A stretch of 64,000 nucleotides of DNA, from NCBI GenBank assembly GCA_033439265.1, contig JAVTVX010000026.1, forward strand, positions 7,007,001-7,071,000, read 5' to 3'. Numbering within the stretch: position 1 is the first letter of the stretch; the number at the start of each line of letters is the position of its first letter. This stretch comes from Dillenia suffruticosa (taxonomy: Eukaryota; Streptophyta; Magnoliopsida; Dilleniales; Dilleniaceae). This document shows positions 1 through 64,000 of this stretch, piece by piece. The notes beneath the pieces were generated by a model. That model was not told the origin of the DNA and did no database searches. It saw only the letters and a list, made by a program, of their open reading frames with translations. A program made the translations under genes and the position numbers.

Positions 1-2890
1 TCTTTTTACTTGCTTCTATTTAAACAAAAACAATATAAAATCGTTAAATTAAATTTAACCTACCTATATTTATTAATGTTAACGAAATCAAACCACCTTA
101 CCATAATATAAATATAAAATTTATTGTCTCATTATAATATGATTACAACATAAGGTGATTTTGGCAAAATTAATCAAACCATCTTACTATTGAAATGTGC
201 TGCCTTTCAAAAAATTGAGACAAAAAGTTTGGATTATTTAGATAAAGCAAGATTACTTTATACTACTTTATATTAGCGGGAATAACATGATAAATCAAGA
301 GATATTATTCTAATCTTATACATAATCTTGATATTATTCTCCTACAATCTTTTGGCTTATCACAAGTATAAATTTTAAAATATTTTTTTACGATTTAAAA
401 TGCTAAATTTTTTATTTTGGCATAGGAAATGTAATGTTGTTTACATGTTATCTAATCATTCTACATTTTTATATTTTTCTTCTATTTTTTCAGTGTATCA
501 ATGGTATAATGCATAGTAACAAGTGGTAACAAATAATAGCAACCGATAACAAGTGATATTCTTATAACAAGTGATAAGTGGTAACAAGTGCAATAACAAT
601 GTAGACAAGTGGAAACAAATAGTAACAACCAGTAACAAGTGGTAAGTGATAACAAGTACAGTAACAATTTAGTAATAATGTTAATAAAAATAAAAATACA
701 AAAAAAAATCAAATACAAAAATTAAAAAAAAAAAAATCCATAGGTCCATAGGTTTTAGATGTACGTAACACACAAATTCTACCGTTTTTTAAAACTATAT
801 TCAATTTTTACAGTCAGAACAAACCGTTTATATAAATTTTATTTATACTAACATATATATTGTAATTTTTATAAAAAACTAAAATTGTTATTATTTTTGT
901 ATCATATTTAAAAATAGTTTAGGTGGCAAGTTGTAATAAATTTATGATAGTGGTAATTTAATAAGTAGATGATAAAGGTAGGTAAGTAGGTGATGAGTAA
1001 GTACATAAGTTTATATAGTGGTAAGTTTGTGATATATAGTTGCAGTAAGTGATGGTAAGCGATGGTAAGTAAGTGATGGCAAGCGATGGTAAGAAAGTGA
1101 TGATAAGTGATAATAAGTAAGTGATGGTAAGTGATAATAAGTGATGGTAAGTTATATAACCCTATATAACCACATGGATTTTTGCAATTTTTTTTTTTTT
1201 TTTTTGCTTCTCCACATGGTTTTTTTGCAGTTTATTTTATTCTCTAAACAATTATTTTTTTGAATTTTTTTTTCTTTACATTTTGCATGAATGCCCATTT
1301 TCCATTTTGCAAATCATAATAATTAATATTAATTTAAATTATAATATATTAATAATTTAAAAAATGTATATATTTAATTACAAATATTTATCAAAATATA
1401 TAATATTAATAAAGATAAAAAGAAAAGAATAAAAAGAAAAAAAGTTTCGTGATTTGCATTTTGCATTTTAAATTATATATTTAGAAAAAAAAAGAAAACA
1501 AAAATATTTACCAAAATATATAATATTAATAAAGATAATTACAAATCATGAATTTTAGTTTTGTAATTTTTTTTTGAAATTTTTTTCTTGTAATTTTTTT
1601 CTCATTTTATTTGTAAAGAAATCTCAAATTGTTTGTTTGGTTCTACTACTTACCTTTTTATAGAGTTGTGTGATTAAAAAATAGATAACTTGTATGGACT
1701 TTCTTATTCAAAACTTAACTTTCTACCCAAGAATCTAATTTGAAGTTTTCTTCAAAATAACTAGCACTTCAACTTTAGTTGCGTGCCCGGGGTGCCCGCG
1801 CATGCCAAATAGGAGGAATATATTGGTGGAGCACGCCAAAATGGAATAAATATATTGGCATAATTGTTAAATTTATTTATATTTATGTTAACGAAATCAA
1901 ACCAGTTTTCCATAATACAAATATAAAATATATTCTCTCATTACAATATGATTACAAGATGATGTTGTGGTTTTGACAAAATTAATCAAACCACCTTATC
2001 ATTGAAAATGTGTTGCCTTTCACAAAATTGAAGTAAAAAGTTTGGATTAATTTAAACTACTTTATATTAGCAAATGAATGAACCAAGGGTAATAAACCTA
2101 ACCATGTGGCATGGCAACAAGTGTATTTTTTAATATTGGTTACTTTAATAATCATTTAATTAGATTAATATATCTACCTAATATATCTATCAAGAATAAT
2201 GTTAATAATATTGCACAAAATAATGTTAATAATGTTGTTAGTGCAACATAAATTTTATCTCGACCCCTAGCAACATTAATTTTGTTTTGGCGCCTACGTG
2301 TCAACAATAGTAATTAAAGCAAGCAGTGATTGTGTTGTACAACTAATGCACAAGAGAAGAGAAGGATGTTGTTAGTTGATAGTGTTACATAGTTTGATAT
2401 TATTCTCTTAAATATTATTGTTAATTAATGTTATTAGTGGAATTTATTATCTAATTTTATACATGATATTATTCTCTTACAACTTTTAATTTGTTTCAAG
2501 TGAAAACTTTAAAATATTTTTTTATGAATTAAAATCCTAAGTTTTTTATTTTAACGTAGGAAATGTAATTTTATTTATATATTATCCAATCATTCTATAT
2601 TTTTATATTTTTTCTTCTATTTTATTTAGTGTATCATAGTATAATACATGATAACAAGTGATAATAAATAATAACAACATGTAACAAGTGATAGTGTATC
2701 ATGGTATAATGTATGGTAACAAGTGGTAATAAATAATAATAACCAGTAACAAGTGATAATGTATCATAGTATAATGCATGGTAACAAGTTGTGACAAATA
2801 GTAACAATTCTTATAATAAGTGGTACAATTGGTATAAGTGTAGTAACAATATGATAACAATGTTAATAGAAACAAAAATACAAAGAAAAT
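1..2890. repeat. Diverged direct duplication, about 1-720 and 1830-2890
   Basis: Two stretches in the same orientation run through the same series of landmarks. They share an AATGTTAACGAAATCAAACC-like block (about 75 and 1885) and a GTTTGGATTA block (about 228 and 2039). They then share a tract reading TTTTAAAATATTTTTTTA (about 372 and 2509) and a GTGTATCA start of the GTAACAAGTGGTAAC-type repeats (about 493 and 2630). The second copy has extra sequence, so the match is interrupted. It looks like an old internal duplication of CACTA-1's left subterminal zone, or two nested copies of it. Between them, 960-1150 holds GTAAGTGATGG repeats and 1200-1640 is A/T-rich simple sequence in which I see no gene. 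Confidence 0.65.
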
Positions 2891-3066
2891 AAAACACAAA
2901 ATTCATGATATAATACTAATAATAAAGGTAAAACAAGATAAAATTAAACTCACAAAAGATAGAGATACACTATACACAAGTGAGGATAAGCGTATTCATG
3001 AAGAGAGTAATGAAAATTTATATGGATCTAATATATCTAACTATATGATAATTTTTTGAACATGAT

Positions 3067-3290
3067 ATGTTTGACATGTATGATTCATTTACAGATTTAT
3101 ATAATCATTCACAAATTTATATGATTGTAAATAAACCAACTTCTCATACATTTAATGTGAATGAAAATAAGTTTCATGAATTATTTTTAAAATGTCAAAA
3201 AACCAATATATTCAAATTGAAGTGCACTATACTAATTTTAAATAATATTACATGTGAAATATTAGTGGTTGAGATATGGTTGAAGTTAGT
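3067..3290 (+). pseudogene. CACTA TNPD transposase, N-terminal remnant in CACTA-1
   Basis: The reading frame starting MFDMYDSFTDLYNHS and continuing through KPTSHTFNVNENKFHELF matches the segment in CACTA-2 (22793-22987, minus) that starts MFDMLPDIFTHLYD and runs through EPTSHTSN to KFHELFENA. Order and spacing agree. In CACTA-2 this segment follows the zinc-binding transposase-associated domain and precedes Transposase_21. Here nothing recognisable as Transposase_21 follows; the sequence turns into AT-rich and GT-rich filler (3290-4200) before a trace of gene 2. It is a deleted, non-functional copy. Confidence 0.7.
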
Positions 3291-4349
3291 GGTATATGTG
3301 TGTGTGTGTAATATGTGGAAGTTGTGTATATGGAAATTGTGGAGTGTCTATGAAAGATTAAATATTTATTCATTGCAAATTATATTTTGTAATTATAAAT
3401 TGTGATCGAATTTGAGACTCAATTTCTACTGATACAATAGATGCAAAATTTAGTATTTTTCATTAATTATACCAATATAATTAATTACACAATTACATAT
3501 AATTATATTATATTATCATATTTTCAAATTATACTCAATAAATTTTCAAAACTATAACTCTATATTATATAAATTATTATTTTCATATCATTGCATTATT
3601 TAAATTAATAATATTAATAAGTTTATTATCATCAAATATAGAATATATATTATTTTTTATTAATCAAATAGATATAATTTTAATCAAATGTAATAACTAG
3701 TTAGTAAGTAATAAAAATTATAAGTGATTTTTTCAAAATACATATGAAAGACACATGTGAAAAATTAAGAAACGTAGTAATGAAAAAAGAGGTGTGAGAA
3801 AAAACGTGGTAATGAAAAAAGAGAAAAAGCGCGAAAGTGGAGTTTTAAAAATTTGTTTGTAAAAATTGTATATTATAAATCATACATGGACGAAAGTTCC
3901 ACAATCAAAATTTCTCTATCCTTTCCTTAAAAGCTCTTTTCCTATAACCCATTTAAATCTCTCACTCATACTTTACAAAGTTTTATCAAAAGTTAATCAC
4001 GTTTGGTATTTGAAAGATTTGATGAGCGACAAATGAGTATTGTATGAAGAATCACAACTATTCCAAAAAAGAATAAGTTCAGTCGAACAAATTCAATCAT
4101 TCTACATGTTATTTAGGTTTTAAAAATAAATATCTTATTTTTATTTTAATTTGAGATTTAATATTAAAATATCATTTTTAATTTTTTATTTTGAACAGTT
4201 GTGAAGAAATATAAATATCAATGCTATCAAGATATTTTGAATTTAGAGAAAGGAAACACTTTCTGCTTACTTCTCTGGTAATATTTGCATTTACATTCAT
4301 TATTTATGATTTATAATGATTTCACTATTTTACTATTGGTTTTTAATGA

Positions 4350-4450
4350 ACAGATTGTCACAAAAGATTGTGGATAAAGATGCCTTAGAAACTATAACGA
4401 ACATTTTTGGTTTGGAACATCTTAGAAGACATGTAGTTGTGAGACATGTA
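4350..4450 (+). pseudogene. Trace of CACTA gene 2 (3' part) in CACTA-1
   Basis: A GAACATTTTTGGTTTGGAAC block, followed by CATCTTAGAAGACATG and a GTGAGACATGTAATC block, matches the minus strand of CACTA-2 just left of the Rep element (13680-13740). There the same landmarks read GAACATTCTTGGTTTGAGC and CATCTCAGAAGATATG. Both lie directly before the B-type subterminal repeats. No complete frame is kept. This stretch shows that the CACTA family has no Rep element at this place. Confidence 0.5.
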
Positions 4451-4576
4451 ATCTTTTTTCTATTTTTTTTGTCTTATATATATCAATCATTTTAGTTTGT
4501 ATCAATTACAATTCTTAAAATATTTATATTATTTTTGTAATTTCTTTATTTTTCAATATTTTAATTTACCTATCAT

Positions 4577-5188
4577 TTAAAAAAAAACCGTCACTATTAA
4601 TATTATGTGGTAATCATATGATAACAGTGGTAATGAACAATAATTTAGTGGTAACCGAAATAATAATATTTTTAACATTTGTAATAACAGAGAATAAAAA
4701 AAAATTTCTAACCTAATATGATGATAAAGAGAGAGAGTAACATTTTCTGACGCTTGTATAACCGACGGTACAAAATAGTAACCATGACGATTAGTAACCA
4801 TGTGGTAATCGACAGTAACCATGGTAACCGAAAGTAACATGTAGTAATCTACAGTAACCTTATAGTAACCTATAGTAACTTATACTAACATTTTTTAACC
4901 GATAAAAACAGTAATTTTTCTTTACTTGTGGTAACCGATAATACAAACAGTAACTGATACTAACATATGATAGTTGAGTGGTAATCGATGATAAAAGATA
5001 GTAATATTTCCTAACATTTGTGGTAACTGATAATAAATAACAGTAACATTTCTTAACAGTCATGGTAACTGACGATAAAAGATAGTATTCTTACTAATAC
5101 TTTTCTAACCGTCGTTATAAATCAATCACATGCTCCAATGTCATCAAAACCATTGAGATAGATCTATCCCGACTGGTGTACAGCCGAC
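4577..5188. repeat. B-type subterminal repeat array of CACTA-1
   Basis: Irregular short repeats of the form TAGTAACCGA(T/C)AGTAAC, spaced about 15-40 bases apart, fill this stretch. It ends in GATCTATCCCGACTGGTGTACAG, next to the solo LTR. The inverted counterpart is at 12720-13500 in CACTA-2 (TTACCGTCGGTTACCA-type units, then GGATAAGTCTATCCCGAC). Arrays like this are the transposase-binding zones of CACTA elements; that role is family knowledge, not seen here. Minus-strand reading frames in the array are by-products of the repeats. Confidence 0.7.
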
Positions 5189-5212
5189 TATAACACCAAA
5201 AAAAAAAAGAAA

Positions 5213-5292
5213 AAAAAAATGGAGACACAGCGTTTTGGGGCAAAACGCTGCGTCCCCAACTTGATTTGGGGATTAGGGTTTCAACCCTAATC
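5213..5292. repeat. Two adjacent short hairpins at the start of solo LTR 1
   Basis: GGAGACACAGCGTTTTGGGG pairs with the following CAAAACGCTGCGTCCCC (about 5220-5257). Directly after it, GGATTAGGGTT pairs with AACCCTAATCC (about 5270-5292). They sit just before a long CT microsatellite. In a long LTR this is the expected U3/promoter neighbourhood. They may be regulatory, but that is a guess. Confidence 0.5.
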
Positions 5293-5639
5293 CCTCTCTC
5301 TCTCTCTCTCTCTCGCTCTCTCTTTCTCCCGACCCTTCGTTTCTCTCCCCCACCGCGGCGCCGCATATCCTTCTCCGCGAGCTCCGTCGCCAACGGATCG
5401 CCACCACCCTCATCTTCTTCTTCTTCTTCTTCTTCTTTCTCTCTCGGTTTCTATCTCGCAATCCTCTCCCTCTCGCGATCTCCCGTCTCTCCCTTCTGCC
5501 ACACACACCACCGCAAGCTCCACCACCACGCGCCACTGCTCGCGACTGCCACTGTTCCTTCCTCTCGCGAGCCTCCGCGAGTGCAACCCAGCACCTTTGC
5601 ACACGATTGAGCTATAGCGCGCGACTGCAGCGCAATCTT

Positions 5640-6160
5640 CCCAGCCCGCAACGTGAGCCCAGGCTGCGAGCAGGACCCAGCCCGTGAGCGCAAGCCAAGC
5701 CGCGAGTAGAACCTAGCCCGTAAGTGCGAGCCAGGCCACGAGTGCGAACCAGGCTGTGAGCACGCCTGCGTACGAGCGTGCCTCAGCGTATGAGCGTGCC
5801 ACAGCGCACGAGCGTGCACCAGCGTGCCTCAGTGCACCAGCGCGCACCAGCACACGAGTGCAGCGCACCAGCGCACGGGAGCGCGAGCTAGAGCACGAGC
5901 ACCAGTCTGCAAACCACTGCGGCCCGTAGGCCCATCAGCCGCAGACTCGTCAGCCCACAGACCGATCAGCCACAGGCCCATCAGTCGTAGGCCCGCCAGC
6001 CCGTAGGCCTGTCGGCCCGCTAGCCTATTGGCCAGCAGACCAGCAAGCCCACTAGCCGAAGCCCACTGGCCCACTAACCCGTGAACCCATGAGCTCGCTG
6101 TAGCCCACGAGCCCGCGAAGGCCCGCGACAGCCCATGAGCCCGTGACAGTCCACAAACCT
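5640..6160. repeat. GC-rich degenerate short tandem repeats in solo LTR 1
   Basis: About 520 bases of imperfect 10-14 base units. The first half follows CGAGCGTGCACCAGCG; the second follows CAGCCCGTAGGCCCATCAG. Open frames on both strands here come from the low stop-codon frequency of GC-rich repeats, and no protein family is recognised. The block ends with CAGGTAACTG near 6165, which could be a splice donor of an LTR leader. Confidence 0.55.
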
Positions 6161-7299
6161 CTACGCAGGTAACTGACTTAGAGTTTTGCTTCCGATCTAA
6201 GTGTTTGAATCTAACTAATAAACGCTATCTTGATAGGTAGCATTGCAGATCTTGGAGTGATCGAGAAGACATTCGGACAAAGGTTTGCAATTCGATAAAA
6301 ACCTTAGATGAGTGTTTTCAGACCCATTCGATTTGGTTATCGAATTTAGGGTAAATTTAAGGTAAGAAATCTTGTATATACTAGAATGTAAACTAGATTC
6401 TCATAGAATGTAATTTTTGGACATTATATGCGGTTCATTAGGTTAAGTGTACGAATTTATATGAAATGGGACTGTTCAGGATGATAGAATCAAATTAAGT
6501 TGATTTGAATAGTTTTCCTTGGAGTTTAAATTGATCTATCCATGAAAATAGTCGGAAATTGGGATTTTACAAGGGTAGATGCAGCCTTTCTCATTATAAA
6601 TTGTTTTACTTATAGACAATTTAAATACAATTTTTGTATTATGAAAATAGACTCATATACCTTGAAAATGATATATGCCTTGAAACATTTGGATGTGAAT
6701 CGAAAAGTGTATGATTTTTCAAAAATTTTTCATCTTATAGGAAAATTCTTTATTTTCAGACTTATTTTCGATCTTGAGTGGTTTTAGGGTTGAATTTAAC
6801 TTGGTTTAAAAATACGTTAATTGTTTATAAATGGAATGCAATTGATGACATTAGAGTGTATTCATAAATTCAAGAGTTAAGGTTTATACAAACTTGGGAA
6901 AAATGGATAAACCTTATAATACTTGAAAATTTGATATTAACTTGTGATGATCTGATTAGGTTGATCTTTTTGGAGATTTCAGGAGTCAGATTGGATTTGT
7001 TTTGAAAATAGGGAGTGACCACCCTCCCTAGAAAGGTGAGTGAGACTTTGACATCTTCTATTGATTGACAAATCATATTTTATCGATTTTCAAACGACAT
7101 GATTTTTATGTGTGAAAACTGAATGTTTGGATTTTAATAAGTATATGTACATATTTTTGTGACCATTGGAGTGTCATAACTGCTGATTTTATAGATTATG
7201 TATCCGTGAATTTGATAACTGATATTGTGTAACCTTTTCGACATATTGACATGTTTTAATATTTTCGCTGTATTGGCACATGATTTTAAATGGATTTAT

Positions 7300-7420
7300 A
7301 TAAAATCTTTGGGCTATACGCCCGGCCGAAATTATGTTACGATGCATGGAGCTATATGCCCGGCCGACATGATCTGATGCATGGGGTTATGTACCCGACC
7401 GACTTGGTGTATGGTGATAT
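7300..7420. repeat. Short tandem repeat with CCCGGCCGA core in solo LTR 1
   Basis: Three imperfect units of about 46-50 bases each carry a GCTATA(C/T)GCCCGGCCGA-like core followed by a GATGCATGG motif (near 7312, 7349 and 7385). A further CCCGGATACGC variant is near 7475. The repeat lies inside the LTR and gives no convincing protein. Confidence 0.5.
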
Positions 7421-8651
7421 GCTTCTTATAGCATTCCGTAGCTACGAAAGACATTTGGTAGAGGTACCCCTTGTGCCCGGATACGCTTTAACCGGAGGTA
7501 TCCGCTAGATCATCATGTGTATGGGTGTCCCAGGTTGACTCTCATCGTGGAGGATGTGAGTTTATCTCTGTCTAGCATTGGCGGAACACCATACACGGTC
7601 GACTATATATATGTATCATTATTATTATTTACAGGCTAGTTGGAGTAGGCTGTGACCAATATTGGGGTAAAGAGCCATTATTTGATATTTGCATAGTTGA
7701 AAACCCCCAATGCGCCCATTCTTGGTCGAGATAGACCATTGCTGAGGTAGTTTGTTCGGTCGGCTCTACATATGTGATTTGATATATAGATGGATACATA
7801 TGTTATTTTGTTGTGTGCCTTGAGATATGTTATTCTTGAAACAGCACGTTATTTTTCACACACTTGATATTGTGTTATATACTTTGACACTCCAAGTTCA
7901 CACTTGATATTGATACCACGATGTCAATCCCCTCACTTGCTGAGTATCCTCCCATAGATACTCACCCTCACTTTCTCCCCCACAGGATTAGTCTTTGACT
8001 GAAGAAGAATTAGTGTGTTACGATGTGGAATTGATAGTACCAGGCTTGGGTATGGACATTACCATATCTTCCGTTTCGATTATTGGAGATTTTAGTTTGA
8101 TAAATGTACTCATTTAATTATTTTTGGGATGACTGTATAATTTATGTATATTTATTTGTGAAACTCTCATAGTTTATTTGCATTGAGGCGATTGTACGTA
8201 TTTGAATGTCATTTGGGAAAATTATTGTATATTATGTAAAAATTTAGGTTCGCTCGATGTGGCGGCTGCTCATGATCTAGTTGGGCATGACAGTAGAGGT
8301 TAGTGGTTATATCTGTTAGAAATTTTTATAGCCTTGCGTTGTTCTGAATGTTAGCTGTGGCATTGGTTGATTTTGGAGAGGTCAGGATGACCATTTATTT
8401 ATTTTACAGGATGAATGTTGATATACAAGTCAAATTGTACTTGGGAGACTTCCGAAATATGGGGAGTTTCTGTCCGATTTTCTGTAAAAATATAACCGGT
8501 ATCCAGGGCAACGGGCCGCTGTTCATGACCCCGGTTCGGGGTGTGACACCGACTGACAGCGTATCCATCGGAGAAAGTTTTGTGGACAATATTAGTATGT
8601 TTAGCAAATAGTTTTCGTCCGTCTGGATTGTACGTTTGTTTTGTAGTGATA

Positions 8652-11600
8652 CCAAATAATTATCAGGTATAATTAACTTTTCTCTCGAGTAGATCTATTT
8701 AATATTGGTTCAACATTATTCGTAGCAGAAGGCTGACCAACTTGATTTTGGTTAGCTTATTGTAAAATTTCTTGATTGTTATCTGTATCTTGATTTATGT
8801 CCATAAGTACGTAAGAGTCATTTTGAATGACAACCAACTTGATATTTGAATTTGATGGGATACTTGATGGATCCCTTTTAAAAGCTATGTCCTAAAAGTA
8901 ATCCCTCCTACTAATCAAGTCATTCTCTAGAAATTTCGCATGTTTAGATTCCACAAACTTAGTGTGATAGGATAGATAATAAAATCGGTATCTTTTAAAC
9001 TTATTGACATAACCAACAAAGTTTCCACTCACGATCCTTGGGTCCAATTTCTTTTCTCATGGATTGTAAACTCGTATCTCTACAGGACAGTCTCAAATGC
9101 GTACATATCTTAAATTTGGTTTCCAACCCTTGAATAACTTGAAGAGAGTTTTGATTACAATCTTGATTGGAATCCTATTTAGGATGTACATTGCCGTCTT
9201 GAATTCACAAGAATCTAGATAGTTTGGAATTAGTCATCATACTCCTAATCATATCAAATAATATCATGTTCCTTCTTTTAGTTACCCCATGTTTGGTTAG
9301 GTGAACCAAACATGGTATATTAGGTAGCAATTTCATTTTCCTGAAGAAATTTTACAAATGGACATGGTGTTTGTCCATTCTCTATATATTTTCCACAATA
9401 TTTTCCACCTCTATTTGACATCACGACTTTTATTTGCTTACTGCATTGTTTCTTTACTTCTATTTTGAAAATTTTAAAAGCATCTGAAGTCTCGTCCTTA
9501 TAGCAAAGGATATATAGAAACGAATATCGTGAATAGTTATCTATAAATGAGATTAACTATGACCATACGAGTCTGTACCTGCAATACAAATGTCCATATG
9601 TATGATTTCAAGAAATTCTAAGTTCTTCCTAATACCTTTTTGAATCTTGTTCATTTGTTTTCTCTTAATATAGTCCACACAAATTTTAAAATAATTAAAA
9701 TTTAAGATATCTCATTTACCAACTTTTCTATTCTCTTAATAGAAATGTGCCATAATTTCTGTATCATAACATGAAAGAATTTTCCTCAATAACACTTCTT
9801 TTAACCCATGTATGTGTTACATTCATGAAAACAATGTCTTGTAAAATAATACTATACAATCCATCCAATAACAGACCATAATCAACGATATTTGAACAAA
9901 AAATAATGTCATTTTATTAATAAATTGGAAAATTGTACAAGTTTTGAAACGAAAATAATATTCTACAAAATTTAGATATATAAAACACTCTTTTCAATTT
10001 CAAGATATGTCCGTAGGCCAAAATGAACTCACAATCGCCAATGGCCTTTACCCCTAACCTCATCTTGTCGTCCAAATAGATAAGTTGTTAACAATCTACT
10101 GGATTGTTTAGGTTTGCAAACTCTACCACATGTTCATAATATAGATGGTACAATCAGAATCAATTCACAATGTGTCATGAGAAATCTCAGTCATGCAACA
10201 TTTATAATAAACTAATGAGATTTTCGTATATTTACCACTGCTTAAACTTGTCACAATCTAATTTCATGTGTCCTTTCCTTTTACAGATGAAACACTTGGA
10301 CTCTTTCTTTACATCCCATTTTGGTTTTATACCCTTTTGGTTACACTTGGACTTGCCCTTCTTCTTCCCTTACGTTGCCACATGTGCACTTACAGAACCT
10401 TGTTTCATCTCCATCAGCAGTTTTCCTCCCTCCAACACATTCATGGCAATTAACTCATTGATGGACCATTTTTTCTTATATGTATTGTAGGAAATCTTAA
10501 AAGGATCATAGGGTTGTAGGAAAGAGTGCAGAATAATTTTCCTAGTAAATTATCATTTTTCTAATGTGATCATGTCTTCATACATAATTACCCTTGTTAT
10601 GACAAAATGCTCAAAATTTTAATATAAAAATGAAACCAATTATCTAATACATTTTATTAATTTTGTATCTTCCCCCATGTACAAAATTATACCCAAAATT
10701 AATTTTATGCATGATCTTTCAAATTTTGGACTTATAAGATATTTTGAAAATTTTATGACTCAAAAAAATATTTTAATAATTTTATACGTTCTCTTATGTA
10801 CAAAAATTTATTCTAAAAATTTCATGTATTAAAAAAAATTATCAATTTTGTACTTGTGTTTATGTACAAAATTTAAAATTCGTTTCTTTTTAAATCCAAA
10901 AGACCAAAATGATACATTTTAAAGTTTGTTGGGTTTTTTTTTTTTTTTTAAAAAAAAAAATGTTACAAAGATTGAATTGTAACAAGTTAAAAATCTTAGG
11001 AAAACCATAAAATTATCAAAATCTCAAGACACAAACATAACTCAGGTCTTCTTCACCCGAAAAAGGCAGAAGGTCCTCACCCGACCCAACCTAACCCGAC
11101 GAGACGAATCTCTGACAACTGGAGCTCCATAAAAAAATGTAGAGATGCTACAAAATAATTTTTGAAAATATGGTTTTGATTGTAATGACGCAAGAATTTC
11201 AATTTTAAGCTCAATTTTTCGAAAATAATTAAGATTTTGGGCAAAGTATTCAAAATTTTGAAAACTTTAATTTTTAAAAAATTTTGAAATTCATCGAAAT
11301 CTTGAAGGCAGAGGACAAAGATATTCTGATACTAAATGTTACAAAATATTACGCACCAAATGCAATAAAACTTGAACATAAACAACAATAATTTGAAATA
11401 AGAGATCAAATGTAACTTCGATCATCCGCGATTCCGATGAGCTCCGACGACTGTAATACCTCCAATTGATCCCTTGGGACATGCACAAACTTTATAATCC
11501 TTCAATTTCACTCAATAGATGGTATGGAGTTACAAATGTTGAAATTAGGTCCCAATACACTAGGAGTGAGTTTATATAGGCTCTTAACCATCAAAGAGCC

Positions 11601-11854
11601 ATTAAAAGTTTATAATTGTCATCCTAAATTATCACTGGGTATTATAAGAAGATAATTGAACATTCAAAATGGAAAAGCAATGATTAATTGTGTAGATGTT
11701 TGAATGGATCATCAAAATCTGATCAAATACAATCCAATTCAAATTCCTTCCATTGTTTATCATATTTAATATCTTTCAGTTATATTTTTCCCATTAACTA
11801 AATTTTAAATGCATTGAATGCAAGAAATTTGAATTTTACAAAAAATTCCTAACA
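8652..11854 (-). mobile_element. Copia C: old Ty1/copia element fragment, cut by CACTA-1
   Basis: Minus-strand traces in the right order: a 5' LTR (11337-11854), a primer-binding-site-like tract at about 11320-11335, a gag zinc knuckle reading CKRKGHMKLDC (about 10250-10300), an integrase-core trace ISFIDNYSRYS (about 9515-9560), and the integrase C-terminal/pol linker with KLDPRIVSGNFVGY (about 9000-9050) and EPILNRSTREK (about 8690-8720). The pol sequence runs right up to the end of CACTA-1 at 8651, so CACTA-1 inserted here and the reverse-transcriptase half and other LTR should lie left of the window. It is heavily decayed, with well over ten breaks, and is one of the oldest elements in the window. 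Confidence 0.75.
11337..11854 (-). repeat. 5' LTR of Copia C (518 bp)
   Basis: It starts TGTTA and ends TAACA, the usual copia inverted ends. On the minus strand it is followed by a tract like TTTAGTATCAGAATATC, close to the tRNA-Met-type primer site TTGGTATCAGAGC. The flanking bases on the far side are AGCTA. Its partner LTR is not in the window. Confidence 0.7.
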
Positions 11855-12618
11855 AGCTATTCATGTATGCACATTTCCACCTCTCTCTTTCTTTATTTGC
11901 TCAACTCTAAACAACCACTCAAATGTTCAAAGAAAATGTGTCCAATCTTGTTGAGAATCAAGCCAAAATTGTGGGAAATAAAGATGAACAATGTGAAGTA
12001 AAAGCAAGGAGAAATCTCAAGACACAATGGAATAGTCTCAAACTATGGATCCAAACCCCACTCAAGCAAGCAAAAAATAGCCCACAATTGAAATTATTGG
12101 AGCTTAAGAGATTGATGAAACCCAAGCAAAGCCAGTTCAACAAAAGTAAGCAATGGAGCAAGCACAAGATGACCAAAAAGAAGATGAACTAGCATTGATA
12201 CCAAGCAGGCACCAAGAAATAAAAAAGTTCAAGATGGTTTATTCCAACATAACTTTTAAAAGTGCTTTCATTGTTTAAAAAAGGAGATTATTCGTTCAGA
12301 GTGGAGAGATAAATAGTTGAACAATTGTTTTCTATTCAAAATTTTAATTTCCATAAAATAAAGGCATTAAAAATCTCACATCTTGACATACTAGGGAGAT
12401 ATGTTAACCTGACAATATCTAAATTAAAATCTCCTTAACATATCAAAATTTTGAAAACTTGACATTATTTAAGAGAAGTCTTGATTCATGAGTAACTACG
12501 AGTTCATGTTTTTGTACTCCAAATCTTTAACTACCCAATCAATGGCAAGAATATCCAAAACAAATTCGTCTCTTCTAAGATCATTAGATTGACCAAGTAG
12601 TACATGGAGCCTCAATGC
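11855..12618. other. Spacer between Copia C and CACTA-2
   Basis: This 764-base stretch holds one 89-codon plus-strand frame (11923-12192), rich in Lys and Gln. I do not recognise it, and it has no domain hallmark. Base composition is the same as around it. I see no RNA gene or known repeat. The bases directly before CACTA-2 are TGC. Confidence 0.4.
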
Positions 12619-12699
12619 CACTACAAAACAAATGCCCTATCCAGACAGATGAAAACCGTTTGCAAGAACCACTGAAACTGTCGGCAGAACCTTCTTTGA

Positions 12700-13510
12700 T
12701 GAATAGGCCTTCAATTGACTATACACTAGTCGGGATAAGTCTATCCCGACGGTTTTGGTCACCATTGGACCATGTCCTAGATGTGTACTAACAATTAAAA
12801 AAATGTTTGTAAAAGTTATTATTTTTTACGTCGGTTATCATATGTATTAAGAAAAGTTACTGTATTTTATCATTGGTTAACACAAATGTTAGAAAAAACT
12901 ATTTCCTTTTACCGTCGGTTTGAAAAGCGTCAGTAAAAGTTACTGTCTTTAATCGTTGGTTACCACGTGTTAGGAAATGTTACCGTATTTTATCGTCAAT
13001 TACCACGTGTTGGGAAATATTAATGTTTTTTATCATCGATTATCATAACTATTAAGAAATATTACTACCATTTATTATTAGTTACTACAAGTGTTAGAAA
13101 ATGTTACCGTATTTTATCATCGGTTACTATAAGTGTTGAGAAATGTTACAGTCTTCTATTATCGATTAATGCAAGTGTTGGGAAAAGTTACTATTTTTTA
13201 TTATCATCTAGAAAAGCGTTAGAAAAAGTTATATGTTAGTATAAATTACTATCTTGTATCGTCGGTTACCACAAATGTTAGCAAATATTGCCGTCTTTTA
13301 TCATAGGTTATCATAATTGTTAGGAAAAGTTAGTATTTTTTATTATCGGTTACTATAAGTGTTAGGAAAGTATTGCATTTTGTTGTCAGTTATCACATGT
13401 GCTAGAAAATATTACTATATTTTATTGTCAGTTAGCACAAGTGATAGGAAAATTTACTATATTTTATTGTCGGTTACCACGTGATATCAATAGTGATAGT
13501 TTTTTAAAAT
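12700..13510. repeat. B-type subterminal repeat array of CACTA-2
   Basis: Roughly twenty imperfect units of the form TTAGGAAA(A/T)GTTAC(T/C) alternate with ATCGTCGGTTACCA over 800 bases. The GGATAAGTCTATCCCGAC palindrome-like block is at 12733-12750. It matches 4577-5188 in inverse orientation and 39230-40120 in CACTA-3. I see no gene here. Confidence 0.7.
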
Positions 13511-13871
13511 GGTGTAGATTTGAATTACTATAGGTAAATTAAAAAACTATAAAATAAAGAAATTACAAAAATAATATAAACATAATAAGGATTGTATTAA
13601 TATGCAAAATGATTGATACATTAACTCATAAATAGAATAACGAATACATATAATACCAAAAAAAGGAAAAAAAAGATTGTATATCCCACAATTGCATATC
13701 TTCTGAGATGCTCAAACCAAGAATGTTCACTTCGATCACAAAAAAATGTTATCATAAGAATTTGAAGGCACAATCCCACCATAAAAAACATATAATTTTA
13801 AAATTAGGCAAATAACTGAATAGTAGTAAGTAATTTTATGCACAATCATTCATGTCAAACTATTCATAAAA

Positions 13872-13986
13872 CCTTGCCTGTCTGCCTTTGCCTTGCCTAT
13901 TGTTTGCCGCCGAAAAGCCTCCTACTAGAGCTAGAGGAGGCTTTTCAGTGGCAAACAATAGGCAAGGCAGAGGCAGATAGGCAAGG
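13872..13986. repeat. Large hairpin in the Rep element (51-bp arms, 13-base loop)
   Basis: Left arm 13872-13922 and right arm 13936-13986 pair at 47 of 51 positions. The loop (13923-13935) reads TACTAGAGCTAGA. The stem begins CCTTGCCTGTCTGCC and its inner end is GAAAAGCCTCC. It lies 13 bases inside the left terminal repeat and upstream of the Rep coding parts. That is where CRESS viruses keep the origin hairpin and where hairpin-ended linear replicons keep terminal folds. The loop does not show the common TAGTATTAC-type nonamer. Confidence 0.85.
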
Positions 13987-14220
13987 TGTAGGTAAACCAG
14001 GAGAAAATCGGAGGCAAACAAGGTTCAAAGATAGGGAAAGGAGAAAGAAAAATAAAACAATAAATGAAAAACATAAATATGGAGAAAATACTTCAAGTAA
14101 AGCAGGAAGCTCAAAAAAAGAGTTCGACCGTCAGAGAGTTCATTTTACTTACATTGATTCATGCCGAAGCGAGATTTCTTATCGATGGAAAAACAATAAT
14201 CAATAGAATCAAGGGACTCT

Positions 14221-15290
14221 TTGAGTGCAGAGCTAGTGATAGCAACTGAAAACCATCAAGATCGGGGAACACACTATCATGTAGGGATTTGGGCAAAAAA
14301 TGCATCTAAGAATACACTTAGGAACAAACTCAGAAAGGTATTCTCGAAGTGGCCGGGAAGGGCAATTGACATCAGCTTTCACAAAGGGTGGGGATCCATT
14401 TGCTTATACATTATAAAAGAAGATAAAGAACCCTTAGTTTGGGGGGAATTCACTCTGGACCACATAAAAGTTTTTGCATATGCACATGAAACAAAGAAAG
14501 GAGCCAACCTAGAAATAGGAAACATAGCTCTACTAAAGAAACTCGAGCAGATAGAAGATTGGTACCAAGTTTATAGAGATGATATACTAGCTAACAAGGT
14601 ATTACAAAACTTACCTAGAATGAAGGAAGCCTTCGAAGACTTTAGGACTTTAAAAGATATAGAAACCAATGTATTCAGCCGAATTTTAAAGTATGTAGAG
14701 GAGATATGAGAGAAGCACTTAGTGATTGATTGGATCGCGTGTCAGCTATGCTTTAAAAGACCAATAAAGACAAAACAATTATTCATTTATGGGGAGCCCA
14801 GCACCCAGAAGACGCTCCTAATGCACTGCTTAGCCAAAGGTGATAAGAATTATTTTGCTAGTTCCGAAAGAAATGACTTTGCAGGAGCAAGTGATCATTA
14901 CGATTTGTGTGTTTTCAACAAGTTTCACGAACAAGAGCAGTAGGGCGAACAAGAAGGAATGTGGGGAGGAGCCACAATGGAGGGGAGGACCTTCGTAAAC
15001 GACCTATTAAAGGTACTCGATGGCTAGGAGTGCAGGCTCGACTCCAAGTATTCCAGGGTATTAAAAAAAAAGAGAAATGTGCCCATCATTATGATCGCGA
15101 ACAAGCTGCCACAACTAATGGAAAGGCACGCGCCTTTTAGAGCAAGGCTCTTTAGGGTAAGGTTCTCAACCCAAATAAAGAATTTAGAGGAGGAAAGAAT
15201 CATAGCAACACTGTGGGGATGCTTGGTAAGAAGAGCCACAAGGAGCCCTTATGTGCTAAAGAGAAGCAAACACCAGGAGAGGTAGCCTTG
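14221..15290 (+). pseudogene. Rep (replication initiator) coding parts of the Rep element
   Basis: The endonuclease part (about 14220-14710) contains HYHVGIW (HUH motif 2) and, about 55 residues later, YIIKEDKEP (the tyrosine motif 3), preceded by FHKGWGSIC. The helicase part (about 14720-15290) contains a YGEPST P-loop-like stretch, an acidic FHEQEQ-adjacent Walker-B-like region and VPIIMIANKLPQL, an SF3 motif-C-like stretch. Order and spacing match CRESS-type Rep, which nicks and rejoins the origin for rolling-circle replication and unwinds DNA. It is closer in style to geminivirus-related initiators than to Helitron Rep, which has a two-tyrosine motif and a Pif1 helicase. It is a fossil and not intact. 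Confidence 0.8.
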
Positions 15291-15489
15291 GCCTACAATG
15301 AGAGTAGCGCACTCGTACTACCAGTGGAAAAGTGAGAAAAAGAGAATGGGGAAATAATCTTCGCAAATAATACTACCGAGTAGGTGAACGCTATACAACA
15401 AGTGGAAAACCCCATTATGGAGAAAAGAGACAAAAAGCAATAGAAAAGATCATGAGGCAACACTAATAACCAAAGAATGGGGATTCTAT

Positions 15490-16160
15490 ATGCTAAAGCC
15501 AAAGATCATCAAGGTTAGAAAGGGGTACAACATTCTAATCTTTAAAATTTTGAAAATAAAAGAGAAACAATGGGAGGAGAATAACAATAGGGTGCACCTA
15601 TTGTACTTCGCAAGCATACCAATCAAAAAGAAAGAGAAAGAGGAAGGGAATGGGGAGAAAAAAGACCCCTTAAAAGAGCTGTTTGAGCAGCTGGAGGAAA
15701 GGGGACCGAGCATGAGGAAGAAAAGGATGAAAACACAGAAGAGGGGGAACATGAGAGCGTAACCAAACTAAAAAGCATCTTTATGGATAACAAGGAAAGA
15801 GAATGGATCAGAAAAGAAAAAAGAGCTCAAAACTCTATAATTAAGAAGGGTGGGTATAAAAAGAAGAAGTATGGAGCGTAATAAGCCTACAAAGAACCAA
15901 AAGCGAACAAGAGGATGACTACGCAACATGGCCACTCGAAATTAAAATCTATGGAAAGGAGGACCCGGAGGATGATGGAAAAAGCGAAAGGATGGTCTTT
16001 CCAGCAGTAATTAGAAACGTAAGACGAGGGGAAGAGGAAGAAAGAGGAATCAACATGTATGAAAAGGTAAAAAATATAATTGAAATTAGGGGGAGTAGTC
16101 AAGGAATAACAGCTATCAAATGCGAGATCTCGCTCTCAAGGAACAGAGAAAAGCAACCCT
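15490..16160 (+). pseudogene. Second coding tract of the Rep element, family unknown
   Basis: Same strand as Rep and downstream of it. Codon-like, lysine- and glutamate-rich coding sequence includes IIKVRKGYNILIFKIL near the start, VHLLYFASIPI shortly after, and further on YATWPLEIKIYGKE and IIEIRGSSQGITAI. Alternating hydrophobic beta-strand-like segments would fit a jelly-roll or movement-protein type product, but I see no motif that settles this. It is broken, like Rep. It fits the two-gene plan of small CRESS replicons. I do not recognise it. Confidence 0.5.
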
Positions 16161-16202
16161 AGAACATAGTGTGTTGAAAAGAGCAGAAAAAATATCATAT
16201 AA

Positions 16203-16290
16203 GAAGACGATATGCCAACAAGAAAAAAGATAAATATGAAGCAAAGGAAGACGATATGCCGACAAGAGAAGACGATATGCAGACGGGGAA
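16203..16290 (+). repeat. Three iteron-like direct repeats near the right end of the Rep element
   Basis: GAAGACGATATGC occurs exactly three times, starting at 16203, 16247 and 16268, each followed by a C/A-ACA(A/G)-like tail. Spacing is 44 and 21 bases. Repeats of this type beside the end of a Rep replicon resemble Rep-binding iterons. They could also be part of the coding tract, giving a repeated ED(D)MP-like peptide. The function is inferred. Confidence 0.6.
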
Positions 16291-16534
16291 GCATCTACGA
16301 ATTTACTTGGAAAAAAAGAAAAGCATGGAGAAGAAGAAGACTTTGACATGAATGATTGTGCATAAAATCATTTACTACTATTTAGTTATCTGCCTAGTTT
16401 TAAAATTATATATTTTTTATGGTGGGATTGTGTCTTCAAATTCTGATGATAATATTTTATTCATAAAAATCAATAATGAAATGAATATAATTACATGGTG
16501 ATATTGTAAAAAATGATTATAAATGAAAATATTA

Positions 16535-16960
16535 CTTTCTATGTAGAGTTAGGTGGTGATGATGATAGTTGGGTTCTATGTGCACTCCCAATATCTGGTA
16601 TTGGAGAAACCTAACAATACAAAGAATTTATATTATTATTCAAAAACAAATATGAAATTAGTAAGATTATACTGAAAACCAGATAAATGACATTCGTATC
16701 AGAACACCAGCAATAAGACTTGCTTTATTAATCAGATTCATCAATTCATCATGCTGTCTACTTTCAGCATGTATAGTAATATGCATAAGAACATTACTTA
16801 CCAAATTAGTAAGATTGTGATTTTGTTTCATTAATCGTTCTACTATAAAAGTCATATCTTCGTTCTTAGATCTGGTTGGATGCACAAATTTGCGTTGTGA
16901 TGAAATTGTAACCTTCCTCACTCATCTGATTGTTCCCCTTGAATCAAGCCCTTCAACTTT
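16535..16960 (-). pseudogene. CACTA gene 2 (3' exons) in CACTA-2
   Basis: A frame on the minus strand at 16921-16780 reads ERLMKQNHNLTNLVSNVLMH and then ends in NLINKASLIAGV. CACTA-3 has the same protein (38620-38763), ERLIEQNKNLTNLVSNILMH then NFINEARLIAGV, about two thirds identical over 48 residues. A second exon-like block at about 16540-16615 (ISNIPDIGSAHRTQ-like) matches 38853-38933. The last exon is separated from these by the Rep element. Position near the B end suggests the TNPA-type second product of CACTA elements, which binds subterminal repeats; that role is inferred from position only. Upstream exons are not resolved (17000-18650 shows only AT-rich traces). Confidence 0.6.
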
Positions 16961-16999
16961 AGATACGAAGTCATTTCCTTAAGACAAATTCGAACTTTC

Positions 17000-19480
17000 T
17001 ACTTGTCCTTTTTCATAATTAATAGACTTTATTTCACTGTTCATCATTTTCTATAAGAAGTAAAGTGAATCAAATCTCAATGTCTCATAAACATATCAAA
17101 TAGAATTACATGAAAGATAATCATTAATACCACAACTTCTGATACTTTCGTAGAAACTAAAATGCCATCTGATTGTGATCTACTTATAATATAAAGCATG
17201 ACTCTAGAATGTTTCAACCTATCAGATTGTATCATTTGTAATGGTAAAAATAAATCATTTTAAAGTGTTATATGGGTAAAATTGATAGCAAGTAAAATAA
17301 AATATGAATTTTTTATATCTTCTCATGTATAAGCTTAGCAAATGACTTCAATTGTAAGCAATGTGGATCAATCAATTTTGCACGACATTCTGATCTTCTT
17401 TTACTAATTTTTTAGCACAGAGAAAAAAATATTAAAAAAATAAATGGATTGCATTAAAGAGTACAGTAAGAAAAATTAGTAACTTATACCTTTCCTTTAT
17501 CACTCAACCAAAAAGTAATAAACTCCCTATACTGATTTGGATCAACCATTTTATCTTTCATTCTTTTGATATTTTTATCTATTCCAAGTGAATAATCGAA
17601 CATTTTGATTTCAAAGTATTTTTAAAACTCTTCCATTTGTCACACAAATTTTTAATAACCCATTTCTTATTGTCATCTTTGATTGATTTGAAAGTAATCT
17701 TTGACTATAATTAAAATAAAAGAAATATGTAAAGAATAAAATTAGATATATTAACTTACCACATATGTCATTGAGTAATAAAACCCAATACGTATACAAT
17801 TGCTCACATGTTGTCTTTATACTCTATTGGCATGTCATGCCAAATCCTATAATTTAATACAGCAGTCGAATGCATTCTGACTATAAAATCAAGAAATTTG
17901 TAAAAAATCGTACCATCGATTTCTATTAGTTGATTTAATTTATTTATTTTAACCATCATGCGCTTTCCTTTTGGGGGTCTATGTTTCTTGACAACTGCTC
18001 AAAATAAAAAATTAAAATGGATAATTAATTGATAGCATGTTAATATTAAATTTCAAATTAAAATGATCTATTTATTTTTAAACCTGGGGTAACATCTTGG
18101 AATGATTAGGTTTCTTCAAACTGAACTTGTTATTAGGATGGTTGTGATACTTCGTGGTCAGTTATAATACTCATCCGTCGTTTAGTTCATCCTATATTTA
18201 TAGATGAAAAATTTTTAAATCTTTCAAATATCCATTCCCAGCACAAGCCAATAGAATCCAAAACAACAGAGTGACTTTTTTTACTATAAAAAAAGTGTGA
18301 CTACCTTTTGATGAAACTTTGTAAAGTAGTTGCTCGTCTTGTAGATTTCTTGGTGTCTGAATATATGTTATAGAGTATTTCAGTGAAGCTTGAGTGAGAG
18401 CTTTGGATGGGTCTAGAAACTAAAAATATATTTGGCTAATTGTATAGATTTCAGGGGAAGAAAAGTTTTTGATTTTTTGTTAAAAACGTGCTTGATTGAG
18501 TGAGAATTTTCGATAGATTTTGAGAGATTTCAGGGGAATTAGACTAAAAATATGTTTCGTTGAGTAAGAACTTCGATGGATTTTGAGAGTTTTGAGGGGA
18601 AAAGAGCTTTCGAGGGAAGAAGAGGTTTGATAGTTTCAAGGGAATAATTTATAATATGTTTGGGTTTAGTCATTTGATCGCCTTATTTTCACAAACAAAT
18701 CTTCAAAACCCGCTTTTTTTTCACTCTTTTGTCTCTCTATAAATTTTTCTTGACTTTTTTCCATACTTTTACTCTTTACCCGCCTATTTTTTCATTACAC
18801 ACTTTTTTCATAGTTTTAATCATTACTGTTGTTCTTAACTCTTCACATTTTTCCATGCTTTTAGTCAATATCTGCCACATGTCTTTTCCATATCATCACA
18901 ATTATTGTGTGTTATTTAGGCTGTTAAAAAAATCACCACTTTTATCACGCATTATGACTATATTATTACACTTCATGCAATTTTTACAACTTGTTACCTT
19001 GTTTTATACATATATCAATACATACTATGTTAAGTTAATATCATTACATAGTTCCACTCGCACGAAACTACTATATTTAATATCAACAAAATCGATAGTC
19101 ATATTGTGCTTTTATATGAAAGAAACCTAGAGGGGTGAATAGTTTCGCCAATATTTCGTACAAGGCACCGTGGTAGACCACACAAGCACGTAGTTAGCGA
19201 TGCAAGCACATAAGGCGCTCGCGGTAGACCGTGGAAGTGTGTGGTCGGCCACGAGAGCACAAAAGGCGCTCGTGGTTGACCTCGTGAACACTCGTGGTTG
19301 ACCGCTTGTGCTTTGCACGTTAAGCACTAAGATTTTGTAGTTTAGTCGTTTGGGATTGATATTGATAGCTTAATTTAAACCTAATTTATGAAATTTTTTC
19401 TGAATTATTTTCAAATTTAGATTTCACTTAAATTTTTATAATCAAAACCTAATTTTGTCAACAGTATAAATAAGAAAAAA
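17000..19480. other. AT-rich interior of CACTA-2 between gene 2 and TNPD
   Basis: No convincing coding region. 17450-18250 has minus-strand exon-like snippets that may be upstream parts of gene 2 but no recognisable domain. 18470-18660 holds imperfect repeats of a GATTTTGAGAGTTTCAGGGG-like unit, and 18700-19110 is pyrimidine-rich on the plus strand. This would suit the upstream region of gene 2 in minus orientation. The GC-rich block at 19150-19320 is listed separately. Confidence 0.4.
19150..19325. repeat. GC-rich block with GTGGTAGACC units (CACTA-2, copy 1)
   Basis: Inside AT-rich sequence, this 170-base GC-rich block repeats GTGGTAGACCACAC, GCGGTAGACCGTG, GTGGTCGGCCACG, GTGGTTGACCTCG and GTGGTTGACCGC. 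They are separated by AAGGCGCTCG or GCACATAAGGCGC-like stretches. Each unit is nearly self-complementary. Related blocks are at 24230-24400 and 30735-30860, and a cousin is in CACTA-3 (37853-38110). Confidence 0.65.
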
Positions 19481-19699
19481 ATCACACTTGTTACCATACT
19501 TTATAGCTATATTACAACATATCATGCATTTGTTAACACATGATACCATACATTATAGCAATATCATTTCATATCATATACTTATTACCACTTGTTACCA
19601 CACACCATAGCCATATCAGTAGATATCATGCACAGAATAAAATAGAGAATGCATCAATGATTGCATAATGTGTAAACAAAATCTCATTATATTTTGTAC

Positions 19700-22600
19700 G
19701 TATATGCATCCCATCCTACTTTATCAACCTTATCATCATCATTCATCTGTGTTGATGCATCTGCTCCATCTGCATCAACATTAGTCTGAACCCATACCTA
19801 ATTATCTGATGATGGGTTACTTTTTGAATTCAAATATTGATTCATTATTTCATCACCCATATCAAATTCATTTCTAACTTTGACATTTGTACAACAAGCC
19901 ATCATTTATACCTTTCATCATCCACATAAAATACCTCTTTGCTTGGGATGTCAATACATAAGGATCATCCAGCAAATCGGCACCCATGTGATTCAGATAA
20001 GAGAAATTTACAAGTATTGAGCCAAATCTGTCATTTTTACATTCTCATTGTAGGTCGACCCAATTACATCGAAATGACACAAAAATATATATTCCATTAT
20101 AGTTTATTTGAATGATTTACCTTAACATTCTATAATAATTAACTTTACCTTTAATGTGCCTTTTATCTCTCGCACTTACATAACTAATATCATCTACTGC
20201 TATCACAACTCTTGAATTCTAAGTTTGATAGCACTTCTTGTGATTTTTTACATAGAATCAATATTTATTAATTATATACCCATTGTAATTTCTAACCAAT
20301 AGATCTGGTCCACAAGTAATCTATTTTACTTCATCTGTAATCTTTCCGGGATATTTTGGAATCATAACCCGGAGAAAAAATCATGTAAATAGAAAAAATT
20401 AATAACATTAAAAAGATTGAGTATTGATATACTTATACAATGACTAAACCAGATACTAAATATTAACTATGAAGTCTATCAATTTGAAAAATATTTAACT
20501 TCTTCTCAAGGTTTGCTCTTCGAACATATTGTATATGTTTCCTTGATACAAAACATTACATATATATTATTGTATAACATTAGAGTTTAATATTCATAAA
20601 TATTATTATCACAATGTATACTTACACTCCAAATGAGATAATCGAGTCATTGTTAAATAATATGTATCTAAGGCATTGTTGCAATGATTTCTCATTAAAA
20701 CAAATTCAAGATGTTCATTTTCTTTTTCATCTTTTAACAGATCTACATCTCCCAAAGTCCTTCCAATAGTTCTTAAAATAGACTCATCTTCTTCAAATGC
20801 AATCTGGTTGTCATCATTCCGTAATGAATGATTAAACCTTATTTCAACCCCATCTAAATACCTTGAACAGAACAACAAGCACTCATTTGTTATATAACCT
20901 TCCATGATTAAACCTTCAAGCCATGCTCTATTACGTACATAGGATTGAGTTGAAACAAATATCTACATATACATACATATGCATTGTATTACATACAATA
21001 TATATATAGCAAATATCACATGTTTGTATGATTGTTAAATAAAGTAAACATGATTGTTAAATAAATAATCAAAATAAAATGAACTTTTCAACTGGATACA
21101 CCACCCATTTATCACTAGTCCTCCAATCCTTACTTCACTTGTCAAGTGCATGATCAACTGTATCATGTTAGTAAAAATAAAAGAAAAATCTTTTCAACGT
21201 CGCACATAATTTGTGAAACTAATACCTCCGGTTGCTCAAGTTTTCATGGATCAAGCACCCTAGAGTAAAGACATTTGAAAATATTATAAATTTTAATGAT
21301 AACAGAGCTAACGTTGTCGGACAGTGATTCACAAATTGCTATGAGAATAAACTCTTACATTAAAATGTAATAGTTATAACTCTTTAAACCTATTAATTTT
21401 CACTGCTTCAATTAAACACATCTGGAGATGTTAGAGGAGCACTCATTAGGAAATTTTAAATCCTTCAAAACCTTAAAAAATGCATCTTTCTCCTGCAAGA
21501 TCATTTGATAACACACTTGAAGTAAAAATAGGTTCGTAGAGTTTGGTTTATGTATTGCATGTAGATCCTTTCTTATTTCCATCTCTTTAAGATCAAGCCT
21601 AGGCTTGTCTTTAAACATTCCTTCTTGCCCAAGAGTTGTACCAACAATTACATCAATAATTTTTCTCAGTATACATTATGTCAATATTGTGTCTAATTAA
21701 AATATTCTTCCAATAAGGAAAGTGAATCAATATGCCTTTTTTTTTCTATCCTTACATGTTTTGGGACTTGTTAAGTGAATCCCATCTAATTCTTGCAACA
21801 CATTGATTCCAGATCATTGTTTCAGAGTAACTCCGAATTCCTTTGTTCCATCAAAAGAATGTTCATCATACCTGAATGGATGAGCTGACTTCAACTATTT
21901 TCGATATCCTATATGACAATACTTCCAGCCATGACATAACTATTTAGAGCATGTATCATATCCGCATACTGGACATGCAAATTTAATTTTAGTACTCTAT
22001 CCAAATATATTAGCATACATAGGGAAGTCATTAATGATCTATAACAGCACTGCATACATTTTGAATCTTTCACCAACTGAAAAATCATAAGTATCTACTC
22101 TTTCGTGTTATAATTCTTTCAGTTCTTTCACCAATGGTTACATATACATATGTATTCTGTCGTCAGGACTTCTAGGACCAGAAATAAGTAATGTGAATAT
22201 GAAGTTTACAGACTTCATACATAATCAAAGAGGCAGGTTATGTAGTATCATTAGTACTGCCAGGCGCTATGCGCAATGTTCAATGTTTTAAATAGATTGA
22301 AACCATCTTATGCTAGTCCTAATAGAATATTTCTTGGGTCAGTAGAGAAGTTAGAGTATAGGAAATCAAAATTCTTCCATACAGGAGAATCTGATAGGTA
22401 TCTTAGGAGTTTATCCTTTATTCTCTTGTTATGATGCCATCTCATCAAAAAAGTAGTTTGGCTTCATGTAAATAGTTTTTACAATCTAGGAATCGAAGGA
22501 AACCATTTCAACATTTTGATAGGTTTTTTTATTAACATCTTGATCTCCATCTACATTTCATTTCCATCTAGAAACACCACACACAAAATATACATCATCT

Positions 22601-23290
22601 TTGTCTCCATCTTTCCAGTACATCATGCAATCATTAGAACAGATATGTATTTTTTCATATCCTAACCCTAAAACTAAAATAGTTTTCTTCATTTCGTGAT
22701 AACTGTTTGGCAATATATTTCCATCAAACAAAAATTTAGCTAAAGACACTAACATTAAAGAAAAAATTTGTTGGTCCACCTACACAAACACTTTAAGTGG
22801 TATAGTGCACAATAGTTGTAAATATAGTGTATTTCGAATTTTGATATACTAGATTTTTAGCATTCTCAAACAATTCATGAAACTTATCTGAACTTGATTC
22901 ATCTGTGTTAGATGTATGAGAAGTTGGTTCGTCTACAATGCATGCATCATATAAATGTGTGAATATGTCAGGTAACATGTCAAACATGTCATGGTCAAAC
23001 AGATTATCATTACTATTTGAGGGGTCATTTACGTTGAATGTATGAGATGTAGATTTTCCATTACTCTTCTCGTAATATATCTACTTGTCATAACTATGTT
23101 GAAACCACCCATGACATAACAAGTGATTGAACACCGTGTGTGTATGAGATCTCAATGTGTTGAAACATTTAACACATGAACAAGATATCTTCCCATCAAT
23201 GGATCGAATACTTGCATATTCAAATTCAAGAAATGTATTAACCCTGATAATATATTTATCATTTGTTCTTAATTTAAAATACATCTATGA
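19700..23290 (-). pseudogene. TNPD-type CACTA transposase (Transposase_21 with DUF4218 and DUF4216)
   Basis: Reading leftward: a transposase-associated zinc-binding domain (23284-23081) with CSCVKCFN and LLCHGW; a linker with EPTSHTSN and KFHELF (22987-22793); the Transposase_21 core (about 22780-21600) with ICSNDCMMYW, CGVSRWK, ISGPRSPDD, LVKELKEL and ACPVCGYDT-like stretches; DUF4218 (about 20930-20600) with NECLLFCSRYLDGVEIRFN; and DUF4216 (about 20340-19800) with VSFRCNWVD and YVLTSQAKR. This is the full domain order of plant En/Spm TNPD proteins, which cut and join the CACTA ends. Many in-frame stops and shifts are visible throughout, for example within the Transposase_21 core, so it is dead. 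Introns may explain some gaps (21000-21400). Confidence 0.85.
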
Positions 23291-23439
23291 CTTGTCCATG
23301 ATATTAAATGCAAATGCAAATGCTTTTGCACAAGCCAATTTTGAAAATAGAGAAATAAATGCACAAGCAAATAGAGAAGAAAAATGTTATTGCACAAATG
23401 AAATGCTATTTTTGGCACCAGATATCATATAAGAAGAGA

Positions 23440-24180
23440 GCTCTAATTAAATTGGCGTCAAATGAGATTATTGGTTGTGGGACTGGTTGTGGAACTCATG
23501 TCAATGTATCAACCTCTCATTTGTTAACTGTTAAAGTCAACTTTTTAAAGTTAATGTTGTATTTATCTCATTGGTTATGGAACTTATGTACATCTTGTCA
23601 TTATCTGTTGCTTTTTCTTGGAATGTATTATAATTTTTTGTGTTTCTTTTTCTCAGACGTGAAAAGGTTCATCGTAGAAAACTCTCTTATGTTTCCATTG
23701 TCTTTCCAATAGCTGAATATCAGAGATCATATAGTATTGATAATTAATATTACATTATGTAAAATCATATAATGTTAATAATTACATTATTTAACATTAT
23801 TTAATATTGATAATTACTAATTTTATTTAATTTTAAATATCATGTAATATTATTTAAATTATTAATATTGATAATTAAATTATGTAACATAATTAATTAC
23901 ATCATGTCACGTAATGTCTTTATGTAACATTATATTTCTAAAGTGGTGTGAATTGTCATAATCTCATATTATAACATTATATTATATAACAATTGATCGT
24001 AACATCTAGTTGGCCAATAAACTTTTATAATGTATTGTAACACTATTTTATATAAATTACTAATTTCATGTAATTATTAATATTGGACTAATATTATTTA
24101 TGTATTACATAGTTTTATGTAATTATATTATTTAAATTAATATTGATAATTTTACGTGAATTGTTATGATGTCGTATTTA
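23440..24180. other. AT-rich leader region upstream of TNPD
   Basis: Mostly AATATTGATAATTA and ATTATGTAACATTA-like low-complexity sequence. Its style matches 26880-27960 and 27000-28000. No gene is seen. Lying directly 5' of TNPD, it may include that gene's promoter, but no TATA box can be singled out in such AT-rich sequence. Confidence 0.4.
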
Positions 24181-24229
24181 AATGGACTACATGTCATCAA
24201 TTTTGATTAATCAAATGGACATAAATAAT

Positions 24230-24400
24230 GCTTGCGACACCCTACACATGTTCGAGATAGTCCGCACTTGCCTGCGTGGTCTCCCACATAGGAATGTGGT
24301 AGACTGTGCTTGCCTACATGGGAGACCACACTCTAGGGTAGTAGACCGTGCTCCAGGACCAGAAACCATGCATGGCTATGTGATAGGCCATGCTAGCGTG
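24230..24400. repeat. GC-rich block with GTGGTAGAC units (CACTA-2, copy 2)
   Basis: Contains GCGTGGTCTCCCACATAGG, GTGGTAGACTGTGCTTGCC, GGGAGACCACACTC and GTAGACCGTGCTCC. These are the same GTGGTAGACC/GGTCTACCAC theme as at 19150 and 30735. It separates the TNPD 5' region from the 3' end of the next minus-strand gene. Confidence 0.6.
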
Positions 24401-25930
24401 TGGAAGAGGAAGAGGAAGAGGAAGAATTAAGTGTTTCTAACTTTTGGTCTAAATTTAGCTTTTCCATTTTTTTCTTTACTCGTGGAAGAGGAAGCACCAA
24501 TGTCAAAGGGATTAAAGGGGTTGGTATCAGGCGTAGGAGGCATAGACGTAGTAGTGAAAGTGTTTGTAGTAGGACGAGAACTGAATGGATGCACAACATA
24601 TGGGTGGATAGAGGAGATTTGCATGGAGAAAGAGATCGGAAGAGGTGCTCTAGCTTTGGTGGTGGTGGTGGTGGTGGTGGTAGCAGAGGAAAAAGGTCTA
24701 GCTAGCCTTTCTATTACCAAATTGTCTCTTGTACAGTAAATAAAGTTGGTATTCACCTTCACATTAGCAGACATGTTCATTAAGTTGAATAGTATGTTTA
24801 TATGTTCTTCCCCGATTTGTTGTTCCAATTTAGCAAAATTATGTCTGAGTTTACCCATATTTCTTTTGACAATTCCTACTTCCCTCTGAACTTCTCTGAG
24901 ACTCGTTTTGAACCCTTGCATTCTATAATCCAGATTATTGAGTTTCTCATTCCACCTATGGTCAGAATAAGAGGTGCCTTGGATTGGTATTATCTATAAT
25001 CTGCAATTCCTAGTGTTCTTATTCCCTCATTCTTCTGGCTTATGTTCTATAGCTCTTTTCTTTAAATTAATCGAAACACCATCCTCATAAATCCAATTAG
25101 TTCTACATAAGGTCGTAACATTTATACTATTTTTCATGGTTAACTCCACTTTGTTTTCCTTTTGTAAACTTATCCCATGGCTTTTTAGAAGACCGATAAT
25201 CATACTAGCATATGATAAATTTGAATTTGAGACTCGTTTGGTTATCAAGAAGTAAGAAAACAAAAAATGCAAATCTGGATTTTTTTTTATAATACATACC
25301 ATTAGCCAAAAAAACCTCTCTAGTGATAGATGTATAGTTATTTATTCGTAGCTTAATAGCGTGTGTAATTAGAAACTGTAGGATTCTTTCATGGAAATTT
25401 AGATCTGTCGCAAGTGTGCTAAATTCCTCTAAAGTATTATCATCAAATACTACCCTAACGTCCTTTAGTATCTCTATCTACAAATATGGCATGCATTGCT
25501 TGCAGTCCACCTAGTCAAAACCCCATATCTACATATAATTCTAGGATTCACTTTAATTTTTTAACCATCAAAATAAGTTTCAAAATCACATGACCTAGTT
25601 TGACCATCAATGACTATGTTAGAATCGTGATCTATTGTTTCACACTCATCCTCATCATTAGTTACTTCCGTTATCAATTTATTCCATATTATTGTTGAAA
25701 ATTCTAACAATATTTTCATAAATTTTCTTGCTAGGATTGTTGTAAGTAAGTGGTATGCTTAAAACCTATCGTTTCAAGAATTCTCGGTCTATTAATAGAC
25801 CATAAGTGATATTTCGATGAAAGAAGACCTTATCAAATACTTTGCTTCCCTCAAGAGAGGGAAATTCTCTCTTGTTGTATTTTCCTAATTCCGTCGCAAT
25901 TTTCTTGCCTTTTTAAGACTTAGGGGCCAT
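24393..25930 (-). pseudogene. 'Putative plant transposon protein'-like gene (Transposase_32-type), cargo of CACTA-2
   Basis: A plausible start at 25930 gives MAPKS followed by KGKK, then, after a decayed stretch, EFPSLEGSKVFDKVFFHRNI and YGLLIDREFLK. A middle part (25302-25027) has SYASMIIGLLKSHGISL then a run of decayed sequence ending KKRAIEHKPEE. The C-terminal part (24921-24427) is QGFKTSLREVQREVGIVKRN followed by a likely coiled coil (HNFAKLEQQIGEE) and a Thr/Pro/Ser-rich tail with an octo-threonine run. The MAPK..KGKK start and the YGM(L/I)L.. motif in the middle are typical of the plant family named 'putative plant transposon protein', which travels with retroelements and DNA transposons and has no known reaction. 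Several frame breaks are visible. The family call rests on a few motifs. Confidence 0.55.
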
Positions 25931-25939
25931 TTGAGTAAA

Positions 25940-26680
25940 AAGATTTGAGTTTTGCTAAAAAGGATTTGCAGAAGGTTGCTGAAAAGAAGACTTTCAATCA
26001 GGGGAGAAGTTTGAAAACAGATTTGAGGTTTATTAAGAAGGATTTGTAGAAGATTGCTAAGAAGAAGGCTTTCGATCAGGGGAGAAGTTTGAAAACAGAA
26101 AACTTTTTGAGGAAGAGAGTTCATGAGAGAGAGAAGATTTTGTGAAGATTTAAGTTATTTAAAAGAACTCTCTCTATCACGTGAGCGAGAGAGAGAGAAA
26201 GTGAGAAGAGTTTGTATTTTGTTTGATAAGTAATAGGAAGATTTGTTTGTAAAGATTTTGAAACTATTTTTTGAAGTGCAGAATAGTCGTGCATACAGGA
26301 ATTGAAATTAGAAGAGGTTGTGGTGTGTGCCATGATTTGAGTTCATAGAAGTAGAGTGATGTTGGGTTTGTATTTATTAGGTAATAGTGCAGAATGTGAT
26401 GAGATGTGAAGGAGTCAACATGTGAGGAGTGAGAACATTTTCTTTTGAATGCTATTTTGGTTGTATAAGTGATTGAAGGCAACCCTTCTTGTGAACATGT
26501 AAGGAGTGAGATCCTGAATGCACTTTTGGTTGTATACGTGATTGGAGAAGGAGAGAACATGTAAGGAGTAAGAGAACAATTTTGCATTTTGTGGCATGTG
26601 AAGAAGGAGAGAATATTTTTAGTGAGAGAAAGAGAGAGAGAGAATTTTGGTTGAATAGTGTACACGTGTACACTAAAATT
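25940..26680. repeat. Short tandem duplications upstream of the Transposase_32-like gene
   Basis: A 73-74-base unit containing AGAAGGATTTG(C/T)AGAAG and TTTCAATCAGGGGAGAAG occurs twice (about 25950-26024 and 26025-26099). Further on, a unit with GAACATGTAAGGAGTGAGA and TTTTGGTTGTATA(C/A)GTGATTG occurs about two and a half times (26420-26580). Short GA runs lie at 26187-26200 and 26620-26643. Minus-strand frames here come from the repeats and are not supported as genes. This may be the 5' leader and promoter of the minus-strand gene. Confidence 0.5.
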
Positions 26681-26994
26681 TATTATTATTAATTTCTTTT
26701 ATGTTGGATTTATTATTTTTCATTATTTTAGTGTTTTATGTTAATAAATGAAAATGGATTTGAAGTAAAGAAGTATTAAATGTTTATAATGGTGGACTAT
26801 GCTAGCGTTATGGTAGATCGCTTTTGCTTGTAGACCTGAGCTTTTGCATTTGAACACAAAATTTTCACTTATCTTTTAATCATCAAAACCTAATGAACTT
26901 ATCAATTATATAATATTGAATAATAAGTTACATCATGTAACATAATCTCATTATATACCATTACATTTCTTATAGGCGAATTGTCAGGATATTG

Positions 26995-27985
26995 TAACAC
27001 TATGTAATGTGGTATTATAATACTATATTATTAAAACAGTTGGTCATAATTTTTAATTGGTCAATGAATTATCATAATATCATATTATAATACTATATTA
27101 TGTATTAATTAATTATAATATCCAATTGGTCAATAAATTGTCATAATTTCATATTATAACACTACATTATTTAATATGACATTATTACGTTTAAATAACT
27201 TACTTCACTCATCCAAGACAAGAACTACAATGTCACTTGATCTAATGATAAATTACAATACTGTTGAACTTAACCTAAATTGGTCCAACGACTGGCATTA
27301 GATAATGTAATTTAGCATTACATATAGTAATATAGTATTATATATAGTAATGTAGCATTATATGTAGTAATGTAGCATTATAAATAGTAATGAATGTAAT
27401 TTAGCATATAAATAGTAATGTAATGTTGACGTTATTATTATATTATTGAAAAATCAATAGTGCATTTGTATGCTATAGCAGCAATCCCAAATTGGTTACT
27501 TAACACTATATAATGTGATATTATAATACTATATTATTATAACAATTGGTCATAATGTCTAATTGGTCAATGGATTGTGATAATGTCATATTGTATCACT
27601 ACAATATGTATTAATTAATCATAATATCTAATTGATCAATAAATTGTCATAATTTCATATTGTAATACTATATTATTTAATATGGTGTGATTACATTTAA
27701 ATAATTTCCTTCACTCATCCAACACAAGAACTACAATACCACTTGATCTCATGGTAAATTACAATGCCACTAAACTTATTAAATTGGTCCAACGAATGGC
27801 ATTAGATAATGTAATTTAGTATTACGTATAGTAATATAGTATTATATATAGTAATGTAGCATTATAAATAGTAATGAATGTAATTTAGAATATAAATAAT
27901 AATGTAATATTGATATTATTATTATGTTATTGAAAAATCAATGGTGCATTTGTTTGCGACGGAAGAAATCCCAAATTGGTTACTT
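26995..27985. repeat. Tandem duplication of a ~507-bp AT-rich unit
   Basis: Copy 1 (about 26995-27501) and copy 2 (about 27502-27985) follow the same landmarks: AACACTAT at the start, TAATACTATATTATTA, TTGGTCATAAT, CTTCACTCATCCAA(G/C)AC, AATTGGTCCAACGA, a run of AGTAATGTAGCATTATA units, GAAAAATCAATAGTGC and CCCAAATTGGTTACTT at the end. They differ at about one base in eight, so the duplication is old. Inside each copy, the AGTAATGTAGCATTATA unit is itself repeated three to four times. No gene is seen. Confidence 0.75.
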
Positions 27986-28499
27986 TTTTGCCACATTGTC
28001 AATCCTAAATTGAATAAGTCACATTTCATCCATCGGCTAGTGCAAACTCTTAAATAGACATATCACACTGCATCCAACGACAGAGGGTAATTCGTTGGAT
28101 GTCCTTTCAATTTGGCAAAAGTTATTTCACATTATAGACAATATCACACTTCAATCTTTGTTAATGTCCTTTCAACTTAAATCGACATATCATATCACAC
28201 TGTAATTGCGTGTAATGTCCTTTCAACATCTAATCCAACAGCTGGTATTATGTAGAGACCGTCCAACGGCTGGGCTGAATAAGAGTTGAAGGGAAATGAA
28301 GGAGGGAAGTTAAGAAATGATGTTGGATTTTCAAACACAAAGAAGGAAATTTTTAAATAGAAGCGGTAGATGGCGAATCCCATTTTTGAGTCCCATTTTT
28401 TAGAAGCTTTGGATGGCGAATCTTTTTGTTTTTTGAAAAGCGGTCGACGATGAATCCCTTTTGTGAGAACATTTTAAAGACAAAATCAAAAATGGGAAA

Positions 28500-28760
28500 G
28501 AAGGCTCAAATCAGTAGGTCTTCCAGTGATGAGGAATATGAACCTTTTACATCATGGGAGAAAGATCTTAGTTGATTAGTGAAATATCTTTCTGGGTATA
28601 AGTTATTTGGGTGAATTGCTATATCTCCTTCAGCATCAACATCTGCTTGACGAATGGGTTTAGATGTAGTGGTTAAGGATATTTGTGCAACGATAGGTTT
28701 AATAGGTTTAGATGTGGTGGTTAATGATATTTGTACAATGATGGGTTTAGTATCTTTCAA
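28500..28760. repeat. ~36-bp direct repeats inside the Ulp1-like gene's 5' region
   Basis: A unit with TTTAGATGT(A/G)GTGGTTAA followed by GATATTTGT(G/A)CAA and a GGTTTA end occurs twice in full (28658-28745), with partial third edges. The region directly follows the MGKKAQ start. On the minus strand it gives a repeated SLTTTSKPI peptide, which I treat as a shadow. Confidence 0.5.
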
Positions 28761-30734
28761 TTTTGTGTTTTTTAGTTTAGTTGTTTAGTTTAGTATACTA
28801 GGTACAAATTTAGTTTAGTGTTTTTTCATATAAACAATTTTTAATGTTTTTTGACAACGATGTTTAGATTTGATGTTTAGATCTTTAGTTTAGTATTCTA
28901 GATGCAAAATTAGTAATCCTTTTTAATATAAACAAAGTGTTATTGTTTCTCGGTTCTCTATTCTGATCCCAAATTCTGAACATATTATTTTAGTCCCCAT
29001 TTTTGAATATCTGCTCCCAATTTTTTAATGTTATAATGAGTTAAATCTTCTTGATGACATTGTAGAAAAGAATTCTTCTTGAGAGACAAAATCAACTTGA
29101 CCGGTAGGTCTCAATTTCTGTGTGCGATGACAATACATTCCTATTACATAATCAGATATTACATAATCCATTTTTATGTTATGTATCATTATGTAATGTT
29201 AATAACATTATATATATTTATATGAAATAGACTGAATGTATTAAAAAACAGAGGGAACTAAATGAAGATGACAGGGAGAAGTACAATAAAGTAGTCAAGC
29301 AAAAGAATTGCTTGGGGTAAGAAGAGCAAAGACACCAATTCAGACAAGGTGCTCTCCTAACCAAGTGAAGGAGTTGGTTTCTTCCCTCAGTGATGAGATG
29401 AAATGTGTAGTAAAAGATATGAGATCCGGCAAGCTTTCAAAGCTTAACTACGACACGCTCAGTCAAAGTTGTGTGAAGAACAAGTAATGAGATTTGAACC
29501 GTTGGGAAAATGTCTTTGTATTAGTCCAAATCATAACTTTAGACTAACACCTGAAGAAATAGGGTGAATTTTAGGAATTCCCTATACCAGACATGATGTT
29601 CTCAGCAGTTAATCTTTTGTGGTTGAATCCTTAGAGATGAGAAAGTATTTCTCCAAACTAAAGCAAAGCTAGCTAAATGAAGAGATATAGATTGAAGATG
29701 CCTCCTGTCCCAACTTTAAACGATACTTCTTGTTTTTCCTCCTTGGATGCTTTCTATGTCAGATGATGAATGTGTTCCCTACTTCCAGACACCTCACGGC
29801 TACCATTGATGTCGACAATGCTTGCTAATACAACTGGACCAAATCTGTGTTACAATGGCTGGCTAACGAGCTATGCCAATTTAAAGGTCCAATGAAGAGA
29901 GGAGGAAGAGAGGAATCGATGATTGCCTACTTTTACTAATAGTACGTTTTCAATATTTTATATCATAGTACAATTCAATATTTATAACATTGTACAATTA
30001 AATATTTATAAACATATGCATTGGCATTTTTCTATTAACAATGTTTATCATCTCTGTGTAGATATTTTATTTCAAGAAGGTTAGGGTTGGTGATCTCGAT
30101 AGTCACAAAAATAAACTACCTATTCGTATTGGAATACCGAGAGGGTCAATCGGAGACTTAGATTCAAGCGTGTAAATGTAAGTTAAGTTCATACGTACAT
30201 TGTCTGAAGTGTAAATTCTAATGAATTGATTCAAATTTAATCATATGTTGTACTATGAGATTTGTAGTCAAATAAAGCTGTGAAGCAATCTTCAAGTGTC
30301 AACAAAAATAAAGAAATCAAGAGATTGAAATCTATTGCAACTCATGCAAAAGGATTCTTTGAGCTAGTGCAGAAGAAGTTAAGGAATGTATCAGCTATTA
30401 TCACACACTTAACACTAGTTATCTATCAAGCACTTACCACTTGTTATCTACCACTTGCACCAAATATCTCAATCTTACCATCTGTTCTGTTTTGTAGGGA
30501 ATTGGCATCAAACAGGATCTTGAAAAGTTTTTGGAAGAGTCAATTCGAATCTAGTCTGATCTGTTGCATAGACTGCTCAACTCTACATTTACTTCCTCAA
30601 CACCTATACTTCAAAGCCTCCACCTCCCTTTTTGAGATGTGTTTTTCTAATGTGGCTTTCAGTAAGTATTCTTTTTGCATCTCACTATAAAGTAACTTGT
30701 TTCACTATAAATTCATTGTAAAGCCAATTTTGTG

Positions 30735-30870
30735 TGCTTGCGTGGTAGACCACGGTAGCTTGTGTGGTAGACTGCGAAAGCACATGGTCTACCTACTAGC
30801 TTGTGCAGCCTATCGCGCACCACACAAGCTTGCGCGGTTGACCTTGCGCGTGCATGGCTAACTTGCGAAG
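30735..30870. repeat. GC-rich block with GTGGTAGACC units (CACTA-2, copy 3)
   Basis: TGCTTGCGTGGTAGACCACG, GTGTGGTAGACTGCG, ACATGGTCTACC and GCGCGGTTGACCTTGCGCG occur in 130 bases within AT-rich sequence, just left of solo LTR 2. It is the same theme as copies 1 and 2. Confidence 0.6.
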
Positions 30871-30977
30871 TGGTCAGACATAAAATAATAAAATAGAATA
30901 TTAAAAAATTAATAATAATAATTTTTTCCCTTTCACGTGTACACATGCACAGGCCTTTTACCATTCAAATCTTTCTC

Positions 30978-33121
30978 TGTTTCTTCTCATGATTACAAAA
31001 CTACAAAACTCCAAAAAAAAAACGCTCATTTCTCCTCTCAAAATTTAAACATCACCTTAGCAATACAATTCACCTCTCTCTTTCTCTTCCTCTCAAAATT
31101 ACCTTAGCAGGTTGATTTGCCTAATGATAGATCAACTTGTCTTTCTAAACTGTGTCTATAAGTCTACTTTCATCAAGAACGAGTCAACTTGCCAGGTTTA
31201 AGCCTAAAAAAAAACATGTCTGCAAATTTAGTAAGTCGACTTACTAAGAAGTGAGTCGACTTGGGGATTATAGAAGAGGAAAATTTGAGTCGACTTGATA
31301 TATATTTAAGTCGACTTGAGCCCATGATAAACAAGGACCAGTCAACTTGTATTGTTTGCAAGTTGACTCATGAATATGAAAGGTTGTGAAATGACGAAAT
31401 GGAACAACCAAATTTAAACAAAACTTGAAAATTATTAGAGGTAAGATTGATATTTCACCCCACACTATTAAAAGGCTTAAATAAGCCTTCTTCCCTTTTT
31501 TCTCTCTCTACGACCATCGACCTTCTCTTCCCTTCTCAGAACTCCCTCTCTTCTCTCTCTTTTTTCTCGTCTATCTCACTCAATCTCTCTCTTGAAATCA
31601 ACCTCATTTTTCCCAAACTCACTCCTTAAATCAACCAAACCCTCAAGCAAACTCATGAATGAAGGTGGTTTTGGGAGAAATCTAGGGTTTGTGCAAAAAA
31701 GGGAAAAATATAAGGTTTTTGAAACCCAACGTTCAAAATTCAATCCAACCACGAAATTAAACTAATTTTTTTCTTCTAAACTTGGATTTAGTTTCCTCAT
31801 TAATAGATTTAAATTTGTTATTGAGATTTAAGGGATTTGTTGGAAAACATCAATTTAGAGTTTATAAATGAGGAAAAATTGAAAAAATTTGTGAGTGTGG
31901 AATGTATATAGGTGCAAATATTATGTAGATGATGTAATTAGAACATGCATTTTTGGATTAGAGAAATTAGGATTTGTGTTAGTTTGGGAAAAACTCATAA
32001 ACCCTAATCAGAGGCATGATTTAACATTTAATTCATATTTATTGTTTTAGGATAAATTAATTGAAATTTCTTTCCTTTGTAAATGAGAATAATTTTGAAT
32101 GATGAAATGGATTTTCTTGTAACATGGTGCATGAAAAAGATAAATGACTATACTCTAGTCTTCCACAGATCGAGTTATTAGGGCGGCATGATAAAAACTA
32201 TGTTAAAAGTTGACTTGGTAGTAGGCAGGATGGAGAGCCTCCTCAAGTTGTTCCCATGATAACGCGGTGGCACCCCATGCAATTCGGGGCCAACGCCGCC
32301 AAGAAAGGGTATTTTATGAAAATTCTGGAAAACCTTTTAACAGATTCTATCAACAGCCATTGGTAGAAAAATTTTTTTGGCAATCCCAAGAAAAATTTGG
32401 AAAGGAAAATAAAATCTGATTGTTGATGGAACATGTGAGTCATGGCAAATTTGTTCTAAAGTTATTTCCATGAGTGATTTTTAGTGATGTATTAGAACGA
32501 AATTTGGCATTCTTGTTTGGCACGTCCACCCTCATCCCCTATTCATGTTCATCATATTATTGCACTCCACTCACTAAGTATTTTTATACTTTCCCATCTT
32601 TCTAATCTTTTGAGAGAAAGTGTAGCTTGGAGATTTAGACTTTGACTGGTGCTGGTTTGAAAAAATTTCTTTTGGTGACCCTCTATAGGTTCTAGTTTTG
32701 AGAATATTATTGGGAACTATGTTGTTGGAACTATGGAAGGAATTTTCATAATCTCTTAAAAGTTAAATTTGTAAAATACTTGCTTGTTTACTCTAGGCAA
32801 GTACTAAAAAATCCGTACTTTCATGATATGAAACTTTCTTTATTTGTTTTAAAATTTTATTTTGCAAGATTTATTAGTTTTATTGGGATATTTGGATTAT
32901 TTGATGAATTTTGAACTTATATTTGAGTTTGTAAATTTATTTTTAACTATTTGGAAATTGTTTAAACGGTTGGGTTGGTCTATGAATGACTCAAATTCAT
33001 TTTAAAACATTTGGGATATTGAAATGCCTTGCAGTATCATGGGACACTGAGTTGAGTTCACACATGTTTTAGGGTAATGCAGCGGTTGTCGTGTGCTCAA
33101 CTTGAGAGTCGGAACATGACA
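30978..33121 (+). mobile_element. Solo LTR 2 (~2.1 kb), gypsy-like
   Basis: The ends are TG and CA. The last bases, read in reverse, are TGTCATGTTCCGAC, a typical long gypsy-LTR start, much like TGTCACACCCCG at the end of solo LTR 1. TTCTC precedes 30978 (30973-30977) and follows 33121 (33122-33126), consistent with a 5-bp target duplication, although the left flank is pyrimidine-rich and chance is possible. It carries a promoter-like run with AAAAGGCTTAAATAAGCC (31471), a CT-rich leader and a CACTCACTAAGTA block (32571) comparable to 7930-7970 in solo LTR 1. No internal genes flank it. It interrupts the Ulp1-like gene. Confidence 0.55.
31110..31380. repeat. Dispersed GTCGACTTG/GTCAACTTG motif cluster in solo LTR 2
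   Basis: About eight occurrences of (A/G)(A/G)GTC(G/A)ACTT(G/A) in 270 bases at irregular spacing, both strands (for example 31177, 31232, 31254, 31290, 31312, 31342). The same phrase in other variants fills 49740-50480 in another LTR. Confidence 0.5.
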
Positions 33122-33200
33122 TTCTCACCTTGTTTTACTAATGCAAATGTTTGTAATTTTTACGTCTAGCTTTCTCACCTTGTTTTACTAATGCAGATTT
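33122..33200. repeat. Two ~50-bp tandem copies next to solo LTR 2
   Basis: TTCTCACCTTGTTTTACTAATGCA occurs at 33122 and again at 33173, the second copy followed by the first Ulp1-like exon after the LTR. The direct repeat includes the proposed target duplication, so the exact LTR boundary could shift. Confidence 0.6.
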
Positions 33201-34279
33201 CTGTAGTTATATACATCTGCTTTGGACGCCAAACAAGCAAGCAAGCAAAGCAAGTGGGATATTTCTATGGTTGAGAGTTGTCTCTCTGAAAAAGCACTTG
33301 ATTTCCAATTTAAATTGTGCAATCTAGTAAAGTTATCATTACACACTTTAGTATTAACATACATTTCAATTAATATACATTTTTATCGTGTTTCCATAAT
33401 AGGTTTGCATCCCCGTCATTTTCAACAAGAACTGGTTTTGTTACGCACTTCACGTCGACAAGCAAATCATGTATCTCCTCGACTCAAGTTTTCGCTTCAA
33501 AGGCAGTGAAGATAACTAATTGCAAACTTTGATGGTAATTGCTTGATATACTTAAATATCAAATTTTGTTCAACTATAACCTATAATATTTTCATTAATT
33601 TCTCTTACATAAGGACTACATTGAGAGGATTTAGATAAATTAGCTGCATATCTCCGAAATTATACTTGTTGAAATTCCACAGCAAACTAACATGTAAGTT
33701 AATTTGTACTTATTCTTTAATGAATATACCAACAACTATAATATATGATCAAAACAACGTAAAATAATTTCTACATGTTAGGGATGATGGTGAAATATTC
33801 ATCAAGAGGTTTATGGAGATATGGGAACCGAGAAAATTCATAATTCCACCAATTCAAGAAGTATGTTATTGCAAACCATTGTCATTACTATATTGATTCT
33901 TACCTTATGTTATCCTCTATTGTAATTACTAATGGCTTCAAATGTGATTATTTTATGACGTTAATTTCTTGAGAAAAGAATATTTTCTCAGACTTCTAAC
34001 ATCAGAACATAATGCAGTCTATTCCCAAATCATGTCCATTCAATAAAAACAAAGTTTGAACCAGGGTAGAGAAAAGAAATAAAACCAAAGTCAATACAAC
34101 GAAAAATTGTGAAAAAATTTCATCTTATCCTTTAAAAAATAAAATCAATTGACTCTGAGATACCAGATTTTTGTAATATACAACAACAATTTCATTCAAA
34201 ATAATTTTTTTAACTTATTAGAAACAATATAATCTATATTAATAATCCTAACAATAATTTATATTAATAATCTTACTAT

Positions 34280-35758
34280 AATGGGTAAAATTCTTACTAT
34301 TGTGCTAATTTACATCACTGTTTACTTTGATGTATCACAACTCTAATGTATAATAATAGTACCATAGTTTACCACCTAGTATCGCATTTCATCATCTATA
34401 GGTGGCAATTTAGTAACTGTTACCACAAAATCACTACACTGTATTTCACTCCAATGTATAATAATATTACCGCACTATATTACTACTAATTATCACAAAC
34501 TTACCACTAGTTATCACAAATTTACCACAAGTTATTACAAAATTACAGCATGTTATTGTGAACTTACCAACTATTATAGCAATGCATCACCTATTATCCC
34601 AAATTATACCCAGTTATCGCTACTTACCACCAGTTATCGCAATTTACCACCAAGTATCGCAAATGGTTTGATAGCTTAATCCTTAAATTTTTAAACCATC
34701 CCTAAAGTGGCACATATAGTTACTATTTTCATTACCATATTTACAGACAAAAACTAATAACCGTCAGAATAGTATATAACATTTACAAATAGTACAATAT
34801 ATGGATTAGTATAATGATAGACTTATACAGACGATATAGTTCAGCTAACGGTATAAATTACCCATATAGAGTCTATTTTAAAACTATCCCTAAAAGTTGA
34901 CACATATATTGAGGAAAAATAATAATGGTCAGAATTGTAAATAGCATTTGTATACGGTACAATTTATGGGTTAGCATATCTATAACATTTATGTAGACGG
35001 TATGATAAAGCAGTCAATAAAGAAAACTCATATAGAGACTGTTTTCAAACCGCCCCTAAAGGAATATCACATTTACTAATGAGAACTGATAATCATTCTG
35101 ATTGAATATCGTTTTTACAGACAATGTAATATATAAGTTAGTGTGTATATCGAATTTTTACAAACAGTATGGTTTAATAGCCAGTAAAGAACACTCATAT
35201 AGAGTTTCTTTTCAAATCGTCACTAAAGACAGCCACATTCATTGACGACAAGTAATAACCATCTAAATAGTATATAGCATTTATAGATGGTGAAATATAT
35301 CAGATAGCACAAACGGTATGATTAAGTAGATAATAAAAAGAGTCATATAAAGACTATTTCAAACCGTTTCTAAAAACTGCTTCATTTACTAACCACAACA
35401 TAGTTTTTAAAGATGGTAGAATATATGGGTTAGTATAGATGTAAAACTTATACTGACAATATGATTAAGTAGACGATAAAGAAAAGTCATATAGAGATTA
35501 TTTTCAAACCATCTCTAAAAATTATCGTTTTTACTGACCACAAATGATAACCGTTAGAATTGAATATCGTTTTTATAAATGGTTGCGCTATTTTTACTGT
35601 GGTTGATAAACTTTTTCCTACAGACAATTTATACTATCGAAAAATGTATATATTTCCCGATGATTTCGTCAAAAGCGCTTCTATATGGTATAAAAAATCG
35701 TCACCAAAGGTTATCGACAATAAAAATTACCGTCAGCATAATACTTTAATTTTGTAGT
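34280..35758. repeat. A-type subterminal repeat zone of CACTA-2
   Basis: 34370-34680 is an array of TTACCAC(T/C)AGTTATCGCAA-like units every 20-30 bases. 34690-35758 has longer, imperfect units of about 140-190 bases, each with CATATAGAGACTATTTT, CAAACC(G/A)T(C/T)(C/A)CTAAA and GACAATATGATTAAG landmarks (near 34865, 35030, 35200, 35350, 35490). Tail bases match the A end of CACTA-3. No gene is seen. A 65-codon frame at 35560-35757 ends inside the terminus and is not supported. Confidence 0.65.
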
Positions 35759-35762
35759 GTGT

Positions 35763-36566
35763 AGACCTTGATGCCTAGTGTGGAGTCTCATCTTGATAAT
35801 TGACAAAACAAATCCAACAATCACTTTATTTATTTACCTTCAATAATGTACCCTGCATCAATCTTTCTCCTTTTCATTTTTTTTTTCAAGGAAGAGAGAG
35901 AGAGAGAGGGAATGTTACAAAAATGGCCACCGCTCATTCTAAACATTTGCCATCTTGAAACCCTAAGGGTGATGGGCTCTTTCATCTTCAAATTCCCAGC
36001 TTGAACAAAATATTTAATGAAAAAGTCTGGGTTTAGAGCACATTATAATGCAGCATAACTCAATATGGCTACTCATCAACAAACCACCCTTCCTAATAAC
36101 GTTAACTCTTCCCAAGATAGTTGTGCTATCCCATAACTACCAACAGAATTATTTCATCACCAATATGAGTGATTATTCTAGAGTATTTACTTGTTGTTCA
36201 TTAATTTGCAAGAAATCAGCAACTCTCTCTCACACACAGAGATACAAGTTTGCACAGACATCTCAACAAACATGTAGAACTTTCAGACGGAGAGAAACCA
36301 ACAGACCTATGCTTCAAATAAAAGAATTTCATGGTCAATTAAGAAAGAGAGCGAGAGAGAGAGAGAGAGAGAATTTATAATCATCACCACAAGAAGCTCA
36401 AAAAATGAAAAATCCATAGAGAGAGATAAAATAGACCTTAGTCTAAATCAACTAGAGATATCAGTTTATAAATATATTGAAGGAGAAAATTTCATGATTC
36501 TAAGAGATGAGAACCTAAAAACAATTTCATCAAATTACTCGATCTATGGATCATTATCCATTGCGA
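35763..36566. other. Spacer between CACTA-2 and Copia B
   Basis: About 800 bases that may be old host sequence. Short GA runs lie at 35894-35910 and 36350-36372. A 110-codon plus-strand frame (36048-36380) looks like chance: no domain, and its end is low-complexity Arg/Glu. I see no RNA gene or repeat family. Confidence 0.4.
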
Positions 36567-36949
36567 TGGTAAGTGCCCATGAGGGGCATTTTAGTAATTT
36601 TGGGATAATGAATTAACCCCATTATCCTATTAACCAACCTCATTTATTTCTCATAATGACTCCCTAATTAGGCTTGGAATGTGCCCTACATGAAGTGTCA
36701 CTACAAACTAAAAGCATTATGCCAACAGTGACATTTACTCTCAGTAAGTATTATCGACGGTTTTTTTAAACAATACACAAACCGTTTGTATAAACAACAC
36801 TTTATTCTTACGAATATAAGTACGTCTGATTGACATAACTCTATCCTTACGGCTATAAGTTGTGATGGCAAAATATAGGTTTTATAGTCACGATTTTGAA
36901 AAGTGTCTCAGCTATTATGATGATATGTGAATATAGTAAGGAATGATAA

Positions 36950-37845
36950 GTGTAAAAGAGAATGATAAATAACGGTAAGTGTTACTATTTTGCCGTAAAT
37001 GTTACTATATTATAGTAAATGTTACTATTTTAATAGTAAATATTACTATTTTATAGTCAATGTTATTGTAGTTATATAATAAATATTATTGTATCTTATT
37101 ATCTGTTAATTTGAATATTGTAGTTAATTTAATAGTAAATGTTAGTATCTTTTATGATGAGAGACAAATAATTTTACTACGTTTCACATGTATTATTATA
37201 ATAGTAAATATTACTATTTTATACTAAATGTTAATATATTTTACTGTGATTACATAGTAACAGTTACTATATGTTATTATCTGTTAATTTAACTATTGTA
37301 TTTAAATTAATAATAAATGTTACTATCCTTTTATCATAGGAGACAAATAAATTTACTACCTTTCACATTACTATTTTATAGTAAATGTTACTATATTTTA
37401 TTATGATTACATAGTGAATGTTATTATATCTTATTATCTGTTAATTCGACTATTGTGGTTAGCTTAATAGTGAATGTTACTATCCTTTCATCATGAAAGA
37501 TAAATAAATTTACTACTTTTCACATCAATTATTATAATAGTAAATGTTACTATATTTTATTGTGGTTACATAGTAAATATTACTATATCTTATTATCTAT
37601 TAATTCGACTATTGTGATTAGTTTAAAAGTAAATGTTACTATCCTTTTATTATGAGAAACAAATAAATTTAATACCTTCTACAAGTGATGGCTAACAAAC
37701 AATAAATGGTAACATGGATTGGTCCAACGTAACAAGTGATAAGTAAATAATTATATAAAATTTGTATAATATAATATGGTAACAAATGATAACAAGTGGG
37801 TGGCGTGATAATAAATGATAAGAACTAGTAATAACAAGTGCTTCT
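36950..37845. repeat. A-side subterminal repeats of CACTA-3
   Basis: A unit of roughly 190-200 bases holds TAGTAAATGTTACTAT, CTTATTATCTGTTAATT(T/C), GACTATTGTG and ATCCTTT(T/C)AT plus ACAAATAAATTTACTAC. It is repeated about four times between 37000 and 37680, and then GGTAACAA(G/A)TGATAA-type short repeats follow. No gene is seen. Confidence 0.7.
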
Positions 37846-37852
37846 GCTAAAG

Positions 37853-38110
37853 CAAGAGAGCATGCGTGCTCATGCCTACGAGGCTATACCGTAGGGGCCC
37901 ACACGGTAGTACCGCACAGCAAGAGAGGATGCGTGCTCATGCCTACGCGGCTATACTGCGGGGTCCCGCACAGCAGTACTGTGCAAGCAAGAGTGTATGC
38001 ATGCACATGCCTGCGCGGCTATGACGTGGGGGCCGCACGGCTATACCGTGCAGGCGCACTGCCCGTGGTACGAACCCCGCATAACCTACATGTGCCACGT
38101 AGTTATGCGT
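37853..38110. repeat. Three ~66-bp GC-rich tandem repeats in CACTA-3
   Basis: Units start near 37853, 37919 and 37985. Each has GCAAGAG(A/T)G, TGC(G/A)TGC(T/A)CATGCCT and GCGGCTATA(C/T)(C/T)G, and ends in an ACCG(C/T)(G/A)CA-like stretch. The block is GC-rich in a very AT-rich element. It lies just upstream of the gene 2 exons. It corresponds in position to the GC-rich blocks of CACTA-2. The 65-codon frame across it is not supported as a gene. Confidence 0.7.
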
Positions 38111-38531
38111 CCGATCTAGTAATATGGTAGTAATACTTACTACTACTTCATGGGGAGTTATATAGAATATGGTAGTAATACTTACTACTACTTCACATAG
38201 TTATATAGTAATATATCAAAGTCAAAGTTTTCTGTTAATTACTCAAACTATAAAAAGAGATGTAAATAGCAAAAAATTCAAAAACTAAAATGTGATAAAC
38301 GGGACAAAATGACGGATTTTGAAAAATTTCTTTAGCGCTACAAACCAAAATTTATTTGGTGCTAAACCAAATATATATACTACAAACCCTTCCTCCCTCC
38401 ACAAATATCGAAACTTCTCATTTCTTTCAAAAACTCTTCTCCCTCACATCTCTAAAAATTTCTAATTCAAACGAAATCTCATTCCATCAAATATTTTCAA
38501 CCCATATCCAAAGTTAAAGGAGCTAATTTCA

Positions 38532-39120
38532 GGGGAAGAATCAGATGTGTCGGCAAAGTTACAACTCCATCACAACGACAGCATTCAAACAAACCTGAGA
38601 ATGAACATATGATGTTATGATGGAACGATTAATAGAACAAAATAAGAATCTTACTAATCTGGTGAGCAATATTCTTATGCATGTTGCTATGCATGCCGGA
38701 AGTGATCAGCGAGATAAATTGTTGAACTTCATTAATGAAGCAAGGCTCATTGCTGGTGTTGAGGTACAAATATCATTTATTTATTTCTTACCATAATCTA
38801 ATTACTTTTACTTCTAAATAATAATCTACATTATTTTTATTTATATTGTTAGCTTTCTCGGATACAAGATGTTGGGAGTACACATCGAAACCAACCATCA
38901 TCATCATCACCACCTCCTGAGTCCATCCCAGAGGTAATATTTAAATGTATAAGTTTTTATAATATACCTTATAATTATATTAATTTCATTACTATAGAAT
39001 GATACCACATATCTCGGTGGATCCTGGAACCGGATGCTATGGATGCTGAAATTTTTTGGGTGCTCCAAGTCATTTTTGCCATCAACATTTTATTTAAGAA
39101 GATATGAAGATATGTACTGA
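38532..39120 (+). CDS. CACTA gene 2, last three exons (CACTA-3)
   Basis: Exon-like blocks are 38532-38763 (frame clean from about 38620), 38853-38933 and 38998-39120, with GT-AG junctions in phase. The protein reads ERLIEQNKNLTNLVSNILMH, then HAGSDQRDKLLNFINEARL, LSRIQDVGSTHRNQPSSSSP, then ESIPENDTTYLGGSWNRML, ending LRRYEDMY and a stop at 39118-39120. The first part is predicted helical with a leucine-rich pattern, the middle is a Ser/Pro linker. The same exons occur decayed in CACTA-2. Domain family unknown to me; the position next to the B end suggests the TNPA-type subterminal-binding product. The 5' exons are missing, so no full protein can be made from this copy. The splice calls are by eye. 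Confidence 0.5.
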
Positions 39121-39229
39121 CCGGAAGTTACAATCTTTTTCTTTCTATAGTAATGTGTTTGTAATATTATCATGTATATTTCATGAAATAAAAGAGTATT
39201 TCATTTCCTAAGATACGGTATTTATAATA

Positions 39230-40130
39230 TTTCCTAACTTTTTTCTAACCCACAATTGTAATATTTTCTTAAGAATAAAGTCGTAATATTTTAACGATAG
39301 AGTAGCAATATTTGTATTAACATATCCTAACATTTACTAATCTTGTGATAACCGACCCAAAAAAGTAGTAACATTTGGTTATTGATAATAAGAAACAAAT
39401 AAGTAACAACTCTTTAACCACATATTCTAAGCAAAAATAAAAGTAGTAAAATTTATTCACCAACAAAAGCGACACTAAAAGTAGTAATATTTACTATCAT
39501 TTCGACAACAAATGTAGTAATATTTAATATTTACTAACCAAATAATTCTGTAACCGACAATAAAGGTAGTAACATTTACTAACCTAATAATTCTATAAGT
39601 GACAATAAAGATAGTAACATTTACTAACCAATAAACCTGTAAGTGGCAATAAAAATAGTAATATTTACTAACCTAACAATTTTGTAAGCGATAGTAAAGA
39701 TAGTAATATTTACTAACCCAATAATTTTATAAGCGATAGTAAATGTAGTAACATTTACTAACCAATAAGTCTGTAAGAAACAATAAAGTAGTAACATTTA
39801 CTAACCCAACAATTCTGTAAGCGATAGTAAAGATAATAACATTTACTAACCAATAAATCTGTAAGCGACAATAAAAATAACAACATTTACTAATCCAATA
39901 ATTCTATAAGCGACAATAAAGGTGGTAACATTTACAAACCAAATATTTCTGTAAGCGACAATAAAAGTAGTAATATTTACTAATACAATGACCGACAATA
40001 AAATTAATAATATTTACTAACCATTTACAAATGACGATAAAAATTGAAATTTTGCTCACCCTTTACAACTGATGATATAACATCGATTTTTACTGACACT
40101 TTTTTAATCGTCTGGAAATTTAACATACTC
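39230..40130. repeat. B-side subterminal repeats of CACTA-3
   Basis: More than ten units of about 55-60 bases run with GTAAGCGACAATAAA, then a GTAGTAACATTTACTAACC core. The array ends in GACATAGGTCTATCCCGAC (40151), the same block found near the B ends of CACTA-1 and CACTA-2. No gene is seen. Confidence 0.8.
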
Positions 40131-40606
40131 CAACAGCCATGACAAGTGTTGACATAGGTCTATCCCGACCCCTCTATACCTAACTGAAGCTCTATCCGTC
40201 AGAGAAGACTTTATCGATGGTTTTACCACTTTTTCCTCACGGTTTTCGTCCATCTCTATATGCCATTTCCGTTGTAGTGTGTGTCAACTTCTGCAATTGT
40301 ATGCATTGTAAACAAGGAGAATGAGCAAGCATACATAATCTCTTAGAGAGCAAGATACTTGAGGGTTTAGAAAAATTCCGATTAGGGAATTTTCTGTCAT
40401 TTTCATCACCGAATTAAAGATTAAGGTATAGTAGTACTGCGGTGGTAGTTCGATCTCGGGATCACCATCCCGACTGAGTGATTAATACGAGAGAGTTAGC
40501 GGCTCAGTTGATTTTGGAGACCCCATTGAGGTATTTACCCAAAGAATTCCGAACTTTTAATTTACTACGCTTCCACATGTGCATATTGTGACAATTAAAT
40601 CTAACA

Positions 40607-41780
40607 TTGGTATCAGAGCAAGGGTTAAATTTAATAAAAAAAAATTTAAAAATTTTTTGGGTATAAAATGTGTAGGGTAAAAATTTAGGGTTCGAATCGC
40701 AGATGAGTTTTGTAAATCTGAAGATACCACATGAATACCTATGGTCCAAGGATCATAAAAATGATTTTTGTTGAATTTTCTGAGCATGTTAAGCTCATGA
40801 AAGTCCAGTCTAATTTTTTGACAATACGGACTTTAAAGCCTTAGATCTATCGCTTTAGATGGCAAATCAACATGCTTGGATCTATATTTTGATGCATTTA
40901 ATTGTGAGTTTCAGTTGCCAAAAATTGAGTTTCAAAAATGGCCACGAAATGCCGAAACTTTGAATGCTTTGATTTATCCAAATTAGGGTCTAAATCAAAC
41001 TAAAATCGAGTCAAAATAGTTGGATGATATTTAATTGTAATTTTTGGGTGAAAACCGTGTGAAAATTGACCAAAAATGAGTTTTCCAAAAGTCGAGTCAA
41101 AAGACCCAATTGCAGACCCGTCGGACGAGGAAGAACCGCCCCAGACCCGCGGGCACGTGGATTACACACGCACAGAGGCACGTGAGTAGCTCAAGGAATA
41201 GTGCAGACACGTACGTGTGCAGGAGGAGCATCCAGCTCTGGGAAGCTGGCGGGTGTAGTTCACGGACGAGGAAGGCACGTAAACCGAATCAGGAGATTCA
41301 GGTTGGTTTCGACCCGGATCAGGAGATTCGGGTTGTTTTTGACCCGGATCTGCATTCTGACCAGCACCTCAACCCGGGATACCGGTCGCGCATGTGCAGG
41401 TGCATGGCCTACTCGCTGCGCGTCTCGGTGCATGCAGCTGGGTGCTGCCAGCGCATGGAAGCGCATGGCGGCGCATGGAAGTGCATGGCAACGCGTAGAG
41501 TTGTGCCGCCGGACCGTGGCAGCGCGTGAGGACCCCAACGACACGTCAGGCTGCTCTGAATTGGATTTTTTCAACTTTTTGAGGGTCTCACATCCATATT
41601 TATGACTTTTTATGGGTTTTTTATATGCCAAATCCAAGCCTGAATGGTAAGATACGATTCCAGGTTATGGTGTATAGTGTCCGTTGACTCATATGCTTGC
41701 TTTGGAGTCTATATTCGAATCATTTAGGATTATTGATTCGAAGGATACACAAAATGTAAGAGTAAGTATCACTAAGTCAC
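40607..41780 (+). other. Copia B leader, with GC-rich stretch
   Basis: The primer site TTGGTATCAGAGC starts at 40607. About 41100-41550 is GC-rich and matches the Copia A leader (52890-53400), for example ACCCGTCGG and CCCAGACCCGCGGGC. Frames of 125-139 codons on both strands here reflect base composition and are not supported as genes. Confidence 0.65.
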
Positions 41781-44700
41781 TAAAGTCTCTCTTACTATAT
41801 TGAAAACTATCGTATTAGATTTTTGCAAGAAGGATAAACTGAATGGTATGATCTACGAAATTTTACACCAGTGGATTCAGTCTGTTCTCGGGAAGCAAAA
41901 TCTATATGAGATTCTGAGGTATAAGATGGTAGGCCCCGGGGGTGCCACATCTCAGATTAGATGAGATAAGGAGGTCTATCGTGTATGAAAAAAAAGGATA
42001 ACCAAGTTAGGGCAATTCTCATCAGCAGCATGTATGATGACACAATCTCGTTCTATAAGCATTATCCTATGATAATGTCAGTTTGGCTCGCCTTAAAAGA
42101 GCATTGCTCTTTTCAGCTCCTATGGTGAGGATACTAAAGAAAAAGGTCGATCATACAATGATACAACATTTAATACAAATATCGAGTATGATTACCGAGT
42201 TAATGAATACAGTCGAGTCTATTTCGGATGAGGTTCAGGTATTGGGTTTGATCTAGTCTTCTACCCGATTCATGAAAAACCATGAAAACTTGTCTCATGC
42301 ATGACGAGAGTATTTGTACTTTCATTAATGTAAGTGGGCACAATAAGCTCGAGGAGGAGCACCTGGAGGTGAGTAGGCCGCACTCGGGTCATGTTTATGC
42401 AGTGGAGTCGAGTTAGGACTCCCGTGGAACCAAACAAATAGTATAAGCATGTGAAGGAGACTCGAGATCCAGGCAATAAGAAACCATCCGAGAAAACCAA
42501 CAATAAGGTATAAAAGCACAAGGAGTTTGATAAAACCAATGTGAAAAGTTACATCTAAGGTAGACTTGGTCATTTCACTTGTGAATGTGACGATCGGAAA
42601 CAATGTCCTTCTTCTTTACATGGTTGGAGCTTTTCTCATCTATTATGATATTTGCTGATATCTCTCCTTTGTGGATTGTAAACTCAGGAGCCACCGACTA
42701 CGTAGCTAAGATAGGAGCACGCACATGGAGTTCCACCAAGTGAATTCTCAGGTTAGGAGGATTTATGATCCGAGTATTTGATAGATTTGATTTTAATACT
42801 TTGTCTAATATTGCCTAGACTATGCAAGAAAATTAACTGTTTTATTAAATACGACACATTTTTAATCTGTTATGATTTTATCCATGATAAATTGTATGCA
42901 CTGGATGTTGTTTCTCTTAAATGGTGCTCTTGTTATTCTTTTATTGCCTTTACATCTGATTGCGTAGATCATAATGTAAATGAATGACATAGTAGACTTA
43001 GAAACATAGGACAAGAGATGATGAACTGGTTAGCAACGAGTGGTCTGTTAGGCTCGCTAATCAGGTTCTAGTTGTTTATATGTGAGTTTTACTTAGCCAA
43101 CAAAGGTATAAGAAACCATTGGATAACGCAATTAGAGTTGGGACTCTATTATAGTTGGTCCACTACAATATCTGCGACCTTATGAGCTTGAGAGCCCGAA
43201 ATAGAGCAGAGTGTTTTATTTAGTTTATAGACGAGTACACGGGTTTCGGTTATGTCTATCTGATTTCGCACAAATTTGAAACATTGGAATGCTTCAGGAG
43301 ATTTATTAGCGAAATTGAGAATCAGTTAGATTTAAGAGTGAAGACTCTCAAATCCAATCGAGGGCAAGTATTTGTCAGAACTACACAAAGAGCTCTATTT
43401 CGATATGAGTATTATGAGACGTCGACTATTCCTACTACTTCTTAATAGAACGTAGTAGCTGAGAGGAGGAATAGGCTTTGTTAGAGTTGGTGAGGTCTAC
43501 GATGATGTAGACAATTTATTCATCTCATATTGGGGAGACATTTTATTGACTACAGTATACGTCCTCAATCGTGTCTCATTAAAGTCCGCAATTAGTATCT
43601 CATTTGAGTTTGGACAGGGAGACAGTCTAACCTTAGCCACTTGAGGTCATGGAGTTGTGATGCATATGTCACGTTTTCTCGCATTCATACGGCAAGTTAG
43701 GCCCACGAGAAAAGAAGTATGTCTTTGCTAGATATTTAGAACACTCTAAGCGGTATGTGTTCTTTAGTGAGCATATGGACGGTACTGTCATTGAGAATAA
43801 ATCTCGTAATGCCATATTCGTTGAGAATGATTTTTCTAAGAGATGTGAAGTCGATCGAGACTTTACCTTCTATGAGATGAATAAGCCTAATAACTTAGGT
43901 GAGCCGGTGGTGAGACACAAGAATCTATTACGTATCTTCGTCCTAGTGGGAGCGATCCATTGAGAGGTGAAAAGATTCTCTCTCCTCATAGGAGTATTAA
44001 TGATGCGTACTTAAACGTTACTTTCTGATTTTAAGGTAAGACTCTCATTGTGACCCTTGAGGATGATGAGGAATCTATAACGGTCCAAAAGACTCTCGAG
44101 GGTTTTACGAATGACCATTTATTGGAGGTTGTAGATGAAGAGAATGAGTTAATGAGAATCAACGAGGTCTGAGACCTAACTGATTTGCCTAAGGGCAGAA
44201 GGACCATCAGGATCGAGTAGGTTCTCAAGGTCAAGAGAGAGGTCAACGGTTCGATAGAGAGATATATATCCTGTCTGGTTGCCATGGTTATACTCAGACT
44301 AAAGGCTTGGACTACTATGGAGTCGTAGTCCAATATATCTCGATCCGTTAACTTTTAGCGATTGTTACGAACATGGATCTGGAGTTATATCAGATGGACG
44401 TAAAAACCACCTTCCGTAATGGAAGTTTGGATAAGGAGATTTACAGGAAACAACCCTCTGGGTTCGTTCTAATAGGTCAAGTGGATAAAGTCTGTTGACT
44501 TTGGAAATTGGCATACGACCTAAAGCTATCATCCAGGCTGTGGTATATAAGATTTCACGATGAGGTAATATTTTATAGTTTTATAATAATAGAGGAGGAT
44601 CATTGTGTCAATCTGATTCGTTCTGATGACTTTTTTATAATCATGTTCTTCCATGTGAGTGACATTTTGTTGGCTGGAAACAACAGAGTATCTAATAACC

Positions 44701-45610
44701 ATTAAAATATGGTTACGTCGAGTTTTGGTATAAAGGACATGGGTGAGCCTTAGTTTATTCTCAAAATTAGGATCCAGAAGAACTGCTTGAGAATGATATT
44801 GACTCTTTAATAAGAGTTCTACATCAAGAAGATTCTTAAGCATTTTGAGAAGAGCGATTGTCACCCAATAGATACTCTTATAGCTAAAGGTAAAGAGCTG
44901 AGTCTTGACATATACCCTATAACTCAGGAAGAAATAAGGAAGATGAGTAGAATCCTTTATACCAGTGTAATGATAGTCTAGTATATGCGATGAGGTGTAC
45001 ACGACCAAACATTTGTATTGCAGTTGATATGGTGAGTAGGTATCAATCAAATTCTAAAATGGGTCACTGGAGAGCAGTGAAATGGATTCTGAAATATCTC
45101 AAGAGAACTGCAAACCTCTTCTTGTATTATGGAAGAGGTGATTTGTATTTTATTGGGTATTCGAATACCAACTGGGGGTGGCAAACTAGATGAATGCAAA
45201 TCGACATCAATTTTTACTATCTTACTTCATAATGGTGTCATATCTTGGAGAAGCAAAAGTAAAATCTGTGTATCTCTATCTATAATAGAGACTGAGCTTG
45301 TGGCATGCTCAGTGGTAGTTTAGAAAAGTGTTTGGCTCCAGAAATATCTGGATGACTTAGGAATTGTAGCAGATAGTGAGAGGTCAGTGATGATTATTGT
45401 AATAATCACGCTGCCATTGCTGATAACTATGATCCTAAGTATTATAAGACCAAACACATTAATACAAAAAACCATTTTGCGAGAGATATCACCGAGAAGG
45501 ATGTTGTGGCGATTAAGTACACTCTTATACACAGTATGATAGCTGATCCTTTCAACAAACCCATAGTGAGAGATTCTTTTGTGAGACTATGGAATCATTG
45601 GATTTAGTGT
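41780..45610 (+). pseudogene. Copia B gag-pol remains
   Basis: The region lines up piece by piece with gag-pol of Copia A: gag (about 41780-42560), the protease-side phrase IVNSGATD (about 42675), integrase traces around 43000-43700, reverse transcriptase around 44100-44800 and RNase H around 45180-45600 ending near IHSMIADPF. It is strongly decayed, with many breaks throughout, and is a fossil without coding potential. Confidence 0.8.
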
Positions 45611-46758
45611 ATTTGACATATCACACTATGTACTGATTTTGATGCTTATTAAAATATATGACATGCTTGCATTATTAGGTCATAAGTTTATTTTTTGCAC
45701 TTGCTTATTGTCATATATTTTGTGATATGTTATGATAAAAGATATGTCAGGCAGGTGTGGTCGACTCTTTCACTCGAGTGACCACCTCCAGCTCTGAGTG
45801 AGTGGAGATGTGACGGTTTCTAATTGTAAGAGGTTTTGAGAGTGGCTCTGTTAAAATATAAGTCACCCTGATATGTGTTTACAATGAGATCATATGCAAT
45901 ATAACCAATATGGATATACCCGCATTCATATTGTCTGTAAATAGCCAATTTTGAGATCTCAGATATCACCTACGACTAGTGATATTGTCTCTAAGATACT
46001 CTCTCCGACATCTCTAGGTAAAGTTTTATATGTAGACTAAGTCTCACACCTACGCAGTATTAGAAAAATCTAACATATGTTCTTTTGAGAGATAGGGGAA
46101 TAAAACTATGGTGTATGTTTTATAGTGCGCATGATAAGATGACTATGGGATAGTGAGAGCTATTACTTGAGACGATAGTGTCATCATAATCCTCGTTCCC
46201 ACTGTATGAGACCCGAGATCCATTGGGTGGATCTCTTATAACCTTATTACTATCGGCTATCTCTAGAAGTCTTGATTCAGCGTTTGCTATTTTAGTCTAT
46301 TTATCTATGGCCCGAAAGATAAATTGAGGTCTAAATGACAGGTCTAGGAAAGTAGCTGAATTGAAACCGATGAATCCGAGTTTGGGAAAAAGAAGACCAA
46401 TAGACATTATATCATTGTGTTATATTCACAAATCGACCTGTTATGTTAATCCATGTTAGGATTTAAACATAATAGTAAATACACAATCGAACAAATAATT
46501 GGAGATCACTTTTGATAAGAAAAGTGGTTCGATGGATGTAAATGTATTAAGGTTGGGGTGCAGTGAGTTCTTTTTTGTACTAACGGTGGCTTAACGGTCA
46601 TCCTAACAGGTATATCGAGAAGTCTTTGCTTGCAGGTGTACTTGCTAGTCGCACGACGTCCAATCTTGTATGAAAGTCCAGCAGGGTGATATAGAAAATC
46701 ACGTGAGTTGTGATCGCATGACTGATGTAAAATGCCCTCGTATGCAAATGAAAAATGC
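45611..46758 (+). other. Copia B noncoding tail between pol and right LTR
   Basis: About 1.15 kb that aligns with the tail of Copia A (57619-58768), with landmarks GTCAGGCAGGTG, CGAGTGACCACCTCCA, GAGTGAGTGGAGATG and AGACCCGAGATCCATTGGGTG. It has no convincing frame. Confidence 0.7.
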
Positions 46759-47217
46759 TGGTAAATGCCTACGAGGGGCATTTTAATAATTTTAGGATAA
46801 TGAGGTAAGTCTCATTATCTCATTAACCAACCCGATTTATTTCTCATAATGACTCCCCAATTAGGCTTGAATGTGCCCTACATGAAGTGTGTCTCTTTCT
46901 ACAATTGTATGCATTGTAGACAAGGAGAATGATCAAGCACACATGATCTCTTAGACAGAGAGATACATTAAGGGTTTAGGAAAATTTCGAGTAAGGAATT
47001 TTCTGTGTTATTTTCGTCACCGGATTAAGGATTGAGGTGTCGTGATACTACGGTGATGGTTCGATCTCGTGATCACCATCACGACTGAGCGATCAGTTTG
47101 AGCGAGTTAGCAACTTAGTTAATTTTGGAGATCCCATTGAGGTATTTACCCAAAGAATTCCAAACTTTTAATTTACTATGCTTCCACATGCGCATATTAT
47201 GATAATTAAATATAACA
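46759..47217 (+). repeat. Right LTR of Copia B (459 bp)
   Basis: It starts TGGTAAATGCC and ends TAACA. It is uninterrupted and serves as the reference showing that CACTA-3 split the left LTR at GAAGTGT|GTC. The base tract before it (CAAATGAAAAATGC) is purine-rich enough to be the polypurine tract. Confidence 0.8.
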
Positions 47218-47380
47218 CTTTGATCTAGGACTACAAACACAATATCACACACAAGTCGAGAGAGAGAGAGAGAGAGTGGACTTCCTGAGAGACTTCGGAG
47301 GCAAGAATAATCGCAATGGTAAATTTCAAAAGTAAAAGAGCAATGCTTGGCACTAGCAGAAGAAGACGAAAACAGACAAA

Positions 47381-47419
<39 letters not shown>

Positions 47420-48103
47420 TCTGGTGTCTTGGTGAGTGTGAAAGAGGTAGATTGAGACGTGGGTGTACGTGGCCGCGAGAGAGGGACAGAGTTAGGGTTG
47501 TTTGGTTTATATCACAATGAATTGGAATAAAAAATTTTAGCAATCAAAATTAAAATCAAAATCGAAATTCGATATTTTTTGTTTAATTCAAATTTTAAAA
47601 TGAATTTGATTACCAATATTAATATTTAGTTTATATATTTTTTGAAATGAAAATTATATAATTATCAATTTTACCCTTGATAAAAATAATTTTAAATTAA
47701 TATTTTAAAATTTTATTTTATTTGGTAAAATTAAAACTATAATTATTATGTATTTTATTTTTTAATTTTATTTTATTTTTAAAATTAACACTAAAATTAA
47801 AATATTTGTAAAATTAATATTTTATTTTATTTTTTACATTGTTTTAAAATTAATATTTTATGGAACAACAAAAAGTGAGAAAAAATTTTTCTTGGATTTC
47901 ATCTATAGATTGCAACCAAAACTTGTCATTTTATTTGGATTTCACAAAATCCATATATTAAAGGATTCATATTCATACTTTGATTCCCATTCTCTTAACC
48001 CCAACATGGGTTTGAAACTTATTCTTGATTTCCATACCTATTAACCAAACACCACTTGAGTGTTTCCAGAGTTGGAAAAAGAAATAGGGTTTGCACGGAG
48101 GAA

Positions 48104-48106
<3 letters not shown>

Positions 48107-48185
<79 letters not shown>
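48107..48185. repeat. (GA)n microsatellite, 79 bp
   Basis: A pure GA dinucleotide run of about 39 units without interruption. It is the longest simple repeat in the window and likely polymorphic. Confidence 0.95.
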
Positions 48186-48187
<2 letters not shown>

Positions 48188-48609
48188 AGAGTTTTTAGAG
48201 TTTGAAAGAGATTTAGTAGTAGTTAGCAGAGATTATAACTAAAGAGTACCTATTTAGTGATGGTCAAAAGTTTACTTTATCACTAAATATAGTTTTAGCA
48301 GCTGTTGTATATGTTCATCACTAAAAAATTATGATTTAATGGTGGTCATTATTTTCGTATTTAATTTAATAATGATTAAAATTTTTTATTGTCACTAAAA
48401 ATCTATTTTTGTGATAGATAATTTTTCGCCATCACAATAGATCAAGTATTTAGTGGTAGCCTAAGTGATCCTTATAAAATAGTACTTATAATATCCAATT
48501 TTGTATCTCCTCCACTAATTGTGTTGTAGCATAAGTTATTAACACCAAACTAACCCTTCACTAGATGCCAGTTAATTATAAAGAGCTCCAGAGATTTCCC
48601 GCGCTTAAC

Positions 48610-49115
48610 AAAGTTCGTTCATATCAAAAGACGAGTCACATAGCGCTGTCATTACATTGGATGTTCCAAGTGAAGGGTCATAAACAAACACAAAATATTT
48701 AAAAATCACAAGCCGTCTATTTAAGTATTTTGATCTGTTATCAAATGTCACAAGTCAACTAAAAGATGAATCACATAACAAAGGTCAATATCAAAAGTCG
48801 AGTCACATAACGCAATGTCAACATTGCATTGGATGACCACAAGCGAAGGGTAATAAAACAAATATTAAACCAAAATCTTTTAATGCTCCACACTTTTAAT
48901 AAGAGATTTTAATTTTAAATCCTAAAATAATAAAAAATATTTGAGAGAGTCAATCCTTAAAATGAGTTATAACATAATCAAACTAAATTAATTAAATAAA
49001 ATTTAAATACTGATGATAAAAATAAAAAAAAATAAAAAATAAAACAAACACTAAATATCTAAAAATCTCAAGTCGTCTTCTTTAGTATCATGGTCTGTCA
49101 TTTCTTCAAATGACA
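48610..49115. repeat. Imperfect dispersed direct repeats
   Basis: AAAG(A/T)CGAGTCACATA(G/A)CGC occurs at about 48628 and 48798, each followed by CATTGGATG and an AAG(T/C)GAAGGGT block. The AAACAAACAC-(AAA/TAAA)-TATCTAAAAATC unit is at about 48693 and 49042. The spacing is about 170 bases for the first pair. Function unknown. Confidence 0.55.
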
Positions 49116-49678
49116 TAAGATGTTGCTAATGTTCAAACAATATTTCTTTCTACTTTCATAACAGTGTCGAGGGATTTTCAGATTATTTTACAAAATATTT
49201 ACATATAATTTGTAAAGTACTTTACCAAAATAATAAAAAATTTATAATTACTTTTTAATTTATTTGTTAAATAATTTCTAAGAATTCAGAAATCATTTTC
49301 TTAAATATTTCAAGGTATATCAATTTTTCAGTGCACATAATAATTTCCAAAATATTATTATAAGTAGTTTCCAATTATTATCAAAATAATTTTCAAATAT
49401 TTCTAAAGAATTTTCAAAAAGTAATTTTTCTCACAATGTTTAAACCTTGTAATTGAAAATTATAATTTCTAATATCTCCCCAATATAATTTTCTGAAACA
49501 TAATTTCTAAAACATTTTCTCAAAATGATCTCAAACATTTAATAAATTTACACATATTTATATACTTTTAGAAAATACTAATTTCCAATATATTTATACA
49601 CATAAATTTGTACTCAGTAAATAAATAAGTATATATATACATACATTTATAATTTGTAAAATACTTTTCCAAAATTAA

Positions 49679-51262
49679 TGTTGACATAAAAAAGTTTTGA
49701 TGATAATAGAATAAAAGAAAGAAAATCAGAAATACAACAGTAAATCAGAAATCTACACATCATGTCAACCTGATCAAAGAACACATCGACCTACATTGCA
49801 GGTCTATCAATTTAAGTATCATGTTGATCAATTTTAACTCATCCTCAACACGTCGACTTGATGAGCATACATTGTCAACCTGAGTTATAGGATTTATATA
49901 GATATAGATAAGTAAAAACACACCAACACACTTTGTGAACATATCAACCCACTCGTCACTTCGACCTTGACTTCATCTCACATCGACTTAATAAGTTTCA
50001 AATGAACAAATTTAAAATAACATATTGACCAATTTAATAAACATATCGACCCATCCCTTATATACATCGACACACACTAGGCAAAAATATTAGAATATCG
50101 ATGTGCCCAAATAAACTTGTCGACCTTTTATCATTGTTTTCTAAATCGACAAGTCACGCATCAACCTAACTTCATTCTTGTCAACCGGCAAATACACATT
50201 GACCAACTCATTCTCTCAAGTCCACCAATTTTCATCTTGCAAAGTGATATGTCAATGTATACAGTAGATTTGTTGACTTTATGATTTTTTATCCATTGAA
50301 ATCACACATCAACCTGATTGTCAGTCTTGTCGACACACATACACACAACAACTAATTCAAGTGTATCCACCTATTTTATTTGGCACAGAACCTTGTCGAC
50401 CTAAATACAATCTTGTCGATCTATTTGTACAAAAATACACTATAATTTTTGAATTCAGGTTGATATCCCTTTTTAACATGTCAATTCATGTGTGTCAAAA
50501 ACCAAATATGCAAAACAGATTTAAACTAAACGGATACTTTATTTCTTTGATTTTTAAAATATTTTCACTTTTATCAAAGTTAACGTTCGAATACAATATA
50601 AGCATATTCTGATTTGCCTAAATAAAAGTGGCATTAGTAAAGGAGTGGAGGCTCAGCACGAAAAATTATCATCGTTGCAAAGCATTAATAGCATAAATAA
50701 ATTGCTCAATGTTCGAATGCAACAACTCTCAACAACTCTCAATGGATCTGTTCAATATCTCAACAAATACCAGAGAGTTGAAGAAGGAAAAAAGAATTGA
50801 ATGCTTTATTAAATATTCTAAAAATCTTTGTATTCTTATGTGCTTTGAATTTTCTTATTTGTTTAAAGTTTTAGATAAAAAATTGTCACATCTAAGGAAA
50901 AAGAGTCTCAACTCTTGACATTCATTTTCAAATTCAAACAAGGGTTAAAGACTAAAGAGTGTATATCACTGTTTTAAATCTTGAAATTGAAAAATCAATA
51001 TGTGACAAATTGAACGAAGTGTTGGATAGAAACAGTGTAAAGGTTGAAATTGAATTTGTAATCAAATTTGTATTATTAAGTTATTAGTGAAAAATTCAGG
51101 GGGTCTGGTAGTGGACGTATACCGAGTTTGTCGAAATCACTATAAAAAGTCTTTATATTCTCTGTTCTTAATTATTTGTTTCCGTTATTAGTTCAAATTT
51201 TTTTTTAAAAAATCATAAAAATCTATATTCAATTATTTACCCTCCTCTCTAATTGAATAACA
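49679..51262 (+). mobile_element. Solo LTR 3 (~1.58 kb), SIRE/Maximus-like copia
   Basis: The start TGTTGACATAAA followed by GTTTTGATGATAA, and the end TTGAATAACA after GGACGTATACCGAGT and TCTTTATATTCTCTG, are the pattern I know from SIRE-type copia LTRs. The flanks are ATTAA (49674-49678) and ATTAG (51263-51267), a 4-of-5 target duplication. The interior (49740-50480) has many GTCGACCT/GTCAACCTG motifs. No internal domain adjoins it, so it is a solo LTR. The family call is inferred from memory and the boundaries are approximate. Confidence 0.6.
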
Positions 51263-51910
51263 ATTAGAATTTTCCGGATAAGGTTATCAAAAAGGGGTGA
51301 ATAGTTGACAACTAATCAAATTGATCCGAAACAAATTCAAATTGAGGTAAATTATACATAATTATCTTTCAGTTATATTAAAAGACAATTTAATAGGATA
51401 TTTTCATAATGACCCTCAGATTTTTTTCGAATTTTGTGGTTGTGCCCCTAGACTTTCAAATATTGAATTTTAAACCTTGGAAAATGTTCACTTGGTACCT
51501 GGCCTAAGTTTTCAGAAATCATAGGGAAATTTGAAGGTTTTGATTTGCGTAAATTCTTGATTGATGATCAAAAATATTTGTCAAAGCTTCAGAGGACAGT
51601 CTTGAGGACTGTTCACCCTCCGGTCATCAGAATCTTGAATTTTTCGGTGAACAAAAATGCGCAAGGTGAATTTAGTTTGGGTACTCAATTTTAACCACAA
51701 ATTGGGGTGAGGGGTCGAAAACATTTCAGAAGTGGAAATGAAGGGGTTTGAAGGACCAAAATTTTCGCCGTTCGTCGCAAAACTCTTCTTCCCGGCGTGA
51801 GTGTCAAGCCCAGATTTGCAGTGGTGAAGAACCTATAAATTTAAGCTAAGAATTTATCTTGGGGAAATACCTCTTGGGGAATGGAAGTTGCATGTTTGAT
51901 GCTCGCTTGC
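51263..51910. other. Spacer left of Copia A
   Basis: About 650 bases of mixed composition. The last part (51790-51910), read on the minus strand, may continue the first exon and intron of the host-like sequence cut by Copia A: the ATGGCAAGCGAGCATC frame continues to CCCCAAGAG and then GTATTT, a possible splice donor. No domain is recognised. Confidence 0.4.
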
Positions 51911-52354
51911 TGAAGGAATGAATGCCCACGTGGGGCATCTTTCCATATTTGGAAAAAGGCAATATCCCACTTTCCATATGCACAAATGGTAACTTATGAG
52001 ATTTGAATTCCCTACCATTTGTGGTGACGAAGGAATATGGAAACTAGGGTAAACCCTAGGAGGCACAATTCATTCTATGATTGCACAAAAAAATTGTGAG
52101 GAGACAATTGAGAGAGAAGGGAAAAATTCTGCGAAGAGAATTTGTGTCACCGGATTCGATTGAGGTGTCGTGGTGCTGCGGTGATAGCTCGACTTTCGTG
52201 GTTATCATCCCGACGGCGAGAGTGATTGATCAAGGTTCGCGGTTCCCTAGATCTTTTGCAATCTACTTTCAGAGGTATGCCCAAAAACCCTATCCTTTTA
52301 TGATTTCGAAAATTTTGCACGCTTCCGCATGTGTATGTGCATATAAATCCAACA
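51911..52354 (+). repeat. Left LTR of Copia A (444 bp)
   Basis: It starts TGAAGGAATGAATGCC and ends ATAAATCCAACA. It matches the right LTR at about 440 of 444 positions by eye. It shares GAGGTAT(G/T)..CCCA and CGCTTCC(G/A)CATGTG(T/C)A landmarks with the Copia B LTRs. Confidence 0.93.
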
Positions 52355-53605
52355 TTGGTATCAAAGCGTAGGGTTGGATTTATTAAATAATTTTCGGAAT
52401 ATTTTTGGGTATAAAAAATATGGGGTTGCAAAAATGGGTTTCGGATCACGGATGAGTTTCGTGAATCCGAATACACCGTAACGTTACCCATGTCACGTAG
52501 ATCTCAAATATAATTTTTCCTGAATTTTTGGAGCATGTTTAAGCCATGAAAATTGAAGTTAAAGTTTTCGGCCCTAAGGGTGCCCAAAACTTAAAAACCT
52601 AGATCTATCCGTGTAGAGGGATTGCTGATCTAAATAAATGGCATATTTGTGTTCCATGTGCATTGATCTACGTTTTGACATACATTTTGCATTGATTGGC
52701 TGCCGGAAACTGTGATTTCCGGAGAGGCCGCGGAGGGCCAAAATTTGGATAGATGATTCGCCGTGTTTAGGGCTTGAATCATTCAAAAAACGAGTTTAAA
52801 ATATTTTTGGGAAGTCCAAATATATTTTCCGACAGAAACCGTCGTAAAAAAAATAAGCCGGAAATGGGTTTTCGGAGAATAGGGTCGAAAAACCCGTTGC
52901 AGGACCCGTCGGGCGAAGAAGAACCGGCCCAGACCCGCGGGCGCGTGACACACACGCGCCAGGAGGCGCGTCCAGCAGGCGCGTGTGGTGCACGCGCCAC
53001 ACAGGTGCGTGAGGCGGATGGGGTGACGGTAGGGTCGGACCTTGACCCGGACCGACCCGCAACCCGATCCGACCGGGTAGGACAGGACCGTTGACCGGGT
53101 CGGTCGAGTCAACCCTAACCCGTTGACCGACCCAGTCTGACCCAGCTCAGGGCGGCTCAGCGCGTGAAGGCGCGTGAGCCGCGGGCCGCGACTGGGCGCG
53201 CGTGAGCCGAGCCGCGCGTGGCGCGTGGCAGCGCGTGTGACACGCGCCGCGCGTCTGGCGCGTACAGCGGGCTGCCGCCGACGCGTGGAGGTGCGTGGCG
53301 GCGCGTGGAGAGCACCGCCGGCTAGCGGCGGCGCGTGGGGAACCCCGGCGGCGCGTCAGGTCGTCCAAAATTGATTTTTTCAATTTTTTTGGGGGTCCTA
53401 TGTACATATTTGTGACTATTTGTGGGATTTTGTGCACTGAATTAAAGTCTGGATTGTGAGATGAGGTCCCGGGTTGTGGTGTATGGTGTCCGTTGACTCA
53501 TATGCTCACTTTGAGGTCAATACTCGATTCATTTTGGATTGTTAATTCGTAGGGTGCACGAAATTGTGAAAATAAGCATTATTAGTCACTAACGTCTCTT
53601 TCTTT
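52355..53605 (+). other. Copia A leader with GC-rich stretch
   Basis: Primer-site-like tract at 52355-52367, then AT-normal sequence, then 52890-53400 strongly GC-rich with many GGCGCGTG units, then a return to normal before gag. Overlapping frames on both strands (52774-53437) are composition artefacts. The counterpart in Copia B (41100-41550) is less GC-rich, as expected after cytosine methylation and deamination. Confidence 0.7.
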
Positions 53606-53609
53606 TTGT

Positions 53610-54600
53610 GTGACAGATACAATGACTGCGACAAAAAGTATCGTACTTGATCTCGTTAAGGGAGACAAGTTGAACGGTGACAATTATGAGATTTGGCACC
53701 GCAAAGTTCAATTTGTCTTCGAGGAGCAGGACCTAGCGGAGGTTCTGTTACACGAGATGACAGACCCCGGGGTGGGTGATACGCCTCAGGCGAAACTGGA
53801 TGAGGAGGCGTATCGTGCATGGAAGAAGAAGGATGGCCAAGCTAGGGTCATCCTCCTTAGCAGCATGCACGATGATCTGATTCCAGTGTACGAGCAGTAT
53901 CCTACTGCGATGTCAGTTTGGAGTGCTCTGAGAGAGCACCTTGGCTCCCGGTCAGCTCCTAAGCTGAGGATGCTGACTTATAGGTTTATCACCTATAAGA
54001 AGAGACCCGATCATACCATGAAGCAGCATTTGATGCATATGTCAAGTATGATCGCTTCTCTAAAGAACATGGGGGAGCCAATGTCTGATGAGCTTCAGGT
54101 ACTGGGAGTAATCCAGTCCTTGCCAGACTCCTGGGATGTTGTAAAGACCTACCTCACGCACACTGAGAGTATTCGTACTTTCATGGACGTGCGTAGGCAT
54201 TGTGAGCTCGAGGAGGAGCGCCAGGAGGTGGCTAGGTCGGTTTCTGGTCATACCTATGTAGCGGAGTCGAGTAAGGGCTCCAAGGGCGTCAAGCGCAAAT
54301 GGCGCAAATATGACAAGAAACCTAGCCAGGTTAAGAGGAAGCCAGCAGCGAAAACCGTTGATAAGAGAGCAGACACGTAAGAAGAAGGAGCTCGATAAGA
54401 GCAAAGTCCGATGCTACGTTTGTGGCAAATCTGGGCATTTCGCTCGCGAGTGTGGCGAGCGAAAGGTATGTCCTTCTTCTTTACATGGTATGAGTTATGT
54501 TTCATCCACTGTGATGCTTACTAACTCTTCTCCTTTGTGGATTGTAAACTCAGGAGCCACCGACCATGTAGCTCGAGATAGGAGCGCATATGTAGAGTTC
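53610..54600 (+). pseudogene. Copia A gag region
   Basis: Starts MTDTMTATKSIVLDLVKGDK and continues with LNGDNYEIWHRKV, a copia gag hallmark. The UBN2-type gag domain follows (DARVILLSS, MLTYRFITYK and LQVLGVIQSLPDSWD phrases), and near 54410-54460 the CCHC zinc knuckle CYVCGKSGHFARECGE. Gag forms the particle that packages element RNA. It is treated here as part of a retroelement, not a host gene. Confidence 0.85.
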
Positions 54601-57600
54601 CGCTGATTGAGTCCCCAAGCGAGGAGGCTGTACATGGGGAACGGGGCATTTGTGGTTGTGAAGGCGATTGGTACATGCAAGCTGATGCTGCCAAGTAACC
54701 AAGTCCTATACCTGCATCATGTGTTGTATGCTCCCGAGATTCAGCGGAATCTCATTTCTGTCTTTTGTTTAGATCGTTTAGGATACTCTGTCATTTTCAG
54801 AAATTTGAGTGTTTCTGTCATTTACGATAACTCTGTTTTATATACTGGTTTAGTCCATGATGGACTTTATGCATTGGATTTGGTTTCCTTTAATAAAATT
54901 TCTGATTTGTCTTCTATTGCGTATACATCTGATAGCGTAGTTGATGATGTTTGTATTTGGCATAGTAGATTTGGCCACATAGGGCAAGAGAGAATGAACC
55001 GGTTAGCTACGAGTGGCTTGTTGGGCCCGCTAACCCGGATCGAGTTGCCCTTATGTGAGTTTTGCCTAGCAGGCAAAGCAACGAGGAAACCATTTGGAAA
55101 AGCAATGAGGGCTGGGACCCCATTGCAATTGATCCACTCCGATATTTGTGGACCTATGAATGTGAGAGCCCGAAACGGAGCCACATATTTCATTACGTTC
55201 ATAGATGATTGCACGCGTTTCGGTTACGTCTACCTAATCTCGCACAAGTCTGAGGCATTAGATTGCTTCAGGAGGTTTATCAGCGAGGTAGAAAACCAGT
55301 TAGACTTGAGAATTAAAACTCTCAGAACCGATAAAGGACGCGAGTACTTGTCTGAGGAGTTTAAAGAGCTCTGTTTCAAGAAGGGCATTACGAGACAGTT
55401 GACTATTCCTGCTACTCCCCAGCAGAACGGGGTAGCTGAGAGAAGGAATAGGACTTTGTTGGAGATGGTAAGATCGATGATGGCGCAGGCCAATTTGGCT
55501 ATCTCCCATTGGGGAGACGCATTGTTGACTGCCGCCTACGTTCTTAACCGTGTTCCAACCAAGTCCGTAGTCAGTACCCCATACGAGCTTTGGACAGGGA
55601 GGCAGCCTGACCTTAGCCATTTGAGACCATGGGGTTGTGCCGCATACGTTCACGATTCCTCGCACCCACACGGCAAGTTAGGCCCACGAGGAAAGAAATG
55701 TATCTTTGTAAGGTACTCTGAACATTCTAAGGGACATGTGTTCCTAGGTGAACGTACGGATGGCACGGTCTCCGAGATCGAATCTCGTAATGCTACGTTC
55801 CTAGAAAATGATTTCCCTAAGAGAGGCGAAATCGACCAGGATTTCACCTTCTATGAGATGGGTGAGCCTGACGGCCCAATTAAGCCCAGGGGTGGGACCC
55901 AAGAGCCTGAAAAGGATCTTGTTCCTAGTGGGAGTAACCCATCTCGAGGTGAGGAGGCTCCTCCTCCTCGTAGGAGTAGTCGGGGATATATACCCCGACG
56001 TCATTTTCCGATAGAGGATGAGATCCTCATCGTGACTCCTGAGGATGATGAAGAACCTCAAACCTTTGAGAAGGCTCTCGAGAGTCCTATGAAGGACCAA
56101 TGGCTAGAGGCCATGAAAGAGGAGATGGAATCAATGAGGGTCAACGGGGTCTGGGACTTAGTTGACCTACCTGAGGATAGAAGGGCCATAGGGAACAAGT
56201 GGGTTCTCAAAATCAAAAGAAAGGTCGACGGATCGGTAAAAAGATACAAAGCCCGTCTAGTAGCCAAGGGTTACACACAGACAAAGGGCATTGATTACGA
56301 GGAGACTTTCTCCCCCGTAGTCAAATTTACATCGATCCGTCTACTCTTGGCGATTGTCGCAAGCATGGATCTAGAGTTGGATCAGATGGATGTAAAGACC
56401 ACTTTCCTTAATGGAAATCTGGATGAGGAGATCTACATGGAGCAGCCCTCTGGGTTCGTTCCAGTAGGTCATGAGGACAAGGTCTGTCGACTTCGGAAGT
56501 CGATATATGGCCTAAAGCAATCATCCAGGCAGTAGTACCTAAGATTCCACGAGGAGGTGATATCTTATGGTTTTACAATGATCGAGGAGGATCATTGTGT
56601 TTACTTGATACGATCTGATAACTCTTTTGTGATCTTGTCCCTGTATGTGGACGATATACTGTTGGCTGGGAACAACATTCAGTATCTGATGACGATCAAG
56701 GTTTGGTTGTCATTGCGCTTCGACATGATCGACATGGGTGAAGCTGAGTTCATCCTTGGAGTTAAGATCCAGAGAGATCGATCGAGAAGAATGTTGGCTC
56801 TTTCACAAGAGACCTACATTAAGAAAATTCTCGAGCGCTTTGGGATGAGTGATTGTAATCCCATTGACACTCCAATCGCCAAGTGTGATGGTCTGAGTCT
56901 TGAGATGTGCCCAAAAACTCAGGAAAATATAAGGGAGATGCGTAAAATCCCTTATTCCAGCGCAGTGGGAAGTCTGATATATGCGATGTTGTGTACATGA
57001 CCAAACATATATTACGCAGTCGGTCTGGTGAGTAGATATCAATCAAATCCTAGAAGGGGTCACTGGAGAGCAGTGAAAAGGATTTTTAGATATCTCAAGG
57101 GAACTGCGAGCTACTCCTTGTGTTATGGGAGAGGGGATTTGCGCCTCATAGGATATTAAGACGCCGACTGGGGCGGTGATCTGGATAAGCGCAAATCGAT
57201 ATCAGGTTTTACATTCTTGCTCAATGGCGGTGCCATTTCTTGGAGCAGCAAGAAGCAGACCTGTGTAGCTTTATCTACGATGGAGGCTGAGTTCGTGACT
57301 TGCTCAGTAGCAGTTCAGGAGAGTGTTTGGCTCCGGAGACTATTAGATGACTTAGGGGTTGTAGCTGATAGTGGGAGGCCAGTGATGATTTACTGTGATA
57401 ATCAGGCTGCTATCGCCTATACTCGAGACCCTAAGTATCATAGTAGGACCAAACATATAGACACCAGATATAATTTTGTTAGAGACATCATCGAGAAGGG
57501 TGAAGTGACCGTCAAGTATATCTCGACACATTGCATGGTGGCTGACCCCTTCACCAAACCCATCACTAGAGACTCATTTATAGCACATAGAAAGTCATTG

Positions 57601-57618
57601 GGTTTGGGAATATTTTGA
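54500..57618 (+). pseudogene. Copia A pol region (protease, integrase, reverse transcriptase, RNase H)
   Basis: Parts in order: protease-side phrase WIVNSGATDHVARD (54540-54580); GAG-pre-integrase with WHSRFGHIGQERMNRL (about 54960); integrase core with HSDICGPM, FIDDCTRFGYVY and TPQQNGVAERRNRTLLEMVR (55130-55460); reverse transcriptase with WVLKIKRKVDG, KARLVAKGYTQ and LYVDDILLAG (56200-56670); and RNase H with VALSTMEAEF, YCDNQAAIAY and KHIDTRYNFVRD (57270-57490), ending near SLGLGIF (57618). This order, with integrase before reverse transcriptase, defines Ty1/copia. A handful of breaks is visible. Confidence 0.9.
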
Positions 57619-58768
57619 TTTTTCTCATTGTACTAAACTGACGATGTGATGCTTGTTATATTTTTATATATATGATTTTGTGCATTATTCAGTCACATTT
57701 ATATTTTCTTAAATAATGCACTTATTTATATCATATATATTTGATGTGATAAAATATATGTCAGGCAGGTGAGGTCGACTCTCTCACACGAGCGACCACC
57801 TCCAACTCTGAGTGAGTGGAGATGAGACAGTTTCTAGTCGTAAGAGGCATTGAGAGTGGCCCAGCTAGAACAAAAGTCGTCCTGATACGCGTTCAGGATG
57901 AGGTCATTTGGGATATGACCGACATGGAAATACCCACATCCATGTTGCCTGTGAGTAGCCAGATTTGAGATCTCAGACATCACCTGCGATAGTGATATTG
58001 TCTCTGAGACACTCTCTCTGAGATCTCTGGGTAGAGTCTTATGTGTAGACTGAGTCCCGTATCTGCACAGTGTTAAGAAATCTGACATATGCCTTTTGAG
58101 AGATAAGGGATTAACACTGTGGCACGCGTTTCATACCGCGTGTGATGACGACTAGGGATAGTGGGAGCAATTACATGAGACGATGATCTATTCATGATCC
58201 CCGTTCCCACTGTGTGAGACCCGAGATCCATTGGGTGGGATCTCTAGTACCCTTATTTTACTTTCGACTGTCTCTAGAAGTCTTGATTCAGTGTTTGCTA
58301 CTTTAGTCTGTTTACCTATGGCCCGGAAGATAAATTGAGGTCTAAGGGGCAGGTCTAGGAAAGCAGCTGATTTGAGATCGATGGATTCGAGTTTAGGAAA
58401 GGAAGACCAATTTACATTACATCGTTGTGTTGTATTCACCGACCGGTCTGTTACGTATATATCCACGTTGGGATACGAACGTAATAGTGAATACACATTC
58501 GAGGATATATTGGGGATGACTTTCGATGAGGAAAGTGACTCGAAGGATGTAAATGTGATGAGTCTGGGGTACAGCGTGATATTTGTTTTATTATTAACGG
58601 CGACTCCTCGAACATCCTAACAGGTGCATCAAGAAGTCTTTATTTGCAGGTGTACTCGCCAGTCGCACGACAACCAATCTAGTATGAAAATCCATAAGGG
58701 TGATACAGGAGATCGCATGATCTGTGATCTCGTGATGGATGAAAATGCCCTCGTGTGCAAGTGGGAGA
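57619..58768 (+). other. Copia A noncoding tail between pol and right LTR
   Basis: About 1.15 kb without a credible frame, conserved in Copia B. Landmarks are TGTCAGGCAGGTGAGG (57761), CGAGCGACCACCTCCA and CCCGAGATCCATTGGGTGG (58209). It ends with a purine-rich tract (58757-58768). It is unusually long for a copia element and could hold packaging or RNA-structure signals. Confidence 0.7.
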
Positions 58769-59212
58769 TGAAGGAATGAATGCCCACGTGGGGCATCTTT
58801 CCATATTTGGAAAAAGGCAATATCCCACTTTCCATATGCACAAATGGTAACTTATGAGATTTGAATTCCCTACCATTTGTGGTGACGAAGGAATATGGAA
58901 ACTAGGGTAAACCCTAGGAGGCACAATTCATTCTATGATTGCACAAAAAAATTGTGAGGAGACAATTGAGAGAGAAGGGAAAAATTCTGCGAAGAGAATT
59001 CGTGTCACCGGATTCGATTGAGGTGTCGTGGTGCTGCGGTGATAGCTCGACTTTCGTGGTTATCATCCCGACGGCGAGAGTGATTGATCGAGATTCGCGG
59101 TTCCCTAGATCTTTTGCAATCTACTTTCAGAGGTATGCCCAAAAACCCTATCCTTTTATGATTCCGAAAATTTTGCACGCTTCCGCATGTGTATGTGCAT
59201 ATAAATCCAACA
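58769..59212 (+). repeat. Right LTR of Copia A (444 bp)
   Basis: Same length and ends as the left LTR and immediately followed by the target duplication CTTGC. Confidence 0.93.
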
Positions 59213-59420
59213 CTTGCCATGATTCAAAGTTTTGAGCTTCTCATCAATAGCGGACAGAGAATGCTTGGGGAAGAAGATAATGCAGAGCTCGGTTTCTGGG
59301 GTTGTCGATGCAAAATGAACTCTGACCCTGTCGAACATACAAGACATAAAATTATAGCTTAGCCATGGTTTTGTCAGTTGGTTTGCTATGATGAAACCCA
59401 AACAGAAAGCAGGGGTGTGT
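59213..59420 (-). other. Possible first exon of a host gene, cut by Copia A
   Basis: On the minus strand a frame of about 80 codons (59401 leftward) includes MSCMFDRVRVHFASTTPETE and ELCIIFFPKHSLSAIDEKL. Further on, an ATG in the context AATCATGGCAAG lies directly at the insertion point: the Copia A target duplication (GCAAG on this strand) is the five bases after that ATG. Beyond Copia A the same frame continues ASEHQTCNFHSPR and meets a GT. No domain is recognised. A TATA-like signal lies upstream (59538-59545), so a transcription unit is plausible but unproven. Confidence 0.35.
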
Positions 59421-59536
59421 TTCTAGTGGCTCAGACAATCAAGAGAGGGATTGAGATTGAGAGAGACTAAGAAACTGATGGAGAGAGAACAGGTTTGATT
59501 TGGTCTCTGTTCTGGTGGGCTTCACACGAGGGAGAG

Positions 59537-59560
59537 TTTTATAAGTAGATCTTGCTCGGT
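59537..59560 (-). promoter_or_regulatory. Candidate TATA box for a minus-strand transcript
   Basis: On the minus strand CTTATAAAACTCTCC (59545-59531) is followed after about 50 bases by a pyrimidine-rich leader (CTCTCTCCATCAG and TCTCTCAATCTCAATCC, about 59440-59490), the usual arrangement of plant core promoters with Y patches. It belongs to the possible gene at 59213-59420. Confidence 0.4.
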
Positions 59561-59699
59561 TGGTTCGGGAACTAATCCCCTTAAGCATGATCGGGCTTTC
59601 GATCTTTATAGGAACGAAAAAATCAGAGAGACCTGCCCCCAAAGTGAGTCCTGCAAGCGATCGATCTAAATTAGTCAAAACGAAACTCAGGATACTAGG

Positions 59700-61111
59700 T
59701 TGGTGGTCAAGCTATGATACCTAAAAAAAACCATAAGCAGGTCTTTCAATATTTTTCAAAATTCTTCATTTTGTTATTTAAGTCTCACAAATTTCCTCAA
59801 ATTTTACTAATTTTGAGGCTTTCACAGCGTAAAAACTTCATTGGATATTTATGAATTTAAAACTTTCGAATTTCAAAACTTTTTTCACAATTAAAAGTTT
59901 TTCATTTTAAAATTTTCGTATTCTCTTTATATTTATCATGACTCTTGTTTGAAGAAAATTCAGAATCCGATATTTTAATACGATTTCAAATTATTCTAGA
60001 AATGTTGCAACTCAATTAATTGTAAATCAAAATTAAGAATTTTATTCTCTTTTATCAGAGTGTCACTTTATTGTACGTGACTTTCTAAATTCGCAATTAA
60101 AATAACCATGCGAACAAAAAAAATCAAATTCTAATATATTTGAAAAACTTGTTACAAACTCTAAGGTAACATCACCAAATCACCATTAAATTTATCATAA
60201 ATGTGATTAACACTTAAAAGGAGTTTCATATTACCTATTTATTAATGAATGTTTGGAGTTCGAACACTCATGTAAACCTATGATCATAGTTATCATGTAC
60301 TCTAACCCCTTCAGTAGAAAATCCTAATCCTTACAGATGTCACTGAAATGAGAGAATTCAAAATGAATATATTTAAAGAGAGAACATGAATTATATTGTT
60401 TTTCAAAGAAAAGCTAATGTTCTTAATTTTAAAAGGAGGAAATTTAAAAGGAATGCTTTTAAAGCAATAAAATTGAAAATAATTTAATTGTTTTGGAGAG
60501 AATTAATTTAATTAATTTCAAAGAGAAAAATATAAATTCCATTCTTTTAGAGAGAACAAAATCAATATGATTAGAGAAAGAAAAAATGAAATAAATTGAT
60601 TTTTTAAAAAGAAAATTAAATTTATATAGATTCTATTTGAAAAGAGAGAAAATTAATATTTAAATTATAAAAAAGTAAAAGTTATCTAAATATTAATGTA
60701 CATACCAAACAAGAAAAGAAAACTATTACCCCAAATACAAGAAGTTTTTTTACATGCTTTTCTCCTCTTATCTTCTACCTCGTACCCCCTAAAAATAAGA
60801 TGTATTCTATAAATGTTGGTTTTTTTTAAAAAAAAAAAAAAAGAAAAAAACAAAGAAGAAAAGAGTGATGACCTGCTACCATCTACAATTCTTCTCCAGG
60901 AAATTTGTTGTTTGTCTCTTTCAATTTTCTTTTCAAACGCCCTTCATTCTTCTTTATGATTTCCAAACACTAAGACCCCCAACATTTGCAGCAAGCATCA
61001 ACGGCAACATCTTTACAGATTGAGATTACCGATATCGCCATCAGCTATCCATTTCACGTTAGCAAACTTGAAAATTGATAAAAAGCGGTGATGGGAATGG
61101 GATTGTCCTCT
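59700..61111. other. Host intergenic region downstream of the potassium transporter
   Basis: AT-rich sequence with A-runs and GAGAGAAAATTAAT-like fragments (60340-60690) and an A-tract at 60828-60852. I see no gene, RNA or transposon. The first few hundred bases left of 61112 are the 3' untranslated region and terminator of the transporter; no clear AATAAA signal stands out from the AT-rich background. Confidence 0.5.
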
Positions 61112-64000
61112 TCAAACCTCATAAAGCATTCCTACCTCAATACGCTGCGGCAGCGGAATACCTAAAGCAGGCAATGCCGATCTGCAGTTATTGTGTAGAA
61201 CTTCATAAAAAGCAAGCATACTTCTGTCAAACCAGCTGCTGTTCTTGCCAATATAAAATCTTGTCTTCCCTCGAATGTGAACTACACCTACAAGCTTGGC
61301 CTCTTCCAAATCAGAAACCTCTTCCTCAACTTCTGAAGGAACCAACGATGTACCACAACTTTTGCTCAGTATATGAGCCTTCAAGCGATCTGTGACCTGC
61401 CTCACAAAGTCATCCCCCTCAAGATTAAGAGAATCTGCATAGCCATACTGAATCACACATCCGTATGCTCCCTTAAGGTCCATTTTGTGGACAACAACAC
61501 GCTCATGTGAAGCTACTTTAGGAACCAACAAGTACCGCAGGGAAGTAAATATTGTAATCTTATGAAGAGAATTCATGTTCTTTATGTAATGCCCCAAAAT
61601 TGGTGTCAGCCCATCTTGAATATTAGTGTAAAAGAAACACAATCCTGGTACCCTCTGAACAGCTGGGTCAGCTAATAGCACCTTCAGTCTCTCTAGGTTA
61701 ATCTTGTGTGTTAATTCGTACTCAACTTTCCTCTGCCTCCCATAGAACCAGCCAAACATGATAAAAGCAAGTATAAATGAAATGGCAAAAGGAATCCAAC
61801 CACCCTGAAGAAGTTTAGTGCAGACAGCACTAACATATACCCCTTCCATGGTGAAAAATACGATTAAGTACAGGAAAGCCAGCACAAGAGGAGTTCGCCA
61901 TATCATTATCATGACCAGTGTCAGCAGTACGGTGGTAATGAGCATAACCAAACTGATAACAACACCTGCAAACATGGTTCTTTCCATAAGAAAACAACAA
62001 CAACAAACAGACTAAGATAAACTGAGGAGTGCAATCTTATGAGAAAAGCACAGTGCAGCATCATCAGAGAACAACAATTGAGTCAACTGAGGAGTGCAAT
62101 CTTATGCATGATAGTATTAAAACCTAGGAAGTCTGAAGATTCCAAAGTGGAAGCCATATCCATATCATATACTTGCTGCATATTTGTCAAATACTACACA
62201 TGGAGTATCCATTATCTTTTTAATACCATGTACTTCAGAGGAACTTAATGGATACTTCACATGAACTTTTTAGCAACATTAACATTCACTAACATGTATA
62301 TTTTATTTATGTATTAATTGACTGGACAAAACATAAATAGAGAAATCACAATTGTTATACCTACTAGTTGTTTATCATTAACACCCCTTTTAAATATTTA
62401 AATTACTAATTTGCTTAACTTTACTTGTTTAAAATTAAAAGTATATGATAACAGTAAAACTTATTCACTATAAATATATTAATATTTTTGTTTTAATCAT
62501 GTAATCTCGTATTCTAGTTTTTGAAAATTCACTATATTTTTGTATCGCTATCATGCTTATTTGTTACTAGGTTTAAGATCTTTCAAGTTAAAAAAGAAAA
62601 ATACTTTCTGCATAAAATATTATTGATGAAGACTAAAATTTTCAGAAATTTGTCATACTCCGTACTTCTGAAATTAAAACTATTCTCCTTTAAATAGCAG
62701 GATGAAAATTTTCCATACCAAATGCATTTCCAATATCTTGTCCATCTCCAAAAATAAGTATGACAGCAACACAGAGAACCATAAGAATGTAGTTGACGTC
62801 GGGGGAGTAAACTTCGCCTTCTTTGGTGGAAGAGGTGTGCACAACCTTTACCCTAGGAAAATAATCCAGAGCTACAGATTGCTTGATGATAGAAAAGGTG
62901 GCAGATACCAGTGATTGACTCGCTACAATTGCTGCTAACGTGGATATGACAAAGACAGGCCAATATATCGATTTTGGTATGAACTTGTAAAACCCATCAT
63001 GATGATCATGGGGATGCTTAATCAGATATGCTGTCTGGCCAGCATATGTCAGAACCAATGATGGATATATGGTGAATAAGAACGCAATCTGTCAAAGTAA
63101 TAGATCTTAGAAGCAGCTTTATAAAACTAGAAATCCAAAAAATAAAAAATAAAAAAATAAAAGTGAAAAATAAAATTTCAAAAGTAAAATTTACCTGAAT
63201 GGAACTCTTATTGAAATGACCAAGGTCTGCAAACAATGCTTCTGAGCCTGAAATTGTAAGATGAAAACAAAGATAAACCACTGGATTTACTTTTTTGTTT
63301 AATGTTATAGACCAGACCAAAAAAGGAAAAGAAAAGAAAAGAAAAGTATTTTATGAAAGAAATTTAGGCTGTGGCTTGTTTCCACAATCTTGTTTCAGCA
63401 TATACTTTTCCCCTGATTATAACAAATTTTGGGCATTGTAGTACTATCAGCATGCTTATCCGTCTTAAGGTAGAATATAAGCAAGAGGCAAAGCATCTTT
63501 TGCAGCAAAAAAAAGGTAGGATACAAGTATATTCTCCAACAAAATCAGTAAAAGAACTGATATCTCTTAAAAAGGAATCTCATCTTGGACTGATAATAAT
63601 GATCTAGCAGAGCTAATGTGCACATACATTTCCAAGTTGTCTTTCTACATAAAGATGGAATAGTAATGACCTTCTAGAACTCGATTCTGATACAAGGAAA
63701 AGAATGCAAAAATATAAATCAAAGACCTACACTTCTTCTTAGATGACATGCTTGAGAACACAAGCTTGTGGTTCTCTCAATGCTAATGAACAGGATAAAT
63801 GAAGAAGCATGTCAATTTCATACATTCTAAAAGTTACAGGGCTCAATTGTGAATCTCACCTGTGATGCAGAGGACAGTTCCACTGAGCAGTAGCCAGCCT
63901 TCCTTTCCATTTCTGAGAAAGAAAGTTAAGATGTAATGAGGAGATACAGCCCTAAATATAGACGGGTAATGATGCACGATACTATAGATTCCAACAAGTG
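61112..64000 (-). CDS. HAK/KUP/KT potassium transporter, C-terminal part (5' end beyond the window)
   Basis: Four exons on the minus strand: 64000-63860 (continues off the edge), 63247-63195, 63088-62719 and 61965-61112. All junctions are GT-AG and in phase, giving about 471 residues to the stop. Family signatures: LVGIYSIVHHYPSIFRAVSP, NGKEGWLLLSGTVLCITG, GSEALFADLGHF, YPSLVLTYAGQTAYL, SIYWPVFVISTLAAIVASQS, FPRVKVVHTS and GQDIGNAFG. Several hydrophobic membrane helices follow, then a soluble C-terminal region from about YGRQRKVEYE. The family moves K+ (with H+) across the plasma or vacuolar membrane and usually has 750-800 residues and 10-14 helices, so roughly the first 300 residues are missing here. 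The C-terminus ends GMLYEV. I cannot place it safely in a cluster. It is intact as far as it can be seen. Confidence 0.95.
61966..62718 (-). other. Intron of the potassium transporter (753 bp)
   Basis: Donor GTATGG follows AATGCATTTG (62718) and acceptor TTTGCAG precedes GTGTTGTTATC (61966). The junction splits a glycine codon to give IGNAFG-VVISLV. A/T-rich; no embedded element is recognised. Confidence 0.85.
63248..63859 (-). other. Intron of the potassium transporter (612 bp)
   Basis: Donor GTGAGATTC (63859) follows the CATCACAG exon end and acceptor AATTTCAG precedes GCTCAGAAGC. It joins LCIT-G-SEALF. Frames inside it (for example 63371-63607 on the plus strand) are chance. The short intron 63089-63194 (106 bp, donor GTAAAT, acceptor TTGACAG) separates the next two exons. 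Confidence 0.85.

Follow-up and report, generated by a model that had tools for sequence, protein, structure and literature searches.

A putative ssDNA-virus-like fossil with false terminal inverted repeats in a CACTA transposon of Dillenia suffruticosa

Do the long inverted repeats that enclose a decayed Rep-like sequence in the genome of Dillenia suffruticosa belong to that sequence, as the ends of a mobile element would, or were they acquired in some other way? The locus lies in a 64,000-nucleotide stretch of contig JAVTVX010000026.1 (positions 7,007,001 to 7,071,000 of the forward strand), referred to here as the window. An earlier note, made from the letters of the window alone, had described a Rep element that carried long terminal inverted repeats (TIRs) of its own inside a CACTA transposon. 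The features on which our answer draws are collected in Table 1.

Table 1. Features of the insert and of the surrounding CACTA transposon (positions in the window; C1 is the contig that carries the second Rep copy).
Feature	Position	Strand	Remarks
5' terminus of host CACTA	12619..12635	+	CACTACAAAACAAATGC; shared end of dispersed copies
Subterminal tandem repeats of about 42 bp, host CACTA	12824..13480	+	
Left arm	13745..13859	+	Ordinary CACTA sequence, found in 18/18 other copies fetched
Target sequence, first copy	13861..13871	+	TATTCATAAAA; single copy in empty sites
Hairpin, 53-nt arms (92%)	13871..13987	+	Adjoins left junction
N-terminal Rep-like piece	14064..14249	+	81% amino acid identity to C1 copy; motif I frame ambiguous
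Rep-like piece, HUH motif HYHV and YxxK motif YIIK	14200..14709	+	
Rep-like SF3 helicase piece	14710..14943	+	Damaged Walker A GEPSTQKT, damaged Walker B-like stretch
Rep-like SF3 helicase piece	15028..15285	+	Motif C-like PIIMIAN; no other genome copy found
Second coding tract, part 1	15388..15762	+	124 aa, of which 31% are Lys or Glu
Second coding tract, part 2	15860..16162	+	100 aa, of which 25% are Lys or Glu
Three iteron-like direct repeats of GAAGACGATATGCCGACAAG	16203..16287	+	Similar copies directly upstream of C1 hairpin
Right arm	16342..16456	-	Host bases 13745-13859 duplicated in inverse; missing from empty sites
Target sequence, second copy	16458..16468	+	TATTCATAAAA

The inverted repeats themselves are present much as first described, at 114 bp and about 92% alike: after trimming we measured 115 nt with nine differences (92.2%), and before it 126 nt at 90% (13740-13865 and 16336-16461). 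A search of the whole 596-Mb genome with the arm gave at least 20 matches, two of them inside the window, and all 18 loci outside it were fetched, 10 kb each, with about 5 kb on either side. Every one of the 18 proved to be CACTA-transposon sequence carrying an arm, and in none did the left-arm query find a full-length inverted partner within the 10 kb fetched. Among these copies, L017 has an extra 52-bp left-arm match in the same orientation, L029 matched over 51 bp in the left-arm search, yet aligns over 116 columns in another comparison, and L021, which is empty, gave a weak inverted match of 29 bp (E 0.006) to the right-arm query.

In 17 of the 18 other copies, the DNA to the left of 13871 is continuous with the DNA to the right of about 16458, and the joined window flanks align to these sites with no need of the insert; in L028 the alignment shows a gap of some 20 bases there, and some other copies are short of one to a few bases. 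Since other copies run uninterrupted across the insertion site, the left arm is host DNA and not an end of an inserted element. The right arm is 92% identical to this locus and no more than 80% identical to each of the 18 others (over at least 100 bp), so it is most likely a backward copy of the left arm made from this locus. The insert is flanked by a target duplication of 10-11 bp, the TATTCATAAAA sequence, and a duplication of this length is not specific to transposases. The proposal of a Rep element bounded by its own TIRs is therefore not supported: the repeat occurs in at least 18 other CACTA copies that carry no insert at the site, one of the two outcomes that the earlier note had named as refuting it.

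A target duplication of 10-11 bp is also a product of Mutator-type transposases, and together with long inverted arms it gives the locus a formal likeness to a Mutator-like element (MULE), in this case one that has long TIRs, duplicated 11 bp of its target and would have taken up a viral Rep. We give this explanation almost no chance. The left arm is situated beyond the duplicated target and occupies the same place in all 18 of the other CACTA copies fetched, so the arms are not the two ends of the insert, and genome searches found, among the matches listed, no second copy with both ends.

The enclosing element is a CACTA transposon, as its CACTACAAAACAAATGC terminus and its subterminal repeats are common to dispersed copies. 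Fifteen of the 18 other copies entered the comparison of termini, three being left out; all 15 could be aligned to the end at 12619, beyond which the DNA differs among copies, and exact CACTA stands at the terminus in 10 of them. The first CACTA pattern used, CACTACWASAAAA, had no match in the window, and the terminus was then located from the copies themselves. To the right of the insert, no opposite CACTA terminus was found at up to three mismatches. Elsewhere in the window there is a second CACTA-like terminus (8632-8648, minus strand, two mismatches), a copia-type retrotransposon with long open pieces (53586-57618, plus strand; 54607-56532 matches Pfam RVT_2, rve and gag_pre-integrs), and part of a potassium transporter gene (61112-62011, minus strand; Pfam K_trans, E 1.4e-18, and K_trans_C, E 4.5e-17).

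What the earlier note took for HUH endonuclease and SF3 helicase parts can be recognized as an ordered series of Rep-like motifs on the plus strand, spread over several frames, beginning with a motif-I-like stretch and continuing with HYHV at 14272, YIIK at 14407, GEPSTQKT at 14791, and PIIMIAN at 15082. The endonuclease motifs (motif I, HUH, and YxxK) stand in order, with the frame of motif I ambiguous; of the SF3 motifs, Walker A is present in a loosened form only, the Walker B-like stretch is damaged, and a motif C-like stretch is present. The chain was found at a single place on the two strands of the window, in two variants that differ in motif I only, and occurred neither in 456,000 background strand-bases (23 loci) nor in any of 3,000 versions of the insert shuffled by dinucleotides; for this test, Walker A was loosened after the window had been seen. 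The putative identity of the pieces as a CRESS-type Rep rests on this motif order, and in these terms the description of a CRESS-type Rep fossil inside a CACTA transposon is supported.

The Rep received no confirmation from profile and structure searches. The best Rep-related match, to Pfam REP_ORF2-G2P, stayed under the cut-off (E 0.098 with the whole piece and 0.024 with a trimmed one), and nothing among the curated Rep profiles rose above cut-off, the pieces being short and decayed. The Gemini_AL1 domain had no match in the insert pieces, and a genome search with PF02407 and PF00799 did not find the window and gave sub-threshold matches only, elsewhere. Piece 14710-14943 had no match in Pfam or PHROG; the Walker A piece had weak matches to an ATP-binding protein family (E 0.042) and to VCP-like ATPases (E 0.3). 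The leader and hairpin, read in frame 13820, weakly matched PHROG 2828, "serine-threonine kinase" (E 0.0035), and a further weak match was to an interferon-inducible protein (E 0.8). The structure model of the Rep piece had a pLDDT of 43, and Foldseek returned nothing at E 0.001 against viral and PDB structures. Piece 14200-14706 had no match among plasmids and phages. Piece 14064-14246 drew 70 Rhizobium records from plasmids (best E 0.2); these were set aside, and the ten listed fall within porin genes. In viral contigs, two scans for close viral relatives gave no match, two further scans gave 4 and 52 pattern matches, none of which was confirmed by tblastn, and in another scan neither of the two stretches examined, out of 19, was CRESS-like.

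Might the coding pieces then be a decayed host gene, or another mobile gene, with chance motifs? The lack of any significant family, PDB or Foldseek match to Rep and the loosening of Walker A would both fit such an origin. The absence of the motif chain from the shuffles and the background, together with an origin-like hairpin core and iteron-like repeats that recur at a second locus, makes it quite improbable.

That second locus was the only other Rep locus found in genome searches with protein and DNA pieces; it lies on contig C1 (4853454-4853804) and shares 80% DNA identity with the window. The fragment (L030:5000-5416, minus strand) sits within the 5' LTR of a copia-type element, and the paired LTR, 5 kb away, is without Rep DNA, the flanking LTR parts being separated there by 36 bp. 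It has no match to the arms. The sole other Rep copy found thus ends at unrelated points and in an unrelated repeat, which again speaks against ends proper to the Rep element and is the second outcome that the note had named as refuting its proposal. Matches on another contig (C30) overlapped each other and were taken by eye as purine-rich low complexity.

The two Rep copies can also be compared base by base. Over 147 aligned bases of the HUH piece, changes number 7, 4, and 12 at codon positions 1, 2, and 3. In the 79 bases upstream of this piece, they fall as 4, 4, and 0 in frame 13820, which equals 4, 0, and 4 in frame 14064, and frame 14064 also gives the higher protein identity between the copies (81%). 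The true N-terminal frame of Rep is probably 14064, the numbers being small, and chance may account for the FTY stretch of frame 13820. As both the codon-position changes and the identity favor frame 14064, the assignment of motif I is weakened and the rest is unaffected.

The hairpin reported in the earlier note is present, and as DNA it folds at -60.1 kcal/mol, where shuffles average -17.7 (z -16.8). Its core (13909-13943) is common to the window and C1 copies; the long 53-nt stem occurs in the window only and ends at the host junction. The hairpin of the C1 copy has a short, weak stem, and 7 of 200 shuffles folded equally well. We take the left arm of the window hairpin to be a copy of the leader that arose by fold-back during capture; the long stem could instead be native to the virus, and the divergence figures given below do not discriminate. 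No conserved nonanucleotide was found in the insert or the C1 copy with any of the patterns tried, TAATATTAC included, and a search of Rfam over 12500-18000 gave no match.

The order of sequences around the hairpin differs between the two copies. The DNA upstream of the C1 hairpin matches the window copy at its right end (16247-16266), where none of 1,000 base shuffles did as well, and does not match it at the left end, where 180 of 1,000 did. The DNA downstream of the C1 core matches the left end (0 of 1,000) and not the right (994 of 1,000), so that the origin-proximal 20-bp repeat stands at opposite ends in the two Rep copies. From the 20-bp repeat match and the shared hairpin core, the two copies would seem to be one circle opened differently, and circularity of the source is well indicated rather than proved, no complete copy that spans the junction having been seen. 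A linear, hairpin-ended replicon, as had been suggested, is not supported, and the arrangement instead indicates a circular ancestor.

The same comparison bears on two further explanations. A Rep-carrying replicative transposon moving within the genome, whether Helitron-like or a domesticated virus, is favored by the Rep-like motifs and the terminal hairpin, and there are precedents in a Rep-bearing transposon of truffle (PMC3198968) and in Helitron-like features described from yam and tobacco elements (PMC5014472). Only two Rep loci were found, however, which are 80% alike, cut differently and have unrelated ends, and the helicase piece 15028-15282 was found here only, as was part 1 of the second coding tract, which makes this origin very improbable. 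Alternatively, the Rep of the virus may have nicked both the host and its own origin and joined the two. The viral part of the insert does start at an origin-like hairpin and end near iteron-like repeats; the C1 copy, too, has one of its ends just upstream of its hairpin. Rolling-circle replication alone can give linear DNA with its ends at the origin, though, the inverted fillers suit repair synthesis, and the two host sites (the interior of a CACTA element and a copia LTR) are unlike by eye; we consider Rep-mediated integration unlikely.

The second coding tract lies on the same strand as the Rep-like pieces, as the earlier note had seen. Library and structure searches gave it no name, whether as a capsid protein or otherwise: it weakly matched PHROG 29873, of unknown function (E 0.035), the structure model of part 1 had a pLDDT of 61.8, and Foldseek found nothing at E 0.001 among viral structures. 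Part 1 was not found elsewhere in the genome, and the DNA of 15880-16341 had one 45-bp match elsewhere. A stretch of 56 bp on contig C20 (233030-233085; L039:4990-5045) is 87.5% identical to 15869-15924 of the second tract and stands isolated within AT-rich DNA; it may be a small filler derived from this replicon.

We hold it to be probable that the insert is an endogenous fossil of ssDNA-virus-like DNA, which entered the CACTA transposon a single time through the repair of a break, on the strength of the uninterrupted host site, the duplicated target of 10-11 bp, the inverted extra copy of the flank, the origin-proximal repeat, and the broken frames. The source would have been a circular Rep-encoding ssDNA virus, or a virus-like plasmid, of presumably about 2.4 kb, opened near its origin and captured a single time in linear form at a staggered double-strand break. 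A viral 3' end may have paired with the flank on the left side of the break, been extended backwards along 115 nt of it, and then been joined to the right break end; at the left, the viral end would have folded back on its origin hairpin and been extended over 53 nt of the leader. The cell's end-joining machinery is the presumed agent, and the captured copy, which we read as a putative passive fossil, would have mutated since over a few million years. Against capture by break repair, it can be said that Rep is identified by motifs, of which Walker A and B are damaged and motif I is unsettled in its frame, and that the inverted tracts (115 and 53 bp) exceed most of those described in a yeast study (about 5-34 bp; PMC11724301).

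The two inverted duplications serve as internal clocks that date the capture. The K2P divergence of the trimmed host arms (0.084; 9 of 115 sites) is close to that of the trimmed hairpin arms (0.082; 4 of 53), and the untrimmed values are less equal (0.103 over 126 bp and 0.121 over 55 bp). Substitution rates in plants are given as 6.5e-9 and 1.5e-8 per site and year. From the four K2P values, these rates would place the capture roughly 2.7 to 9.3 million years ago, with a large error, as there are only nine and four differences.

Endogenous geminivirus-like DNA is well described from plant nuclear genomes (PMC7758297, PMC5014472, and PMC8626973), and the elements reported there (EGV1 and EGV2 of yam, EGE of macadamia, and those of an angiosperm survey) resemble the present insert in being decayed DNA of Rep-bearing ssDNA viruses. 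The locus is best read as one of this known kind, with false TIRs. In contrast to the geminivirus-like elements, it has no Gemini_AL1 match and no TAATATTAC in either the insert or the C1 copy, and both of its coding tracts lie on one strand. Yam EGV1, moreover, is described in tandem (PMC5014472), whereas here we see a single insertion with inverted fillers. The source lineage is possibly undescribed and highly diverged. More specifically, and tentatively, at somewhat less than even odds, it may represent an undescribed lineage of plant-associated circular replicons of about 2.4 kb, with a Rep outside Gemini_AL1 and Viral_Rep, a hairpin without the usual nonanucleotide, adjoining 20-bp iteron-like repeats, and Rep and a lysine/glutamate-rich gene on one strand. 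In its two copies, cut at different points, we have the record of a replicon that none of the libraries searched recognizes.

A Rep remnant between inverted repeats also recalls the geminivirus-like transposon of Tuber melanosporum. In that family there are 42 genes or remnants of Rep, which with one exception form a single clade and are more than 95% alike; its TIRs measure 37 bp, it has transposase ORFs, and a target duplication is not obvious (PMC3198968). The present locus differs in being one copy whose arms are host DNA. Closer parallels for the arms are the fold-back and templated insertions that arise at double-strand breaks, which share with our locus the inverted copy of a flank and the inversion inside captured ssDNA (PMC11724301 and PMC10923293). 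Compared with the yeast fold-backs, mostly of 5-34 bp (PMC11724301), the tracts of 115 and 53 bp are long, and they flank 2.4 kb of captured DNA. The locus illustrates how a passive virus fossil can receive apparent TIRs and a duplicated target from the repair of a break, which may mislead transposon annotation. At yeast breaks, fold-back inversions have been described that also occur inside captured ssDNA (PMC11724301), and at T-DNA junctions of Arabidopsis there are flank-templated fillers, some of them reverse-complement (PMC10923293); the locus can be read as showing both kinds of filler, at the two junctions of one captured molecule, by steps that are presumed.
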